A stretch of DNA of 64,000 nucleotides from Pseudomonadota bacterium. Lineage in GTDB: Bacteria > Desulfobacterota > Desulfovibrionia > Desulfovibrionales > Desulfovibrionaceae. The stretch covers positions 1-64,000 of the forward strand of contig JAHJLB010000051.1 of assembly GCA_018822105.1 (NCBI GenBank). Direction: 5' to 3'. Positions 1 to 64,000 of this stretch are shown piece by piece. The notes under the pieces are model-generated. The model made no database searches. It saw only the letters and a list, made by a program, of their open reading frames with translations, and was not told the DNA's origin. Within the stretch, counting starts at the first letter, position 1, and each line of letters begins with the position of its first letter. A program made the position numbers and the translations under genes.

Positions 1-1
1 C

Positions 2-175
2 CCGGCCCTGCTCGCGGGCGCGGCAGGCGCGCTGCTCGACGCGCCCCGGCCAGCGGGCGGCCTGCTGTCCACCCTGGTCCGCCTCATGGGCGACGGCCGC
101 CTGATCGTGCTGCGCGCCGGGGCCGTCTCCGGCGCCACCCTGGGCACGGCCTTCACCCTGCTCCCTGTGGTTTAG
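2..175 (+). CDS. C-terminal end of an unidentified protein (cut by window start)
   Basis: An open frame enters from the left edge and runs 57 codons to a TAG at 173-175. The residues are rich in Ala, Gly and Leu and end in a hydrophobic stretch (GATLGTAFTLLPVV), which could be a last membrane helix or a buried strand. There is no recognisable motif and the start lies outside the window, so I cannot name the family. Third-position GC is very high, as in neighbouring real genes, which supports coding. The nearest downstream hairpin (391-434) is about 215 bases past the stop. Confidence 0.5.
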   Translation, partial: PALLAGAAGALLDAPRPAGGLLSTLVRLMGDGRLIVLRAGAVSGATLGTAFTLLPVV

Positions 176-390
176 TATTTTGTACGTCGCCCGGGCTGCC
201 CCTGGCATGACCGGGGTCCGGGTTCAAAATTTTCTACCGGTTTTCCGGTTGCAGCGCACGCCGATGGCCGTGGACCAGGGCCGGGCGGACGCACAACACA
301 CCAATTTAGCACAACTAAAATATTATTGCGGCGCCACGTGACGACTTGGCCCGCATATTGCTTTATGCAAAGTATCCTTCCTTCTTTTGC

Positions 391-434
391 TGAAACCGGC
401 TTCCCTGGGGTGGTCCCACGGGAAGCCGGTTTCA
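391..434. terminator. Strong 15-bp hairpin, probable terminator
   Basis: The arms at 391-405 (tgaaaccggcttccc) and 420-434 pair perfectly over 15 bases around a 14-base loop. The plus strand continues with a short T-containing run rather than a true U tract, so termination efficiency is uncertain. It could end the transcript of the partial gene at 2-175 or a short unseen RNA. Confidence 0.5.
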
Positions 435-576
435 TTTCAGCCCCCGGCACTCCTCTTCCGCACTTCCCCCAAGGCCAAGACAGCCCGAGGCCAGCCAGCC
501 CCTGGGCCTCTCCAAAGGCTCCGCGCATTCCCCTGCGGTCCATGCGCATATTCACGTCTTCGTAACAGGATTATGC

Positions 577-605
577 TTGTCATATGGTGCGCGTTCATCT
601 ATTTG
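577..605 (+). promoter_or_regulatory. Candidate sigma-70 promoter for the Nudix gene
   Basis: TTGTCA at 577-582 and TATTTG at 600-605 are separated by 17 bases. The -35 box is one base from consensus and the -10 box is weak. The expected start of transcription near 612 would leave a leader of about 48 bases before the ATG at 660. Confidence 0.35.
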
Positions 606-659
606 AATGAACATCTGGGCACAGCCGAAGCGGTGCCCGCTTGACTGGGAGGTGCCTTG

Positions 660-1109
660 ATGTCCAAAACAGATCCGCGCCCGCATACGCCGCTGCTTGC
701 GGTGGACGTGCTGGTGCATCTGCCAGGACGCGGCATCGTGCTTGTGGAGCGCAGGAATCCGCCCCGCGGCTGGGCCCTGCCCGGGGGCTTCGTGGACGTG
801 GGCGAGTCCTGCGAAGCGGCCGCCGTGCGCGAGATGCGCGAGGAGACCGGGCTCGACGTGGAGCTCACCGCGCTCCTGGGCGTATACTCCGACCCGGCCC
901 GCGACCCGCGCGGCCATACTGCCAGCGCCGTGTACACCGCCCAGGCCCTGGACGCGGGCCTGCTTTTGGCCGGGGATGACGCCGCGCAGGCGGCCGTGTT
1001 CCCCCTGGACGCGCTGCCCCCCCTGGCCTTTGACCACGGAAAGATCGTGCATGAGTATGTCCGCAGGCTCGCCAGCCTCCGCCCGCAGGGCGGAGTTGCG
1101 CAGACCTGA
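660..1109 (+). CDS. Nudix hydrolase
   Basis: The 149-residue protein carries a complete Nudix box: a GGFVDVGE segment followed by REMREETG, which matches GX5EX7REUXEEXGU and supplies the metal-binding glutamates. Such enzymes hydrolyse nucleoside diphosphates linked to another moiety, for example ADP-ribose or oxidised nucleotides. The substrate cannot be told from sequence. The ATG at 660 is chosen because GGGAGG at 647-652 lies 7 bases upstream; a TTG directly before it is in frame but less likely. It is followed 45 bases later by glgA on the same strand, so the two may be co-transcribed. An ADP-sugar pyrophosphatase acting near glycogen synthesis is an attractive guess only. Confidence 0.85.
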   Translation: MSKTDPRPHTPLLAVDVLVHLPGRGIVLVERRNPPRGWALPGGFVDVGESCEAAAVREMREETGLDVELTALLGVYSDPARDPRGHTASAVYTAQALDAGLLLAGDDAAQAAVFPLDALPPLAFDHGKIVHEYVRRLASLRPQGGVAQT

Positions 1110-1154
1110 TCCGGGCCGGGCGCAACAGGCCACGACCCAGTTACGAGGAAGCGC

Positions 1155-2615
1155 ATGGCAACCAAGCCTCTTGTCCTGTTCATGACTTCGGAGATGTACC
1201 CCTTTTCCAAGACCGGGGGGCTGGCGGACGTCTTGGGCGCGCTGCCCCTGACCCTGCACCGCCTGGGCGTCAACACCGCCGTGGTCACCCCCATGTACGG
1301 GCGCTTCGCCACCTCCGGGTTCAACCTGCGCCTGGTCACGGAGCGCTGCCCCGTGGGCTATCCCTGGGCGCCCATCACCGCCGAGATATACCAGGCCGAC
1401 TACTACGGCCTGCCCGTGTACTTCGTGGGCCGGGGCGAGTATTTCGACCGCCGCTTCCTGTACAACACGCACGCCGGCGACTATTTCGACAACTGCGAGC
1501 GCTTCAACTTCTTCTGCCGGGCCACCCTGGAATGGGCGCGGCGCCTGGACTGGGCGCCGGCCGTCATCCACGCCCACGACTGGCAGAGCGCGCTTGTGCC
1601 CGCCTATCTGCATTTCTGGAGGCGCACGGACCCCTTCTGGAAAAACACCAAGACCGTGCTGACCATCCACAACCTGGCCTTCCAGGGCCGCTTCGCCTCG
1701 CGCCTGTTCTTCGATTCCGGCCTGCCCGACGAGGCCTGGAACATGAACGGGGCCGAATTCTACGGCGACTTCAACCTGCTCAAGACCGGCATCGCCTATG
1801 CCGACTCCGTGACCACTGTGAGCCCCACCTACGCCGAGGAGATCCTGACCCCGGAGTTCGGCTGCGGGCTGGAGGGGCTGCTGCGCCGCCGCCGGGGCGT
1901 GCTGCGCGGCATACTGAACGGTGCGGACTATTCGGTCTGGGATCCGCGCGACGACAAGTTCCTGCCCTGCATCTACCGCTCCGGCAGCCCGGAGGGGAAA
2001 CTGGACTGCAAGCGCGCCCTCTTGAAGGAGATGTGCCTGCCCGACCAGTTGGAGGACAAGCCGCTCCTCAGCTTCATCGGACGCTTCCGCGGCCAGAAGG
2101 GCGTGGACCTGCTCATCGACATCATCCCGAAGCTCATGGAGATGGAGATCGGGCTCATCGTCCTGGGCGAAGGCAAAATGGAGCACGAGGCCCGGCTCCA
2201 GGAGCTGGCCGAGGAGCATCATGACCGGCTCTGCGTCATCGTTGGCTATTCCGAGGACCTGGCCCACCGCATCCAGGCCGGGTCGGACATCTTCCTCATG
2301 CCCTCGCGCTATGAGCCCTGCGGACTGACGCAGATGTACGCCCTGCGCTTCGGCACCCCGCCGGTGGCCACCTCCGTGGGCGGCCTGCGCGACACCATCG
2401 TGCCCTATCCGCACCCGCAGGCCACAGGCTTCACCTTTGCCGAACCCGATCCCGAGGCCTTCTACCAGACCATCTGCGAGGCCGTGGATCTTTGGAGAAA
2501 CAAGAAGGCCTATTGGCGGGGCATGGTAGAGCGCGCCATGGGCCAGGATTTCAGCTGGGAAAGTTCCGCCGCCCGGTACATCGAGCTTTACCGCTCCCTG
2601 GGCGCACGGGTGTAG
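1155..2615 (+). CDS. glgA: Glycogen synthase (ADP-glucose type, GT5)
   Basis: The protein transfers glucose from ADP-glucose to the growing alpha-1,4-glucan chain in the cytoplasm. At 486 residues it is the usual length for bacterial GlgA. The nucleotide-sugar motif KTGGLADV begins at residue 19, and the C-terminal GT-B half holds the family signature [18 protein letters not shown] that contacts the donor. A GAGGAA ribosome site precedes the ATG. A stand-alone glycogen-binding CBM48 protein follows 51 bases downstream, and pgm and malQ lie within 15 kb, so this region looks like a loose polyglucose-metabolism neighbourhood. No branching enzyme or ADP-glucose pyrophosphorylase is in the window. 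Confidence 0.96.
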
Positions 2616-2666
2616 CAGAACCCTGTCACCCGGCCCCGGGGGCCGCCTGCGAAGAAGGGGACGACC

Positions 2667-2972
2667 ATGCCGCTGACCAAAAGCTTTTCCAAGGACAAAA
2701 GCACCTGCAAGGTGGGCTTCTCGCTGCCGGCCGATGCCGCAGGGGGGGCCAAGAAACTCTATCTGGCCGGGGAGTTCAACGAATGGAACCCCACGGTGTT
2801 GCCCATGCGCAAGGCCAAGGGCGTGTTCGCCGCCAAGCTGGAGCTGCCCGCCGGTTCGCCCTACCAGTACCGCTACGTCACCGACGAGGGCATCTGGCTG
2901 AACGACACCGAGGCCGACTGCTACGTCTACAGCGCCTTCGCCGATGCGGACAATTCGGTGGTCGTGCTCTAG
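2667..2972 (+). CDS. Stand-alone CBM48 / glycogen-binding domain protein
   Basis: The 101-residue protein is almost entirely one carbohydrate-binding module of the CBM48/AMPK-beta type. It contains the typical KKLYLAGEFNEWNP stretch with the sugar-stacking Trp, then PYQYRYVTDEGIWLNDTEAD near the end. There is no catalytic domain and no signal peptide, so it should be cytosolic. A GAAGGGG ribosome site precedes the ATG by about 8 bases. Its place directly after glgA suggests that it binds the polyglucose granule or modulates the synthase; this is inference. Such domains are more often fused to branching or debranching enzymes or to kinases. Confidence 0.85.
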   Translation: MPLTKSFSKDKSTCKVGFSLPADAAGGAKKLYLAGEFNEWNPTVLPMRKAKGVFAAKLELPAGSPYQYRYVTDEGIWLNDTEADCYVYSAFADADNSVVVL

Positions 2973-3077
2973 GCCCGCACCCTTGCGGTCCAGCGCGCTT
3001 CTGCGGTACGGTGCGTGGAGCATGACCAGACGCACACGCAGCAGCGCACGCCCCGCCTCCCGGCCAGGAACCGGCCC

Positions 3078-3989
3078 ATGACCGGGGAAGGACGCACCGC
3101 CCAGACCCTTTGCGCCTTCGCCGGCGCGGAGCAGGTTGTGGCGCGTCTGCGCACCCTCTCCGCGCAGGCACCCCAAAGTCTGGTCATCGAGGGCGGCACA
3201 GAGGCCGACCGCGACACCGCGGCCCTGGCCTGGGCCGCCACCCTGAACTGCACGGCCGAGGCCGCCCGGCGGCCATGCTGCCACTGCCCCTGCTGCGTCC
3301 AGATCGCCCAGGGCGTGTTTCTGGACCTCAAGGTCTTTGGCGGCGAGGAAAAAATCAGCGCCGAGATCGTACGCGAGGCCCTGCCCGAATGGGGCCAGCC
3401 CCCGCGGGGGGCCGGCAGGCGCGTCAGCATCTTCCGCGGCGCCCATGAATTCCACCCCGCCGTGGCCAACCTGCTGCTGAAAACCCTTGAGGAGCCGCGG
3501 CCCGGCAACGTCTTCGTCCTGCTCGCCCCCCAGCGCGAACGCCTGCTCCAGACCCTGGTCTCGCGCAGCTTCGTGCTCACCCTGCCCTGGCCTGAAGCCA
3601 AGGCGCCGGAACCGGATGTGGCCGAATGGCTGACGGCGCTCCTGCACTTCTGGGACACCGGGCAGGGCTGGTTCGAGCGCACCGGAACCAAGGGCGCGGC
3701 GGACCGCCCCCTGGCCCAGCGCCTGCTATCGGCCTGCCAGCGCGAACTGGCCCTGGCCATTTCCGGCCCGGCGGAGCCAGAGGGCCAGCACCGGCGGACC
3801 GGCTCCCACGCACAGCAGCTGGCGCGGCTTGGCCCGGCCGGGCTGCGGCGTCTGGACATGGTGCTGGCGCAGGCCCAGGAGGCCCTCAACCAACCCACGG
3901 TGATGCCTGCGCTGGTGCTGGACTGGATCGCCACGGCCATGATTCCCACGGACCGGACGAAGGCGGGGACGGGGTTCAGACGGCCTTGA
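3078..3989 (+). CDS. holB: DNA polymerase III delta prime subunit
   Basis: This clamp-loader subunit helps open the beta sliding clamp during replication. The region before AAVANLLLKTLEEP and VFVLLAP, and the SRS motif that follows, are characteristic of DnaX/HolB AAA proteins. A cysteine cluster (C58, then C67, C68, C70, C72 and C73) forms the zinc module of this family. The P-loop is degenerate (IEGGTEADRDT), as expected for a delta prime that does not hydrolyse ATP. The ATG at 3078 is preferred to the upstream GTG at 3015 because AGGAA lies 7 bases before it; this gives 303 residues. The 3-prime end overlaps the convergent adenylate cyclase gene by 14 bases. Confidence 0.85.
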   Translation: MTGEGRTAQTLCAFAGAEQVVARLRTLSAQAPQSLVIEGGTEADRDTAALAWAATLNCTAEAARRPCCHCPCCVQIAQGVFLDLKVFGGEEKISAEIVREALPEWGQPPRGAGRRVSIFRGAHEFHPAVANLLLKTLEEPRPGNVFVLLAPQRERLLQTLVSRSFVLTLPWPEAKAPEPDVAEWLTALLHFWDTGQGWFERTGTKGAADRPLAQRLLSACQRELALAISGPAEPEGQHRRTGSHAQQLARLGPAGLRRLDMVLAQAQEALNQPTVMPALVLDWIATAMIPTDRTKAGTGFRRP

Positions 3990-6900
3990 CCCTGGGGCAG
4001 GCGGATTTCTTCGGGATGAAGATCTTCAATTCCGGCCGGGACGGCACCTTCCTGCTCAAGTTCTCGCGCAGGAAGGTCAGCGGCGAGACCGCAAGCAGCG
4101 GAGCCGGGTTTTCAAAGCTCTGGCAGAACACTTCGCCCCAATTGGTGGCGTAGATCACCGAGGCCAGGAGAATCTTGTTCTTGTCCGGGGGCACCGGCAG
4201 ATTCAGAATGATGTAGGCCCGGGTCACCCGCTCGTCTTGCAGGTACTCGTCCATGTCCGGGTCCAGTATCTCGCGCCGGGGAAAGAAGGCCGCGAGGTCG
4301 GAGAGCAGCGCCTGCATGTCCATCACCGCGATGGGCGCAAGGCTCTTTTCGGCCTGCACGGCCAGCCCGGCGTCATAGATGCCGTTGACCAGAACCCAGG
4401 CCAACAGCCGCGCGATGTCCGTATCCCGGCGGATGGGCGCCAGGGACTCCACTGCGGCCTTGCCCGTGGCCTTCTCCTTGCCCTTCACGGCCCAGACCGT
4501 GCGTTTTCCCGGCGCCTTCTCGGCATAGAAGAACAGCTCGGTGAAGGCGATGTCCTCAAACAGGAAGGGCACCAGGCTCACCTTGTGCTCGTGCTGGGCG
4601 AAGTTGGCGGCTATGCGGCGGCCCAGGCGCGTCATGTCCTGGGGGGTGATGCTGGCGGCGGCGCGGTTGGCCCGGATGCCGCCCTGGATGCGGCGATAGG
4701 CCGCGATCATGAAATGGTTCACCAGCCCGCCCAGGCGCAGGGAATGGGCGAAGGTGCCGTTCCCGGGCATGGCCTCCGCGAGCCGGCCGAACTCCGGCGG
4801 CAGGTCCTCGGGGTCCACGTCGGCCTTGAGGCGCAGGCATTCGGCCAAAAGGCCAAGGGAGCCCTGGTCGCCCAGCTCGGCATAGTGCTTGTGGATGGAG
4901 GAGAACAGGGCCAGATAGGGGTCCACCCACTCCGGCCGGGTTCTCCCGCGCAGCGCCGCCTCCTTGATGCGGTCGCAGAGCAGCCGCATGGTCTGGCCCT
5001 TGCCCGCGTACTTCTCAAGCAGGCCCAGCTTCATCACCGACTTGTACGGGCTGTGCAGGGCCTTGACCATCTGCCACAGGCAGGCGCCGAAATACTCGCC
5101 GGGCGGGATGGCCTCGGGCTGCCCCAGGTCCACCAGCTCTTCGGCCAAGCGGGGATCCAGGACGGCGATCTCCGCCATAAGGGCCTGCACGGCGGCGGCC
5201 TCCGCGCCAGGGGGAGCTACCCACCAGGCCAGATCCTTGCCCGCCAGCTTGAACGCCGTGCGGTAGAACTCCTCCTTGAGCAGGGCCGCCTGGGCCGACC
5301 CGGAGCTCTCCTTGTCGCTCATGCCGAAAGCATTGCCGCGCACCTCGTCCAGGGTCATGGCGAAAAAGTGGACCTCCAGGCCAAACTGCAGCGCTGCCCA
5401 TTGCTCCAGGGCCGCAAGCTTGGAGCGCAAGCCCTCCCGGACCTCCTGCGCGGCGGCGGCGGGCGTGGAGTGGCAGACCCAGCAGTCGATGTCCGAGGAG
5501 GGCTTCTGGGCCACGGAGCCCAGGCTGCCGATGGCGTACAGGGCCTCGATGACCAGCGCCGGCCGGGACTGCGCCGCCGGGGTCTGGCCCGGAAAAAACT
5601 TCTCCAGCAAGGCCGGGTCCACCCTGAGCGTTCTTCCGGCCAGGGCGCAGGCCGGAACGCCCTTGATGCCCTGGCTCTTTTCAAAGACATCCGTGACGAG
5701 GAGCTGCGGCAAGAGCCGCAGAAAGACGCCCTGCGGCTCGGTGAAGCGGCTCAGGGCCAGCTCGGTCCGGCGCTGGTTCTGCCAGCGTATGGAGGCCAGG
5801 GTGCGCCGGGCCTCGTCCACGCGCACATAGCGGCCGACGCACGCCGCGACGAACGCCGCGCCAGGCCCGTCCCGCAAGGCCTGGGGCAGCTCCGCGGCTT
5901 CGCCTTGCGCCGCGGCCAAGGTCACGGCCAACGCGGCGCACCGGGCCGCGGCAAGATGCGGGTTGTCCGTGTGGCCTCCCAGAACGGTCAGGCCAGGCAG
6001 GGAGCAGCGCGAAAAGACCAGGCCCAGGGTCTCGCAATTGCGCAGACAGGCCTGGGTCAGGGAACAGTCCGTGAACTCCGAGCTGCGGCAGTTGGTCCGC
6101 TCGAACACCGCGCCGGAGAGGTCGCAACGCGTGAAGGAGCATCCGGCCAGGGACGTCTCCTGAGCCCGCAGCCCGGAAAAGGCGCTGCCCCTGGCGACAA
6201 GGCGGTCTACACGCACGGTGGCCAAAAATGCCCCTGCAAAGCCCGACTCGACAACGCTGCACCCTTCCGCGATGCAGTTCGCCATGCGCACGTGCGCCGC
6301 GTCGCAGCGCTCAAAAACACAATTTTCAAAGCGGCATTTGTGGAAGGCCGCCTCGCAGAGATCGACCACGGCAAAGACGCAGGCCTGGAACGTGCAGCCT
6401 TCGAACCGGCTGCCCTGCAGGGCGCAAGCGCTCAGGCGGACCCTGCGGAACGTGACGGAGGTGAAGCGGCTGTCCGCGAGGTTCACGGAGGCGAGGGTGG
6501 AGCCGTCCAGGCTCACTCCGCTGAGGACGGAATGGGAAAAATCCTGATCCTTCAGGGGGATCAAGGCATCCTTCAGGGCCTCGGCCAGGGCGGGGCGACG
6601 CTGGCTGGCGGCCTTGGCTGGACCCTCGCCGGCGCGTTCCGGCAGAGCCATGAGGGCCGCGCCAGCGGCCTCGTCCTGGGCCAACTGGGCGGCGAGCATG
6701 TCCGCCAGGGCCTGCAGCCCGGCCTTATCCAGCCCCCCCTGCATGGCCTTGACCGCGCGGCGCAGGAAGTCCGGGTCATGGTGGACCAGGGCCTGGAAAT
6801 GCTGCGCCAGCGCCGCCGCCCGCTCGCTCTCCGGAACCCCCGCGAGCAGGGACTCCAACCCCAGCCGGGGCAGCAGGGGGACGAGGCGCAGGGAGGCCGC

Positions 6901-7773
6901 CCTCGCGGCACCGCCCTGGCGCAGCATCTCCGCCAGGACCAGCCCCAGCGCCTCCGACTCGGCCTGGGCGGCCAGCAGCAGCAGCTTCGGGGCTTCGGGC
7001 AGAAGGGCCAGGCGACGCATCTCCGCAATCAGCGCCGGTTCCCGCACGGCCAGATCGGGCGAGGCCGCCAGAAGCGGGCCCAGGCGGCTCGGTCCCGGAC
7101 TGCCCGCAGCGCGCAGCGAATATCCCAGGGCCTCCGCGTAAATCGTCGGGGACGCAAGCATCTCGGTGGCCTTGAGCAAGGCCTCGGCGGTGTTCACTTG
7201 CGGCGTGCCCGCAAAGGCCTTGGGCAAGGCATCGGCCATGCAGGCCGCAAGCAAAGCGTCGCGCAGGGGCTTGGCCAGGGGCGCGCCCTCGTCCGCCAAG
7301 GCGCGCAGGAACACAAGGATCTCCCTGGGGTTACAGCGTCCTGGCGCGGGCAGCAGCCCTTTGATCCAGGCCAGATACTGCTTGTCGTCGGCCGGGGGCG
7401 CCAGGAACATCTCGTTCACCAGGGCCAGAAACTCGCTCGCGGGCATGGCCAGCAGAACCGGCGTGAGCTGCGGCAGGGGCAGACTGCGGGCCTGGATGTG
7501 CAGCATGGCCAGGCAACGGCCGAACCGGCCCAGATGCACCAGGGCCTGCAGGATGCGCGACATGAGCGCCACATCGCGCAGGGTGCGCAGGGTGGCGAAC
7601 AGCAGGCAGGCGATTTCTCCGGCGGCGACGGCGCCCTGGGGGCCGACGGCTTGCCCGGCCGGGAGCGCCGCCAGGTCCGACAAGAGACCGGGGAGCACCC
7701 TCGGGGCATCGCTCTGCCCCGAGCGGAGAAAATTCCGGAGGGCTCCCGCGAGTTCAGCAGCAGACAGACTCAT
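3976..7773 (-). CDS. cyaA: Class I adenylate cyclase with helical and pentapeptide-repeat N-terminal regions
   Basis: The enzyme makes cAMP from ATP. The C-terminal half matches enterobacterial CyaA: GSLGSVAQKPSSDIDCWV at about 749-766 holds the paired aspartates of the nucleotidyltransferase centre (D761, D763), and EEFYRTAFKLAGK at about 834-846 is also a class hallmark. At 1265 residues it is about 400 longer than E. coli CyaA (848). Residues 1 to about 400 are Ala/Leu-rich helices, possibly HEAT-like. Residues about 405-600 form a pentapeptide-repeat region with Cys/Phe/Leu-centred repeats. Neither is part of the E. coli enzyme. The EIIA-responsive C-terminal region of E. coli CyaA is not obviously conserved. 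The ribosome site is weak (GGGGG next to the ATG). A cyclic-nucleotide-binding protein lies 2.7 kb away on the same strand. Confidence 0.88.
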   Translation of the reverse strand: MSLSAAELAGALRNFLRSGQSDAPRVLPGLLSDLAALPAGQAVGPQGAVAAGEIACLLFATLRTLRDVALMSRILQALVHLGRFGRCLAMLHIQARSLPLPQLTPVLLAMPASEFLALVNEMFLAPPADDKQYLAWIKGLLPAPGRCNPREILVFLRALADEGAPLAKPLRDALLAACMADALPKAFAGTPQVNTAEALLKATEMLASPTIYAEALGYSLRAAGSPGPSRLGPLLAASPDLAVREPALIAEMRRLALLPEAPKLLLLAAQAESEALGLVLAEMLRQGGAARAASLRLVPLLPRLGLESLLAGVPESERAAALAQHFQALVHHDPDFLRRAVKAMQGGLDKAGLQALADMLAAQLAQDEAAGAALMALPERAGEGPAKAASQRRPALAEALKDALIPLKDQDFSHSVLSGVSLDGSTLASVNLADSRFTSVTFRRVRLSACALQGSRFEGCTFQACVFAVVDLCEAAFHKCRFENCVFERCDAAHVRMANCIAEGCSVVESGFAGAFLATVRVDRLVARGSAFSGLRAQETSLAGCSFTRCDLSGAVFERTNCRSSEFTDCSLTQACLRNCETLGLVFSRCSLPGLTVLGGHTDNPHLAAARCAALAVTLAAAQGEAAELPQALRDGPGAAFVAACVGRYVRVDEARRTLASIRWQNQRRTELALSRFTEPQGVFLRLLPQLLVTDVFEKSQGIKGVPACALAGRTLRVDPALLEKFFPGQTPAAQSRPALVIEALYAIGSLGSVAQKPSSDIDCWVCHSTPAAAAQEVREGLRSKLAALEQWAALQFGLEVHFFAMTLDEVRGNAFGMSDKESSGSAQAALLKEEFYRTAFKLAGKDLAWWVAPPGAEAAAVQALMAEIAVLDPRLAEELVDLGQPEAIPPGEYFGACLWQMVKALHSPYKSVMKLGLLEKYAGKGQTMRLLCDRIKEAALRGRTRPEWVDPYLALFSSIHKHYAELGDQGSLGLLAECLRLKADVDPEDLPPEFGRLAEAMPGNGTFAHSLRLGGLVNHFMIAAYRRIQGGIRANRAAASITPQDMTRLGRRIAANFAQHEHKVSLVPFLFEDIAFTELFFYAEKAPGKRTVWAVKGKEKATGKAAVESLAPIRRDTDIARLLAWVLVNGIYDAGLAVQAEKSLAPIAVMDMQALLSDLAAFFPRREILDPDMDEYLQDERVTRAYIILNLPVPPDKNKILLASVIYATNWGEVFCQSFENPAPLLAVSPLTFLRENLSRKVPSRPELKIFIPKKSACPRVKAV

Positions 7774-7854
7774 GCCCCCAGCATACAGCGGAAATGCCGG
7801 AGAGTCGAGGCCCGAAAACTTGTCAAGGAAAGTATAAAAAATTGCACCCGGTTG

Positions 7855-7883
7855 TTGACTTTGCGCACCCGCAGGGCTAGATT
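7855..7883 (+). promoter_or_regulatory. Sigma-70 promoter for the outer-membrane barrel gene
   Basis: TTGACT at 7855-7860 and TAGATT at 7878-7883 are 17 bases apart, close to the housekeeping consensus. The predicted start near 7890 leaves a leader of about 54 bases ending in a GGAGG ribosome site. It lies between divergent genes, so it may share control with the cyclase promoter. Confidence 0.6.
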
Positions 7884-7943
7884 TGGATTACATCGTGAAA
7901 AAGTCTTTATCCTCCAAATAGTTGCCGGAGGAAAGAATCACCC

Positions 7944-8663
7944 ATGTATAAGGCGCATCCCCTCATCATTTCCGTGCTCGCCCTTGTGGCGGTCCTGGCC
8001 TGCAGCCCCGCCTACGCGGCCGACAAGGGCGGCGTCTACATCGGCGTCAAGGGCGGCTATGAATACAAGGACCACAACAGCGCCGGCCTGACGGACAGCA
8101 CCGTCGCCCCCAACAACGCCAACGCCACCAAGAACTGGAGCGGCAAAAGCGGGTACACCGTGGGCGGCGCCCTCGGCTACAATTTCTCGGGCATGGGACT
8201 TCCGGTGCGCGCTGAGGCCGAGTACCTGTACCACGACCAGTTCAAGTACAGTTCCGCGAACGGCACTGCCGCCACCAGCACCGGGGCCTTCACCTCCAAG
8301 ATCGACATCCACACCCTGTTCGCCAACTTCTATTACGACATCAAGACCAACACCGCCTTCACCCCATACGTGGGCGCGGGCCTGGGCGTGGCCTGGATCA
8401 AACAGAAGGCTGCAGGCAACTTCGCCAACACCAATGGCGCGGCGTGGAACAACAACGGCAACTTCGACGCCACCAGCTTCGCCTGGAACCTGGGCGGGGG
8501 CGTGGGCTACTCCCTCAACGACAGCATCACCCTCGACCTGGGCTACCGCTACACCAGCTTCGGAGACGCCAAGAAGGCCTCCAACGCCGCCGGAACCCTG
8601 AACTTCCAGCCCAAGGGCATCACGTCCCACGAGGCCCTGCTGGGCCTGCGCTACCAGTTCTGA
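7944..8663 (+). CDS. OmpA-like outer-membrane beta-barrel protein
   Basis: The 239-residue protein starts with a signal peptide (hydrophobic core at residues 7-20, cleavage near SPAYA-A at about 25) and ends in Tyr-Gln-Phe, the terminal aromatic signature recognised by the BAM complex. In between are alternating amphipathic strands with Gly and Tyr/Phe pairs, such as YIGVKGGYEY, VGGALGYNF, TPYVGAGLGVAW and LDLGYRYTSFG, fitting an eight-stranded barrel of the OMP_b-brl class. It has no peptidoglycan-binding domain. A good promoter, a GGAGG site and a downstream hairpin make it a single-gene unit, typical of an abundant porin-like surface protein. The ligand is unknown. Confidence 0.85.
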   Translation: MYKAHPLIISVLALVAVLACSPAYAADKGGVYIGVKGGYEYKDHNSAGLTDSTVAPNNANATKNWSGKSGYTVGGALGYNFSGMGLPVRAEAEYLYHDQFKYSSANGTAATSTGAFTSKIDIHTLFANFYYDIKTNTAFTPYVGAGLGVAWIKQKAAGNFANTNGAAWNNNGNFDATSFAWNLGGGVGYSLNDSITLDLGYRYTSFGDAKKASNAAGTLNFQPKGITSHEALLGLRYQF

Positions 8664-8686
8664 CGCAAGCGACTCCGCTCACAAAC

Positions 8687-8714
8687 AGGCGGCCCCGCTT
8701 GCGCGGGGCCGCCT
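8687..8714. terminator. Convergent-gene terminator hairpin
   Basis: Arms at 8687-8698 (aggcggccccgc) and 8703-8714 pair over 12 bases with a TTGC loop. It lies between the barrel gene and pgm, which point at each other, and can serve both. The flanking T runs are short (CATTTC on plus, GTTTGTG on minus). Confidence 0.7.
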
Positions 8715-8761
8715 CATTTCGCCCTGCCCCCTGCTTGCGGAACCATCAGAAGGGGGGCGGC

Positions 8762-10414
8762 TTACGCCCCTGCCGCCACAAAGGCCGCGTTGACCATGGC
8801 CTGGGCCTCCTGCTGCAGCAGCGCTAGGTGCTCCCTGCCCAGGAAGCTCTCGGCGTAGATCTTGTAGATGTCCTCCGTGCCCGAGGGCCGCGCGGCGAAC
8901 CAGCCGTTCTGGGTCACCACCTTGAGCCCGCCAATGTCGGCGTTGTTGCCCGGCGCGCGGGTCAGCTTGGCCTGGATGGGCTCCCCGGCGAGGCGCTCAG
9001 CCGTCAGCATCTCCGGGGTGAGCCTCTTGAAGGCCGCCTTCTGGGCCGTGCTGGCGGGGGCGTCCATGCGCTCGTACACCGGGCTGCCGAAACGGGCCTC
9101 CAGGGCGGCGTAGAGCAGTCCCGGATCCTTGCCCGTGCGCGCGGTGATCTCCGCAGCCAGGAGGCCCATGATGATGCCGTCCTTGTCCGTGGTCCAGACC
9201 GTGCCGTCATGCCGCAGGAAGCTCGCGCCCGCGCTCTCCTCGCCGCCAAAGCCGAAGGACCCGTCAAGGAGCCCGCCCACGAACCACTTGAAGCCCACAG
9301 GCACCTCCGCGAGCCTGCGGCCCAGGTGCGCGGCCACGCGGTCCAGCATGGAGCTTGAGACCACGGTTTTGCCCACAGCGGCGTCCGCGCGCCAGCCTGG
9401 CCGGTTGGTGAACAGGTAGTCCACGGCCACGGAGAGGTAGTGGTTGGGATTAAGCAGCCCGTGGCTTCGGGTGACGATGCCGTGGCGGTCAAAATCCGGG
9501 TCGTTGCCAAAGGCCACGTCAAAGCTGTCCTTGTGCGCGATGAGCCCCCGCATGGCGTAGGGCGAGGAGCAATCCATGCGGATCTTGCCGTCCTTGTCCA
9601 CGCTCATGAAGGAGAATGTCGGGTCCACGGCCTTGTTGACCACCGTGAGCCTGATCCCCCAGCGCTTGGCGATGGGCTCCAGGAACTCGACACCCGAACC
9701 GCCCAAGGGGTCGGCCCCAATGGAAATGCCCGATTCCGCGATGGCCCGCATGTCGATGACGCTGCCGAGGTCTTCCACATAGGGCGCCACATAGTCCATC
9801 TGATGCGTGTTGCCGGCCGCGAGGGCGCGCGCAAGGGGCAGGCGCCGCACCCCGGCCAGCCCGGTCCGCAAAAGCTCGTTGGCCCTATCCTGGATGGCCT
9901 TGGTGGTGGCCGTGTCCGCCGGGCCGCCCTCGGGCGGGTTGTACTTGATGCCCCCGTCCTGGGGCGGGTTGTGCGAGGGGGTCACCACAACGCCGTCGGC
10001 CCGGCGGTGGCCGGGATTGCTGTTGTGGCACAGGATGGCGTGGGAGATCACCGGCGTGGGCGTAAAGCCGCCGCCCGACTGGATCATCACCTCCACGCCA
10101 TTGGCCGCGAAGACCGTGAGGGCCGTGGCCAGGGCCGAGGCGGACAGGGCGTGCGTATCCATGCCCATGAACAACGGGCCGCTGATGCCCGCCGCCGTGC
10201 GCTGCTCCACAATGGCCTGGCTGATGGCCAGGATATGGTCTTCGTTGAAGCTGCCCGCCGAACTGCAGCCCCGGTGGCCGGAGGTGCCGAAGCTGACCCG
10301 CTGGGCCGGATTGTCGGGATCGGGAGAGAGGTCCGAGTAGTCGGCCAGCAGGCGCGGAATGTCGGCGAGGATCTCTTTGGGCGCGGGCTTACCCGCCAGC
10401 GGATGAACGGCCAT
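8762..10414 (-). CDS. pgm: Phosphoglucomutase (alpha-D-glucose phosphate specific)
   Basis: The enzyme interconverts glucose 1-phosphate and glucose 6-phosphate, linking glycogen turnover to glycolysis. The sequence follows E. coli Pgm (546 residues) along its whole length. The phosphoserine loop [11 protein letters not shown], the metal loop NDPDFDRHG, the sugar-binding [12 protein letters not shown] and the phosphate-binding ARPSGTED are all present. The ATG at 10414 is preferred to an ATG four codons upstream because GGAGG sits 6 bases before it and the protein then starts [11 protein letters not shown], like E. coli MAIHNRAGQPA. This gives 550 residues. The cyclic-nucleotide-binding gene ends 30 bases upstream on the same strand, so the two may form an operon. 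Confidence 0.96.
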
Positions 10415-10444
10415 GGGTGCCTCCATAGGATGTGCCGGGGCTGT

Positions 10445-10924
10445 TCAGCCCCGCGTGCCGGTGCATTGGGATACTTTCTCGTCCATCTTGCGCAGGCGCA
10501 CGGCCAGCACCTCGCAGAAAATGCGGTAGAGGATGGCCTGGAGCATGTACTTGTCCTGGGCCGCCTGCCGGTCAAACAGAGAGGCGTCCACGGCCACGCA
10601 CAGGGTGGGGCTCATGGCCTTGATGCTGGCCGAGCGCGGACTTCCGTCGATGATGCCCATCTCGCCGAAGACGTCTCCCAGGCGGCGGATGGTGCCGACC
10701 TCCACGCCCTTGTGGCTGATCTTGAGCTCGCCCTTGATCAGGAAGAAGACCCAGGCGTCATACTCGCCCTCCCGGATGAGGATCTCGCCCGGCTCGTATT
10801 TGCGCATGCGGCTCATGCGCACCAGCTCCTGCACCATCTTCTCCTCCAGGGAGGAGAAGGCCGGGATCTTGCGGAACTGGTCCAGGGTTTCGGCGTTTGT
10901 CGGATCGAATTCAAGTTCCTTCAT
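10445..10924 (-). CDS. Cyclic-nucleotide-binding domain protein without DNA-binding domain
   Basis: The 159-residue protein is a single cyclic-nucleotide-binding beta-roll, with the phosphate-binding cassette FGEMGIIDGSPRSASI in its canonical form. It stops about 30 residues after the roll with a helix (CEVLAVRLRKMDEK) and has no helix-turn-helix, so it is not a Crp-type regulator. The ATG at 10924 has GAGG 5 bases upstream; upstream starts at 10957 and 10981 lack good ribosome sites. It lies directly upstream of pgm and 2.7 kb from the class I adenylate cyclase on the same strand. A role as a cAMP-responsive adaptor is possible but unproven. Confidence 0.85.
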   Translation of the reverse strand: MKELEFDPTNAETLDQFRKIPAFSSLEEKMVQELVRMSRMRKYEPGEILIREGEYDAWVFFLIKGELKISHKGVEVGTIRRLGDVFGEMGIIDGSPRSASIKAMSPTLCVAVDASLFDRQAAQDKYMLQAILYRIFCEVLAVRLRKMDEKVSQCTGTRG

Positions 10925-11161
10925 GGCAACCTCGCAGAGGGAGCTTTCATGCAACATGCCTGAATCCCAGGCTGTGGGCAAGGGCTCGGGACCGGCCGGC
11001 GAGACAATTCCCGCTCACCGGCTTGCCTCCGGCAGGCCGCAACAGCTCTTTGCCCGCCGCCCTTGATCATGCCCCTGGGCTGGGGTATGTGTGACTGCGG
11101 CTCAGGCTCGCAGAGACCTTTCGCCATGACGCGCAAAGGCCGGACAACCGAAGAGGACCAC

Positions 11162-12034
11162 ATGGACACAAGCCCCAAGAACGTGCGGGAGCACATCGCC
11201 CGCTCCAAATTCTTCCTGCAGCGCAAGGAAATCCTGAAAAGCCTCAGGTCCCTGGCCTTGGCCCTGGAGTTGCTGGCGGGCGGGCAGATCTTCGGCCGCG
11301 AGCGCATCGAGATCGACAGCCTTCTGGATGAGGGCATACGCCTGCTCATGGAGCAGGAGGCGCTCCGCCGCGCCTTTGCGCCCGGGCTGGTCTACAAGAA
11401 GGGGCAGGAGCGCGAGATGGCGGCCAGCATCAACCGCGTGGCCGCGGCCCTGGAGTCCGTGCTGGACAAGGCCAGGCTGGAGGAGCGGCGCAGCCGCCTC
11501 GCGGAGCTCGACGAGCTCATCCTCGGGGGCCAGGCGGAACTGGACCAGAAGCATCCCCTGGAGGCCCGCAAGCTCTTCCGCCGCGTGGCCGAGCTCTTTG
11601 GCGACGAGCCAGGCGTATTGGTGGACGTCGGCAACCGGTACATGCTGGCCGGACTGGTGGCCGAGGCCCAGGAGTGCTTCCAGAAGAGCATCGAGGCCGC
11701 CCCGGGCGACATGCGCGCCTTCGGCGCCCTGGCCCAATGCCACGACGCCCTGGGCGAAGGTGAAAAGGCCGAGGAGGTCATGCGTGCGGCCCTGCGGCGC
11801 TTCGGCCCCGTGGAGGCCCTGAACCTGCGCCTGGCCAAGGGCGCCCTGGAGCGCCGCAAATGGGACGAGGCCCTGCTCAACGCCCAGGCGGTTCTGACGC
11901 TGAATCCCCAGAGCCAGGAGGCCCAGCGCCTGGCCGCCGCCGCCAGCCAGCACCTGTACGGCGACCCCCAGGCCTATCTGCGCGAGAACCCCCGGCCCGG
12001 CGGCCAAGGCCGGGAGATCAACATCGACATCTGA
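11162..12034 (+). CDS. Tetratricopeptide-repeat protein
   Basis: This 290-residue soluble protein has a helical charged N-terminal half and a C-terminal TPR array. Repeats are visible as HPLEARKLFRRVAELFGDEP, LAGLVAEAQECFQKSIEAAP, HDALGEGEKAEEVMRAALRR and ERRKWDEALLNAQAVLTLNP. There is no signal peptide or membrane segment. The ATG at 11162 is chosen for the AAGAGGA site about 5 bases upstream; an in-frame ATG at 11063 is unsupported. It is transcribed alone, divergently from the cyclic-nucleotide-binding gene, and its partner is unknown. It ends near the shared terminator with groEL. Confidence 0.75.
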   Translation: MDTSPKNVREHIARSKFFLQRKEILKSLRSLALALELLAGGQIFGRERIEIDSLLDEGIRLLMEQEALRRAFAPGLVYKKGQEREMAASINRVAAALESVLDKARLEERRSRLAELDELILGGQAELDQKHPLEARKLFRRVAELFGDEPGVLVDVGNRYMLAGLVAEAQECFQKSIEAAPGDMRAFGALAQCHDALGEGEKAEEVMRAALRRFGPVEALNLRLAKGALERRKWDEALLNAQAVLTLNPQSQEAQRLAAAASQHLYGDPQAYLRENPRPGGQGREINIDI

Positions 12035-12097
12035 CGGCGGCTCAGGCGCGGGCAGCCGAGCATATCCTGCGCAGCGTCCGCCATGACGCCAAACAAA

Positions 12098-12125
12098 AGG
12101 CCGGAGCCCTTGCGGACTCCGGCCT
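12098..12125. terminator. Bidirectional terminator between the TPR gene and groEL
   Basis: Arms aggccggag (12098-12106) and ctccggcct (12117-12125) pair perfectly. On the minus strand the stem is followed by TTTTGTTT, a good U tract for ending groEL. On the plus strand CTTCAATTGTTG follows, so it can also end the TPR transcript. Confidence 0.85.
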
Positions 12126-12154
12126 CTTCAATTGTTGTCTCTCGGCTGGTCGGG

Positions 12155-13852
<1,698 letters not shown>

Positions 13853-13903
13853 TCAGATAAAGAGGAAAGCCCAGCGGGGCCCAGGCTTCCCGAAGATGCC
13901 GTC

Positions 13904-14194
13904 CTACTTCTCGATGATGGCGAGGATGTCGTCCTCGCGCAGCATCAGGTGCTCGTCGCCTTCGACCTTGATCTCCGTGCCCGCGTACTTGGTGAACAGC
14001 ACCACGTCGCCTGCCTTCACGGCCATCTTGACCAGCGAGCCCTTGTCGTCAAGCTTGCCGGGGCCGGCGGCCACGACTTTGCCGCGCTGGGGCTTCTCTT
14101 TGGCGCTATCAGGGATGATGATGCCGCCAGCGGTCACTTCCTCGGACTCCAGGCGCTTCACCAGAACACGGTCATTGAGGGGCTTCAACTTCAT
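13904..14194 (-). CDS. groES: Co-chaperonin GroES (10 kDa)
   Basis: The 96-residue lid protein caps GroEL. It begins [15 protein letters not shown] and holds the mobile-loop segment [16 protein letters not shown] that docks on GroEL, then [13 protein letters not shown] and the final EDDILAIIE, all typical. The ATG at 14194 has GGAGG 9 bases upstream; the open frame extends 51 codons further but without support. It is first in the groES-groEL operon, behind a promoter at 14317-14344 and a hairpin in the leader. Confidence 0.97.
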
Positions 14195-14279
14195 CGCTTC
14201 GATCCTCCAAAGGGGTGTGATGTGTGTTATGCGCCGACGCGCGCCAGATATCGGCGGACGGGCGCCTGTTGACGCAAAG

Positions 14280-14302
14280 CGCCCCGCTCCAGACGCGGGG
14301 CG
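14280..14302 (-). promoter_or_regulatory. Inverted repeat in the groES leader
   Basis: Eight-base arms (cgccccgc at 14280-14287, gcggggcg at 14295-14302) flank a 7-base loop, just downstream of the expected transcription start near 14310. It does not match the CIRCE operator of HrcA. It could be a mRNA hairpin that affects stability, or an operator. Confidence 0.4.
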
Positions 14303-14316
14303 TTTCAGGCATGGGG

Positions 14317-14344
14317 AAAATAACCACGCTTGCCGGGCTGTCAA
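14317..14344 (-). promoter_or_regulatory. Promoter of the groES-groEL operon
   Basis: On the minus strand, TTGACA (14339-14344) and TATTTT (14317-14322) are separated by 16 bases, a strong housekeeping-type promoter. The leader is about 115 bases. A CCCCAT sequence follows the -10 box, as in sigma-32 -10 elements, but no matching -35 box is correctly placed. Confidence 0.6.
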
Positions 14345-14368
14345 CACGCGCGCGGCGAAAATAATGCA

Positions 14369-15922
14369 CTACTCGGGGGGCGGAACGCTGCCCCCGGCCA
14401 GGGCCGTGCGGCCATAAAGCTCGCACTGGCCGCGCAGGGCCTCGGCCAGGGCCCGGCCAGGCCCGCTCAGGCTCAGGCGCCCCTCGGGCAGCCGCCAGCC
14501 CCAGTTGCCCTCGGTGGTGCTGGGGGTGTTCATGCGGTGGCTGGCGTCCAGGTCCAGCAGGTCCTGGGCCGTGAGCACGGCGTCCCTGGCCGGGCTCGCC
14601 AGGGCCAGGCGGACGAGCTCGCGCACCACGGTGTCCCTGCTGACCCTGCGGCCGAGATAGCGGGCCAGCACACGGCGCACGCCCGGCCCGGCCTCCTCGC
14701 TTTCAAACCAGCCGCGCGTGGTGTTGTTGTCGTGGGTGCCGGTGTAGACCACGCAGTTCTGCTCGTGGTTGTGCGGAGAATCCGGGCTGAAGGGCGTCTG
14801 CGGGCCAAAGGCGAACTGCAGGATCTTCATGCCCGGCAGGCCGAAATGCTCCTTCAGTGCCACCACGTCCTCGGTGATGACGCCCAGGTCCTCGGCAATG
14901 AGGGGCAGGTGGCCGTGTTCGGCCTTGAGGGCCTCAAGCATCTCCCTGCCAAGGGCCGGAACCCAGGCCCCCTTCACCGCCGTCTGCTCCGCCGCGTCGA
15001 TCTCCCAGTAGCCCGCGAAGCCACGGAAATGGTCCAGGCGCACCAGGTCAAACAGGCCGAAATTATGGCGCATGCGCCGTATCCACCAGGCGAAGCCCTC
15101 GGCCTGACAGGCCTCCCAGTCGAACACCGGGTTGCCCCAGCGCTGGCCGGTCTTGCTGAAATAGTCCGGCGGCACCCCGGCCACGAAAACGGGCTGGCCG
15201 TCCGGGTCCAGCTTGAACAGCCGGGTGTTGGCCCAGACGTCCGCGCTGTCGTGGGTCACGTAGATGGGCACGTCGCCCACGATCTCCACGTCGAGCCGGC
15301 ACAGCTCCCACTTAAGCCGGCCCCATTGGCGGAAGAACAGCCACTGGCAGAACTGCTGGAACACGATCTCGCCGTGCAGGAGGACTCCATAGCTTTCCAG
15401 GGCCTCCGCCCGGCGCAGGCGGATGTCCCTGGGCCAATGGGGCCAGGCCGCCCCGGCAAAATGCTCCTTGAGGGCCATGAACAGGCTGTAGTCCGGCAGC
15501 CAGGCGGCATTGTGCCCCCTGAACTCCGCGAACCCGGGCTCCTCCTCCAGCCCGCCCGCGGCCAGGCGACGCTGGAACACCTGGCGCAGCAGGGCCCCCT
15601 TGCTGCGCTCCACGGCGGGAAAGTCCACCCGGCCGCCCGCAGGCAGGGTGAAGGCGGAAAGCTCGTCCCGCGTCAACAGTCCGTCGGCGCACAATCCCTC
15701 GGGGCTGATGCACAGGGTGTTGCCCGCAAAGGCCGAGAAGCTGGAGTATGGGGAATTGCCCAGGGACGAGGCCGTGGGGACAATGGGCAACATCTGCCAG
15801 CGGCTCTGCCCGGCCAGGGATAAAAATTCCGCAAAGCGCAGGGCCTCCGGGCCCATGTCGCCAATGCCGAAGCGCGAAGGCAGGGAGGTCAGGTGCAGAA
15901 GCACGCCGCTGGTTCGCCGCAT
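14369..15922 (-). CDS. malQ: 4-alpha-glucanotransferase (amylomaltase, GH77)
   Basis: The enzyme moves alpha-1,4-glucan segments between chains, remodelling maltodextrins and glycogen breakdown products. The N-terminus (SGVLLHLTSLPSRFGIGDMG) is the family signature. IRLDHFRGF-type (VRLDHFRGFAGYW), IAEDLG and YTGTHDNNT hold the catalytic Asp and Glu and the transition-state Asp. The start at 15922 (517 residues) is set by the family N-terminus and GGAG about 9 bases upstream; the frame stays open 49 codons further without a ribosome site. It begins about 1 kb from purA on the same strand, with a small plus-strand gene between. It ends just before the groES promoter region. Confidence 0.95.
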   Translation of the reverse strand: MRRTSGVLLHLTSLPSRFGIGDMGPEALRFAEFLSLAGQSRWQMLPIVPTASSLGNSPYSSFSAFAGNTLCISPEGLCADGLLTRDELSAFTLPAGGRVDFPAVERSKGALLRQVFQRRLAAGGLEEEPGFAEFRGHNAAWLPDYSLFMALKEHFAGAAWPHWPRDIRLRRAEALESYGVLLHGEIVFQQFCQWLFFRQWGRLKWELCRLDVEIVGDVPIYVTHDSADVWANTRLFKLDPDGQPVFVAGVPPDYFSKTGQRWGNPVFDWEACQAEGFAWWIRRMRHNFGLFDLVRLDHFRGFAGYWEIDAAEQTAVKGAWVPALGREMLEALKAEHGHLPLIAEDLGVITEDVVALKEHFGLPGMKILQFAFGPQTPFSPDSPHNHEQNCVVYTGTHDNNTTRGWFESEEAGPGVRRVLARYLGRRVSRDTVVRELVRLALASPARDAVLTAQDLLDLDASHRMNTPSTTEGNWGWRLPEGRLSLSGPGRALAEALRGQCELYGRTALAGGSVPPPE

Positions 15923-16089
15923 GTGGGGAGGCTCCTTGACGTTGCCGGTGTGCGGCGGGCTGCCGCGTTCACGCACCCTAGCACACAATGGCCCGATGGC
16001 GGAAGAGGGGCCCTGGGTGGCAAAATCTGGCACGCATGGTGCAAGATTTCCGCCCATGGAGCCCACCAAAGGGCTTGAAGGAGGCAGAC

Positions 16090-16431
16090 ATGCGGCCAGA
16101 GAACAGACAACCGGTGCGCGAACAGGTGCTCGAGGCCCTGGGGCAGTCCCAGGACAGCCTGCACGAGCTGGATTACGAGGACGTCGCCCTTTCCGCCGCA
16201 GGGCTCCAGATGGTGCGCCAGGCGGCGGCCACGGTGCTGCGCCGGCTCACCGGCATGGCGGCCGAAGACCTGCCCCTGGCGCGCGCCCTGGCCCTTTTCC
16301 TGGACCATGTCTTCTGGAACGAGAGCACCGGGGGGCTCATCCTCTGCGCGGACCTGCCGGAAAAGAGCGTCTGCCTGCCCATCCCGTCCGGGTGCTGGGG
16401 CATCAAGCCCCATGCGGGGCGTGTGCAGTAG
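16090..16431 (+). CDS. Small conserved-looking protein of unknown function
   Basis: The 113-residue protein is not recognised. It is mainly helical at the N-terminus (VREQVLEALGQSQDSLHELD, AATVLRRLTGM) and ends with a Gly/Cys/Pro-rich segment (CLPIPSGCWGIKPHAGR). It has no signal peptide or membrane helix. A strong GGAGG site 6 bases before the ATG at 16090 supports translation; the open frame begins upstream but without a ribosome site. It is isolated between malQ (divergent) and purA (convergent, stops 15 bases apart). Confidence 0.6.
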   Translation: MRPENRQPVREQVLEALGQSQDSLHELDYEDVALSAAGLQMVRQAAATVLRRLTGMAAEDLPLARALALFLDHVFWNESTGGLILCADLPEKSVCLPIPSGCWGIKPHAGRVQ

Positions 16432-16446
16432 CCCCTGGCGCCAGGC

Positions 16447-17736
<1,290 letters not shown>

Positions 17737-17770
17737 TTATGACTATTTGCCCGGTCCCAGCCGCCGAGTA

Positions 17771-17800
17771 TTTTACGGCAAGCGGCAGATTTGCGTAAAA
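17771..17800. promoter_or_regulatory. Imperfect inverted repeat in the purA-mltF divergent promoter region
   Basis: TTTTACG at 17771-17777 is mirrored by CGTAAAA at 17794-17800, with partly matching inner bases (GCAA and TTTG). The arms resemble weak promoter elements for both directions. It may be an operator shared by the two genes or simply two overlapping AT-rich promoter boxes. Confidence 0.3.
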
Positions 17801-17813
17801 GAGGAATCGACAC

Positions 17814-19175
17814 ATGTCAACAATTGCCACAGACAAGACGTGCCTCGGGGCGCTGCGCCAGCTCAGGCGCGAGCACCTCATCATGGGCCTCTTGTCCTTC
17901 GCCCTGGCCGGGCTCGTCCTCCACTATGCCAAGACTGCGCCCCTCCCGCGGGTCTTGGTGGTGGCGGCACCGCTCCAGGCGCGCATGTCCTACACCTCCG
18001 GCCTCAGCCCGGAGAAGGAGCTGCTGGAGCGTTTCCGGCAGCTCAACGGAGTCGAGGTTCGCCTCGTGCTCACCAACACCCCCGAGGAAGTCCTGGAACT
18101 GGTGGAGCAGGGCAAGGCCCAGATCGGCCTGGCCCTGGGCGTGGCCCCCTCTGAGCAGGACCGCCGCGCGGTGAGCGGCTCCGGAAAAAAGAACCGCCTG
18201 GCCTATGGCCCTGAATACGACCGCCAGCCCATCTACGCCGTGGACTGGAACGAAGGCTACCTGCCCACGGGCTCTGTACGGCCCGCCATGGATGAACTGC
18301 TGCGCGTGGCCGCCTCCTTCTCCCAGGACCCGGTGCTCGCCCCGGCCCTGCCCCTGGACGCCCTGCACCTGCTTCTGCCCTTCCTGCCAGAGGTGCGCGA
18401 CGCCGCGCCCACGGGGCGCGAGGCCGGATACCGCTTTGTCTGGCGCACGGATGTGCCCAGGCTGGACGCCGCCATGCGCGGCTTCTGGCTGCAGATGACG
18501 CAGGAGGGGTCCCTGCCGGCCCTGCGCGAGCGCACCATCGGCTTCCTGCCCGAGGATCCGGACCCCTTTGAGATGGACATGCTGCGCCGCACCCTGGCCC
18601 TGTACGTGCCGCCCCACGCGGGCACCATCGCCAAGGCCGCCCGCAGATGGCGCCTGGACCCCATCCTGCTCACGGCGGTGATCCACCAGGAATCGCACTT
18701 CGACCCGCGCGCGGTGAGCTCCACGGGCGTGCGCGGCATCATGCAGCTGACCGGCGTGACCATGGAGCGCCTGGGGGTGCTGGATCCCGAAGACGACAGC
18801 GAGGTCATCACCGCCGGGGCGCACTATCTGAACATGCTGCGCGGGCAGTTCATCGAGCTGGGCTACGACCGCGACGAGGCCATGCTCCTGGGCCTGGCCG
18901 CCTTCAACGTGGGCCAGGGCCATGTGGAAGACGCCATCGAACTGGCGCGCCGGGGCAAGCCGGGCCTGCCCAACTGGATGGCCATCCGCGGCGTGCTGCC
19001 CACCCTGGCCCAGGAGGCCGTGGCCAGGGGCACCCGCTACGGCCAGTGCCGCGGCTTTGAGGCCGTGGATTTCGTGGATAAGGTCCGCTACTTCGCCTAC
19101 GCCATCAAGGGGCTAGTCCAGGTCGGGGCGCAGCGAGATGAGCTTTCCGGCCTTCGGCTTGCCCTGGCGCGCTGA
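17814..19175 (+). CDS. mltF: Membrane-bound lytic murein transglycosylase F-like protein
   Basis: MltF-type enzymes cleave peptidoglycan glycan strands to 1,6-anhydro ends. A signal anchor (residues about 22-39) is followed by a solute-binding-like domain (about 45-250, VLVVAAPLQ to IGFLPEDPD) and a C-terminal SLT domain. In the SLT domain the catalytic Glu is E293 in AVIHQESHFDP, and STGVRGIMQLT and GLAAFNVGQGHV follow. At 453 residues it is slightly shorter than E. coli MltF (518). The solute-binding part is diverged. The last 63 bases overlap the convergent gene at 19113-19526, which is unusually long. Confidence 0.88.
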   Translation: MSTIATDKTCLGALRQLRREHLIMGLLSFALAGLVLHYAKTAPLPRVLVVAAPLQARMSYTSGLSPEKELLERFRQLNGVEVRLVLTNTPEEVLELVEQGKAQIGLALGVAPSEQDRRAVSGSGKKNRLAYGPEYDRQPIYAVDWNEGYLPTGSVRPAMDELLRVAASFSQDPVLAPALPLDALHLLLPFLPEVRDAAPTGREAGYRFVWRTDVPRLDAAMRGFWLQMTQEGSLPALRERTIGFLPEDPDPFEMDMLRRTLALYVPPHAGTIAKAARRWRLDPILLTAVIHQESHFDPRAVSSTGVRGIMQLTGVTMERLGVLDPEDDSEVITAGAHYLNMLRGQFIELGYDRDEAMLLGLAAFNVGQGHVEDAIELARRGKPGLPNWMAIRGVLPTLAQEAVARGTRYGQCRGFEAVDFVDKVRYFAYAIKGLVQVGAQRDELSGLRLALAR

Positions 19176-19526
19176 GCCGCGCGGCGCGGGCTTGGAATCT
19201 GCCGGGGCCCTGCCCGGCCCCGTCTCCGAGTCGGCGGCAGGAGGCCGGCCTTCGGGCGCGGTGAGGTTCAGCATGTCCAGCCCCAGCCCAGGGCCGGGCG
19301 CGCCGGAGCGTGAAGCCGCCAGATTGTAGTTGAAGAGCTGGTTTTTCATGCGCACGGACTGGATGACGCCAAAGATCAGCGCGGACTCCTCCCAGCGCCT
19401 GGTGGGCTCGAAGCGGCGCACGGCTTCCGCGTACTTCTCCCACAGGTCCATGAGCGAAGCCTCGTCAAAGGCGACGATCTGCCGGGCCAGCTTGGTCAGG
19501 GCGTTCTCCAGATAGGACTCGGTCAT
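19113..19526 (-). CDS. Hypothetical protein with disordered basic tail
   Basis: The 137-residue protein has a compact helical N-terminal half (LTKLARQIVAFDEASLMDLW, ESALIFGVIQSVRMKNQLFN) and a Pro/Gly/Ala-rich tail from about residue 85 that ends in basic residues (KPKAGKLISLRPDLD). It is not recognised, and no signal peptide is seen. The ATG at 19526 has GGAGG 8 bases upstream. Its C-terminal coding part overlaps the end of mltF on the other strand by 63 bases, so the tail of one protein may be constrained by the other. Confidence 0.65.
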   Translation of the reverse strand: MTESYLENALTKLARQIVAFDEASLMDLWEKYAEAVRRFEPTRRWEESALIFGVIQSVRMKNQLFNYNLAASRSGAPGPGLGLDMLNLTAPEGRPPAADSETGPGRAPADSKPAPRGSARQGKPKAGKLISLRPDLD

Positions 19527-19680
19527 GGGCAAAACCTCCGCGGGCCGCCTGGCGGCGCGCACGACTCAGATACCAGAATCCGGGGCGACAGCCAATGCCT
19601 AATTGCCCGCCGGAGGCGGCCGTGCTATGCATTGCCCCTGCCAGACGCGCGCACAAGACCTCTTGCATAAGGACACGGCC

Positions 19681-20955
19681 ATGAGCGAACTCAAGAAGAT
19701 GTACACCACCCTCCTGCGCGACCATTTCCCGGACGACCTGCGCATCCAGATCGGCAGCCAGGAGCTGGTCTACCGCAAGCGCACCTGGAACATCGGCGGC
19801 GAGGTGCGCGGCCTGCGCTACGGCGAGAACCCGGACCAGCCCGCGGCCCTGTACGAGCAGGTGGGCGGCGAACTCATCCTGGACGGCGTGGCCTTCCGCG
19901 GCCCCGGCCTGGGGCTCGTCTCCGCCCTCACCGAGGAACACATGCTCCAGGCGGGCAAGCACCCCGGCAAGACCAACCTGACCGACGTGGACAACGGCCT
20001 GAACATCCTCCAATACCTGGGCGCGCGGCCGGCCGCCGTGATCCTCAAGCACAACAATCCCTGCGGCGCGGCCTGGACGGACCTGGGCGTGGCCGAGGCC
20101 GTTTCCCGCGCCTTCTGGGCCGACCGCATCGCCGCCTTCGGCGGGGCCGTGGTGGTCAACCGCCCGCTGACCAGGGAGGCCGCGGAGCTCATCAACTCCT
20201 TCTATTTCGAGGTGGTGGCCGCGCCTGAATTCGAGCCCGGCGTGGTGGACATCCTCAAGGCCAGAAAGAACCTGCGCATCCTCAAGATCCCCGGCATCGC
20301 GCGCCTGGACGAGCTGGCCCGCTCGCCTTTTCTGGACATCAAGGCCCTGTTCGACGGCGGCCTGGTGCTCCAGTCCTCGTTCCAGAGCCGCATCCGCGAG
20401 GCCGCCGACTTCCTGCCCGCCACGGCGGAAAAGGACGGGGTGACCTACAGCGCGCGCAAGCCCACGCCAAAGGAGATGCAGGACCTCATCTTCGCCTGGT
20501 CCATCGAGGCCGGAGTCAGCTCCAACTCGGTCATCTTCGTGCGCGACGGTGCCACCACGGCCATCGGCACCGGCGAACAGGACCGAGTGGGCTGCGTGGA
20601 CCTGACCATCGCCAAGGCGCTGACCAAATACGCCGACCTGCTCTCCTTCAAGGAACAGAACCTGTCCATTTTCGAGCTCATGCTGGCCGCGCGCGTTGAC
20701 CCGGCCCGCGCCGAGCAGCTGGCGGGCATCCGCCGCCGCGCGGAGGAGGCCAAAGGCGGCCTGCCCGGCTCGGTCCTGGTGTCCGACGGCTTCTTCCCCT
20801 TCCGCGACGGGGTGGACCTCTGCCTGGCCCAGGGCGTCACGGCCATCGCCCAGCCCGGCGGCTCCATGCGCGACTTCGAAGTCATCCGCGCGGTGAACGA
20901 GGCCAGCCCGCAGGTGGCCATGGTCTTCACCGGCCAGCGGTCCTTCAAGCACTGA
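19681..20955 (+). CDS. purH: AICAR transformylase domain protein (PurH C-terminal domain only)
   Basis: This is the folate-dependent domain that formylates AICAR in purine synthesis. RYGENPDQPAALYE near residue 50 and KHNNPCGAA hold the conserved Lys and His of the transformylase. At 424 residues it lacks the N-terminal MGS-like IMP cyclohydrolase domain of normal bifunctional PurH (about 530 residues), so ring closure must come from another protein. The ATG at 19681 has AAGGA 7 bases upstream; 26 codons further upstream are open but unsupported. The RNB nuclease gene starts 20 bases downstream and is probably co-transcribed. Confidence 0.9.
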   Translation: MSELKKMYTTLLRDHFPDDLRIQIGSQELVYRKRTWNIGGEVRGLRYGENPDQPAALYEQVGGELILDGVAFRGPGLGLVSALTEEHMLQAGKHPGKTNLTDVDNGLNILQYLGARPAAVILKHNNPCGAAWTDLGVAEAVSRAFWADRIAAFGGAVVVNRPLTREAAELINSFYFEVVAAPEFEPGVVDILKARKNLRILKIPGIARLDELARSPFLDIKALFDGGLVLQSSFQSRIREAADFLPATAEKDGVTYSARKPTPKEMQDLIFAWSIEAGVSSNSVIFVRDGATTAIGTGEQDRVGCVDLTIAKALTKYADLLSFKEQNLSIFELMLAARVDPARAEQLAGIRRRAEEAKGGLPGSVLVSDGFFPFRDGVDLCLAQGVTAIAQPGGSMRDFEVIRAVNEASPQVAMVFTGQRSFKH

Positions 20956-20975
20956 TGGGCGAGCACTAGGCCCCC

Positions 20976-23135
20976 ATGACGAAAACCCCCAAGCTCTCCG
21001 GCTTCCCCAGGCCGGGCTCTGTGGTCGAATTCCTGCAGGACAACGAGGCGCACATCGCCTGGGTTTTGGAGGATACCTCGGACCGCTTGCGCCTGCTCAC
21101 GCGCACCCGCCGCGAGGTCAAGCTCTCGGCCTCGCGCCTGCTGCCCTGGACCGGGCCGGACTATCCGCCCGGCGCCACCCGCGAGGAGATCAGCCACCGC
21201 CTGGAGGCCCTGGAGGCCCGGCGGCGCGAGATCATGTCCGAGGTGAACGCCCTGGAGCTCTGGGACATGGCCCAGGGCGAGGTGGACCGCGCGCCGGCGG
21301 AATGGTTCGCCTCCCTGCTCTGGCAAGACCCGGGCAGCAACGAGCTGGCGGCCCTGGGCCGCGCCCTCATCGCCGCCAAGACGCACTTCAAGTTCCATCC
21401 GCCGGACTTTGAGATCCACCCGGCGGACCTGGTGGAGGCCAAGCTGTCCAAGGGCCGCGAGGAGAAGGAGCGCGAGGGCGTGGTGCGCGGCGGGCACCAG
21501 CTTTTCACCGCCCTGTGGGGCCGCATCAAGTCCGGGCAGCCGCCCCTGTCGGCCGGCGGGACCGCCCTTGCCGAGTCCCAGAATCTGGACCCGGAAGTGG
21601 CCGGACGCCTGCGCGAAGTGCTGCTGGCCCAGGTGGCCGGACGGACCACGGGCAGCTCCGGCGGCGGCGCGGAGTACGACGCCCTGAACAAGTTCTGGGA
21701 GACCCTGAAGAAGGCCCTGCCGGACGTGCCGCACCTGGCCCTGCAGCTGGCCCAGGCCTGGGGCGTGCTGCCGCCGCACTACAACTACCAGATCGACGTG
21801 GCCGGTTACGCCTGGGGCGACCAGTGGTCCGAGGCCTTCGCCGGAGAGATCGCGGCCCAGCAGGAGCGGTTCGCGGACCTTGCCCGCTCCGCCGAGACCG
21901 ACGCGGGGCTGGACCCGACGCCCTATGTGAGCATCGACGCGGCCACCACGCGCGACATCGACGACGCCTTCTTCGTGCGCGAGGCCGAACTTCCGGACGG
22001 GAGCACCGGCTATCTCGCCGCCATCGCACTGGCCCGGCCCACGCTGGCCTGGGACTTCGGCGCCCCGCTGGACCGCGAGGTCATGCACCGCGTCACCAGC
22101 CTGTACCTGCCCGAGGGCTCCGGCCACATGCTGCCCGAGGCCCTGGGCACCGGCCAGTTCAGCCTGACCCAGGGGCTGGCCAAGCCTGCGCTCGTGGCCG
22201 AATTCCTTCTCGACGCCCAGGGCGAGGTGCTCGACACAACGCCCCGCCTGGCCTGGATCACCGTGTCCCGCAACATCACCTACCCGGACGCCCAGGCGGC
22301 CCTGGACGCGGGCCCCAAGGATCCTGCGGGCGACGCGCAGCTCGACCTGGCCCTGCGCCTGGCGCGCACCCTCTTCAAGCGCCGGCTGGCGCACGGGGCC
22401 GTGGTCATCGAAAAGCCCGAACCCAGCGTGGAGCTGGAGGGCTCCGGGGCGGACACGCGCGTCAGCATGCAGCTCCGGCAGCCAAGCCCGGACGCGGAGC
22501 TGCTCGTCAGCGAGTTCATGATCCTGGCCAACTGCGGCCTGGCGCGCTGGGCGCGCGACGCGGGCGTTGCGCTGCTCCACCGCACCCAGGACATCGCCCT
22601 GCCCACCGACGCCCAGGGCGTTTTCAGCGACCCGGTGGACATCTTCCGCGTGGTCAAGCTCCTGGCCTCGCCGGCCCTGGAATGCACCCCGCGCCGGCAC
22701 GCCGCCCTGGCCTGCGAGGCATACGCCACGCTCACCTCGCCCATCCGCCGCTATGTCGACTTCCTGAACATGGCGCAGATGCAGTCCCACCTCGCCGCGG
22801 GCCAGCCGCGTCTTGACCGCGCCGGGCTGGAGGCGCTCATCCCGGCCCTCTCGGCGCGCATCCAGGAAGTGGGCCAGATCCAGCGCTTCCGGCCACGCTA
22901 CTGGAAGCTGGCCTACCTGGCCCAGAACCGCAGGGAGCCTTTCCCGGCCGTGGTGGTGGACGATGGCGGGCCCTACCCCACCCTGTCCCTGCCGGACGTG
23001 CAGCTCACCGTGCGCCTGCCGCGCAACATGCTGGGCGACAAGGTGTATCCCGGAATGCCGGTGGAGGTCGTCTTCGGCCGCATCGACCCGCTGACCAACG
23101 AGCTCAAGGTGCTGGAGGCGCGGGAGGCCGAATAG
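20976..23135 (+). CDS. RNB-domain exoribonuclease (RNase II/R family)
   Basis: The 719-residue protein is a 3-prime to 5-prime hydrolytic exoribonuclease. The RNB catalytic centre is seen as SIDAATTRDIDDAFF at about residues 319-333, with the metal-binding aspartates, and the family segment TSPIRRYVDFLNM near 588 follows. An N-terminal OB-like part and a long charged helical segment (about 70-190) precede it. I do not see a clear C-terminal S1 basic tail as in RNase R, so naming it rnr or rnb is not justified. There is no strong ribosome site before the ATG; coupling to the upstream gene, which stops 20 bases earlier, is likely. Confidence 0.88.
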   Translation: MTKTPKLSGFPRPGSVVEFLQDNEAHIAWVLEDTSDRLRLLTRTRREVKLSASRLLPWTGPDYPPGATREEISHRLEALEARRREIMSEVNALELWDMAQGEVDRAPAEWFASLLWQDPGSNELAALGRALIAAKTHFKFHPPDFEIHPADLVEAKLSKGREEKEREGVVRGGHQLFTALWGRIKSGQPPLSAGGTALAESQNLDPEVAGRLREVLLAQVAGRTTGSSGGGAEYDALNKFWETLKKALPDVPHLALQLAQAWGVLPPHYNYQIDVAGYAWGDQWSEAFAGEIAAQQERFADLARSAETDAGLDPTPYVSIDAATTRDIDDAFFVREAELPDGSTGYLAAIALARPTLAWDFGAPLDREVMHRVTSLYLPEGSGHMLPEALGTGQFSLTQGLAKPALVAEFLLDAQGEVLDTTPRLAWITVSRNITYPDAQAALDAGPKDPAGDAQLDLALRLARTLFKRRLAHGAVVIEKPEPSVELEGSGADTRVSMQLRQPSPDAELLVSEFMILANCGLARWARDAGVALLHRTQDIALPTDAQGVFSDPVDIFRVVKLLASPALECTPRRHAALACEAYATLTSPIRRYVDFLNMAQMQSHLAAGQPRLDRAGLEALIPALSARIQEVGQIQRFRPRYWKLAYLAQNRREPFPAVVVDDGGPYPTLSLPDVQLTVRLPRNMLGDKVYPGMPVEVVFGRIDPLTNELKVLEAREAE

Positions 23136-23273
23136 CGCCCCGCGGCCAGGGCCGGGTGCCACAGCCCCGCGCCCCCTGTACAAACCTCCAGGATTCGGGC
23201 AGATTCTGCGGCAGCGAGCTGTTGCCGAGACGCGCGCCACGCGCAGCACCCCATGCCGATCCAGAGGTCCGCC

Positions 23274-24422
23274 ATGCACTACCTCACCCTGGTGGCCATA
23301 GCCAAGGACGAGACGCGCAACCTGCGCGAATGGCTGGTCTACCACACCCTTCTGGGCGTCGAAGCCTTCGTCATCTATGACAACGAGAGCGCGGTGCCCA
23401 TCCGCGAGACCCTTGCGCCCTTCCTGCGCGACGGGTTCCTCAAGGTGGTGGAGCTCCCCGGCCGGGACATGCAGGTCAAGGCATACAACCACGCCCTGCG
23501 CGAGTTCGGCCCGGACACGCGCTGGATGGGCTTCATCGACCTGGACGAGTTCATCGTGCCCCTGGCCACGGACGACCTGCGCCATTTCCTGACGGACTTT
23601 GAGGACCATGCGGGCCTGGTCGTCAACTGGGCGACCTACGGGTCGAGCGGGCACATGAAGCGGCCCCTCGGGCTGCAGATCGAGACCTACACGCAGCGGC
23701 TCCCCCTGTCCGATCCCGTGAACTTCCACATCAAGTCCCTCGTGAAGCCGGCAAGCACCCTGGGCGCCGTGAACGCGCACAGCTTCGCCTACCACCCGGG
23801 CTGCTGGGCCGTGAACCCGGACCGCATGCCCATCTCTTCGCCCTTCAGCCCTCCGTGCCACGACCGCATCCGCCTCAACCACTACTTCTACCGCTCGCGC
23901 GAGGAGTTCGAGGAGAAGATGCGCCGCGGCCGCGCAGACACCAACACACCCGACATGCTGCGCCGCATCGAGCAGTTCGATGCCCAGGAAAAGGCCGAGC
24001 ACGACCTGGACCTCTGTGCTCAGAAATATCTAGAGCGGCTCAAAACATTCTTGAGGGCCGATTCAGCGGACGAGGTCATGGCCTTTCCTCGCCGGTACGT
24101 CGCCCAGGACCAGCCGGGCTATCTGTCGGCCTTTGTGGACATGACCCGCCAGGGCGACATGGCCAGGGCGGATCTGATCCTGCGCGAGGCCCTCACGCGC
24201 TTCCCCGACGACCCGGTGCTCATCGCCGTGCGCGCCAGCTCGCTGCGCCTCACGGGGGACACCGCCCTGGCGCGCACCGAGCTGCACCGCTCCCTGTCCA
24301 TCCGGCCCACGGCCCAGGCCTTGACCGAGCTGACGGCCCTGCACAAGGCCCTGGGCGAACACGCGCTGACGGCAAAACTCCAGACCTTCCTGGACTTTCT
24401 GGTGGGCACCGGGTGCGGGTAG
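23274..24422 (+). CDS. GT92-like glycosyltransferase
   Basis: The 382-residue protein begins with LTLVAIAKDETRNLREWLVYH, the typical opening of GT-A family-92-like transferases, where it binds the nucleotide sugar. It holds the metal-binding FIDLDEF (DxD-type) about 85 residues in, and HPGCW and HDRIRLNHYFYRS further on. The C-terminal third (after about 290) looks like helical repeats (ARADLILREALTRFPDDP), perhaps TPR-like. The ATG at 23274 has AGAGG 6 bases before it; an upstream in-frame ATG at 23253 does not. No signal peptide is present. Sugar and acceptor are unknown; surface polysaccharide is a guess. Confidence 0.8.
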   Translation: MHYLTLVAIAKDETRNLREWLVYHTLLGVEAFVIYDNESAVPIRETLAPFLRDGFLKVVELPGRDMQVKAYNHALREFGPDTRWMGFIDLDEFIVPLATDDLRHFLTDFEDHAGLVVNWATYGSSGHMKRPLGLQIETYTQRLPLSDPVNFHIKSLVKPASTLGAVNAHSFAYHPGCWAVNPDRMPISSPFSPPCHDRIRLNHYFYRSREEFEEKMRRGRADTNTPDMLRRIEQFDAQEKAEHDLDLCAQKYLERLKTFLRADSADEVMAFPRRYVAQDQPGYLSAFVDMTRQGDMARADLILREALTRFPDDPVLIAVRASSLRLTGDTALARTELHRSLSIRPTAQALTELTALHKALGEHALTAKLQTFLDFLVGTGCG

Positions 24423-24884
24423 AAGCGCGCACGCGGCAGACGCGGACAGCATAAGGCCAAAGCCCCAAGCGAAGCACCGGCCGATTTGCTCCCCGCCCCC
24501 GCGAGACGATCCGGCGCGAGAAGGACGCCTCCGCCACTGCGCGCCCGGTGTGTCCCACCGCGCCCATCCAGTTCATCGGGCCTTCAAAGGCGTCCAGAGG
24601 CGAACAGCGGTAAGGGTGCGAAGAGCCGACCGGACAGGCGCCAGCGCAGGCAAAACGGCCGGAGCCCTGCCTGCGGCCGCATCACCCCTGCCTGCTCCGA
24701 CCCCTCTCGCCCCGGCATTTCAAAACCCTGTCAAGCTTTTTCCACCTGCCTTTTCCCGGCCAATTTTGGCCGATTTCGTCCCTTCTTTGCCGTTTTCAAC
24801 GTGCGCCCGAAAACCCATGGTATGCTCTCCGGCAATTCCCGGCCAACGCCGGGCAACCCAAACCCTCACAAGGAGAGGGGCGCC
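24423..24884. other. Gene-free stretch before the accessory patch
   Basis: This stretch of 462 bases has no convincing gene; the long overlapping frames look spurious. The right half becomes more AT-rich. Small hairpins are seen at 24757-24772 (cggcc/ggccg) and 24838-24853 (cccggc/gccggg). An extended -10 box (TGGTATGCT at 24828-24836) lies about 50 bases before the ATG at 24885 but has no clear -35 partner. It may carry the promoter of the following genes. Confidence 0.45.
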
Positions 24885-25394
24885 ATGCGCAACAATCGGG
24901 ATCAGCATATCGGAGACGACCAGCTCATCCACGGCCTGCCAAAGCACATGGAGGCCGTTGCGGGAGCAGAATAAAACGCGTATTGGGAAATCGTTCCCAA
25001 CGAGAACGCCTGCTTCGCCTGCCGCATGATGTCTGGGAGACGGTTTGATGAAAAGCCCAGCCCGGTTCATCCCAACTGCACCTGCGAGATCAGGCGGGTG
25101 GTCCAGAAAATTGTAAAAATCGATCAGATTCTACAAGGTTTTGAAGACAGACGAACGGAGAGATTCGGTGCAGGACAAATAATCATCCTCAGAATCACCA
25201 ACCTCGGACCATTCATTGCTGGCGTGAGGGTATTGCTTGACCAGATGGAATGGCACACAACGCCACACCTCCACCCAGGAGGGAGTCATGTGTTTCACTT
25301 CTCCAAATTCGGAGAACCGCCTGTCACCTGGGAAATCTCCCTTATCAAGCTTGGCGGCGACAACTCAAGCTTTCTGTATTCCATCCGGGGGTGA
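24885..25394 (+). pseudogene. Gene interrupted by an in-frame TAA; HPNC-motif protein
   Basis: An ATG at 24885, behind a good AAGGAGAGG ribosome site, opens a 29-residue peptide (ending HMEAVAGAE) that stops at TAA 24972-24974. The same frame continues without a break for 139 codons to 25394. The first part after the stop reads YWEIVPNENACFACRMM and then PVHPNCTCEI, a CxxC plus HPNCxC cysteine/His cluster like the metal-binding tail of phage head-morphogenesis (Mu F-like) proteins. A beta-rich segment follows (GQIIILRITNLGPF, HTTPHLHPGGS). The continued frame and absence of a ribosome site before the next ATG (25026) point to one 169-residue gene cut by a nonsense mutation. A sequencing error or readthrough would be the alternatives. 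GC here falls to about 45% (27 of 60 in 25141-25200). Confidence 0.7.
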
Positions 25395-25400
25395 CAAGAA

Positions 25401-25844
25401 GTGAAAGCGATCCTGTTGTTCATGTTGCTCCTGATACCCTCTGCTGCCTTCTCCCAAGCCATCTATGATGTTTCCTGCAAAAACATCGCACGTATGGCTA
25501 TTTATCGTCTAAAGGCCACTGATTGGATGCTCAAATCCTACGGTGGCTACTATTATCTGCTAGCTCTCGACCTGAAACCGGATGCGGCCAAGACATTCGG
25601 GAAGCTGCTTAAGGCAACACCGACAATACTTCTGCGTTACAACGAGGTAAGCACTCAAGCCAAGAACCTCATCATCACGGCCAACGGAGGACCTTTACGG
25701 AGCGACATCCCGACAATGACTGGATTAGAAGAACAGGGAATGCTCATCCCCATCTTCCTTAAAGAGGACGCCTTCGACACCGCGCGCTCGGTGTGTCCGG
25801 CGCTGGTTCCTGCAACGGTAATCGCCGACGGGCAGCGGGAGTAG
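25401..25844 (+). CDS. Secreted protein of unknown function, paralog 1 (low GC)
   Basis: The 147-residue protein starts at a GTG, 6 bases after the previous stop, with a clear signal peptide (LLFMLLLIPSAAFSQA, cleavage about residue 19). The mature part has two cysteines, in YDVSC and SVCP, that are conserved in the next gene and may form a disulfide. The middle (LDLKPDAAKTFGKLL, IITANGGPLRSDIP, FLKEDAFDTA) vaguely resembles the SecD P1-head fold, but I would not claim homology. GC is much lower than the surroundings (26 of 60 in 25501-25560), suggesting recent acquisition. It is probably co-transcribed with its neighbours on both sides. Confidence 0.7.
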   Translation: MKAILLFMLLLIPSAAFSQAIYDVSCKNIARMAIYRLKATDWMLKSYGGYYYLLALDLKPDAAKTFGKLLKATPTILLRYNEVSTQAKNLIITANGGPLRSDIPTMTGLEEQGMLIPIFLKEDAFDTARSVCPALVPATVIADGQRE

Positions 25845-25851
25845 CCGCCCC

Positions 25852-26316
25852 ATGAAGTCACTCTGTTTCCTCCTCTTGCTGCTGCTCCCATCGACGGCGT
25901 TCTCCCAGCCGACCTACGACCTCTCCTGCGCAAACGTGGCGGCGGTCCACATCGTGCGGCTCAGCGAGAATGAACTCCCTGGCGTGCACACGCCTGCGGG
26001 CCATGTCTTTGCCGTGCTCTTCACCCTCAAGCCCGCCGCAGCCGAGCATTTCAAGCCCATCCTCGACGAGTCGCGCAAGCTCACGCCCCGTCCCGACGCG
26101 CCGGGAGAATTCACCCACCGCAGGATCGCCGTCACCACGGGCGGACAGCCCTTGCGCTCCGACACCCCGAAAATCGAAGCCCACTCGGTGAAGACGGTGA
26201 ACACGTATCTCTTCCGAGAGGAGGACGCTCTCGCAACGGCGCACCTAGTTTGCCCCACGGCGCCGGTGCGACTGTTCATTCCCCCCGAGCCCGCCCACCC
26301 CGCGCAGGCGCGCTGA
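25852..26316 (+). CDS. Secreted protein of unknown function, paralog 2 (host-like GC)
   Basis: The 154-residue protein is a paralog of the one just upstream. It shares a signal peptide ending PSTAFSQ, then YDLSC, a FTLKPAAAEHF segment, GGQPLRSDTP, EEDALATAHLVCP, and the same two-cysteine spacing. It ends in a Pro-rich tail (PPEPAHPAQAR). The ATG is 7 bases after the previous stop, with GGGAG about 10 bases upstream. Unlike its partner, its GC is like the host chromosome. No family name can be given; a periplasmic or secreted location is inferred from the signal peptide. Confidence 0.7.
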   Translation: MKSLCFLLLLLLPSTAFSQPTYDLSCANVAAVHIVRLSENELPGVHTPAGHVFAVLFTLKPAAAEHFKPILDESRKLTPRPDAPGEFTHRRIAVTTGGQPLRSDTPKIEAHSVKTVNTYLFREEDALATAHLVCPTAPVRLFIPPEPAHPAQAR

Positions 26317-26327
26317 TCCGCAACAAA

Positions 26328-26359
26328 AAGGCCGGAGCCCCCTGCGGAGCCCCGGCCTT
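26328..26359 (-). terminator. Terminator of the aldehyde oxidoreductase gene
   Basis: Arms aaggccgg (26328-26335) and ccggcctt (26352-26359) pair perfectly around a GC-rich loop. On the minus strand the stem is followed by TTTTTGTTG, a good U tract, 22 bases past the stop codon. Confidence 0.8.
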
Positions 26360-26380
26360 GGTCATCTCGTCCGTTTTAGC

Positions 26381-28114
26381 CTAGCCGACCTTGGCGGCCT
26401 GCATCTCCTCGGCGGTGAAGTCCCACACGGTGCCGTGGGGCGGCAGCTTCTCGTTGCGGAAGAAGTCCGGCAGCTGGTCGTGCTCCACGCCGAACCCGGC
26501 GGCCTTGTTGAAGGCGATCTCGTCCTTCAGGCAGGCAACGCCCAGTGCCACCACGTCGTCCACGGTGTAGGGCTTGCCCGTGAGGGCGGCCACCAGGTCC
26601 GCGATGCAGGGCACGCCGTCGGCGTTGTCCAGCACGGCGAAGGCCACGAACAGGCACAGGCCCAGGCCGTCCACGGCCGCCGTGGCCACCTGCAGATTCT
26701 TGCTGATCTCGATCTGCCCGGCCTTGCCCTGGGGGGCCACGTCGCCGCCGACCTTGAGGATGTTCTGGCACACGGCGTAGCCCGCGGTGTGGTCCGCGCC
26801 CTGGGTGGTGGTGCAGTAGGTCACGCCCACGCCCTTGACGCTGCGCGGGTCGTAGGCCGGCAGGGCCTGGTTCTTGACCACGGGCACGCGGTCCACGCCA
26901 AAGGCCTGGGCCGTGAAGCCCGTGCCGTTGCCGATGATGCGGCCCAGGGCGTCGTTCTTGTCGCCCACGCGCCGCAGGAGCGTCACAGCGGCCTTGCCGT
27001 CGCCCCAGGCCACCAGGCCCGCCTCCATGGCCATGGCCAGGGTGTTGCCCAGCTCGATGGTGTCCATGCCCATGTCGTCGCAGGTGCGGTCGAGCATGGC
27101 GATATCGTCCAGGTCCTTGATCAGCGTGTTGGCGCCAAAGGCCCAGACGGTCTCGTACTCGAACCCGGAGGTCAGATACTTGCCGGCCTTGTCCACGTAC
27201 TCCTGGGAGCACTGGATGATGCAGCCGGTATGGCAGCCGTGCTTGGTCTTGCCGCCGCGCTTGGTGATGGTCTCGGCAATGGCCTCGCCGGAGATGGCGG
27301 CGGCATGCTCGAAGCGGCCGTCGCGGAAGTTCTTGGTGGGGAAGGCCCCGGCCTCGTTGATGATGTTCACCAGGATGGCCGTGCCGAAGCCCGGCAGACC
27401 CTGGCCGGTGACCGGGTGGCCCTTGAGGATCTCCACCCAGCGCTTGCCCGCGGCCTTGAACTTCTCGGCGTCCACGGCAGGGACCATGCCGCAGCCCGCG
27501 TCGTCGAGGACGATGGCCTTGACCTTCTTGGAGCCCATGACCGCGCCCAGGCCGCCGCGCCCGGCCGCGCGCGAGGGCCGGCCCTCGGGGTCGGAGAACT
27601 GCACCGAGGCGGCCATGCGGCAGGTCTCGCCGGCCGGGCCGATGAGCATGGTGCCGGTCTTGGGCCCGTACTTGGCCAGAATCTTGTCCATGCTGGCGTA
27701 AGTGCCAAGGCCTTCCAGCTCGCTTGCGGCCTCGAAGCTCACGCCGTCCTTGGTGATGATGATGTTGGTGAAGCCGGCGCCCTCCTCGGGCTTGTCCTCC
27801 AGCACGATGGCCAGGATGCCAAGCTTGGCGAGCTTCTGGGCGAACTGGCCGCCGGAGTTGCTCTCCTTGATGGTGCCGGTCAAGGGCGACTTGGCGCCCA
27901 GGGAGATGCGGCCGGAGTTGGCCACGATGGTGCCCGTGAGGATGCCCGCCGCGGCGACCAGCTTGTTGGCGGCGGACAGCGCGTGGGCCGTGGCCGGAAC
28001 CTCGTCCAGCACGATGCGCGAGGTCAGGGCGCGGCCGCCCAGGCCGAGGTACTTGCCAAGCTCCTCGAAGCGGAATTCCTTGGTGCGGGTATTGATGCGC
28101 AGCAGCTTCGACAT
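26381..28114 (-). CDS. aor: Aldehyde:ferredoxin oxidoreductase (tungsten-pterin)
   Basis: AOR-family enzymes oxidise aldehydes to acids (or reverse) with ferredoxin, using a tungsten-bispterin cofactor and a [4Fe-4S] cluster. The 577-residue length fits. The N-terminal domain (YLGLGGRALTSRI) and SGRISLGAKSPLTGTI are typical. The cluster ligands are seen in HGCHTGCIIQC around residue 280 and a final Cys (GVACLKDE) near 530. AGRGGLGAVMGSKKVKAI is the pterin-binding stretch. The start at 28114 has AAGGAG 7 bases upstream. It has its own promoter (28179-28206), an upstream palindrome and a strong terminator, and is divergent from an unknown gene and cysQ. Confidence 0.93.
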   Translation of the reverse strand: MSKLLRINTRTKEFRFEELGKYLGLGGRALTSRIVLDEVPATAHALSAANKLVAAAGILTGTIVANSGRISLGAKSPLTGTIKESNSGGQFAQKLAKLGILAIVLEDKPEEGAGFTNIIITKDGVSFEAASELEGLGTYASMDKILAKYGPKTGTMLIGPAGETCRMAASVQFSDPEGRPSRAAGRGGLGAVMGSKKVKAIVLDDAGCGMVPAVDAEKFKAAGKRWVEILKGHPVTGQGLPGFGTAILVNIINEAGAFPTKNFRDGRFEHAAAISGEAIAETITKRGGKTKHGCHTGCIIQCSQEYVDKAGKYLTSGFEYETVWAFGANTLIKDLDDIAMLDRTCDDMGMDTIELGNTLAMAMEAGLVAWGDGKAAVTLLRRVGDKNDALGRIIGNGTGFTAQAFGVDRVPVVKNQALPAYDPRSVKGVGVTYCTTTQGADHTAGYAVCQNILKVGGDVAPQGKAGQIEISKNLQVATAAVDGLGLCLFVAFAVLDNADGVPCIADLVAALTGKPYTVDDVVALGVACLKDEIAFNKAAGFGVEHDQLPDFFRNEKLPPHGTVWDFTAEEMQAAKVG

Positions 28115-28178
28115 GGCGTTGCTCCTTGGTTTATGGTTGCGCAGGCACGCGGCCTGGACTATGCATGGACCTTGGTCA

Positions 28179-28206
28179 AGAATACGTACGCGAGGCAAAA
28201 AGTCAA
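28179..28206 (-). promoter_or_regulatory. Promoter of the aldehyde oxidoreductase gene
   Basis: On the minus strand, TTGACT (28201-28206) and TATTCT (28179-28184) are separated by 16 bases. The leader to the ATG at 28114 is about 58 bases. The palindrome at 28221-28238 lies about 15 bases upstream of the -35 box, a position typical for an activator. Confidence 0.6.
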
Positions 28207-28220
28207 ATATATTTGGATTT

Positions 28221-28238
28221 TATGTCTATCTTGACATA
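28221..28238. promoter_or_regulatory. Operator-like palindrome between aor and the divergent gene
   Basis: TATGTC (28221-28226) and GACATA (28233-28238) form a perfect inverted repeat with a 6-base spacer. It sits between divergent genes, near -57 of the aor promoter. The factor is unknown. Crp/Fnr-family sites in these bacteria have a similar layout, but the bases differ from the known consensus sites I can recall. Confidence 0.45.
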
Positions 28239-28267
28239 TGCGCAGATCGACACAGGAGGGAGCCTTG

Positions 28268-28861
28268 ATGCCTGAGACCGCAACGCTCTTGATCCGCGCC
28301 GCTCCAGAGGCCCTGCTGGCCCTGACGCCCATCCTGCGCGAGGGCGTGGGCGTGAGCTTAAGGCCCGGCCTCTCCCTGCGCCAGACCATGATCCAGGACC
28401 TGGGCTTCTGCCCGGAATGCGTGGAGGAGCGCGTGCAGACCGTGTTCCTGGACGGCTCGCCCGTGGACGACATCGACGCCGACAGCGCGCGCGACGGCTG
28501 CACCCTGGCCCTGGCCGGGGCGCTGCCGGGCGTGGCGGGCATCGCCATGCGCCGGGGCAGCCCGGTGGGCGTGTTCCGCGAAGGCATCACCCACGGCGAG
28601 GACGCCGGCCGGGGCGACGCCGGCGGGCTGCTGGCCGTGACCCTCAAGCTGTTCAACACCGTGGCCCTGGAATGCCTGGCCCATGTGCTCGAGCAGGGCG
28701 CGGACATAGGCGCCGGGCGGCTGGCCGAGCTGCTCGCGGCGGCCCCCGAGGCCCTGGCCGAGGCCGCCTTCAGCCTGGACAGCCAGGACATGGACCGAGC
28801 CGGGCTTGTGGCGGCCCTCCGGGGCATCAGCGGCCAGGTCCGCGTGCTGGCGGCGGCATGA
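28268..28861 (+). CDS. Unknown protein next to aldehyde oxidoreductase and cysQ
   Basis: The 197-residue protein is not recognised. The N-terminal half is strand-rich (ATLLIRAAPEALL, VQTVFLDGSPVDDID, TLALAGALPGVAGI) with a CPEC pair (about residues 48-51) and a further Cys; a beta-grasp fold is conceivable given its neighbour, but this is a guess. The C-terminal half is Ala/Leu-rich helical. There is no signal peptide. A strong AGGAGG 8 bases before the ATG at 28268 fixes the start. Its stop overlaps the cysQ start (ATGA), so the two are translationally coupled. Confidence 0.7.
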   Translation: MPETATLLIRAAPEALLALTPILREGVGVSLRPGLSLRQTMIQDLGFCPECVEERVQTVFLDGSPVDDIDADSARDGCTLALAGALPGVAGIAMRRGSPVGVFREGITHGEDAGRGDAGGLLAVTLKLFNTVALECLAHVLEQGADIGAGRLAELLAAAPEALAEAAFSLDSQDMDRAGLVAALRGISGQVRVLAAA

Positions 28862-29640
28862 ACCCGGCCCTGGGCGCCCTGGCGGCCATGGCCGAGGCCG
28901 CCGGCGCGGCCATCCTGGCGGTGCGCAGCGCGGGCTTCAGCGTGGACTACAAGGCCGACGCCTCGCCCCTGACCAGGGCCGACCTGGCCGCGCACGAGTC
29001 CATCCTGGGCGGGCTGGCGCGGCAGTTCCCCGGCGTGCCCGTGCTCTCCGAGGAAGGCGCGGCCATTCCGTACGCGGAGCGCGCACGCTGGCAACGGCTG
29101 TTCATCGTGGACCCCCTGGACGGCACCAAGGAGTTCGTGAAGGAATTGGGCGAATTCTGCGTGTGCATCGCCCTGGCCGAGGACGGCTACCCGCTCCTCG
29201 GGGCAGTGCATGTGCCCGTGTGGGGCAAGACCTACGCGGGGGGCCTGGGCCTGGGCGCCTTCCGGCGCGGGCCGGGTGGCCCGTGGCAGGCCATCGCCGT
29301 GCGCCAGCCGGACGAGGCCGGGCTCACCGTGCTGGCCAGCCGCTCGCACCCCTCGCCGGACACCGAGGCCTGGCTGGCGGACAAGAACGTGCGCGAACGC
29401 ATCACCGCCGGCAGCGCGCTCAAGTTCTGCCTGGTGGCCGAAGGCAGGGCCGACCTGTACCCGCGCTTCAACCTCACCCGCGAATGGGACACCGCAGCGG
29501 GACAGGCCGTGCTGGAGGGCGCGGGCGGCAGCGTGCTGGTCCTCGCCGACGGGTTGCCCCGGGGGCGCATGCCCGTGAACAAGCCGGCGCTGGAGAACCC
29601 GCCGTTTCTGGCCAGCGCAGCACCCCTGGGGCGCCGGTAA
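28858..29640 (+). CDS. cysQ: 3-prime(2-prime),5-prime-bisphosphate nucleotidase (CysQ family)
   Basis: CysQ removes a phosphate from PAP, the by-product of sulfate-activation reactions, giving AMP. The 260-residue inositol-monophosphatase fold is clear: LSEEG metal site, IVDPLDGTKEFV (two metal-binding aspartates), and the C-terminal EWDTAAGQAVLEGAGG. Length and order match the family. It overlaps the previous gene by four bases (ATGA). Because APS, not PAPS, is the usual intermediate of dissimilatory sulfate reduction, the substrate might be PAP from sulfotransfer or another small phosphate. Four or five hairpins follow the stop codon. Confidence 0.9.
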   Translation: MNPALGALAAMAEAAGAAILAVRSAGFSVDYKADASPLTRADLAAHESILGGLARQFPGVPVLSEEGAAIPYAERARWQRLFIVDPLDGTKEFVKELGEFCVCIALAEDGYPLLGAVHVPVWGKTYAGGLGLGAFRRGPGGPWQAIAVRQPDEAGLTVLASRSHPSPDTEAWLADKNVRERITAGSALKFCLVAEGRADLYPRFNLTREWDTAAGQAVLEGAGGSVLVLADGLPRGRMPVNKPALENPPFLASAAPLGRR

Positions 29641-29828
29641 ACAGGGAGCTCCGCCCCTGTTCACCGCCAAGGGGCCTTGAGGCCCTTTGGAATCCCCATG
29701 ACGCCGAAAGGGCTGCTTCAGGAGGAACCTGAAACAGCCCTTTCGGCCGATGAGGGGGCTCGGAGGACATCCTCTCCCCCGGCGGGGGCTTAGAGCAGCG
29801 CCCCCGGCCGCCGGTGGCACTCCCCGCC
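29641..29828. repeat. Cluster of tandem hairpins between convergent genes
   Basis: The intergenic stretch is almost filled by inverted repeats: 29641-29660 (6 bp), 29667-29690 (10 bp, loop TTGA), 29703-29747 (20 bp with one G-U pair, 5-base loop), 29763-29774 (5 bp) and 29776-29788 (5 bp). It separates the convergent cysQ and rmuC. The arrangement of an A/G-rich hairpin followed by GGAATCCCC resembles a dispersed intergenic element I recall from Desulfovibrio genomes. It may act as a terminator for both genes. Confidence 0.6.
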
Positions 29829-31346
29829 CTAGTCCTCGCCCTGCTGGATCTCGCGCGTGGCGACGTCCAGGGGCTCCAGCACGGGCATGTCCTTTTCCGG
29901 CGCCGCGGCCAGCTCCTTGAAGCGCCGGGCCTGGACCAGCACGCGGGACTCCAGGGAGCTCACGGTCTTGTTGTAGGCCTCCACCGCGCCGGAAAGCCCC
30001 TTGCCCACCCGGCCGAAATGCTCGGCCAGGGTCACGATGCGCTTGTACAGCTCGCGGCCGAGCTCGCTGACCTGCTGGGCGTTCTCGGCGATCTTCTCCT
30101 GCTGCCAGCCGTAGTACACGGCGCGCAAAAGCGCTATGAGGGTGGTGGGCGAGGCCACGATGACCTTCTGCTTGACGCCCTCCTCAATGAGCGAGGGATC
30201 ATGCTCCAGGGCGGAGCTGAAGAAGATTTCCCCCGGCAGGAACATGACCACGAATTCGGGCGTGGGCTTGAGGTGCTCCCAGTAGCTTTTCTGGCCCAGC
30301 TTGGCCAGGTGGTCGCGGATCTGCCGGGCGTGGGTCTGCATGCTGGAGCGGCGGGCGTCCTCGTCCTGGGACTCGTAGGCGTTGAGGTAGGCCTCCAGGG
30401 GGGCCTTGGCGTCCACCACCACCTGCTTGCCGCCGGGCAGACGCACCACCATGTCCGGCCGCAAGCGCCCGTCCTCGGTGGTCACGCTCGTCTGCTCGGT
30501 GAAGTCGCAGTAGTTGATCATGCCCGCCAGCTCCACCACGCGCCGGAGCTGCATCTCGCCCCAGCGGCCGCGCACCGTGGGCCTGCGCAGGGCGTCCACC
30601 AGCTTGCGCGTCTCCTTCTTCAGGTCCACCTGGTCCGAGGCCAGGAACTTCACCTGCTGGGAAAGCTCCACGTAGGCGTTCTGGCGGCTCTTCTCCATGT
30701 CCTGGATGCGCGCGTCCACCTGGGTCAGGGACTCCCTGATGGGCTTCACCAGCCCCTCGATGGTCTTCTGGCGCAGCTCCAGGTCGCCCTTGGACGACTC
30801 CTGCACCTTGGCCAGGTGCTCGCCCGCCAGTTGCAGGAAGCTCTGGTTGTTGTGCTTCAGCGCGTCCGCGGACAGGGCCTTGAAGGTGTCCTGGAGCCTG
30901 GCCTGCACGTCCTCCATGAGGGCCTGCTTTTCCGCCGCAGCCTTGCGCTCCTCCTCCATGCGCGCGCACAGGTCGCCCTCGCGCACCTTGAGGCCGGAGA
31001 GCTCCTCGGCCTGGGCGGCCAGGCGGGCCTCCAGTCCGGACACGCGCGCGGCGGCCTCTTCGGCGCTGGCCCGGCGCCCTGTCTCGGCGCGCAGCTCGTC
31101 GCGCAGCCCCCTGGCCTCGCCCTGGACCGCGTCCAGTTCGCAGGCTTGGGCGGCCACGCGCTCCTCGGCACCCCGCAGGCGCTCGCCCAGGGCGGCCTCC
31201 ACGGTCCGCGACTGCGCCAGGGCGGCCTCGGCCTCGGCGCGCAGGCTTGCGCACTTCGCGGCGGCGCTGGCGCGCAGGAGCACGAACGCCAGGCCCGCGC
31301 CCAGGACAAGCCCGGCGGACAGGGCGGGAAGGAGCGCCGCGTCCAC
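29829..31346 (-). CDS. rmuC: RmuC-family DNA recombination protein
   Basis: RmuC limits recombination at inverted repeats and stalled forks in E. coli. The 505-residue protein has an N-terminal membrane helix (about residues 7-25), a long coiled coil (about 28-200, rich in Glu/Arg/Ala) and the RmuC nuclease-like domain with RGRWGEMQLRRVVELAGM, DAKAPLEAY and VVMFLPGE. The start is a GTG at 31346, 3 bases after the preceding stop at 31350, with a weak ribosome site, so translational coupling is likely. It is the last gene of a three-gene minus-strand run (PilZ, flavin reductase, rmuC). Confidence 0.92.
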   Translation of the reverse strand: MDAALLPALSAGLVLGAGLAFVLLRASAAAKCASLRAEAEAALAQSRTVEAALGERLRGAEERVAAQACELDAVQGEARGLRDELRAETGRRASAEEAAARVSGLEARLAAQAEELSGLKVREGDLCARMEEERKAAAEKQALMEDVQARLQDTFKALSADALKHNNQSFLQLAGEHLAKVQESSKGDLELRQKTIEGLVKPIRESLTQVDARIQDMEKSRQNAYVELSQQVKFLASDQVDLKKETRKLVDALRRPTVRGRWGEMQLRRVVELAGMINYCDFTEQTSVTTEDGRLRPDMVVRLPGGKQVVVDAKAPLEAYLNAYESQDEDARRSSMQTHARQIRDHLAKLGQKSYWEHLKPTPEFVVMFLPGEIFFSSALEHDPSLIEEGVKQKVIVASPTTLIALLRAVYYGWQQEKIAENAQQVSELGRELYKRIVTLAEHFGRVGKGLSGAVEAYNKTVSSLESRVLVQARRFKELAAAPEKDMPVLEPLDVATREIQQGED

Positions 31347-31349
31347 GGC

Positions 31350-31922
31350 CTAGCCCGCGATCTTCTGCAGCAGCCAGGCCATGTTCTGGCCCAGGGTGCG
31401 CATGGTGCCCAGGGCCTCCTCGTCGCCGGAGACCTGGCCGGGCTCCCGGCCATAGCCCATGTTCCAGTAGCTGGACCCGGGCACGATCATCTGGCCGATG
31501 AAGAAGAAGTGGTTCAGGGTGTCGAAGGTGTGGATGGCCCCGCCCCGCCGCGCCGTGACCACGGCCGCCCCGGCCTTGCGCTGGAACATGTCCCCGTTGG
31601 CCCGGGAGACCATGCCCGCGCGGTCCATGAGGGCCTTCATGTTGCTGGTCACATCCGCAAAATAGGTGGGCGAGCCGAGCAGGATGCCGTCGGCCTCAAG
31701 CATCTTCTCGATGTAGCCGTTCATCTCGTCCTTGACGGCGCACCGCTTGTCCTTGTTCTCAAAGCACTTGTAGCAGGCGATGCAGCCCTGCAGGCCCTTG
31801 GGGCCAAACTGCACCAGCTCCGTCTCAAAGCCAGCGGCCTTGATCTCGGCCAGGGCCGTGTTCAACATGATGGCCGTGTTCCCGTTCAATCTCGCGCTGC
31901 CGTTGATGCCCAGAACCTTCAT
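31350..31922 (-). CDS. NADPH-dependent FMN reductase / iron-sulfur flavoprotein-like protein
   Basis: The 190-residue flavodoxin-fold protein starts MKVLGINGSARLNGNTAIML, the flavin phosphate loop of the NADPH-dependent FMN-reductase family, and has the second flavin motif GSPTYFADVTSNMKALMDR. A compact Cys cluster (GCIACYKCFENKDKRC, about 47-62) is like that of iron-sulfur flavoproteins, so a [4Fe-4S] cluster is likely. The ATG at 31922 has AAGGAGG 7 bases upstream. It overlaps the end of the PilZ gene by four bases and is followed by rmuC three bases later. Confidence 0.85.
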   Translation of the reverse strand: MKVLGINGSARLNGNTAIMLNTALAEIKAAGFETELVQFGPKGLQGCIACYKCFENKDKRCAVKDEMNGYIEKMLEADGILLGSPTYFADVTSNMKALMDRAGMVSRANGDMFQRKAGAAVVTARRGGAIHTFDTLNHFFFIGQMIVPGSSYWNMGYGREPGQVSGDEEALGTMRTLGQNMAWLLQKIAG

Positions 31923-32800
31923 GCGCTGCCTCCTTGCGTCTCGTTTACAATGCGTTCGGTCCAGCGCACCCCTTGAAGCGCGCCGCCATCCAATGCGCCC
32001 ACGGCGGTGAAGCCTATGGCGATGCGCCGGACCTTCGCGTCCGGGGCGCTGACGCCCCGCACCAGACCGGCGTACCAGTAAGGCTTGAACTGTTTCTCCT
32101 TGAACTGGAAAAGCGAACATTTGAGCACAACCGGGCTGCCTGCCTCCAGGCCCGGCGGCACCAGGGTCGCGCGCACCTCCATGGCCAGCCCGCCGGGGGA
32201 GATATCCGTGACGGCGCTCTCGCCGTCGCCATTGCCCTCATAGGCGTTGACCCAGATATCCGGCGTGGCCTCGGGAAAGAACAGGCGGCTGGTCTCGGCA
32301 TCAGCGGCCCAGAGGCGCACATGCACGAATCGAGGGTCGTTGACGCGCTTGCGGGCGTGCCGGCGGCGCGGCATGTCCTTGAACTCCAGAGGGGGCCGCA
32401 GCACGATCCGCGGCGGGTCCAGGGCGCCATGCACGGCCACGATCTCGCTCTCGAAGGCGTTGAACTTGCGCCCGGACTGGCGCACAGGGGCAAAGAAGCA
32501 GGCCACGGCCCGGCCTGGGCGCAGCTCCACGGACGCGGCGCTGTCCATGAGCCCGCAGACCAGGCCCCCGGGGCCGACGCCTTCGGGCCGGCAACGGGCC
32601 AAGGGGTCCCCGGAAGGGCCGGACAGGATGTCCAGGGGAGCCGCGCGGGAGATGATCCCGGCCAGGAGGACGTCCGGGCCGTCTTCAGGCTGGACTTGGG
32701 CACGGCGGGGGAACAGTCCGGAACGGCCAAGCAGAAAGCCGCCCACGGCGGCCAGAACCACCAGGAACGCCGCCGTCGCCCACGCCACCATATCCCCCAT
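31919..32800 (-). CDS. Membrane-anchored PilZ-domain protein
   Basis: The 293-residue protein has an N-terminal membrane helix (MVAWATAAFLVVLAAVGGFLLG) and a C-terminal PilZ domain. The RxxxR c-di-GMP motif is seen in RRRHARKRVNDP and the D/NxSxxG motif in DISPGGLAMEV. The N-terminal cytosolic part before it is strand-rich and resembles a YcgR-N-type split barrel, though this is a weaker call. It should bind c-di-GMP at the inner membrane. It shares an operon with a flavin reductase and rmuC (four-base ATGA overlap), and the functional link is unclear. Confidence 0.85.
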   Translation of the reverse strand: MGDMVAWATAAFLVVLAAVGGFLLGRSGLFPRRAQVQPEDGPDVLLAGIISRAAPLDILSGPSGDPLARCRPEGVGPGGLVCGLMDSAASVELRPGRAVACFFAPVRQSGRKFNAFESEIVAVHGALDPPRIVLRPPLEFKDMPRRRHARKRVNDPRFVHVRLWAADAETSRLFFPEATPDIWVNAYEGNGDGESAVTDISPGGLAMEVRATLVPPGLEAGSPVVLKCSLFQFKEKQFKPYWYAGLVRGVSAPDAKVRRIAIGFTAVGALDGGALQGVRWTERIVNETQGGSA

Positions 32801-32895
32801 GCACAGCCCCCCGGTTTGTCAGGACTGACCGCAGGATACGTGGCCCGCGCCAGGATTGTCAAACCTGGAGAATGCTCAAGGCTAGGGAAGCCGTC

Positions 32896-33078
32896 CTAGC
32901 GGAAGACGTCGTAGAGCTCCGGGCTGACCTCGAGCACCAACATCCCCGCCTCCGCGCGCATGCGCACGTTGAGCTCCGGGATGAGCGCCATGTCCTCGGC
33001 CACATTGGCCCACTTGGTCATGAGCGCCTTGGGGTCGGCCTCGTCCAGGGGAACGCTTTCCGCAAGAATCCAGTCCAT
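32896..33078 (-). CDS. Small protein of unknown function
   Basis: The 60-residue acidic protein (MDWILAESVPLDEADPKAL, ending SPELYDVFR) has no recognised domain, signal peptide or membrane helix. GGGAG lies 8 bases before the ATG, and it starts 16 bases after the alr stop codon on the same strand, so it is likely co-transcribed with alr. The reading frame has typical high-GC third positions. Confidence 0.6.
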   Translation of the reverse strand: MDWILAESVPLDEADPKALMTKWANVAEDMALIPELNVRMRAEAGMLVLEVSPELYDVFR

Positions 33079-33094
33079 CGTCCGTCTCCCAGGC

Positions 33095-34231
33095 CTAAAT
33101 GTAGACCCGCCGGTTCATGCCCAGCAGGCAGAAAACTTCATAGGAAATGGTGCCCCACCAGGAGGCCAGCTCTTCGGGACGTATGGCCAGCGGCCCGTCC
33201 CCGCCCAGGAGCACGGCCCAGTCGCCTGGCCGGGCGTCCGGGATGTCGGTGACGTCGCAGGCCGTGAGCTGCATGCAGACCCGGCCCACCAACGGCGCGC
33301 GGCGGCCCGCCACAAGCATCTGCGCACCCCGTCCCGTGAGGCTCCGGCTGTAGGCGTCGGCATAGCCAGCGGCCACGATGGCCACCCGCATGTCGCGTTC
33401 GGCCGTGTACGTACAGCCGTAGCTGATGCTGCAACCCTTTGGCAAGGCATGCACGGAGACGATGCGCGTGCGCACCTCCATGGCCGGGGTCAACCCGCGC
33501 CCCAGATGGTCCCAGGCGCTCCCGGCGAAGGGATTGGCCCCATACAGGGCGATGCCCGCGCGCTGGCTCTGGTGGTGCACCGACGGATGGCCCAGCACGC
33601 CCGCGGAATTGGCCAGATTGGCCTCGACCACGAAGCCGGCCTTGGCCAGGGCGCCCAGGATGAAGGCGAAACGCTCGGCCTGGCCCAGGAGATACTCCAC
33701 GGATTCCGGCTGGTCGGCTGTGGCCAGGTGCGAGCTGGCCATCACCGGGCGGACCAGCGGGGCCTCGCGCAGGCGGTCCAGAAGCCGGGCGAGATCCCCG
33801 GTCCCAAAGCCCAGGCGGGCCATGCCCGTGTCGAATTTGAGGCTCATGTCCAGGGCCTTGCCCATGCGGGCGGCCTGTCGGGCCAGGGCCTCCAACTGCC
33901 GGAAGCTGCCGATGAGGGGGATGAGCCCATGCTCCCAGAGGAGCGGATAATCGTCGGGGTCGATGGGGCCGAGGAGCACAAGGATGCGGCTGTTGAGCCC
34001 CTTTGCGGAAAGGAACCGGCGCAGGGCCGCGCCCTCCTCCACCGTGCCCACGGCAAAGGCGTTGCAGCCCTCCTTGGCCAGCGCGCCTGCGACCTCGGCC
34101 AAGCCGTGCCCATAGGCGTCAGCCTTGATGACGGCGATGATGCTGCTGCCACGACTGCACAAAAGACGATAATTGGACCGCACCGCAGCGAGGCGGATAC
34201 GGACCTCAATCTTGTTATACGCTATGGTCAT
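33095..34231 (-). CDS. alr: Alanine racemase
   Basis: Alr makes D-alanine for peptidoglycan with pyridoxal phosphate. The PLP lysine is K36 in AVIKADAYGHG, and the second catalytic base is the Tyr of SISYGCTYTAERD near residue 265. KFDTGMARLGF and the C-terminal LLGMNRRVY are family hallmarks. At 378 residues the length is normal. AGGAG lies about 11 bases before the ATG. It is downstream of mutL (134 bases, no clear terminator) and followed by a 60-residue gene. The essential role makes it likely constitutively expressed. Confidence 0.95.
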   Translation of the reverse strand: MTIAYNKIEVRIRLAAVRSNYRLLCSRGSSIIAVIKADAYGHGLAEVAGALAKEGCNAFAVGTVEEGAALRRFLSAKGLNSRILVLLGPIDPDDYPLLWEHGLIPLIGSFRQLEALARQAARMGKALDMSLKFDTGMARLGFGTGDLARLLDRLREAPLVRPVMASSHLATADQPESVEYLLGQAERFAFILGALAKAGFVVEANLANSAGVLGHPSVHHQSQRAGIALYGANPFAGSAWDHLGRGLTPAMEVRTRIVSVHALPKGCSISYGCTYTAERDMRVAIVAAGYADAYSRSLTGRGAQMLVAGRRAPLVGRVCMQLTACDVTDIPDARPGDWAVLLGGDGPLAIRPEELASWWGTISYEVFCLLGMNRRVYI

Positions 34232-34365
34232 GAGACAAAAAACTCCTGCGACGCCCTATTCTCAGTGGAAGTATCAGCGCGGTGCGATCAATGGCAGAGT
34301 TTTCCCTCCTGCGCAAGGTGCGTAGAAGGACATACTGCGCAGCGACCCCCAAAATACGTATTACG

Positions 34366-36171
34366 TCATTTCCGCTTGAACAGACGTTCCAGGTCACCGG
34401 CACCGAAGGCCACGGCCACAGGCCTGCCGTGCGGGCAGTGGTCCCTGTCCGGGGTGGCCAGCCAGACCTCAAGCAGCGCCAGGGCCTCATCGCGTGCCAG
34501 GGGCTGGCCGGCCTTGATGGCCGACTTGCAGGACAAGAGCGTCCAGAGCTCCGTGAGGCCGCCCGTCCGCTCGGTCAAAACTGCGCGCAGGAATTCGGAG
34601 GCCTTGCCTGCGGGGAGGCTGGGCGGAACCCCGCGCACGGACAACCGCTCCGCGCCGGACATCTCCAGCATGAACCCGCAGGCGCGCAAGGAGGCCCAAA
34701 GCTCCTGGATCCGCGCGGCTTCAGCGGGGTGCAGGGCCAGCTCCAGGGGCAGGGCCAGGGGCTGGGAGTCCCCGTTGCTGCGCGCCCGGCGCATGTTCTC
34801 CAGAATTACCCGCTCGTGCGCGGCGTGCTGGTCCACCAGGACGAGCTTTTCGCCGTTCTGCCGCAGCACCAGGTAGGTGTCCGCGATCTGCCCCAGATAC
34901 TCCAGCCCGCCCTGGGAAAGGGGCTGAGGCTCAGGGCCGGGGACTGCGGCCGGCGTGGCGGTCCCGGCGCTGGAGGAACAAGCCGGAGCCAGGGGCAGGG
35001 GCGCCTCGCGAGGGGGCTGCGGGTTGCGGAAGTCATGGTAGGCGCGCAGCAGGCCGGGCTTGTCGCCATGGTCCGCGCCGGACGGCGCGGATGGCCCGGG
35101 CATCCGGTGCGGAGAGGTCCAGGCCGCTGCCGAGGCGGGGCCGGGAGCATTGTAGGACGCCGCAGGGTCGGCCAGCACGTCGCCCCCGGCGGCCGGGGCC
35201 AGGGCCAGGCGCACCAGGGAGAACACCGCGCCCTCGTCGCGGAAGCGCACCTCCAGCTTGGCCGGATGCACGTTCACGTCCACCTCGTCCGGCGGCAAGT
35301 CCAGAAACAGCAGCACCTGGGGGTATTCGCCGGAGAGGATGCGGCCCTTGTAAGCCTCGCGCGCGGCGCGCTGGAGCAGCCGGTCCTGCACGGGGCGCCC
35401 GTTGACGTAAAACAACATGCGGTCGGCGCGGTTCTGGGCATGGGAAGGCCGGCCGGCCTGGCCGTGGGCCGAAAGGGGCCCATGGGCCCGGGAAAACTCC
35501 TGCAGCCCCTCCAGCACGGCCGGGGGCCAGAACTTGCCCAGCCGCGAGGCCAGGGTCTGCCCGGCAGGCAGGCGGAAAAGCTCCCGCCCGCCGCTGACCA
35601 GGGAAAAGGCCACGTCGGGCCGGGCCAGGGCCATGCGCGTGAGCGCCTCCTGGCAGCGCTTGGCCTCCGTGGCCTCGGTGCGCAGGAACTTGAGCCGGGC
35701 GGGGGTGCTGGCGAAGAGCCTGCGCATCTCCACGCGGGTGCCCGCAGCCAGGGCCGCCGGCCCTTGGTCGACCAGGCGCCCGCTCTCCACCTCGATGCGC
35801 GCGGCGCAGGGCTCCTCACGGACGCGCGAGGTCAGCGTCAGGTGCGACACCGAGGCGATGCTCGGCAAGGCCTCGCCCCGGAAGCCGAAGCTGGTGACAT
35901 TGAAGAGGTCGGCCACGGAGGCGAGCTTGCTCGTGGCGTGTCGGGTGACGGCCAGGGCAAGCTCCCCCGGCGGGATGCCCGCCCCGTCGTCCTGCACCAC
36001 CATGCGCGTCACGCCGCCGCCTTCCAGGGTCACGTCGATGCGCGCCGCGCCGGCGTCCAGGCTGTTCTCAACCAGTTCTTTGAGCACGCTGGCGGGGCGC
36101 TCCACCACCTCGCCGGCGGCGATCTGGTTGCGCAGGGTCTCGGGCAGGAGGGTGATGGCTCGGCGCGTCAT
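34366..36171 (-). CDS. mutL: DNA mismatch repair protein MutL
   Basis: MutL couples mismatch recognition by MutS to strand removal. The N-terminal GHKL ATPase is clear: AAGEVVERPASVLKELVENS, DDGAGI and GFRGEALPSIASV. A Pro-rich linker (about 350-430) leads to the C-terminal dimerisation domain, where DQHAAHERVILE fits DQHA(X)2E(X)4E and CPHGRPVAV fits the CPHGRP motif. These mark MutL proteins with their own nicking endonuclease, as in bacteria lacking MutH. The start at 36171 (601 residues) is chosen by the family N-terminus; an ATG at 36183 is only 5 bases after the lptD stop, with a ribosome site too close. Confidence 0.93.
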   Translation of the reverse strand: MTRRAITLLPETLRNQIAAGEVVERPASVLKELVENSLDAGAARIDVTLEGGGVTRMVVQDDGAGIPPGELALAVTRHATSKLASVADLFNVTSFGFRGEALPSIASVSHLTLTSRVREEPCAARIEVESGRLVDQGPAALAAGTRVEMRRLFASTPARLKFLRTEATEAKRCQEALTRMALARPDVAFSLVSGGRELFRLPAGQTLASRLGKFWPPAVLEGLQEFSRAHGPLSAHGQAGRPSHAQNRADRMLFYVNGRPVQDRLLQRAAREAYKGRILSGEYPQVLLFLDLPPDEVDVNVHPAKLEVRFRDEGAVFSLVRLALAPAAGGDVLADPAASYNAPGPASAAAWTSPHRMPGPSAPSGADHGDKPGLLRAYHDFRNPQPPREAPLPLAPACSSSAGTATPAAVPGPEPQPLSQGGLEYLGQIADTYLVLRQNGEKLVLVDQHAAHERVILENMRRARSNGDSQPLALPLELALHPAEAARIQELWASLRACGFMLEMSGAERLSVRGVPPSLPAGKASEFLRAVLTERTGGLTELWTLLSCKSAIKAGQPLARDEALALLEVWLATPDRDHCPHGRPVAVAFGAGDLERLFKRK

Positions 36172-36187
36172 GCGCCAGAGCATGCCT

Positions 36188-38818
36188 TTAGGGCTTGCCG
36201 AAATCAAGCAGGTTGAAGCGCAGCTCGATGCTCTGGTCGCTGGGCTTGCGGCTGAAGAGCAGCTGCACGTTGTAGCACTGGTCGGTCCAGGTGAGCCCCA
36301 CGCTTTTCTCCAGGTCCGAATGCCCGGCAATGTCCATGCGGTAGTTGGTGCTCAGCTTGAGCTTGCTGGTGAGGTCCACGTCCAGGCCGAGGGAGAGGGC
36401 CTGGATGTCCCGGGTGCGCTTCCGGCTGTATTCGTCAAGGGGATACAGATAGTCGTAACCGAAACGCACCTCGCCAAGCTTTTCCTTGCGCAGGGCCAGG
36501 GTGTGCTCATGCTCCGTGGGCCGGCTCAGATACGGCGAATAGAAGGTCTTGGAGGTCAGGGAGACATACTTCTCCGGCATGATTGTGGCCTCGACCATGA
36601 TGTCCGAGTAAGGTCTGCGGGAATAGGTGCCGAGATGATCGCCGCGCGCTGCCTCGTCGCGGTCAAAGGACTGCTCCAGGCGCAGGCGGAAGAAGTCCAG
36701 GTAATCGACGGCGGCCACGGGGATGGTGGCGTTGCCGTTGGGCGCGGCCACCACGCTGGTGCGCTTGCGGTCCAGCACGTTGGTCAACGAATAGGTGATG
36801 AGGTTCTTGCGCTGGAGCCGGTCCAGGGAGTCGAAGGACGGCAGACGGGTCTGGGACTGTGGGGCCGGGATATACGAGAAATCCAGCCGCGGGGCCACGC
36901 TGTGGCGGATGGAGCCCCACTGGCTCTGGCCCACGTTTTCGGTCCGGGCCTCAAAGGGGGCGCTGCCCAGCCCGAACACCCGGCTCATCTCCGTGAAGGC
37001 CGAAAACCCGAGTTCCGGAAAGGTCCGCGTCGGGGACTTGTTGGTGGAGGCGAGGCCCGGCTCGTTGGTGTACCCGCCCACGCCGTAGGCTGTGTTGCGC
37101 AGGCCCACGCTGGGGATGAGCGTCGCCGGCCCCAGAGCCAGGGGCAGGCTGAGCGTCGGGTGCAGATCCGTGCGGAACCCGCGCGTTCCGAACTCGCGCC
37201 AGAAGTAGTCGAAGCGGCCTGTGGCCTCCCATTCCAGGGGCGTGCCGGGAATGGCCTGCTTGAAGGCGAAGGCATGGACCTCCGGCAAGGTCTGGGCCGT
37301 GGGGTTTCTGGTGGCCGGATTGTTGCCGTTCATATACGCCAGGTTCTGGGTCCAGGACATCTTGCCCACAAGGCCGAACTTGTCCCAGCTGCGTGAAAGA
37401 TACGCCGTGCTTGTGCGGGTCAGGGAATCGGCCACGTCGATATCGCGTCCGAACTCCTTGAGAAAGGATTTGCGGCTGGCGGTGTACCCGGAGGAGCTGC
37501 CGCCGAACTCGCGCAGGTAGTTCTGGTCGCTGACCATGTCCAGGTCCACCTTGACCTGCCAGGCCGGATCAAGGGCAAACCCGTTGAACTTGCTGCGCGC
37601 CCACCAGCGGTTGGAATTGGGCCGCTGCAGGCCGTCAGTCTGAAGGTATTTCTCCTCCTGGGCCATATTGGCCGCGGTCTTGCGGTCGTTCAGATAGTCG
37701 ATGCGCCAGTCGCCCTTGGTGCTCGGGTTCTCCGCGTGGCGGTATTCCAGCCCCTGCATGAGCCCCCGCCGGCTCATCACGTTCTCGTAGAACGTCAGGT
37801 CGCGCTCGTCGTCCAGCACCCAGTAGTAGCCCTGGTTCACCCCATAGCCGCGCTTGGAGCTTTGGGAAAACTCCGGCAGCAGAAAGCCGCTCTGGCGCTT
37901 GGCGCCGCCTGGCAGCGACAGGTACGGGGAGTAGGCCACTGGGACGTCCTTGACGTTGAAGCGCGAATGCCAGAGCTTGGCGCGTCCGTCGAGGTTGATG
38001 TCGCCCTCCTCGGCCGTGATGGACCAGGCGGGCTTATCACCGTCACAGGCGGTGACCTTGGCGTTCTGGAAGCGGTAGCTTGAAGCGCCGTACTTGCGGA
38101 TGTTCTCGCTCTCAAAATAGATGTGCGACTTGCCCACAAAGACCTTGCCGCGCTTGAGCCAGCCCAGCATGTTGGCCAGGTCGAACTCGGCCTCCTCGGC
38201 CTCCAGCACGTCGCCCTCCCAGGCCACGCGCACGTTGCCCTTGAGCACCACCCAGCGGCTGGCCTGGTAGTAGCGCATGGAGTCGGCGCGCAGGGTGTTC
38301 AGGCCCTTGACCAGCAGGGCGTTGCCGATGGCCTGCACATACTCGCTGTCATGCTGGCCCTCGATGCGGTCTGCGGAAAGCTTCCACTGGTCCGGGCCCT
38401 GCTCGACGTCCGCAGGGAAGGATGGCGGCGGAGGCGGCAGAAGCGAGTCCGCAGCGCCCGGCGGCAGAACGCCCATGCGCACCTCCGGGCCGCTCACGGA
38501 CAGGCCCGGAGCCTGCGGAGTCTGGACCCCGCCATGGCCGATGAGCAGGCTCTCCGCGAACACGGGCGGCTGCATGCGCGAAGGCGTCGGGATCCCGACG
38601 CTCTTGCTGAAATCGGGCGGCGGCGGAACCTGGGCCCGACCGGTCTGCTCAAGGAGTATCTGCCGCACCGCACCGGAAGACGCGGGCGGAGGCGTGACTG
38701 GCAGGCGCACCTCCGGTCGGCCGGCGACGGATTCGCCGATGACCGCAAAGGTCGGCCCCGCCAGCAGGCAGTGGAGCAGCCCCAGGGCCAGAAAGAGCAC
38801 AAACCGCTTACGCTTCAA
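36188..38818 (-). CDS. lptD: LPS-assembly outer-membrane protein LptD
   Basis: LptD inserts lipopolysaccharide into the outer leaflet of the outer membrane together with LptE. A signal peptide is followed by a Pro-rich segment (about 30-145), then an OstA/LptA-like domain (DQWKLSADRIEGQ, LEAEEAEFDL, KVTACDGDKP) and a long C-terminal barrel with the family motif PYLSLPGGAKRQSGFLLPEF. The start is probably the TTG at 38818, because AAAAGGA ends 9 bases before it; a TTG at 38827 overlaps that site. This gives 876 residues. Only two cysteines remain in the mature protein, one in VTACDG and one in TDQCYN, so a single interdomain disulfide is expected rather than the two of E. coli. It is downstream of hldD and just upstream of mutL. 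Confidence 0.93.
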   Translation of the reverse strand: MKRKRFVLFLALGLLHCLLAGPTFAVIGESVAGRPEVRLPVTPPPASSGAVRQILLEQTGRAQVPPPPDFSKSVGIPTPSRMQPPVFAESLLIGHGGVQTPQAPGLSVSGPEVRMGVLPPGAADSLLPPPPPSFPADVEQGPDQWKLSADRIEGQHDSEYVQAIGNALLVKGLNTLRADSMRYYQASRWVVLKGNVRVAWEGDVLEAEEAEFDLANMLGWLKRGKVFVGKSHIYFESENIRKYGASSYRFQNAKVTACDGDKPAWSITAEEGDINLDGRAKLWHSRFNVKDVPVAYSPYLSLPGGAKRQSGFLLPEFSQSSKRGYGVNQGYYWVLDDERDLTFYENVMSRRGLMQGLEYRHAENPSTKGDWRIDYLNDRKTAANMAQEEKYLQTDGLQRPNSNRWWARSKFNGFALDPAWQVKVDLDMVSDQNYLREFGGSSSGYTASRKSFLKEFGRDIDVADSLTRTSTAYLSRSWDKFGLVGKMSWTQNLAYMNGNNPATRNPTAQTLPEVHAFAFKQAIPGTPLEWEATGRFDYFWREFGTRGFRTDLHPTLSLPLALGPATLIPSVGLRNTAYGVGGYTNEPGLASTNKSPTRTFPELGFSAFTEMSRVFGLGSAPFEARTENVGQSQWGSIRHSVAPRLDFSYIPAPQSQTRLPSFDSLDRLQRKNLITYSLTNVLDRKRTSVVAAPNGNATIPVAAVDYLDFFRLRLEQSFDRDEAARGDHLGTYSRRPYSDIMVEATIMPEKYVSLTSKTFYSPYLSRPTEHEHTLALRKEKLGEVRFGYDYLYPLDEYSRKRTRDIQALSLGLDVDLTSKLKLSTNYRMDIAGHSDLEKSVGLTWTDQCYNVQLLFSRKPSDQSIELRFNLLDFGKP

Positions 38819-38839
38819 CCGCTGCAATCCTTTTGTTTT

Positions 38840-39826
38840 CTAGCCTTTTCGAGCGTCCAGGTACGGATCGTCCTTGGCCAGATACCCGGTCACATAATCC
38901 CTGGCTGCGTCCTCCAGGCTGGTGAAACCAGCCCCGTATCCTGCGGCGCGCAGCTTGCTCATCTCGGCCTGGGTCATATACTGGTACTTGTCCCGGATGG
39001 CTTCCGGCATCTCGATGTACTCGATGTCCGGGCTCTTCCCCATGGCCGAGAACACCGCTTTGGCCAGGTCGTTCCAGGTACGAGCAATTCCAGTGCCAAC
39101 ATTAAAGATGCCGTTCACTTGCGGATTTTCCAGCATCCACCAGAGGATGTCCACGCAATCCTTGATGTAGACGAAATCGCGCATCTGCCCGCCGTCCGGG
39201 TATTGCGGCCGGTAGGATTTGAACAGGCGCAGGCGCCCGCTCTCGCCGATCTGCTTGTGGGCCTTGCAGATGACGCTCATCATGTCTTCCTTGTGGTATT
39301 CATTGGGGCCGAAGACGTTGAAGAACTTGATGCAGGCGACGCGGTCCAGGATGCCCGCGCGCAAGGCCCAGAGGTCGAAGAGGTGCTTGGAATAGCCGTA
39401 CATGTTGAGCGGCTTCAAATCCTCCAGCCCGTCGTGGGCATCGGAGAAGCCCCTCTCTCCGCCGCCGTAGGTTGCCGCGCTGGAGGCGTTGAGGAAGCGC
39501 ACGGAGTTTTTGAGCGCAAAGCGGCACAACACCTGGGTGTAGCGCGTGTTGTTCTCCATGAGGTAGTCGGCGTCGCGCTCGGTGGTGCTGGAGCAGGCCC
39601 CCATATGGATGATGGCCTTGGTGCCGAAGGGGTCGTCGCCCTCGGCCATGAACTTGAGAAACTGGTCCTTGTGCAGATAGTCGGAGAACTTCAGGTTCAC
39701 AAGGTTCTTCCACTTGTCCGTGGAGGCCAGGTCGTCCACCACCAGGATGTCGTCGATGCCCATCTGGTTCAGTTTCCAGATCATGGCGCTGCCGATGAAG
39801 CCCGCTCCGCCGGTGACAATGTACAT
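38840..39826 (-). CDS. hldD: ADP-L-glycero-D-manno-heptose 6-epimerase
   Basis: HldD makes ADP-L-glycero-D-manno-heptose for the LPS inner core. The 328-residue protein starts MYIVTGGAGFIGSAMIWKLN, the NAD(P) Rossmann loop. The active-site YGYSK, the family signature GACSSTTERDADYLMENN and FFNVFGPNEYHK are all present. GGGAG lies 8 bases before the ATG. The lptD gene begins 21 bases downstream on the same strand, giving an LPS-related operon (hldD-lptD) followed by mutL and alr. Confidence 0.96.
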   Translation of the reverse strand: MYIVTGGAGFIGSAMIWKLNQMGIDDILVVDDLASTDKWKNLVNLKFSDYLHKDQFLKFMAEGDDPFGTKAIIHMGACSSTTERDADYLMENNTRYTQVLCRFALKNSVRFLNASSAATYGGGERGFSDAHDGLEDLKPLNMYGYSKHLFDLWALRAGILDRVACIKFFNVFGPNEYHKEDMMSVICKAHKQIGESGRLRLFKSYRPQYPDGGQMRDFVYIKDCVDILWWMLENPQVNGIFNVGTGIARTWNDLAKAVFSAMGKSPDIEYIEMPEAIRDKYQYMTQAEMSKLRAAGYGAGFTSLEDAARDYVTGYLAKDDPYLDARKG

Positions 39827-39938
39827 GGGCCGTCTCCCTTTCGCTGTTTGTGGTCCTAGGCCGCCTTGGCCTGAGGGGACCGTGCGTCCGAACCGTTAAC
39901 TTTATCCGGTGCCGCACTGGTTGGCAACCGGCCAAACT

Positions 39939-39968
39939 TTGGGTAACTTGGAGCGGCGAACCTATAGT
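39939..39968 (+). promoter_or_regulatory. Candidate promoter of the VWA-OmpA gene
   Basis: TTGGGT (39939-39944) and TATAGT (39963-39968) are 18 bases apart. The -10 box is good and the -35 box weak. The expected start near 39976 leaves a leader of about 100 bases before the ATG at 40075. Confidence 0.4.
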
Positions 39969-40074
39969 ATTTTCTTGCCAGGGCTAAGAATCTTTCCTAT
40001 GCTCCCAATGGCTGTAACCCCTCTCACAGTGCGGCCAGCTATGGTCCAACACTGAAATGCAAGGAGATTTATTC

Positions 40075-41124
40075 ATGAGCATGCGCAAACGCCTCCTTTC
40101 CGTAGCCATCCTGTCCGCTCTGGCGGTCCTGATGCTGGCCGCTCAGGCCCCTGCCGAGACCATGAAGCCCAAGGTCGACAACTTCATCCTCTTCGTTGAC
40201 CACTCCGGCTCCATGGGCATGACCAATGACGCCCTGAAGGGCGTCAAGATCAAGCTGGCCAAGGAACTCGCCACCAAGATGAACGCCGAGATCCCTGAAC
40301 TGGGCTACCAGAGCGGCGTGAGCACCTTCGCTCCCTTTGCCACGCAGCTGGCACCCACCAAGTACACCAAGCCCGCCGTGGCCGGTGCGCTGTCCAAGAT
40401 CGACACCGACTACGAGATTTATGGCCGCAACACCCCCATGGGCATGGGCCTGATGGATCTTGACGCTGTGCTGGCCAAGATGAGCGGCAAGACGGCCCTC
40501 ATCATGTTCACTGACGGCGACTCCAACTACGGCACCGACCCCGTGGCCGAGGCCAAGGCCCTGTACGCCAAGTACCCTGACCGCCTGTGCATCCATGTCG
40601 TCAGCTACGCCGACAACGCCCGCGGCAAGATGGTTGTCGACGAGATCCGCGCCATCAGCCGCTGCTCCGTGGTCGGCGACCCCGCCGCCCTGGGCGACAA
40701 CGCCGCCCTCAAGAAGTACGTGCGCGACGTGTTCTACGATGTCGTCGATGACACCCCCCGCTCCATGGCCCCGGTCAAGAAAGAGTGCGAGACCATCACC
40801 CTGGGCAACATGAACTTCGGCTTCGACAAGTTCGCCATCACCCCGGAGATGGAGCCCGCCCTGGAACAGGCCCTGGCAGTGCTGAAGGACTCTTCCTGCA
40901 AGCAGTTCGTCATCGAGGGCCATACCGACAGCGTCGGCACCGTGCCCTACAACCAGAAGCTGTCCGAGCGCCGCGCCGCCTCTGTGGTCAGGTGGCTCCA
41001 GGCCAAGGGCTTCGACGCCTCTAGGCTGGTCCCCAAGGGCATGGGCAAGCTCGCTCCCAAGTTTGACAACAAGACCGACGAGGGCCGCGCCCTGAACCGC
41101 CGCGTCGAGATCCGCAGCAACTAG
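40075..41124 (+). CDS. Secreted von Willebrand factor A domain protein with OmpA peptidoglycan-binding domain
   Basis: The 349-residue protein has a signal peptide (cleavage about residue 27, QAPAE), a VWA domain with a full MIDAS metal site (DHSGSMG at 42-48, D/S/S) and MFTDGDSN, and a C-terminal OmpA-like domain (MNFGFDKFAI, IEGHTDSVGTVPYNQKLSERR, LNRRVEI). The VWA part suggests protein binding through a metal and the OmpA part holds it to peptidoglycan in the periplasm. The ATG at 40075 has AAGGAG 8 bases upstream. A strong hairpin follows at 41131-41174. The partner is unknown. Confidence 0.88.
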   Translation: MSMRKRLLSVAILSALAVLMLAAQAPAETMKPKVDNFILFVDHSGSMGMTNDALKGVKIKLAKELATKMNAEIPELGYQSGVSTFAPFATQLAPTKYTKPAVAGALSKIDTDYEIYGRNTPMGMGLMDLDAVLAKMSGKTALIMFTDGDSNYGTDPVAEAKALYAKYPDRLCIHVVSYADNARGKMVVDEIRAISRCSVVGDPAALGDNAALKKYVRDVFYDVVDDTPRSMAPVKKECETITLGNMNFGFDKFAITPEMEPALEQALAVLKDSSCKQFVIEGHTDSVGTVPYNQKLSERRAASVVRWLQAKGFDASRLVPKGMGKLAPKFDNKTDEGRALNRRVEIRSN

Positions 41125-41130
41125 CCCCCT

Positions 41131-41174
41131 GTCTGAGAGGGTTGCGGGACCCCCTGTCCCGCAACCCTCCAGAC
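41131..41174 (+). terminator. Long hairpin after the VWA-OmpA gene
   Basis: Arms at 41137-41149 (gagggttgcggga) and 41157-41169 pair perfectly over 13 bases. Beyond a one-base bulge, gtctg (41131-41135) and cagac (41170-41174) pair further. No U tract follows, so it may attenuate rather than fully terminate transcription into the next gene. Confidence 0.6.
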
Positions 41175-41191
41175 CTGTACCGGAGTCCACG

Positions 41192-41710
41192 ATGCACCGC
41201 ACCGCCTTCCTGCTCACCTTCCTTCTCCTGCTCGCCCCGGCCAGCCCGGTCCTGGCGGTGGAGCCCTTCCTCACGCTCCCCGAGGCGGCTTCCCCTTCCG
41301 CCCGGCCAGAGCTGCCGGCGCTCAACGCCGGCCACCTCCAGGCCACTGCGCCCATGCACATGGACAGCGTTCTGGCCCGCGAGCATGAGCGCTTTGCGCA
41401 GTTCGCAACAGCGCAGGTGCAGCGCATGAACGCCACCATGCTCGGCGGCAGGAACAGCATGCAGGTGCACAAGGTCGGACGCCTCTACCGGGCCACCTAC
41501 AAGGCCATCGACGAGGATACCCTCGTCTGCCAGGTGCGCAGGTCGGACAGCAACCCGAACTATTTCGTGGGCAGCGTGCTCTACAAGGAATTCGTGCTGG
41601 AAAGCGTGGGCCAGACCGCCGAGGCCTGCCGCCGGGGGACCTTCGAGCCCGTGTCCGAGAAGTCCAGCCGCATCATCTACTCCTCCAAGCATGGCGGCGG
41701 CTGGAACTAG
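41192..41710 (+). CDS. Secreted protein of unknown function
   Basis: The 172-residue protein has a signal peptide (hydrophobic core LLTFLLLLAPASPVLA, cleavage about residue 22), then a Pro/Ala-rich stretch and a mixed domain with a two-cysteine pair (TLVCQVRRS and EACRRG), which may form a disulfide. CGGAG lies about 6 bases before the ATG. It begins 67 bases after the VWA-OmpA gene with a hairpin between, and ends 15 bases before an AraC regulator gene. No family recognised; periplasmic location is inferred. Confidence 0.65.
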   Translation: MHRTAFLLTFLLLLAPASPVLAVEPFLTLPEAASPSARPELPALNAGHLQATAPMHMDSVLAREHERFAQFATAQVQRMNATMLGGRNSMQVHKVGRLYRATYKAIDEDTLVCQVRRSDSNPNYFVGSVLYKEFVLESVGQTAEACRRGTFEPVSEKSSRIIYSSKHGGGWN

Positions 41711-41725
41711 AGGTCAAGCCCCGAC

Positions 41726-42538
41726 GTGACCAGCGCCCCGCTGCACTCAGACGTGCATTTCTGGCGCGATGCGGCGCTCCCCGGCGTCGAGGCGCGCTCC
41801 TCCAGCTACACCCGGCAGACCTTCCGCCCCCACACCCACGCCGAATATTCCATCGGCCTGGTGGTTGCCGGCAGCACCCGCTTCACCCTTGCCGGCAGGC
41901 AGCACGACGCGCGCCCGGGCCAGATGGTGGTCATCGAGCCTGGCGAGCCCCACGCCTGCAACCCGGACACCGGCGCCGGCATCTCCTACACCATGTTCTA
42001 TGTGGCCCCGGGCTGGCTCAGCGGGACCGCCTGTGGAGCCCCGCCGCGCTTCCCGGCCTGCGTGCTGGATGATCCGGAGCTGTTTCTGGCATGGCAGGCC
42101 CTGCATGAATCCTTTGCCGCGAACGCCGATATCGGCGAGCGGCAGGCCCGGCTCATGGTCTGCCTGCGCGAGCTGGTGCGCCGCCACGCGGCAAAGGTTG
42201 CAGAGCCCCGGCCGGAGAACCCGGCCGTAACCCTCGCCCGCGGGTATTTGTCCAGCCGCGCCGGCCAGCGGGTGCCGCTGAACGACCTGGCGGAACTGGC
42301 AGGACTCTCGCGGCACCACTTCCTGCGCGCGTTCAAGGCGGCCACGGGCCTGCCACCGCACACCTACCAGATCCAGCAGGCCGTGGAAAAGGCCAAGAGC
42401 CTCCTGGCCGGGGGCGCGCCCATCAGCCAGACGGCCCTGGAGGCCGGATTCTCAGACCAGAGCCACTTCTCGCGCCTGTTTCGCCAGTTCACCGGGGCCA
42501 CGCCGAAACAGTACCGCTCGACCGCCGACCACCAATAG
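41726..42538 (+). CDS. AraC-family transcriptional regulator
   Basis: The 270-residue protein has an N-terminal cupin-like sensing domain (RPHTHAEYSIGLVVAG, PGQMVVIEPGEPHACN) and a C-terminal AraC double helix-turn-helix (PLNDLAELAGLSRHHFLRAF and ISQTALEAGFSDQSHFSRLF, ending FRQFTGATPKQYR). It starts at a GTG with AGAGG about 12 bases upstream. The next gene (66 bases on) is an EamA exporter, a frequent pairing in which the regulator controls the exporter. Effector unknown. Confidence 0.88.
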   Translation: MTSAPLHSDVHFWRDAALPGVEARSSSYTRQTFRPHTHAEYSIGLVVAGSTRFTLAGRQHDARPGQMVVIEPGEPHACNPDTGAGISYTMFYVAPGWLSGTACGAPPRFPACVLDDPELFLAWQALHESFAANADIGERQARLMVCLRELVRRHAAKVAEPRPENPAVTLARGYLSSRAGQRVPLNDLAELAGLSRHHFLRAFKAATGLPPHTYQIQQAVEKAKSLLAGGAPISQTALEAGFSDQSHFSRLFRQFTGATPKQYRSTADHQ

Positions 42539-42604
42539 CCGGCGCACCGGCAGCACCGCAATATCGTTCCATACGGCAGCGCCGCCCTGTGGCATTCTGC
42601 GGCC

Positions 42605-43516
42605 ATGAACGCACGCCTGCTTCCCTTGCTCTGCCTGTCCGCCGCCGTGCTCCTCTGGGGCACCAGCTTCGTGGCCATGAAAATCGCTCTCACAGGATTT
42701 GCCCCGCTGACCGTGGTCTTCCTGCGCATGCTCCTGGCCTCAGGCCTCATGGCCCTGTTCTGGGGCCGGGTGCCCAAGACCGGTTGCGCCAAGGGCGACG
42801 CCAAATGGCTGGTTCTTGTCTGCCTGCTCCAGCCCTGCCTGTATTTTCTGCTGGAGGCCTTCGCCATCTCCCTCACCACCTCGGCCCAGGCGGGCCTGAT
42901 CTCCTCCCTGGTGCCGCTGTTGGTGGCGGCCGGCGCATGGCTGTTCCTGGGCGAGGGGCTTTCGGTGCGCGGCCTTGCCGGCACGGTGGTCTCCCTGGCC
43001 GGGGTGGCCTGGCTCTCGCTCTCTGGTGCGGCCAACGAGCACGCGCCCAACCCGGCCCTGGGCAACTTCCTTGAGCTGCTCGCCATGTGCTGCGCCGCAG
43101 GCTACATGCTTTTGCTCAAGCACCTGTCCAGCCGGTTCAACTCCTGGCATCTCACGGGACTGCAGGCCCTTGCCGGAGCCGTGTTCTTCCTGCCGGGCGC
43201 GCTGCTCACAGGCCAGGCGGCGGGGGTCAGCGCGCCGCTGCTCATCCCCGCAGAGGCCTGGCTGGCCGTGGCCTATCTGGGCGGGGTAGTCACCCTGGGG
43301 GCTTTCGGGCTTTACAACATGGCCGTGGTGCGCCTGCCCGCGGCCCAGGCCGCTGCGTCCATCAACCTGGTGCCGCCCGTGGCAGTTCTTTCCGGCTGGC
43401 TTCTGCTGGGCGAGACCCTGGTCCCGGCGCAGGCCGCGGCCTGCATCGTGATCCTTTGCGGGGTGCTGCTGGGGCAGGGCAAACCCAAAAAGACCCAAGC
43501 CCCTGAAGCGGCCTGA
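42605..43516 (+). CDS. EamA/DMT-superfamily transporter
   Basis: The 303-residue integral membrane protein has two EamA halves (about residues 1-145 and 155-292) and about ten membrane helices, from LLWGTSFVAMKIAL through GWLLLGETLVPAQAAACIVILCG. EamA proteins export metabolites such as amino acids or nucleotide-sugar-like compounds. The substrate cannot be told from sequence. It follows the AraC regulator on the same strand, so it is a plausible target. It converges with lgt 62 bases downstream. Confidence 0.88.
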   Translation: MNARLLPLLCLSAAVLLWGTSFVAMKIALTGFAPLTVVFLRMLLASGLMALFWGRVPKTGCAKGDAKWLVLVCLLQPCLYFLLEAFAISLTTSAQAGLISSLVPLLVAAGAWLFLGEGLSVRGLAGTVVSLAGVAWLSLSGAANEHAPNPALGNFLELLAMCCAAGYMLLLKHLSSRFNSWHLTGLQALAGAVFFLPGALLTGQAAGVSAPLLIPAEAWLAVAYLGGVVTLGAFGLYNMAVVRLPAAQAAASINLVPPVAVLSGWLLLGETLVPAQAAACIVILCGVLLGQGKPKKTQAPEAA

Positions 43517-43578
43517 GGCATGGCACCAGGGAGGCTCTGGCGCGCCGGCTGTCGGAAAGCAGCGGCCGCGGCAGGGCC

Positions 43579-44358
43579 TCAGGCGGCGGGGGCCTTGCGC
43601 AGCATCAGCAGCAGGCCCAGGCCGATCATGGGCAGGCAGAGCACCTGGCCCATGCTCATCCAGTCAAAGGCCACAAAGCCCAGCTGGACGTCCGGCTGGC
43701 GGAAGAACTCCACCACAAAGCGGAAGACCCCGTAGCCGAGCAGGAACAGCCCGCCCACGGCCCCGCGAGCCCTGGGCCGGGCGGAATACGCCCAGAGGAT
43801 AACGAACAGGGCCAGCCCTTCCAGGGCGGCCTCATAGAGCTGCGAGGGATGACGCGGCAGCGGCCCGCCCGTGGGGAAGACCATGCCCAAAGGCGAATCC
43901 GTCACCCGGCCCCAGAGTTCGCCGTTGATGAAATTGCCCAGGCGGCCGGCCAAGAGCCCCGGCGGCACCAGCGGAGCGATGAAATCGCCCACCTCGAGCA
44001 GGGACTTGCCGATGCTGCGGCCATAGAGCCAGGCCACAAGGATGACGCCCGCCACGCCGCCGTGGAAGCTCATGCCCCCGCGCCAGATGGACAGGCTTTC
44101 CAGCGGGTTGGACAGGTAATAGGACAGGTCGTAGAACAGCACGTAGCCGAGGCGGCCGCCCAGCACCACCCCCAGCACCCCCCAGGTGATGAGGTCGTCC
44201 ACCTGCATGGCCGTCCAGCCCGAGCCAGGCTTGGCCGCGCGGCGGCGCGCCAGGAACCAGGCCAGGGAGAAACCCACGGCGTACATGATGCCGTACCAGC
44301 GGGCGGACAGGGGGCCGATCTGCAAGGCCACGGGGTCGATGACCGGAAATTCAAGCAT
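43579..44358 (-). CDS. lgt: Prolipoprotein diacylglyceryl transferase
   Basis: Lgt attaches diacylglycerol from phosphatidylglycerol to the lipobox cysteine of prelipoproteins at the inner membrane, the first step of lipoprotein maturation. The 259-residue polytopic protein contains the essential His in [10 protein letters not shown] and the Arg/Asn-rich [14 protein letters not shown] signature. [10 protein letters not shown] and [12 protein letters not shown] are also family segments. GAGGAG lies 8 bases before the ATG. Lipoproteins made in this window (Pal, BMP, the 45340 protein) are its likely substrates. Confidence 0.95.
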
Positions 44359-44505
44359 GCATTGGCTCCTCGCAGGGGCTGGGATAGTGCGTCCCGGCTG
44401 TGTTTGTTTCCCGGCGCAAAATGCGCTAGGGTTGCCTCCGGGCAGCCGGAAGCCTCTGACTTTTTCCGGTTCGCGTCAACCCCCACAGCCCAGCGGAGAA
44501 GCACC

Positions 44506-45252
44506 ATGGACGCGCACAAGGAACTGGACATCCTGGAAATGCCGGTGGCGGCCCTGGCCGCCTACTGGCTGTCCATCAAGAAGCTCCTGGACGCCAAGAA
44601 GGATTTCTCGATCCTGGGCGTGGAGGCCGAAAACACCGCCGAGCCGTACATCCACCACCTGCTCGACACCGCCCAGTCCGAGCTCGCGCCCGAGCTTTCG
44701 CTGACCCTGGCCCAGGCCAAGCGCGGGGTGCTGCTGACCGAGTTCCGCCGCCGCATGGAGATGATGCGCCGGGCGCTCACGGGCATCGCCGCCTCCGAGA
44801 ACCCGCGCCTGACGCTTTTGGGCCTGAACGCCCTGGCCGGCACCGCGCCCTTCCACGAGCCGCGCACCTTCGAGCTGGCCACGGCGCTCATGTCCACCGT
44901 GGGCGAAAAGGACGCGGACCTGCACACGCTTCTCGGCGTGGACCACAAGCTCAAGGACGACCGGCTGGTGGTGAAGCTCCTGTTCTACGCCATCAGCACC
45001 CGCCGCAGCGGCAAGCAGGCCCTGAACGAATACCTCCCGCACCTGCGGGCCGGGTTTTTCGCCGAGGGCCTGTCCCTCTGCGCCGACGGCTTCGAGCCGG
45101 AGTTCGTGTCGCGCCATCTGGCCGCCATCCGCGACACCGCGCTTCTGGCCACGCGGCGCAAGATGGACATGGCCGCGCAGATGTGCCTGGCCATCAAGGC
45201 CGGGATGCCCTACGACGACGTGTTCCGCGTGGCGCGGGCATACATGGTCTAG
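44506..45252 (+). CDS. Helical protein of unknown function
   Basis: The 248-residue protein is predicted mainly helical and soluble (ELDILEMPVAALAAYWLSIK, LAQAKRGVLLTEFRRRMEMM, RRKMDMAAQMCLAIKAGMPYDD). It has no signal peptide, membrane helix or named motif that I recognise. GGAG lies about 7 bases before the ATG at 44506. The frame is open far upstream, but the ribosome site marks this start. It is followed by a lipoprotein gene. A TTGTTT/TAGGGT pair 17 bases apart at 44404-44432 may be its promoter. Confidence 0.65.
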   Translation: MDAHKELDILEMPVAALAAYWLSIKKLLDAKKDFSILGVEAENTAEPYIHHLLDTAQSELAPELSLTLAQAKRGVLLTEFRRRMEMMRRALTGIAASENPRLTLLGLNALAGTAPFHEPRTFELATALMSTVGEKDADLHTLLGVDHKLKDDRLVVKLLFYAISTRRSGKQALNEYLPHLRAGFFAEGLSLCADGFEPEFVSRHLAAIRDTALLATRRKMDMAAQMCLAIKAGMPYDDVFRVARAYMV

Positions 45253-45339
45253 CCGGATATGCGCACGCTCAGCCCGGTCCGGGCCTTTTCTCCCTTCGTT
45301 TCGCCGCTTCAGGCCCGCGCCGGTTTCCCTGCGGGGAGC

Positions 45340-46338
45340 ATGGCCCTGCGCCTGCCCGCCCTCGCCCTGTGCGGCCTGCTTCTGCTGTGCGGCTGCGCCG
45401 CGCCCACGGTCAAAAAGAGCACGCTCGCCCCCGCCCCGGCGGCAGAGGTCGCCCGGCTCACGCGCCTCAAGGTGGCCCCCTTTGACAATGACGGGGCGGG
45501 CCAGGTGCGCGCCGCTGTGGAGAACGCCCTGGCCTCCGTGGTCGTCGACGGCAGGCCCTACTTCACCATAGTCGATTCGTCCGCCCCGGCCGCAGACCTG
45601 GGCAAGCCGCTGCAGTGGATCGACAGCAGCAGGCCCAAGGCCAGGCCCATCCGCTACGGCGCCGAGGGCACGGTGCAGGGCCGCGTCAATGAGAACGGCT
45701 GGCGCGATGAGAGCTCCACGGAGACGCGCAAGGAATGCGTGGCCGAAAACGACAAGGGCCGGTGCGTCCGCTGGCGCAACAGGATCGTCCAGTGCATCAC
45801 GCGCGTGGCCCGGTTCAGCTTCACCCCCAGAGTGGTCAACAAGGACACCGGGGAGGTGCTTCTGGCGCAGGAGTTCGCGGAAAGCGGGCAAAGCAGCGCC
45901 TGCCTGGACAAGGGGTCGCCCGCCAGCGGGGCATCCCTGTTGTCCGCCGCTCGCGCCAAGGCCATCGGCCAGTTCCGCAACCACGTGGCCCCGCACTCCG
46001 TCTCCCTGGACATCCCGCTTTTGACGGAAGACGACTCCGGCATGGACGCCCGGACCAAGACCCTGGTCTCCGGCGGCGTGGACTTCGCCACCTCCGGCCA
46101 GACCGGCAAGGCCTGCCAGGTCTGGCGCAGCGCAGCGCGCAGCCATGCGGCCGGCTTTGCCCTGCCCTATCTCCTCGGGGTCTGCGCGGAGCTGGAGGAC
46201 AACCTCGACCTGGCCGAGGAGCAATTCGCCCTGGCCGCGCAGCGGGCCCACGACCCCGTGCCGGAGATCAGCGCGGCGCTCTGGCGCATCAAGACCGCCC
46301 GGGCCGACCGGGACCGGCTGGAGCAGCAGCGCAAATAG
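45340..46338 (+). CDS. Lipoprotein with CsgG/LpoB-like region
   Basis: Starting at the ATG at 45340, the protein has a short lipoprotein signal peptide with lipobox LLCGC (Cys19) and 332 residues. The segment LKVAPFDNDGAGQVRAAVENAL with YFTIVDSS resembles the N-terminal strand-helix pattern of CsgG/LpoB-type outer-membrane lipoproteins. A charged middle with several cysteines (KECVAENDKGRCVRW, CITRVARF) and a helical C-terminal tail (TPR-like, LAEEQFALAAQRA) follow. An in-frame start at 45259 adds 27 residues; neither start has an ideal ribosome site, but 45340 gives the cleaner signal peptide. Function unknown. Confidence 0.65.
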   Translation: MALRLPALALCGLLLLCGCAAPTVKKSTLAPAPAAEVARLTRLKVAPFDNDGAGQVRAAVENALASVVVDGRPYFTIVDSSAPAADLGKPLQWIDSSRPKARPIRYGAEGTVQGRVNENGWRDESSTETRKECVAENDKGRCVRWRNRIVQCITRVARFSFTPRVVNKDTGEVLLAQEFAESGQSSACLDKGSPASGASLLSAARAKAIGQFRNHVAPHSVSLDIPLLTEDDSGMDARTKTLVSGGVDFATSGQTGKACQVWRSAARSHAAGFALPYLLGVCAELEDNLDLAEEQFALAAQRAHDPVPEISAALWRIKTARADRDRLEQQRK

Positions 46339-46408
46339 GGGTCTGAGGCGGAAGGGCCGCCGGCAGGACTGGTCTTGGGGCCCGCGGCGCAGGCCCCGGG
46401 GAAGCGGC

Positions 46409-47962
46409 CTAGCCCGAAAGCCCGGCCATGAGCGCGCCGATGCGCTCCACCTGGACCGCGTCCGACGCCGGGAACAATCCCATCACCCGGCCCCGGTACA
46501 TGACCAGGATGCGGTCGGACAGAAGCAGGGCCTCGGAGAGGTCGCCGGTGACCAGGAGCACGCCTGCGGTCTTGCGCGCGTCGAGCAGGCGCTGCCACAC
46601 GGCCTCGGTGGCGGCCACGTCCAGCCCCTGGGTGGGCTGCTCGGCCACCAGGAGCCTGGGCTCGCGGAACATCTCGCGTCCGAGGACGAATTTCTGCAGG
46701 TTCCCGCCCGAGAGCTGCCAGGCTTGGGCCTCCACATGGCCCGGCTGCACGTTGTGCTCGCGCACGATGTCCCCGGTGGTGCTGGTGGCGCGGCCGCGCT
46801 CCAGCCACTGGCCGTGGGCAAAGCCCTGGCGCGTGGTCAAAAGCAGGTTGTCCGTGAGGTTCAGGCCCCGGCAGGTGGCCAATCCGGCGCGGTCCTCGGG
46901 GATCCAGGCCAGGGCGCCCTTCCAGCGGTTCCCGGCATAGAAGCGCGACCAGCTCTCGCCCAGGAGCTCCACCTGCCCGGACTCCGGCGGGGTCAGCCCG
47001 CAGAGGGTCTCCACCAGGGGCTGCTGGCCGTTTCCGCCCACGCCCACCACGGCCAGGATCTCGCCCTGGCGCAGGTCGAAGCCCACGTTGTCCAGCAGGG
47101 CCCCGCCGACGCTGCGCATGGACAAGTCACGCACCGAAAGCACCACGGGGCCATGCTCCACGGCCTCGCGCCGCACATCCAGGAGCACATCGCGGCCCAC
47201 CATGCGCCGGGCCAGGTCCGCCGGGGAGGACACCTCGGAGGCCAGGAACTCGCCCTCCACGCGGCCGCGACGCAGAACGGCGATCTCGTCGGCCACGGAG
47301 AGCACCTCCTCCAGCTTGTGGGAGATGAACACGATGGCCTTGCCCTGGGCGCTCATGCTGCGCAGGGCGTCGAAGAGCGCCTCGGTCTCCCCCGGGGTGA
47401 GCACGGCCGTGGGCTCGTCGAAGATGAGCACCCGGCTCTTGCGGTGCAGGAGCTTCAGGATCTCCACGCGCTGGCGCTCGCCCATGGACAGGTCGCCCAC
47501 GCGGGCCGCCGGATCGATGCCCAGGCCGAAACGCCCGGCCAACTCGCCCACCACGGCGCGCATGCGCGCGGGGTTGAGGAAAAAGCCGCCCTCCTGACCC
47601 AGGAGCACGTTCTCGGCCACGCTCATGTCCTCCACAAGCATGAAGTGCTGGTAGACCATGCCTATGCCCGCGGCGATGGCCTGGCGCGAAGAGTCGAAGC
47701 GCACCCTCCCGCCCGCCACCTCGATGTGCCCTTCGTCCGGCTGGAAGCGTCCTGCCAGCATGGCCATGAGCGTGCTCTTGCCCGCGCCGTTCTCGCCCAG
47801 GAGCGCCTTGATGCGGCCGGGCATGATGGACAGGCTGATGCCGTCGTTGGCCAGAACCTGGCCGAAGCGCTTGGTAACGCCCGCCAGGCGCACCAAAGGC
47901 AGCACGTCCACGGGCCCGGTGTCCGGATCGTGCTGCAGGTGCTGCTGGTGCTGGACTGCCAC
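46409..47962 (-). CDS. Nucleoside ABC transporter, double ATP-binding subunit
   Basis: The 517-residue protein has two ABC domains, as in BMP-type nucleoside and simple-sugar importers. The first has GENGAGKST and SMGERQRVEI. The second has a degenerate Walker A (GVGGNGQQPL) but an intact LSGGNLQKFVLGRE signature and EQPTQGLDV, a known asymmetry of this class. It starts at a GTG at 47962, 4 bases after the preceding permease stop. It is the last gene of a four-gene operon (BMP protein, two permeases, ATPase). The gpt gene upstream suggests purine nucleosides or bases as cargo. Confidence 0.92.
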   Translation of the reverse strand: MAVQHQQHLQHDPDTGPVDVLPLVRLAGVTKRFGQVLANDGISLSIMPGRIKALLGENGAGKSTLMAMLAGRFQPDEGHIEVAGGRVRFDSSRQAIAAGIGMVYQHFMLVEDMSVAENVLLGQEGGFFLNPARMRAVVGELAGRFGLGIDPAARVGDLSMGERQRVEILKLLHRKSRVLIFDEPTAVLTPGETEALFDALRSMSAQGKAIVFISHKLEEVLSVADEIAVLRRGRVEGEFLASEVSSPADLARRMVGRDVLLDVRREAVEHGPVVLSVRDLSMRSVGGALLDNVGFDLRQGEILAVVGVGGNGQQPLVETLCGLTPPESGQVELLGESWSRFYAGNRWKGALAWIPEDRAGLATCRGLNLTDNLLLTTRQGFAHGQWLERGRATSTTGDIVREHNVQPGHVEAQAWQLSGGNLQKFVLGREMFREPRLLVAEQPTQGLDVAATEAVWQRLLDARKTAGVLLVTGDLSEALLLSDRILVMYRGRVMGLFPASDAVQVERIGALMAGLSG

Positions 47963-47966
47963 GGCC

Positions 47967-48902
47967 CTACCCTTCCGGCTCGATGTTCACGCCCAGGGCG
48001 GCCGGGGCGGCGGACCCGCGGCCGTGGGCGCTCCTGGCGCGCGCGGCGGAGAGCACCAGCACGAGCACCGTGAGCACATAGGGCAGCATGAGCAAGAGCG
48101 ACGAGGGCACATTGGTGCCCGAGGCCTGCAGCCGGAGCTGAAAGGCCATGATCCCGCCGAAGAGGTAGGCCCCGGCCACGGCCCGGCCCGGCCTCCAGAA
48201 GGCGAAGATGACCAGGGCCACGGCCACCCAGCCGCGCCCGCCGGAGAGACTGGTGGTCCAGAGGTGCGTGTGCGCCAGGGACAGGTAGGCCCCGCCCAGG
48301 CCGCACAGGAAACCGCCCAGAAGCACGCCCAGGAAGCGCAGCCGCAGCGGGTTCAAGCCAGCCGCCGCGGCGGCGGCGGGCATCTCGCCCGCTGCGCGCA
48401 GGCCCAGGCCGAGGCTGGTGCGCCAGAGCAGGAACCACACCGCCACTGGGGTGAGATAGGACAAATAGACAAGGGCGTCCTGACGGAAGAACACCGCGCC
48501 CAGAAGCGGCAGCTCCGAGAGCGCGGGCACGGCGAACTGCTGGAAGCCCACCGTGGCCTGGCCGACGTACGGAGTGCCCAGGAAATTGCACAGGCCCACG
48601 CCAAAGATGGTCAAGGCCAGGCCGGAAACCACCTGGTTGCCCAGAAAAACCTGACAGACCAGCCCGTGCAGCCCGGCCAGAAGCGCGCCCGCGCATCCTC
48701 CCGCGGCCAGGCCCAGCCAGGCCGAGCCCGTCTGGTGGCAGACCAAGAACCCGGCAAAGGAGGCCAGGGCCATGCAGCCCTCCACGCCCAGGTTGAGCAC
48801 CCCGGCCCGTTCGGAAATGATCTCGCCCAGGGTGGCGAACAGGATGGGCGTGCCGGCCTGCACCGTGGCGGCCAGAAGCGCGACGACGAGCTCCGGGCTC
48901 AC
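47967..48902 (-). CDS. Nucleoside ABC transporter, second permease
   Basis: The 311-residue permease (about 8-10 helices) opens with ILFATLGEIISERAGVLNLGVEGCM, the strong signature of this permease class (BPD_transp_2), and has GGRGWVAVALVIFAFWRPGRA near the C-terminus. It starts at a GTG that overlaps the stop of the first permease (GTGA), so the two are translationally coupled. It pairs with the permease at 48899-49999 to form the transmembrane pore. Confidence 0.92.
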   Translation of the reverse strand: MSPELVVALLAATVQAGTPILFATLGEIISERAGVLNLGVEGCMALASFAGFLVCHQTGSAWLGLAAGGCAGALLAGLHGLVCQVFLGNQVVSGLALTIFGVGLCNFLGTPYVGQATVGFQQFAVPALSELPLLGAVFFRQDALVYLSYLTPVAVWFLLWRTSLGLGLRAAGEMPAAAAAAGLNPLRLRFLGVLLGGFLCGLGGAYLSLAHTHLWTTSLSGGRGWVAVALVIFAFWRPGRAVAGAYLFGGIMAFQLRLQASGTNVPSSLLLMLPYVLTVLVLVLSAARARSAHGRGSAAPAALGVNIEPEG

Positions 48903-49999
48903 GAAGGGGCCTCGCTGGGCGCGGGCCTGCGCAGGCGCACGCTGTAGGTCAGGAAGAACTGCCCGGCCAGGACGCAGAGCAGGATGGCCCCCTCCATGAT
49001 CTGGCCGAAGGCCGCCGGGATCTGGAGTTCCAGCTGCATGGCCTCCACGCCCACGCGCAGGGCGGCCAGGAGAAAGGCCGTGAAGGCGATGGGCCAGGGC
49101 TTGAGCCGGGCCAGCCAGGCCACGACGATGGCCGTGTAGCCGTAGCCCACCATGACCGTGGGCTGCAGCCTGCCCAGGGTGGCCGAGGTTTCGATGCAGC
49201 CGGCCAGGCCGGAGAGCGCGCCGCCCAGGCCCATGACCAGCAGCACCAGAAAGCCGTAGGGCAGCCGGGCGTAGCGGGCCACGCGCTCGCCTTCGCCGCA
49301 GGCCGCCAGCTCAAAGCCCAGGCGCGTGCGGCCCAGGAACACGCTGTAGGCCAAGCCCGCCAGCGGGCAGGCCAGAAGCCCCCAGTGCAGCTTGCCCAGC
49401 AGGCCGGTGCCCAGGCTGGCGCCCATGCGGCCGATCTGCGCCCCTGCCGGAAACTCCGAGGTCATGGGGAAGCCGAAGCTGGCCGGATCCTTCCAGATGC
49501 CGAACACAAGGTATTCGAGCACCAGGATGCCCACATAGTTGAGCATGAGCGAGGAGATGATCTCGTTGACCCCCAGGCGCAGGCGCAAAACCGCCGGGAT
49601 GAGGCCCCAGAGCGCGCCAAGGGCCATGGCCGAGAGGAACATCAGCGGCAGGAGCAGGGCGCCCGGCAGCCCGCCGAAGCTCAAGGCCGCCCAGGTGGCC
49701 CCCACCGCGCCCAGGGCGAACTGGCCCTCGGCCCCAATGTTCCAGATCTGCATGCGGAAGCACAAGGCCACGCCAAGGGAGCAGAGGAAGATGGGGATGG
49801 CCTTGAGCAGGGCGTCGAGCAGGGAGTGGGCCTGGCCAAAGGCCCCCTGGAAGAGCACGGCCAGTCCGCCCAGGGCTGGCTTGCCGGCCAGGAGGAGCAT
49901 TCCCGCGCACAGGCCAAGGGCCAGGGCCAGGGCGCCCAGGTAGACCACCAGAACGCCCCGGCCCGGCAATGCTTCACGTTTCGAGACAATCAGGATCAT
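48899..49999 (-). CDS. Nucleoside ABC transporter, first permease
   Basis: The 366-residue permease has about ten helices. KAIPIFLCSLGVALCFRMQI and WNIGAEGQFALGAVG hold the family motif, and GVNEIISSLMLNYVGILVLEY is characteristic of BMP-type importers. The start at 49999 has AAGGG only 3 bases before the ATG and lies 12 bases after the BMP gene stop, so coupling is likely. Together with the next permease and the double ATPase it forms the importer served by the BMP lipoprotein. Confidence 0.92.
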   Translation of the reverse strand: MILIVSKREALPGRGVLVVYLGALALALGLCAGMLLLAGKPALGGLAVLFQGAFGQAHSLLDALLKAIPIFLCSLGVALCFRMQIWNIGAEGQFALGAVGATWAALSFGGLPGALLLPLMFLSAMALGALWGLIPAVLRLRLGVNEIISSLMLNYVGILVLEYLVFGIWKDPASFGFPMTSEFPAGAQIGRMGASLGTGLLGKLHWGLLACPLAGLAYSVFLGRTRLGFELAACGEGERVARYARLPYGFLVLLVMGLGGALSGLAGCIETSATLGRLQPTVMVGYGYTAIVVAWLARLKPWPIAFTAFLLAALRVGVEAMQLELQIPAAFGQIMEGAILLCVLAGQFFLTYSVRLRRPAPSEAPS

Positions 50000-50011
50000 A
50001 GTCCCTTCGGG

Positions 50012-51148
50012 CTACTGCACGCTGCCGACGACCCCTTCCACAAACCAGGTCATGCCCAGCAGGTCCTTGTCCTCGGCCTTGACCCCGGCGGCGATCTTCA
50101 CCTGGCCGCCCTGGTCCTTGATGGGGCCCACAAAGACCTTGTCCTCGCCCTTGACGAACAGGGCCTTCTGGGCCAGCACCTTGTCCTGCAGGGCCTTGGG
50201 CACCATGGGCCCAAAGGGCGCGATGTCCACGATGCCCTTGTCCATGCCCCACCAGATGGCGCGGTTGCCCGTCCAGGTGCCCTCGCGCACCTCCTTCACG
50301 ATGGCCTCGTACAAGGGGGCCCAGTTCCACACGGCGGAGGTGAGGTGGGCCTTGGGCGCGAAGGAGGCCATGTTGGAGTTGTAGCCGATGGAGTACTTGC
50401 CGCGCTGCTGAGCGGCCTCCTGCGGACCGGCGGAGTCCTGGTGCTGGGCGATGACGTCCGCGCCGACATCAAGCAGGCTGATGGCCGCGTCCTTCTCCAG
50501 GGCGGGGTCGAACCAGGTCTTGGTCCAGACCACGCGCACCTGGGCCTTGGGGTTCAGCGAACGCACGCCCAGGGTGAAGGCGTTGATGCCCCGGATGACC
50601 TCCGGGATGGGGAAGGCGGCCACATAGCCGATGATGTTGCTCTTGGTCATGGAGCCGGCCACCATGCCCGTGAGGTAGCGGGCCTGATAGATGCGGCCGA
50701 AATAATTGCTGACGTTCTCGCCGGCCTTGAAGCCCGAGCAGTGCATGAACTTCACCTTGGGGAAGTCCTTGGCCACCTTCATGGTCGGGTCCATGAACCC
50801 GAAGCTGGTGGTGAACACCAGGTCATAGCCGCCCCGCGCCATGTTCTCGATGACGCGCTCGGAGTCCGCACCTTCCTTCACGGCTTCCACAAAGGAGGTC
50901 TTCACGCCCTCCATCTTGGACACGGCGATGCGGCCCTGATCGTGGGCCCAGGAGTATCCGGCGTCGCCCACGGGCGAGGTGTACACGAAGCCGACCTTGA
51001 GCTCGCCGGTCCTGGGGCCCTGGGCCGCCGGAGCGGCGGGCTTGTCGGCGGCCTTGTCGGCGGCCTTCTCGCAGCCGGTCAGGGCAAGGGCCAAGCCCAG
51101 GGCCAGGGTGAGCGTGAGCGCGCCGAAAGTCCTCGATAGCTGTTTCAT
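50012..51148 (-). CDS. BMP-family substrate-binding lipoprotein
   Basis: The 378-residue protein is the extracytoplasmic receptor of the importer encoded downstream. A lipoprotein signal peptide ends in lipobox ALTGC (Cys26), followed by an Ala/Lys/Pro linker and the BMP domain (VGFVYTSPVGDAGYSWAHDQ, VIAQHQDSAG, IGYNSNMASFAP). BMP proteins bind purine nucleosides or related ligands. The ATG at 51148 has GGGAGGA 6 bases upstream; an 18-codon extension lacks support. As first gene of the operon it carries the highest expected expression. Confidence 0.93.
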   Translation of the reverse strand: MKQLSRTFGALTLTLALGLALALTGCEKAADKAADKPAAPAAQGPRTGELKVGFVYTSPVGDAGYSWAHDQGRIAVSKMEGVKTSFVEAVKEGADSERVIENMARGGYDLVFTTSFGFMDPTMKVAKDFPKVKFMHCSGFKAGENVSNYFGRIYQARYLTGMVAGSMTKSNIIGYVAAFPIPEVIRGINAFTLGVRSLNPKAQVRVVWTKTWFDPALEKDAAISLLDVGADVIAQHQDSAGPQEAAQQRGKYSIGYNSNMASFAPKAHLTSAVWNWAPLYEAIVKEVREGTWTGNRAIWWGMDKGIVDIAPFGPMVPKALQDKVLAQKALFVKGEDKVFVGPIKDQGGQVKIAAGVKAEDKDLLGMTWFVEGVVGSVQ

Positions 51149-51272
51149 GCAGTCCTCCCTTCGTATGTCGCCCCGGATTCGGCCAGGGCAGCCGGATGAC
51201 AAGGATACTGGCCGTCAGACCCGAGCGGAGCCAGGCCGGAATTTCTTGGAAAGCGGGCGCAAGCCTCCCCCC

Positions 51273-51785
51273 TTAGTCCCTGGCCTTGGCCAAGGGCGGC
51301 ACGAACTGCGCGGCCGCGTCCCAGGGGAAGAGGATCCAGGTGTCCTGGCTCACCTCGGTGATGAAGGTGTCCACCAGGGGGCGGCCCTCGGGCTTGGCGT
51401 AGACCGTGGCGAAATGGGCCTTGGGCAAAAGGTCGCGCACGATCCTGGCCGTGCGCCCGGTGTCCACCAGGTCGTCGACCAGGAGCCAGCCCGCGCCGTC
51501 GCCCTGGGCCACGGGCTTCAGCAGGCTGGCCTCGCCCCGGGTCTGCCAATCGTAGCTGGAGATGCAGATGGTGTCGATGAGCCGGATGTCGAGTTCGCGG
51601 GCAATGATGGCCGCAGGCACCAGCCCGCCTCGGGTGATGGCGTAGATGCCCTTCCAGGGGCCGCGCTCCATGAGCCGCCAGGATAGGGCCCGGCAGTCGC
51701 GGTGCAACTGTTCCCAGGAGACGGGATAGACCTTGTCGTACGGTTTCTGCTCCACGCGCGCCTCTTGCTGAAGAGGGGGAATCAT
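51273..51785 (-). CDS. gpt: Xanthine/guanine phosphoribosyltransferase
   Basis: Gpt salvages guanine, xanthine and hypoxanthine by attaching phosphoribose from PRPP. The 170-residue protein follows E. coli Gpt (152) closely: [32 protein letters not shown], the PRPP loop [22 protein letters not shown] and [10 protein letters not shown]. The ATG at 51785 is chosen over an upstream TTG; GGGGA lies about 8 bases before it. It lies 124 bases upstream of the BMP transporter operon on the same strand, so imported purines could be converted directly to nucleotides. Glucokinase is 75 bases upstream. Confidence 0.95.
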
Positions 51786-51860
51786 AGCCGAGTCCCCGGC
51801 CTGGAGCAAGCCCAAGCTGGAGCCGCAAGCGGCTGACGCGGGGGAGGGGAAGACGGGGCC

Positions 51861-52832
51861 CTAGGCCCGGCGGCGCAGGCGCTGGGCGCCGAAAAGGGCC
51901 GCCCCGTATACGCCGGAGTCCTCGTTGATGTTCAAAAGCACCGGCAGGCCGGCCAGCAGTCCGCTGTGCGAGGGCGAGAGGCGGAACTCCTCCAGGAAGG
52001 CCGGGTGCTGCACCAGCATGGGGTTCTTGGCCGCCACGCCGCCGGACACATAGATTCCGCCCAGGGCCAGCACGGACAGGGCGTAGTTGCGGCAGGCCCG
52101 GCCATAGAAGCGCGCAAACCACTCCACCGTGCGCGGGTGCTGGTCCAGGCGCGGGGCAAGGGCCGCAGGCGTGAGCACCTCCCCGGTGAGGAAGGCGTGC
52201 ACGCGGGAGAGCCCGGAGCCGGAGACCACGGCGTCGCCGTGGCAATAGGCCAGGTTGGTGACGCGCCGGACGTATTCGCCGTAGGCGTGCTCGGCGTCGC
52301 CCACAAAGGGGAAGCCCACATGCCCCGCCTCGGAGGGCACCGCCAGATTGCCGCCCCGGCCATCCGGCACCAGGGCGCAGTGTCCCAGCCCCGTCCCTGC
52401 GCCGATGACGCCGATGGTGCCCATGGCCGTGATGTTGTCGTCCGTGCGGCTGGCCTGGAGCACCCGGGCCTCGCGCACGGCGCGGCTGCGGCAGGCGAAG
52501 GCCTGGGCCGCGAAATCGTTCAACAGCGCCCCGCGCCCCAGCCCGACCTTGGAGATTTCATAGATGTCGATGTTCCACTTGATGTTCGGCGGGCGGCAGA
52601 AGCGCCCCTGCACCGGCCCAGGCACGGCCAGCACGGTCAGGTCGCAGGAGGAGGAGGCGAAGGGGCGCTGCTCGGAGAAGAGCTTCACCAAAAGCGCCAC
52701 AAGAGATTCGGATTCCTGGGTGGGCAGGCGGGCGATGCTCAAGAGGCGCGGCTCGTCGGCCTCGCCTATGAGTTCGAAGAACCCGAAGCGGCTATACGTG
52801 CCGCCGATGTCTGCCGCAAGGATCCGTTGCAT
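51861..52832 (-). CDS. glk: Glucokinase
   Basis: Glk phosphorylates glucose with ATP. The 323-residue ROK-unrelated bacterial glucokinase (Glk family) shows ADIGGTYSRFGFF (phosphate loop), LLNDFAAQAFA, GAGTGLGHCAL, EAGHVGFPF, and GGIYVSGGVAAKN. The ATG at 52832 is the first in the frame. Upstream on the minus strand is the motA terminator, so glk begins a new transcript, perhaps running into gpt. It fits with the glgA-pgm-malQ genes elsewhere in the window, but is not adjacent to them. Confidence 0.93.
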   Translation of the reverse strand: MQRILAADIGGTYSRFGFFELIGEADEPRLLSIARLPTQESESLVALLVKLFSEQRPFASSSCDLTVLAVPGPVQGRFCRPPNIKWNIDIYEISKVGLGRGALLNDFAAQAFACRSRAVREARVLQASRTDDNITAMGTIGVIGAGTGLGHCALVPDGRGGNLAVPSEAGHVGFPFVGDAEHAYGEYVRRVTNLAYCHGDAVVSGSGLSRVHAFLTGEVLTPAALAPRLDQHPRTVEWFARFYGRACRNYALSVLALGGIYVSGGVAAKNPMLVQHPAFLEEFRLSPSHSGLLAGLPVLLNINEDSGVYGAALFGAQRLRRRA

Positions 52833-52899
52833 GGGCCTCCGTCTCGGAATTCAAACTGAATTTCCCCACAGAGCTAGCAGATTGCTTCGCAAATAACAA

Positions 52900-52924
52900 A
52901 TGGGGAGGCCTTGCGCCCCCCCAT
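52900..52924 (-). terminator. Terminator of the motB-motA operon
   Basis: A 10-base stem (one A/C mismatch) with a 5-base loop ends 22 bases past the motA stop. On the minus strand it is followed by ATTTGTTATTTG, a good U-rich run. Confidence 0.75.
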
Positions 52925-52946
52925 CATCCGGCTGGACTGCTGACGG

Positions 52947-53891
52947 CTACACGGCACGCGCCAGAGGCGACATGCGCAGGCGGGCGGAGGACGGCACCTC
53001 CATGGGCTGCGGCATGGGCACGGAGTCGTTGAAGGACACAGGCTCCGCCTGGGCGCCGGCCTCACGCGCCGCGCGCTCGTTGGCCGCGCGCTGCCGGGTG
53101 ATGTACTTCTTGGTGATGGCGCGCAAGAGCTCGGCCTTGCCTGCGCGCTCTTCGGGCGAGAGGAAGCTCGTGAGCTTCTTTTCCAGGCGGTGCGAATTCT
53201 GCTCCTTGGAGATGGCGATGATGCCTTCCATGATCAGCTTCTGGTTGAGCATCTCGGCCCCGGTGTTGAAGTTGATGCTCTCGGCTATGGGGGCCAGGAC
53301 GAGGTTCGAGATGACCACGCCGTAGAGGGTGGAGATGAAGGCCACGGGAATGCTCTGCACCAGCGCCTGGGTGTCGTTGATGCCGGAGAGCATGCCGATG
53401 AGGCCGATGACGCTGCCGGCCACGCCAAAGGCCGGAGCGGCCTTGGCCATGGTCTGGAACACGCGCTCGCTCTGCTGGCGGCGGTCCTGGAAGAAGGCCA
53501 TCTCGGTGTTCAGATACTCCCGGATGTCGCGCTCCTTGTAGTTGTCCACCAGAAAGGCCACGGCCCCGCGCAGGAACCCGTCGCCGATCTTTTGACGGAT
53601 GGCCTCAAGGGAGAGCATGCCCTCCACGCGCGACTTCACAGACAGCTCAAGGAGCACCCGCACAATGTCGTCCGAGGTGGCCTGGCGCTGGGTGTACACG
53701 CTCCTGGCCACCAGGAAGGCGATCTTGATGCGCTCGAAGGGATAGCTCATGAACATGGCCGCGAAGAGTCCGGCCACGACGATGAGGAATGCGGCCAGGT
53801 TCCAGTACACGGCCAGGCCCCCGCTCATCCAGAAGCCGCCCACAAAGATGGCCCCGCACAACAGCACGCCCAGCAGATTCCTTTTGCTCAT
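52947..53891 (-). CDS. motA: MotA/TolQ/ExbB-family motor stator protein
   Basis: The 314-residue protein has four membrane helices (about residues 5-25, 28-48, 150-172, 180-203). The central AKAAPAFGVAGSVIGLIGML and the following SIPVAFISTLYGVVISNLVLAP match MotA, with the two prolines near the membrane. A Pro-rich acidic tail (about 270-314) is extra. It lies 13 bases downstream of a MotB-like gene and forms with it the ion-driven stator, probably for the flagellum, given a sigma-54-type promoter. The reversed order motB-motA is unusual. Confidence 0.85.
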   Translation of the reverse strand: MSKRNLLGVLLCGAIFVGGFWMSGGLAVYWNLAAFLIVVAGLFAAMFMSYPFERIKIAFLVARSVYTQRQATSDDIVRVLLELSVKSRVEGMLSLEAIRQKIGDGFLRGAVAFLVDNYKERDIREYLNTEMAFFQDRRQQSERVFQTMAKAAPAFGVAGSVIGLIGMLSGINDTQALVQSIPVAFISTLYGVVISNLVLAPIAESINFNTGAEMLNQKLIMEGIIAISKEQNSHRLEKKLTSFLSPEERAGKAELLRAITKKYITRQRAANERAAREAGAQAEPVSFNDSVPMPQPMEVPSSARLRMSPLARAV

Positions 53892-53904
53892 GACTCCAAC
53901 CCCC

Positions 53905-54621
53905 TTACATATCAGTCAATACAAGCACTTCAACACGCCGGTTACGCTCGTCCGCGTCCTGGTCCGAGGCCGGTGCCTCGGGCTGGAACGAGCCGCGCCC
54001 GGTGATGAGAAAGCGTTTGGCGTCTATCTTGGCCGTGCGGATGAAGTACTCGGCCACACTGGCCGCGCGCCGGGCCGATAGGCCCAGGCTTTCCGCCTCG
54101 CCCTTGGTTTCGCCCTCGGCTGTGTGTCCCACCACGAGGATGGCGCCGCTGCTCACCCGCAGGATTTCGGCGATGCGCGCCAGATACGGCGCGCTGTTCC
54201 CGGAAAGGCTGTCCCCGGCCGGGGCGAAAAAGAGAGCGCCGCGCAGAAACACGCGCACCTGGCGGTCAGTTTCGCGCACCACGGAGATGCCCAGATTGTC
54301 CGACTGAAAGTATGTCTCGCGCGCCGCCTGGCCTCCGGCGTCCTGAAAGGCCCTGCCGCCGCGCACCGGGTCCTCCAGCTGGCCCAGGAAGGCCTGCATG
54401 GGGTCCGTGGGCGCCTTGGCACCGGCGGCCGGAGGCCTTTGCTGCGGCGGCGCGGGCTGACTTTTGCGCGTGCTGGTGAAAATGAACAGCACGGCAAAGA
54501 CCACGAACATGATCATCATCAGGTCCGACCAGGGCACGGACCACTCGGCGAAATTCCCGCCTGCGGCCACGTTTCCCGAACCGCCCGCACGGGTTCCGTA
54601 AAGTCTGTCCCGTCTGCCCAT
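53905..54621 (-). CDS. motB: MotB-like stator protein with OmpA domain
   Basis: The 238-residue protein has one N-terminal helix with the conserved ion-carrying Asp (WSVPWSDLMMIMFVVFAVLF, D52) and a C-terminal OmpA-like peptidoglycan-binding domain (VVGHTAEGETKGEAESLGLS, ITGRGSFQPEAP, NRRVEVLV). The plug segment between is short. The ATG at 54621 has GAGG 5 bases upstream; an in-frame start at 54678 has no support. A sigma-54-type promoter lies about 60 bases upstream. The gene is followed 13 bases later by motA. Confidence 0.88.
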   Translation of the reverse strand: MGRRDRLYGTRAGGSGNVAAGGNFAEWSVPWSDLMMIMFVVFAVLFIFTSTRKSQPAPPQQRPPAAGAKAPTDPMQAFLGQLEDPVRGGRAFQDAGGQAARETYFQSDNLGISVVRETDRQVRVFLRGALFFAPAGDSLSGNSAPYLARIAEILRVSSGAILVVGHTAEGETKGEAESLGLSARRAASVAEYFIRTAKIDAKRFLITGRGSFQPEAPASDQDADERNRRVEVLVLTDM

Positions 54622-54678
54622 TTCCACCTCGCGTTTGACCCTGCCCCCGGACCTTCCGGGAGACTCCGTCCAGGTCAA

Positions 54679-54695
54679 AGCAAGTTGCCTGCCAA
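54679..54695 (-). promoter_or_regulatory. Sigma-54-type promoter of motB-motA
   Basis: On the minus strand TTGGCAGGCAACTTGCT matches the sigma-54 consensus: GG at -24, GC at -12 and exactly ten bases between. Transcription would begin near 54668, leaving a leader of about 47 bases before the motB ATG. Flagellar operons under sigma-54 control are common in this group. No enhancer site was identified. Confidence 0.6.
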
Positions 54696-54819
54696 AGATG
54701 CAAGCATTTCATTTTACAGAGCATGCTTCGCAGCTATCCCGGGCCGCCCGGCCCTGCGCCAATACTCCGTCATTTCCATCAGGCCTTCCCTGGGCTAAGC
54801 TTCGGGCCGGAGGTGGACC

Positions 54820-55722
54820 ATGCGCATCCTGCTCACCGGGGCCAGCGGATTTCTAGGAAGCGTGTTCTGCCGCGAACTATCCGGCGAGCACGAGATCACG
54901 GGCCTGTGCCGTGGGCGGCAGACCAGCTCGCCCGGGGTGCGCGCCCTGAGGCTGGACCTTGCGGGAGACAGGGCCGACGGGCTCGCCCTGCGCGGGCTCC
55001 TCAGCACAGGCGGTTTCGACGCCGTGGTGCACGCCGCCGCCCTGTCGAGTCCCAACCAGTGCCAGGAGGACCCGGGGCTGTCCCGCCGGATCAACGTGGA
55101 GGCCACCGCGCTCCTGGCCGACCTCTGCGCCGAGGGCGGCCTGCCCCTGGCCTTCACCTCCACGGATCTGGTCTTCGACGGCCAGGGCACGCTCTACGCC
55201 GAGGACGCCCCGCCCGCGCCCCTGTCCCGCTACGGCGAACACAAGGCGCTGGCCGAACAGGCCGTGCTGGCGCGCCACCCGGCAGGCGGCCTGGTCTGCC
55301 GCCTGCCGCTCATGTATGGACGCTCCGAGCCCGGGACCTCATGCTTTCTGGATGGCCTGCTGGCCGGCGTCCTGCGGGGCGAGCCTTTGCGCCTGTTTGA
55401 GGACGAGTTCCGCTCGCCCCTGTTTGCCCGCGACGCCGCCCGCGGGCTGTTGCTGATGCTGGAGCGCAAGGCCAGGGGCGTTCTGCACCTTGGCGGGCCG
55501 GAGCGGCTTTCGCGCCTGGAGTTCGGCCAGCGCCTGCGGGACGCCCTCCGCGCATCTGGCGTTGCGCCGGCCTTGCGCATCGAGGCTGTGCGCCAGGCCG
55601 ACGTCCCCATGGCCGCGCCCCGGCCGCGCGACGTCTCCCTCTCAAGCGCCCGCGCCGCAGCCTTCGGCTTCGCCCCGGCCACGGCGGCCCAGGCCTTGCC
55701 TGACGTGCTGGCTCCGAAATGA
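54820..55722 (+). CDS. RmlD-like NAD(P)-dependent sugar reductase/epimerase
   Basis: The 300-residue short-chain dehydrogenase starts RILLTGASGFLGS (Rossmann loop) and has HAAALSSPNQCQEDP, TSTDLVFDG and the catalytic Tyr-Lys pair in SRYGEHKALAEQ. The overall layout matches RmlD-type dTDP-4-dehydrorhamnose reductases and related enzymes, but the substrate is not fixed by sequence. GGAGG lies 6 bases before the ATG. maf, a glycosyltransferase and pgpA follow on the same strand with short gaps, suggesting one transcript. Confidence 0.85.
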   Translation: MRILLTGASGFLGSVFCRELSGEHEITGLCRGRQTSSPGVRALRLDLAGDRADGLALRGLLSTGGFDAVVHAAALSSPNQCQEDPGLSRRINVEATALLADLCAEGGLPLAFTSTDLVFDGQGTLYAEDAPPAPLSRYGEHKALAEQAVLARHPAGGLVCRLPLMYGRSEPGTSCFLDGLLAGVLRGEPLRLFEDEFRSPLFARDAARGLLLMLERKARGVLHLGGPERLSRLEFGQRLRDALRASGVAPALRIEAVRQADVPMAAPRPRDVSLSSARAAAFGFAPATAAQALPDVLAPK

Positions 55723-55794
55723 CCCGTGGGGGCGATCTGGCCCAGGGAGCGCAGGGCCTTGACTCCGGTGGCAAATGACGTCACAAGCGCCGCC

Positions 55795-56442
55795 ATGACC
55801 AACGCATACCTGACCGGCACCTCCGCCGGCGCCTACCGCTCCCTTTCGGCCCTGGTGCTGGCCTCCAATTCTCCGCGCCGCCGCGATCTGCTGGGCTCCC
55901 TGGGCCTGGAGCTGGAGATCTGCCCGAGCAACGCCCCCGAACCCCCGCCCCTGCCCGGCGAGGCGCCAGAAGGCTACGCTTTGCGCATGGCGCGCCTGAA
56001 GACCCTGGACGTGGCCGTGTTGTATCCGGATTCTGCGGTGCTCGGCGCGGACACCATCGTGGTCCTGCCCGGCAACGCGGCCAGCCCCCCCCTGATCCTC
56101 GGCAAGCCGGCCAGCGGGGCCGACGCCCTGCGCATGCTGGCCCTGCTTTCCGGCCGCGCGCATCTGGTCATCACCGGCTGCTGCCTGGCCCTGCCCGGCG
56201 CGTCCGAGCCCTTCTGCTTCGCCGAAAGCACCGAGGTGCACATGCGCACCAGCACCCCCGGAGAGCTCGCCGCCTATGTCGCCACGGGCGAGCCAGCGGA
56301 CAAGGCCGGGGCCTACGCCATACAGGGCCTGGGCGCGTTCCTCGTTGAACGGGTCAGCGGATCGTACACCAACGTGGTGGGCCTGCCGGTGGCGGAATGC
56401 GCCCGGCTGCTGCTTGACAGGGGGCTCATCGCGGCCCGATAA
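55795..56442 (+). CDS. maf: Maf-family nucleotide pyrophosphatase
   Basis: Maf proteins hydrolyse noncanonical nucleoside triphosphates (such as dTTP, UTP or modified ones) and act near cell division. The 215-residue protein carries SNSPRRRDLLGSLG (the SxSPRR motif), the ADTIV active-site stretch, and YAIQGLGAFLVERVSGSYTNVVGLP, all diagnostic. The ATG at 55795 lacks a strong ribosome site; GTG starts at 55726 and 55768 are alternatives. The glycosyltransferase gene follows 21 bases later. Confidence 0.92.
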   Translation: MTNAYLTGTSAGAYRSLSALVLASNSPRRRDLLGSLGLELEICPSNAPEPPPLPGEAPEGYALRMARLKTLDVAVLYPDSAVLGADTIVVLPGNAASPPLILGKPASGADALRMLALLSGRAHLVITGCCLALPGASEPFCFAESTEVHMRTSTPGELAAYVATGEPADKAGAYAIQGLGAFLVERVSGSYTNVVGLPVAECARLLLDRGLIAAR

Positions 56443-56463
56443 GCATCCTTGCGCGGAGGCTGC

Positions 56464-57246
56464 ATGCCTGACATGGCCGACACCACCATCACCATCCCGG
56501 TGCGCTTCGACTCCACCGGCCGGGCGCGCAACCTCAAGGTTGTGCTGCGCTTCCTGCTGACCCACCTGCGTTTCCCCATCCTGCTCGGCGAAGAAGGCCC
56601 GCGCCCCCTGGCCCCGGAGTTCCTGCCGGAGTTCCTGGGCCGGGTCGGCTATCTGTTCACGCAGACCCATGCGCCCTATTTCCACAAGACACGCTGCCTG
56701 AACCGTCTGGCCCGGGCGGCCAAGACCCCGTATCTGCTCAGCCACGACACCGACGTGCTTGCGCCGCCGCAGCAATACGCACGGGCCCACGGCGTTTTGG
56801 CCCAGGGCGCGGACATGGCCTTTCCCTATGACGGCCAGTGCCTGGAGGTGGACGACGTGGGCATCACCCGCATCTGGACCCAGGCCTCCCTGGGGCACCT
56901 GTCCGCGGACACCTGCGCGGTGCGCTCGGCCCGGGTCTTTGGCGGCTGCGTCCTGATGCGGCGGCAGGCCTTTTTCGAGGCCGGCATGGAGAACGAGCAT
57001 TTCCGCGCCTGGGGCCTGGAGGACGACGAGCGCGTGGCCCGCTTCGCCAACCTGGGCCTGCGCGTGGAGCGGGTGTCCGGCCCGCTGTATCATCTGGAGC
57101 ACCCCCGGCCGCCGGACCAGATCGGCCAGGACAATCCGCACTACCAGGCCAATGACCAGGAGTACCGGAAGGTCGCCGGCATGGCCGCGGACGAGCTCAA
57201 GGCCTACATCGCCACCTGGCCGTGGCGCAACGAACCCCAGCCGTGA
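56464..57246 (+). CDS. GT-A glycosyltransferase (galactosyltransferase C-terminal type)
   Basis: The 260-residue protein lacks a signal peptide or membrane helix. The LLSHDTDVLAPP stretch holds the DxD metal motif, and FGGCVLMRRQAFFEAGMENE with GLEDDERVARF is the C-terminal signature of galactosyltransferase-like (Glyco_transf_7C) enzymes. GGAGG lies 4 bases before the ATG at 56464. The sugar and acceptor are unknown. It lies between maf and pgpA with short spacing. Confidence 0.8.
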   Translation: MPDMADTTITIPVRFDSTGRARNLKVVLRFLLTHLRFPILLGEEGPRPLAPEFLPEFLGRVGYLFTQTHAPYFHKTRCLNRLARAAKTPYLLSHDTDVLAPPQQYARAHGVLAQGADMAFPYDGQCLEVDDVGITRIWTQASLGHLSADTCAVRSARVFGGCVLMRRQAFFEAGMENEHFRAWGLEDDERVARFANLGLRVERVSGPLYHLEHPRPPDQIGQDNPHYQANDQEYRKVAGMAADELKAYIATWPWRNEPQP

Positions 57247-57260
57247 CCGCAGGAGGCCAC

Positions 57261-57761
57261 ATGGACCACCAGCCGCACACCACAGGCCACCTCGACCGCG
57301 CCGCTTTGGCCCTGGCCACCCTGGGCCCTGTGGGGCGCATGCCCGGGGCCCCCGGCACCTGGGGCTCGGCCGCGGCCCTGCTGCTGGCGCCCTGGGTCTT
57401 CATGCCCCTGCCCCTGGCCTGGCGCCTGGGACTGCTGGCGCTGATCCTGGGTGTGGGGACCTGGGCCGCCGCCCGCGCCGGCGGGATACTGGGCCAGGAG
57501 GACCCCGGCTGCGTGGTGGTGGACGAGCTCCTTGGCCAGTGGACCGCCTTTGCGCCCTTCCACCTGTCCGGGTGGTCCCCGGCCACCCCCTGGGAGTTGC
57601 TGGCCCTGTTCGGCCTGTTCCGGTTCTTCGACATCCTGAAGCCCTGGCCCATCCGCGCGGTTGAGCGCAGTGTGCCGGGCGGCCTGGGCGTCATGCTCGA
57701 CGACCTTGTGGCCGGCCTTTGCGCCGCTGGTGCGTTCTTTTTCATCCGCCTCTTCCTGTAG
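57261..57761 (+). CDS. pgpA: Phosphatidylglycerophosphatase A
   Basis: PgpA removes the phosphate from phosphatidylglycerophosphate to form phosphatidylglycerol, an inner-membrane lipid and the donor for Lgt. The 166-residue protein has PVGRMPGAPGTWGS, the catalytic DPGCVVVDELLGQW, FRFFDILKPWPI and the C-terminal VMLDDLVAG, all hallmark motifs, with three or four membrane helices. The ATG at 57261 has AGGAGG 5 bases upstream. It ends the plus-strand run that starts with the sugar epimerase and converges with pal. Confidence 0.93.
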   Translation: MDHQPHTTGHLDRAALALATLGPVGRMPGAPGTWGSAAALLLAPWVFMPLPLAWRLGLLALILGVGTWAAARAGGILGQEDPGCVVVDELLGQWTAFAPFHLSGWSPATPWELLALFGLFRFFDILKPWPIRAVERSVPGGLGVMLDDLVAGLCAAGAFFFIRLFL

Positions 57762-57776
57762 CAGCCCGCACGAAAA

Positions 57777-57806
57777 GACCGCCGCAGCCCAGGGGCCACG
57801 GCGGTC
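57777..57806 (-). terminator. Terminator of the tol-pal operon
   Basis: Arms gaccgccg (57777-57784) and cggcggtc (57799-57806) pair perfectly. On the minus strand a TTTT run follows directly, so it ends the pal transcript; it may also serve the convergent pgpA gene. Confidence 0.7.
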
Positions 57807-57850
57807 ATGCACCCGCAATTCTCATTCAGCGGCGGTCGTCCCGTTGCGGA

Positions 57851-58405
57851 CTAGTTCTGAATCATGAACTCGTCGCGGCGGTTCTTGGCCCAGGCGGCCT
57901 CGGTGTGGCCCTGGTCCGCGGGGCGCTCCTTGCCGTAGCTGACGATGGTCATGCGCTCGGTGGCGATGCCGAGCTGGTTCAGGAACTGCTGGGAGGCCTT
58001 GGCCCGGCGCTCGCCCAGGGCCAGGTTGTACTCGCTGGTGCCGCGCTCGTCGCAGTGGCCCTCGATGACGATATTGAACAGGGAGTACTTCTTCAACGTC
58101 TCGGCCTTGGAGGTGAGCACGTCGCGGCTCTCCGGGGTCAGCTCGAAGGAGTCGAAGGCGAAGTAGATCACGTTGCCGACTTCACGCTGGGCCTGCTCGC
58201 GCTGCTGGGCGCGGATCTCGTCCTCGGTCAGGCTGCGCGACTCCGGAGCCGGCGCAGACTTCTGCCAGTCGGTGTCCTTGTCCGAAATTTCCACCTTGGT
58301 GGCGCTGGAGGGCATGGAGTCCGTGGTTTTCTTGGCGCAACCAGCCCCCAGGACCATGACCAGGCTCAACATGAGCATCATTGCGAAAATGCGTTTGGCG
58401 TTCAT
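57851..58405 (-). CDS. pal: Peptidoglycan-associated lipoprotein Pal
   Basis: Pal links the outer membrane to peptidoglycan and interacts with TolB and TolA. The 184-residue protein has a lipoprotein signal peptide with lipobox LGAGC (Cys22) and an OmpA-like domain with FAFDSFELTPESR, IEGHCDERGTSEYNLALGERRA and YGKERPADQGHTEAAWAKNRR. The ATG at 58405 is favoured; another ATG directly upstream (58408) is possible, with GGAGG in reach of both. It has its own promoter (58459-58486), so it can be expressed apart from tolQRAB. Confidence 0.95.
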   Translation of the reverse strand: MNAKRIFAMMLMLSLVMVLGAGCAKKTTDSMPSSATKVEISDKDTDWQKSAPAPESRSLTEDEIRAQQREQAQREVGNVIYFAFDSFELTPESRDVLTSKAETLKKYSLFNIVIEGHCDERGTSEYNLALGERRAKASQQFLNQLGIATERMTIVSYGKERPADQGHTEAAWAKNRRDEFMIQN

Positions 58406-58458
58406 CATTTCCTCCTTGGTGTGTATCGCGCATGCGCGTTTACTGTCATTGTTCCCAA

Positions 58459-58486
58459 AAAATACAAATCCTCTCCACACGGTCAA
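58459..58486 (-). promoter_or_regulatory. Promoter of pal with a palindrome in the leader
   Basis: On the minus strand, TTGACC (58481-58486) and TATTTT (58459-58464) are 16 bases apart, a strong housekeeping-type promoter. The leader of about 45 bases contains a perfect 12-base palindrome at 58427-58438 and then the ribosome site. Confidence 0.6.
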
Positions 58487-58543
58487 TTGCGCACTATGAA
58501 AGTATCCGCCTTTTTCTGAAAAAATCAAGACGAATTTATTGGG

Positions 58544-59848
58544 TTAATCCAGGGCCGTGGCCACGCCCCAGGCAGGCGCCATGGCGTCGCCAGGGCCGGT
58601 GGGGATCAGCTTCGCCGCGTCGCCATAGCGCGTGGTGACGTAGATCTTGGCTCCGCCGCCACGGGTGGAGGAAAAGGACACGAAGTAGCCGTCCGGGTCA
58701 AAGCTCGGGTCTTCGTCGCTGCCGGGGCCAAAGGAGATCTGCCGCTCCTGGTTGGCCACCAGGTCGCGGATGAAGATGCGGTGGCCGTCGCCGGTCATCC
58801 GCGCGAAGACCACGAAGCGGCCGTCCGGGCTCAAGGATGGCCGGGTGTTGTAGGTGCCCTCGTAGGTCACGCGCTCGACAACTCCGGTGTCGCGGTTGAG
58901 CAGGAAGATCTGCGGCCCGCCAAGACGGCCGGAGCAGAAGACCATCTTGCGGCCCGAGAGGTCGAAGCTGGGCGACACGCTGATGGCCCAGCTGGGGGCC
59001 AGGGGCTGCGAGACCTTGAAATCGGCGTCCAGGAGATAGATGTCCGGGTGTCCGCCCATGGACAGGGCCACGGCGATCTTGCCGTCGGGCGTGAAGGTGG
59101 GGCTGATGACCACGTCGCCGGCGAACTTGCGCAAGCGGGAGAAGCGGCGCCCCCGGTCCCAGAGACCCAGCCGGTGGCCCCTGTCGGAAATGTTGGTGTA
59201 GGCCACCTGACGGCCGTCCTTGGACCAGGAGGGGCTCACGTTGTAGCCGCCGTCGCGGGTGATCTGGGTCAGTTCGCGCCCCAGGGCCGAGGCCGTGAAC
59301 AGCTCCTTGCCCCCGCCCACGCGCTTGGAGAAGGCCAGGGTGGAGTCGAAGAACCCGCTCTTGCCCGTGAGCACGCGCATGAGCTGGGCGCAGAAGCGGT
59401 CGGCCACGTGGGCCACCCCGTCTGCGCCGACCTGGCTGTAGGCCTTGCCCACCAGAAGCTTGCGCGTGAAGGTCTCGTAGACCCGCGCCTCGATGTCCTG
59501 GCCCGAGCCTCCGATGGTCATGACCAAGTCGATGCGGCCCATCTGCAGGGGCTTGAAGTCGATGTCATCGGACTTGACCCCGCGGCTGGGGTCGCCGCCC
59601 AGCACCTCGTTCAGGTACGCCAGGCGCAGGAATGGCAGGAACCCGAGGTCGCCCTGCACATACTCCCCGAAGTTGCGGGCCAGGGCAGTGGCGGACGCGC
59701 CGCCAACCCCGCGCGCAGGCAGCACCAAGATGTTCACGCGGGTCTGCCCCGGGCCGAAGATGTCCACGGACAGGGTCTGGGCGGCATTAAGGGTGTCGCC
59801 AGAGGCCAACAGCAAAAGCAGGGTCAATATCCAGATTTTCAGTTTCAT
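58544..59848 (-). CDS. tolB: Tol-Pal system protein TolB
   Basis: TolB is the periplasmic beta-propeller that binds Pal and keeps the outer membrane attached at division. The 434-residue protein has a signal peptide (ILTLLLLLASGDTLNA) and TolB-propeller repeats such as YNVSPSWSKDGRQVAYTNIS, SPTFTPDGKIAVALSMGG and PSFDPDGYFVSFSSTRGG. Length matches the family. The tolA gene ends 20 bases upstream and pal starts 138 bases downstream. No strong ribosome site is visible before the ATG, so translational coupling is possible. Confidence 0.95.
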   Translation of the reverse strand: MKLKIWILTLLLLLASGDTLNAAQTLSVDIFGPGQTRVNILVLPARGVGGASATALARNFGEYVQGDLGFLPFLRLAYLNEVLGGDPSRGVKSDDIDFKPLQMGRIDLVMTIGGSGQDIEARVYETFTRKLLVGKAYSQVGADGVAHVADRFCAQLMRVLTGKSGFFDSTLAFSKRVGGGKELFTASALGRELTQITRDGGYNVSPSWSKDGRQVAYTNISDRGHRLGLWDRGRRFSRLRKFAGDVVISPTFTPDGKIAVALSMGGHPDIYLLDADFKVSQPLAPSWAISVSPSFDLSGRKMVFCSGRLGGPQIFLLNRDTGVVERVTYEGTYNTRPSLSPDGRFVVFARMTGDGHRIFIRDLVANQERQISFGPGSDEDPSFDPDGYFVSFSSTRGGGAKIYVTTRYGDAAKLIPTGPGDAMAPAWGVATALD

Positions 59849-59868
59849 TGTCGTGTTCAGGCCGGGAA

Positions 59869-60771
59869 TTACTTCCGCAGCTCCTGTAGGTTGAAGGTGA
59901 TGCGCAAGGTGTCCAGACTCCTGGTGCGCGGGGGCGGCAGGGTCTGGGTCTCATGCACGGCGCGCAGGGCCGAATCGTCAAAATCAGGCTTGCCCGAAGG
60001 CGTGGCCACCCGCGCGCCGGTGATCTTGCCCTGCTGGTCGATGTTGATCTCCAGCACCACGGCCACGTTGGTCTCCACGCCGAAGGCCGGGTAGCGCCAG
60101 TTCTTCTTGATGATCTGCTTGATGATGTCGCCGTAGACGCTCATGAGGCCCGAGCCGGTGCCTCCCGCGCCCGCGCCCTTGCCGCCGCCGGCCCCGCCGG
60201 GGCCGGTGCCGCCTGCGGTGAAGATGTTTCCGCCCTCGGACTTGCGCAGGGCGTCCAGCGCCCCGGCCACCTGGCTCTTCTTGGCCTCCTTGGCCTTCTC
60301 CGCGGCGCTCTTGGCGTCCTGGGCCACGTCCTTCTTGATGTCCTTCAAGGCCTCCTTCAGGAGATCCTGACGGGAAAGCTTCGTCTCCACGGGCTTGGGC
60401 GGCTCTTCCTTCTTCTCGACCTTCTTCTCGGCCTTCTTCTCCTCGACCTTCTTCTCGCTGATGGCCTTGGCGTCGTCGCGGACCACCGGCTCGGGCTTCA
60501 GCGTCACGGTCTTGGGCGGGGGCGGGATGGCCGCCGCAGGCTGTTCGTCCTGCTGCCCTTGGGCTTCCGGCGGAGGGGCTCCGGCGGCCTCGCCCGTGTC
60601 CCCGGCGGCGGGATCCTCGGAAGGGTTCAGCGACACCAGGTCCACCGTGTACATGGGCTTGTCCATGTCCACCTTCATGCTGCTGCCGATGCCGAACACA
60701 CCCGCAGCCACGAGCAGCGCGTGCATGGCCAGCGAAAGGAAAAAACCTGCGGTCTGCCGTGATTCCTGCAC
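59869..60771 (-). CDS. tolA: TolA/TonB-like protein
   Basis: TolA spans the periplasm and transmits inner-membrane energy from TolQR to the outer membrane. The 300-residue protein has one N-terminal helix (FFLSLAMHALLVAAGVFGIG), a Lys/Glu-rich extended region (about 100-180, EEKKAEKKVEKKEE) and a C-terminal TonB/TolA domain (NWRYPAFGVETNVAVVLEIN, DDSALRAVHETQTLPPP). It starts at a GTG at 60771 with GGAG about 8 bases upstream. A Pro-rich and a Gly-rich stretch flank the helical part. It lies between tolR and tolB. Confidence 0.9.
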   Translation of the reverse strand: MQESRQTAGFFLSLAMHALLVAAGVFGIGSSMKVDMDKPMYTVDLVSLNPSEDPAAGDTGEAAGAPPPEAQGQQDEQPAAAIPPPPKTVTLKPEPVVRDDAKAISEKKVEEKKAEKKVEKKEEPPKPVETKLSRQDLLKEALKDIKKDVAQDAKSAAEKAKEAKKSQVAGALDALRKSEGGNIFTAGGTGPGGAGGGKGAGAGGTGSGLMSVYGDIIKQIIKKNWRYPAFGVETNVAVVLEINIDQQGKITGARVATPSGKPDFDDSALRAVHETQTLPPPRTRSLDTLRITFNLQELRK

Positions 60772-60793
60772 GAATAGTCTCCGCGCGCGGGGC

Positions 60794-61258
60794 TTACTGC
60801 GCCGGGGCAGTGGGCTTGTTCGTCTCGCCCTTTTGGTCGCCCTTCTGGTCTTCCGAAGCCTCGGCCACGATGCCCAGCTTCTCGATGCCCACGCTCTTGA
60901 TCTCGCCCATGACCTTGACCACCACGCCGTAGGCCACGTCCTTGTCGGCGCGCAGGTACAGCTGCTTCTTCTGGCTCACCACCAGGTTCGTCAGGTGCTG
61001 GCGCAGATCCTCGAAGGGCACGTTGTACTCGTCAAGATACAGCCCGCCGTCCTTCTTCACCGTGAGCACCAAATGGTCGCTGCCCGCGGGCAGGGTGCGC
61101 ACGCTCCGGGTCCTGGGCAGGTCCACGTCCACCCCTTGCGTCAGCATGGGCGCAGTGACCATGAAGATAATCAGCAGGACCAGCATCACGTCCACAAAGG
61201 GCGTGACGTTGATCTCGGCCATGTAGCCGCGCGGGCCCTTGCCTACAGCCGCACCCAT
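60794..61258 (-). CDS. tolR: Tol-Pal proton-motor protein TolR (ExbD family)
   Basis: TolR is the small membrane partner of TolQ that harvests the proton gradient. The 154-residue protein has one helix with the conserved ion-carrying Asp (EINVTPFVDVMLVLLIIFMV) and a periplasmic domain (DLRQHLTNLVVSQKKQLYL, LRADKDVAYG). A shorter start at 61222 (MAEINVTPF) is possible. It begins 9 bases after the tolQ stop and ends 22 bases before tolA. The C-terminal tail is Gln/Lys-rich. Confidence 0.94.
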   Translation of the reverse strand: MGAAVGKGPRGYMAEINVTPFVDVMLVLLIIFMVTAPMLTQGVDVDLPRTRSVRTLPAGSDHLVLTVKKDGGLYLDEYNVPFEDLRQHLTNLVVSQKKQLYLRADKDVAYGVVVKVMGEIKSVGIEKLGIVAEASEDQKGDQKGETNKPTAPAQ

Positions 61259-61267
61259 GGCCGCCCC

Positions 61268-61963
61268 CTAGCCCTTGGGCCCGGAGGCCCAGGAGACCTC
61301 GCGCTCCACGCGGTTCAAAAAGGCTCCGGCGAAGTTCACCATCTCCGTCTCCACCTCGCCCAGCAGGGCCAGCAGGTAGTTGTAGGCGATGGTGGCGGGG
61401 ATGGCGACCACCAGGCCGATGGCCGTGGTCACCAGGGCCTCGGAGATGCCCGGGGCCACGGTGGCCAGGGCGGCGCTTTGTGACAGGCCGATGGAGTGGA
61501 AGGCGTGCATGATGCCCCAGACCGTGCCGAAGAGCCCGATGAAGGGCGCGGCGTTGGCGCAGGTGGCCAAAAACGACAGGGAGCTGCCCAGGTGGCGCAT
61601 CTCTTCGCTCACGCCCTGGCGCAGCACGCGCCGGAGGGTGTCCTTCACCAGCATGCGCTTGCGTTCGCGCTCGATGTCGGCCTTCTCCAGCTTGCGGAAC
61701 TCGGCCACGGCCATGAGGCCCACCTTGGACAGGGGCGAGTCGCCGTCGCGGGAGACGGCCTGCAGGCCCTCGGACAGGTCGTGGGCCTCGTTGAACAGGG
61801 CGTAGCCCTTGCTCACCAGATGCCGCGTACGCTTGTACAAGATGAGCTTGTGGAAGATGATGGTCCAACTCCACAGGGACATGACGGCCAGGAGGGCCAG
61901 CACCACCTGCACGCCCAAGGTGGCGCCCAGCATCATGCCCAGAAATCCGGTTTCAGGAATCAT
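61268..61963 (-). CDS. tolQ: Tol-Pal proton-motor protein TolQ (ExbB family)
   Basis: TolQ is the polytopic stator of the Tol machine. The 231-residue protein has an N-terminal helix (about 10-34) and two more after about residue 125, with the family stretch LATCANAAPFIGLFGTVWGI and GISEALVTTAIGLVVAIPAT. The ATG at 61963 has GAGGAGG 9 bases upstream; ten more codons are open before it. It heads tolQ-tolR-tolA-tolB-pal, and lies 95 bases downstream of the PHP gene. Confidence 0.95.
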   Translation of the reverse strand: MIPETGFLGMMLGATLGVQVVLALLAVMSLWSWTIIFHKLILYKRTRHLVSKGYALFNEAHDLSEGLQAVSRDGDSPLSKVGLMAVAEFRKLEKADIERERKRMLVKDTLRRVLRQGVSEEMRHLGSSLSFLATCANAAPFIGLFGTVWGIMHAFHSIGLSQSAALATVAPGISEALVTTAIGLVVAIPATIAYNYLLALLGEVETEMVNFAGAFLNRVEREVSWASGPKG

Positions 61964-62058
61964 TCGTATGGTCCTCCTCACATCTCGGCACAACCGGTGC
62001 CAGCGAATCTGCGCGTCCGCTCGCCTGGGGCGCGACGCTCCATCTCACGAAAAAGTCC

Positions 62059-62715
62059 TCAGCGGATGCCCCGGCAGCGCTGCACGATGTCCCAGGCGTT
62101 GGCGCCCGCCTGGCGGTATTCCTCAGGCGTGAGCCCCGCGCCATAGGCCACCTTGCGCCTGAGCTCCTCGCTGACGAGGTCGCCGGGGGCATGGGTGTCG
62201 TTGTCGATGACGAGCCTGGCCCCGAAGCGCCGGGCCAGGGCCGCCACATTGCCGTTGCAGTAGCTGTGGCCGCGCCTGGTGGTGATCTCCAGGGCCACGC
62301 CGCGCTCACTCGCGAGCCTTACCTCGACCTCGGTGATGAGGCCCGGATGGGCCAGCACGTCCACGCCGGCCTCGATGGCCGCAAGATTGGTGCCCTGTGC
62401 CACGGGCTCGACAACGGTCTCGCCGTGGCACAGCACGATCTGCGCGCCCGCGTCCCGGGCCATCTTGACGAAGTCGGCCATGAGCGGCGGCGGCACGTGG
62501 GTCAGCTCCACCCCGGCCAGCACCTCCATGTCGAAGAAATGGGCGTAGGCGTCGGTGAGGCGGCGAACGTTCTCCAGAATGAGCCGCATGTTGCTGGCGT
62601 CGGCATGGTCGGTGATGGCCATGGCCTTGTACCCGGCCACCCGCGCGCGACGGATGAGTTCGGCCGGGATGAGCTCGCCGTCGCTGAAGGTGGTGTGCAT
62701 GTGCAGGTCGATCAT
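62059..62715 (-). CDS. PHP-domain phosphoesterase (histidinol-phosphatase-like)
   Basis: The 218-residue protein is a single PHP domain: DLHMHTTFSDGE, ITDHADASN, GVELTHVPP, LAHPGLITE and DNDTHAPGD supply the metal-binding His and Asp residues of a trinuclear site. Such enzymes hydrolyse phosphomonoesters; the substrate is not clear. The ATG at 62715 has GAGG 5 bases upstream. It begins 7 bases after the bifunctional-nuclease stop, so the two are probably co-transcribed, and it precedes tolQ by 95 bases. Confidence 0.88.
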   Translation of the reverse strand: MIDLHMHTTFSDGELIPAELIRRARVAGYKAMAITDHADASNMRLILENVRRLTDAYAHFFDMEVLAGVELTHVPPPLMADFVKMARDAGAQIVLCHGETVVEPVAQGTNLAAIEAGVDVLAHPGLITEVEVRLASERGVALEITTRRGHSYCNGNVAALARRFGARLVIDNDTHAPGDLVSEELRRKVAYGAGLTPEEYRQAGANAWDIVQRCRGIR

Positions 62716-62722
62716 TGCCGCC

Positions 62723-63210
62723 TCACATTTTGTACTTGGACTCGTCGAGGGAAAAATTCTCCAGCTCCTCTGTCCACTTCTCGCGATCCGAGCCGCCGAA
62801 CTCGGCCTGGGCGCCATCGAGCGAGCGCGTGCCGGCCTCGGCCAGCACGGATTCGGCCACGCGGATGGGCACCTCGGCGCGCACGGCCAGGGCGATGGCG
62901 TCGGAGGGGCGGCAGTCTATGCGCCGCACATGGCCCTCCTGGGCCACCACCACCTCGGCGTAGAAGGTGCCCTCGCGCAGGGCCACCACCTCCACGCCCG
63001 TCACCTGCCCGCCCAGGGCGTCCACCACGCGCGCAAGCAGGTCGTGGGTCATGGGCCGGGGCGTCTCCACGGCGTTGATGGCCAGCGAAATGGCCATGGC
63101 CTCCACCGGGCCGATCCAGATGGGCAGGGCCAGATCCCGCGCCTCATCCTTGAGGATGAGCACCGGGGACTGGGCCTTTTCGTCCACCGCCAGACCGAAA
63201 ATCTTCATCT

Positions 63211-63217
<7 letters not shown>
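62723..63217 (-). CDS. Bifunctional nuclease family protein (DUF151)
   Basis: The 164-residue protein matches the BFN/DUF151 family: LILKDEARDLALPIWIGPVEA, the RPMTHDLL stretch, and IDCRPSDAIALAVRAEVPI, which are the family hallmarks. Plant and bacterial members cleave RNA and DNA in vitro. The ATG at 63217 overlaps the miaB stop by seven bases, giving translational coupling. A start three codons later (63208) is also possible. The tail is acidic and hydrophobic-poor. Confidence 0.9.

Positions 63218-64000
<783 letters not shown>

Follow-up and report, generated by a model that had tools for sequence, protein, structure and literature searches.

The gene at positions 3976..7773 on the minus strand of the window, the 64,000-nucleotide stretch of DNA analysed here, encodes a protein of 1265 residues that is, by its sequence, a class I adenylate cyclase in which an arm built from a putative helical solenoid and a predicted pentapeptide-repeat (PRP) beta-helix precedes the catalytic core. 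An earlier note, made from the letters alone, had given the same coordinates and length. The gene's carrier is a relative of sulfate-reducing bacteria. Most of what is understood about class I cyclases comes from E. coli CyaA and the PTS control it is under. Since long-armed enzymes of this kind make up a single old lineage of the family, they probably reflect a distinct mode of cAMP control and not a sequencing mistake. We tentatively favour a regulatory swap in an old Desulfobacterota lineage, with a probability of just under one half (about 0.48), in which an N-terminal solenoid sensor would be coupled via a stiff rod to the cyclase core.

The assignment of the core rests on two Pfam domains, both above their gathering scores: Adenyl_cycl_N (PF12633) at residues 664-851 (5221..5784, minus strand), with 149.1 bits against a cut-off of 27, and Adenylate_cycl (PF01295, partial) from residue 879, with 135.8 bits against 27; together with the E. 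coli alignment the latter defines the remaining core (residues 879-1265; 3979..5139, minus strand). The best score against the NCBIfam PRK09450 models was 342.7 bits, below their equivalog cut-off of 802, and the window protein is by this measure a distant member relative to these models, not their equivalog. Its core is homologous to that of CyaA (848 residues), with 31% identity over 472 columns. The nucleotidyltransferase-type motif GSLGSVAQKPSSDIDCW (residues 749-765; 5479..5529, minus strand), recognized from invariant residues and the E. coli alignment, aligns with E. coli GSTSSVGQSCSSDLDIW and, as the earlier note had it, the class I catalytic motif occurs only after residue 700. Within it G749, S750, G752, A755, Q756, S760, D761, D763 and W765 are invariant in 22/22 long forms, and the GS(x)9SDxDxW pattern shared with CyaA, whose residues we take to be catalytic, is intact. 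The core (residues ~656-1265, the counterpart of E. coli residues 1 to ~640) should make cAMP from ATP at the GS...SDxDxW site. In the copy of solved structures searched, the CyaA sequence had no match at E <= 1, and matches to the window protein and its family were confined to the PRP and the helices next to it; a fold search with an 865-residue model was uninformative on the catalytic core because PRP and other beta-helix matches filled the list.

Where E. coli CyaA continues for ~210 further residues, the window protein ends. A MAFFT alignment leaves 13 residues beyond the column of E. coli residue 640, the last few of which were pushed far to the right, so that the end-column 843 is no match, and a phmmer search with E. 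coli residues 631-848 among 145 cyclases returned E. coli itself as the sole match. By these comparisons the window protein lacks the regulatory domain that E. coli CyaA carries at its C terminus, after about residue 640. In addition, E. coli His609 aligns with Ser1219. The earlier note had missed both the absent domain and this substitution. An excerpt of a study of CyaA (PMC7382830) describes a C-terminal regulatory domain and reports residue 609 as an EIIA-Glc contact. The absence of the domain need not be tied to the arm, because core-only cyclases lack it as well: in the short class I cyclases of Desulfobacterota, Nitrospinota and Nitrospirota (mostly 610-750 residues) the core is of similar length and an E. 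coli-type C-terminal domain was likewise not detected, but there is no N-terminal arm. The domain may simply have been added in the E. coli line. Other class I cyclases (Deferrisomatales and others) have the same core followed by a C-tail of 278-325 residues, in which phmmer detects no similarity to the tail of E. coli, and no PRP. None of the nine distinct C-tail forms, E. coli included, has a PRP, and a C-tail of more than 30 residues occurs in 0/72 PRP cyclases.

The arm was described in the earlier note as about 600 extra N-terminal residues, helical and then Cys-rich over some 195 residues of pentapeptide repeats, both parts lacking from E. coli CyaA. The extra part is real and CyaA indeed has no solenoid or PRP arm, but its size is closer to 655 residues. 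In the AlphaFold2 model residues 1-375 (6649..7773, minus strand) are all-helical, with a pLDDT of 87.5 for residues 1-420. This part looks HEAT/ARM-like, a view that leans on weak Pfam matches in relatives and on fold matches: HEAT_2 is matched at E <= 0.05 in 7/28 and 11/23 relatives (the strongest at E 3.8e-14), and importin-alpha and other ARM proteins reach Z scores of up to 9.6, values that are common among helical repeats. In the window protein itself, Pfam gave no family for residues 1-420 at E <= 0.05, and thus no HEAT model above its gathering score, and Foldseek found no match to the helical region at E <= 0.001. The profiles of this region from the two branches match each other with a probability of 99.2. 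An HMM built from this domain gave 10 strong matches in 395 genomes of the phylum, all in PRP-cyclase frames, and the matches in the other 18 genomes were all weak (E 2e-6 or worse). A low-confidence linker follows (residues 376-403; 6565..6648, minus strand; pLDDT block means 40-60).

The repeats themselves (residues 404-601; 5971..6564, minus strand) span 198 residues and 10 predicted coils, and hold 16 Cys, a share of 8.1% compared with 1.0% in the N-part and 1.3% in the core. Pentapeptide_4, Pentapeptide and Pentapeptide_3 score 71, 57.8 and 41.6 bits between about residues 437 and 600, all above cut-off, and AlphaFold2 models a regular beta-helix with a pLDDT mostly of 90-98 that superimposes on HetL (3du1) with a Z of 25.8 and an rmsd of 1.8 across 207 residues. 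The segment is thus a pentapeptide-repeat protein domain with a predicted right-handed quadrilateral beta-helix; the proviso in the earlier note, that the repeats might turn out not to be one, is answered by prediction. HetL, a single-domain PRP of Nostoc, is according to an excerpt of PMC7476756 a protein that acts by binding HetR. It is not fused to an enzyme and binds via defined faces, whereas the window-type PRP has no conserved face. Its inward i and i-2 positions are conserved above the outward positions, and the outward faces are equal; no outward face was more conserved in permutation tests on the 11 genus-clade rows (p 0.95) or on all 22 rows of alignment A1 (p 0.996; 22 of the 24 long forms listed), a coarse test that a small patch could escape. 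Since the inward residues are the more conserved and no outward face stands out, the PRP resembles a rod more than a surface for docking. Two modelled helices, at residues 605-625 and 636-676 (model residues 205-225 and 236-276), join it to the cyclase domain across residues 602-663 (5785..5970, minus strand).

Among 131 distinct class I cyclases surveyed, 72 have a PRP before the core; these come mostly from Desulfovibrionales and Desulfobacterales, and 67 of them have a full N-part (at least 600 residues before the core), the other five being cut or broken upstream. The PRP cyclases form one clade with an SH-aLRT support of 97 in a tree of 131 rows and of 89 in a mixture-model tree of 66 rows, both being fast searches that raised warnings on long branches and composition; two rows in the clade without a PRP (L168 and L169) end at contig ends. 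The larger tree was reduced from 145 rows by dropping the duplicates L008 and L012, proteins below 500 residues and identical cores, and the smaller one combined 41 hand-picked PRP rows with every second other row, omitting E. coli and contig-cut and long-branch rows. The scan of genome contigs kept the best 80 of at least 530 relatives. Alignment A2 held the window protein and 27 of 52 locus stretches, A3 the window protein and 50 of the 52 (without L176 and L208), and A4 23 of the other 25. Within the genus, relatives with 75-48% identity occur in 13 of 14 other genomes, one copy being cut by a contig end (G008) and one frame broken (G002); none was found in G007, a genome 82% complete. What reads as an extended N terminus in L114, L153 and L161 may reflect only an over-long open frame.

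How might such an arm work? In place of the E. coli-type C-terminal regulatory domain, the lineage carries an arm at the N terminus, for which a single gain is the simplest origin. The analysis establishes the anatomy, the common descent, the missing C-terminal domain, the purifying selection and the predicted folds; we infer that the enzyme is active, that its solenoid has a binding partner and that the arm plays a regulatory role. The alpha-solenoid (residues 1-375) would be the likeliest part to act as a sensor or to bind a partner, the 10-coil PRP would serve as a rigid rod and spacer, and position or strain would be passed from it through the two helices (605-676) into the cyclase domain. 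The earlier note had suggested that the added parts sense a partner or protect an interaction surface; they are real, old and under purifying selection, but no conserved PRP surface was seen that would speak for either role. A lineage with a two-solenoid arm and without a C-terminal control domain is a natural experiment on class I cyclase regulation, and it offers clean constructs: core, PRP plus core, and full length.

It is possible, if rather unlikely, that the arm is passive or an assembly part that helps to stabilise, oligomerise or localise the enzyme without conveying a signal. The lack of a conserved PRP face is what one would expect of such an arm. Compared with the core, the N-domain and the PRP change at about double the rate (dN/dS in six genus relatives), which also fits a passive arm and goes against the swap reading. 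However, dN is below dS in every part of the protein in 6/6 comparisons with genus relatives (NG86), and the arm is retained throughout the clade, both of which suggest more than padding.

A similarly doubtful scenario, and one that bears on the proposal of the earlier note that the added parts replace the sugar-PTS control of enteric bacteria, is that PTS control is kept by another route, with a soluble PTS protein (HPr, EI, EIIA-man or, where present, an EIIA-Glc-type domain) binding the arm or core and reporting the phosphorylation state. For replacement speak the absent C-terminal domain and the EIIA-Glc domain (PF00358), of which there were no matches in the window's genome. Yet PF00358 is found in 5 of 40 genomes searched, among them three of the same genus with the same cyclase (G001, G004, G014) and also G021, the window's genome encodes one HPr and one EIIA-man, and 12 of 26 loci of the Desulfobacterales type, the sister branch, have HPr and/or EI genes downstream of the cyclase, adjoining it in L180, L183 and L199. 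The reading of the earlier note is thus partly supported as a whole, and the added parts may or may not replace PTS control. Against kept PTS control stand the missing EIIA-Glc and the Ser in place of His609; moreover, the HPr and EIIA-man of the window's genome are both on contigs other than that of the cyclase, and the HPr/EI adjacency is limited to one branch, where it is part of a wider conserved block (parE-parC, LOG, smpB) and may be plain synteny. An apparent EI at L144 and L152 (by BLAST cluster, and at L144 by phmmer too) was rejected, as by Pfam these neighbours, PTS-like at first sight, are of the PEP synthase/PPDK type.

Docking of the PRP on type IIA topoisomerases in the manner of MfpA or Qnr, which would couple cAMP synthesis to DNA topology, is very unlikely. 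This idea draws on parE, which adjoins the cyclase divergently in 12/26 loci of the Desulfobacterales type and lies on the same strand in two of three f11-lineage contigs (L078 and L073/L146) on the other side of the clade, and on Qnr, MfpA and AlbG, which share the PRP fold and are among the nearest solved PRP structures. However, the third f11 contig (L149) has no parE in the 5 kb upstream covered, no topoisomerase is present among the window neighbours scanned (657-12034) or, within the flanks scanned, at any other locus on the f11 side of the clade, and no PRP face is conserved. The NCBIfam cut-offs are also far off (36.1 against 240 bits for Qnr, 27.7 against 360 for MfpA). MfpA and Qnr are acidic DNA mimics, unlike the window PRP, whose net charge is 0 (mean -1.4, range -11 to 7, over 72 distinct sequences). 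It is equally improbable that an ancestral PRP arm docked on topoisomerase IV or gyrase and has since drifted to another partner in the window's lineage; if so, the ancestral cAMP output would have reported DNA supercoiling or replication state. Finally, a fusion of two genes by assembly or sequencing error, the refutation foreseen in the earlier note, can be dismissed given the recurrence of the gene among genus relatives, the 72 distinct PRP forms and dN below dS throughout.

A link to anti-phage PRP/nucleotidyltransferase systems was dropped, as PADLOC had no match for the cyclase and the HalA model scored the PRP at 52.4 bits, below its cut-off of 250. A search for CRP boxes across the window gave 4 matches against 12.2 expected, and hence no signal. 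The 3' end of the cyclase gene overlaps that of a convergent DNA polymerase III delta'-like gene (3015..3989, plus strand). Upstream lies a divergent outer-membrane beta-barrel gene (7944..8663, plus strand), matched in 6 of 16 genus-clade loci examined, these loci being 10 contigs of which several are counted twice. It separates the cyclase from phosphoglucomutase (pgm; 8762..10426, minus strand as the cyclase; TIGR01132 over cut-off), which is near the cyclase in 15 of these loci, the remaining one (L119) ending at a contig end. Upstream of pgm and on the same strand, a gene at 10445..10981 encodes a protein of 178 residues whose sole Pfam match is the cyclic-nucleotide-binding domain (PF00027), and it is matched in 9 of the 16 loci.

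The architecture of the class I adenylate cyclase at 3976-7773 (minus strand), with a pentapeptide-repeat (PRP) beta-helix ahead of the catalytic core, is real and old. The open reading frame encodes 1265 residues, on which Pfam places, all over the gathering score, pentapeptide repeats at residues ~437-600, Adenyl_cycl_N at 664-851 and Adenylate_cycl from residue 879. A catalytic-type motif lies at residues 749-765, its key residues invariant across 22 aligned long forms, and the 198-residue PRP segment contains 16 cysteines. The earlier note had described cyclase motifs past residue 700 behind a helical N-terminal part and Cys-rich pentapeptide repeats; its countable details are right and its observation is confirmed. 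Structure prediction and a survey, two of the checks it had proposed, bear this out. AlphaFold2 renders residues 1-420 as all-helical, with helices up to residue 375 (mean pLDDT 87.5), and residues 401-1265 (mean pLDDT 89.3) as a regular beta-helix, then two long helices running into the cyclase domain. The predicted beta-helix matches HetL (Z 25.8, rmsd 1.8 over 207 residues), with Qnr, MfpA and AlbG ranking below it. Judged by title and abstract start, none of the open-licence papers listed for class I adenylate cyclases deals with this architecture, which protein databases may list without a paper.

The same architecture recurs in 72 of 131 distinct class I cyclases surveyed, the others being 50 core-only forms (a class that includes L168 and L169, both loci cut by contig ends) and nine with a C-terminal extension, E. 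coli CyaA included. At least 600 residues precede the core in 67 of the 72 PRP forms, and the remaining five (L013, L143, L148, L158, L165) are truncated or disrupted on their upstream side. A single clade holds all 72 (SH-aLRT 97 in a tree of the 131 sequences), together with two extra rows cut by contig ends, and the split has a support of 89 with a mixture model on 66 rows; both trees are quick searches with uneven-composition warnings, the first also with long-branch warnings. Profile comparison shows the N-domains to be homologous between the two main branches (hhalign probability 99.2, E 1e-19, 390 columns). With a threshold of E <= 0.05, HEAT_2 is hit by members of both (7 of 28 and 11 of 23), though not by the N-domain of the window protein itself. 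Among 395 genomes of the phylum, PF12633 is found at E <= 0.001 in 50 (49 over cut-off), and an N-domain HMM matches strongly in 10 genomes (E below 1e-15), always within PRP-cyclase frames, and weakly in 18 further genomes. At least 79 cyclase loci come from named genomes (best 80 of 530 relatives); among the matches listed, Humidesulfovibrio MAGs are in the closest group, and the PRP form also occurs in Solidesulfovibrio, Salidesulfovibrio, Pseudodesulfovibrio, Halodesulfovibrio, Desulfobacula, Desulfotignum and Desulfospira joergensenii.

Within the genus, a search of 40 relatives recovers the gene in 13 of the 14 other genomes at 75-48% identity, the G008 copy being cut by a contig end; it was not found in G007, which is 82% complete. 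In all six genus comparisons dN is below dS (NG86) in all four protein parts, and the core evolves at about half the arm's rate. In G002 the reading frame breaks close to the C-terminus. Such a break, which would mark either a pseudogene or a sequence error, is seen in the same-genus genome HGW-Deltaproteobacteria-8 (L116, 8507-12276, minus strand; L134, 4890-8659, plus strand). Some genomes carry several cyclases: Desulfovibrio MAG 8-LJY_028 has two PRP genes adjacent on opposite strands (L145, 4770-8735 plus and 9521-13681 minus) and a third elsewhere (L154), two PRP copies also occur in G016, and in both G080 and G116 a PRP copy is accompanied by a core-only one.

The core aligns with E. 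coli CyaA residues 78-534 at 31% identity (BLAST). The multiple alignment extends further, with 13 window-protein residues after the column of E. coli 640; the last few of these were placed far to the right by the aligner, so that the end-column it gives, 843, does not reflect a true match. Unlike the window protein, CyaA has a further ~210 residues at its end, and phmmer with E. coli 631-848 against 145 class I cyclases matched only E. coli. CyaA is believed to carry a regulatory domain at its C-terminal end, and residue 609 is where phospho-EIIA-Glc exerts its effect (PMC7382830). In the alignment, this E. coli residue is a histidine that lines up with Ser1219 of the window protein. The lack of this domain, of which the earlier note made no mention, is not special to PRP forms, since core-only cyclases have neither extension. 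The main interest is the N-terminal two-solenoid arm, joined to a core that lacks the control domain of the E. coli enzyme.

What might such an arm do? Inward i and i-2 residues of the PRP have lower position-wise entropy than outward ones, and its four outward faces do not differ in entropy (permutation p 0.95 and 0.996), these being whole-face averages that a small patch could escape. Net charge averages -1.4 and ranges from -11 to 7 over 72 sequences. Taken together, the entropy pattern and the charge suggest a rod-like PRP that is conserved for its shape; the better candidate for binding would be the solenoid that precedes it. The earlier proposal that the added parts sense a partner or protect an interaction surface, replacing sugar-PTS control, is supported in part. 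PF00358 (EIIA-Glc) has no match in the window's genome, which encodes one HPr, one EIIA-man, four class III cyclase domains and 11 cNMP-binding domains (10 over cut-off). The family occurs in 5 of 40 relatives. Three of these, G001, G004 and G014, belong to the same genus, and in them the frame that encodes it (866-937 residues) has an HPr domain as well.

The gene neighbourhood differs among PRP branches. None of 61 non-PRP loci showed any of the neighbours described below, the queries having come from PRP loci and the flanks being short. In the Desulfobacterales-type branch, parE lies divergently upstream in 12 of 26 loci (between L170 and L206), with under 1.5 kb of upstream sequence covered in L162, L164 and L067, and HPr and/or EI genes lie downstream in 12 of 26; these neighbours fall within a block that mostly also retains LOG and smpB. 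The f11 lineage has parE upstream on the same strand in two of three contigs (L073/L146 and L078), and the third, L149, has no topoisomerase IV/gyrase B-type gene in the 5 kb of upstream sequence that it covers. Of 12 rows in the Solidesulfovibrio-type clade, nine (L090, L096, L097, L113, L150, L156, L157, L159, L160) have a gene for an HD-GYP-type protein (DUF3391, HD_5) immediately upstream of the cyclase and on its strand; contig ends cut the other three. This domain combination is that of c-di-GMP phosphodiesterases, and the association suggests cross-talk between cAMP and c-di-GMP.

In the window, the genes for the cNMP-binding protein, pgm and the cyclase follow one another in this order on the minus strand. 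A beta-barrel gene lies between the latter two, and a delta'-like gene converges on the cyclase. The 16 genus-clade loci compared come from 10 contigs, several of which are represented twice. Of these loci, 15 have a match to pgm (a contig end cuts the other, L119), nine to the cNMP gene and six to the beta-barrel gene. The adjacency hints at a link between cAMP and glycogen. The small cyclic-nucleotide-binding protein, with no other Pfam domain, and the phosphoglucomutase occupy 8762-10981 (minus strand); on the opposite side of the cyclase, glgA stands beside a free-standing 101-residue AMPK1_CBM/CBM48 glycogen-binding-type protein (2667-2969, plus strand), which is matched in part of the genus.
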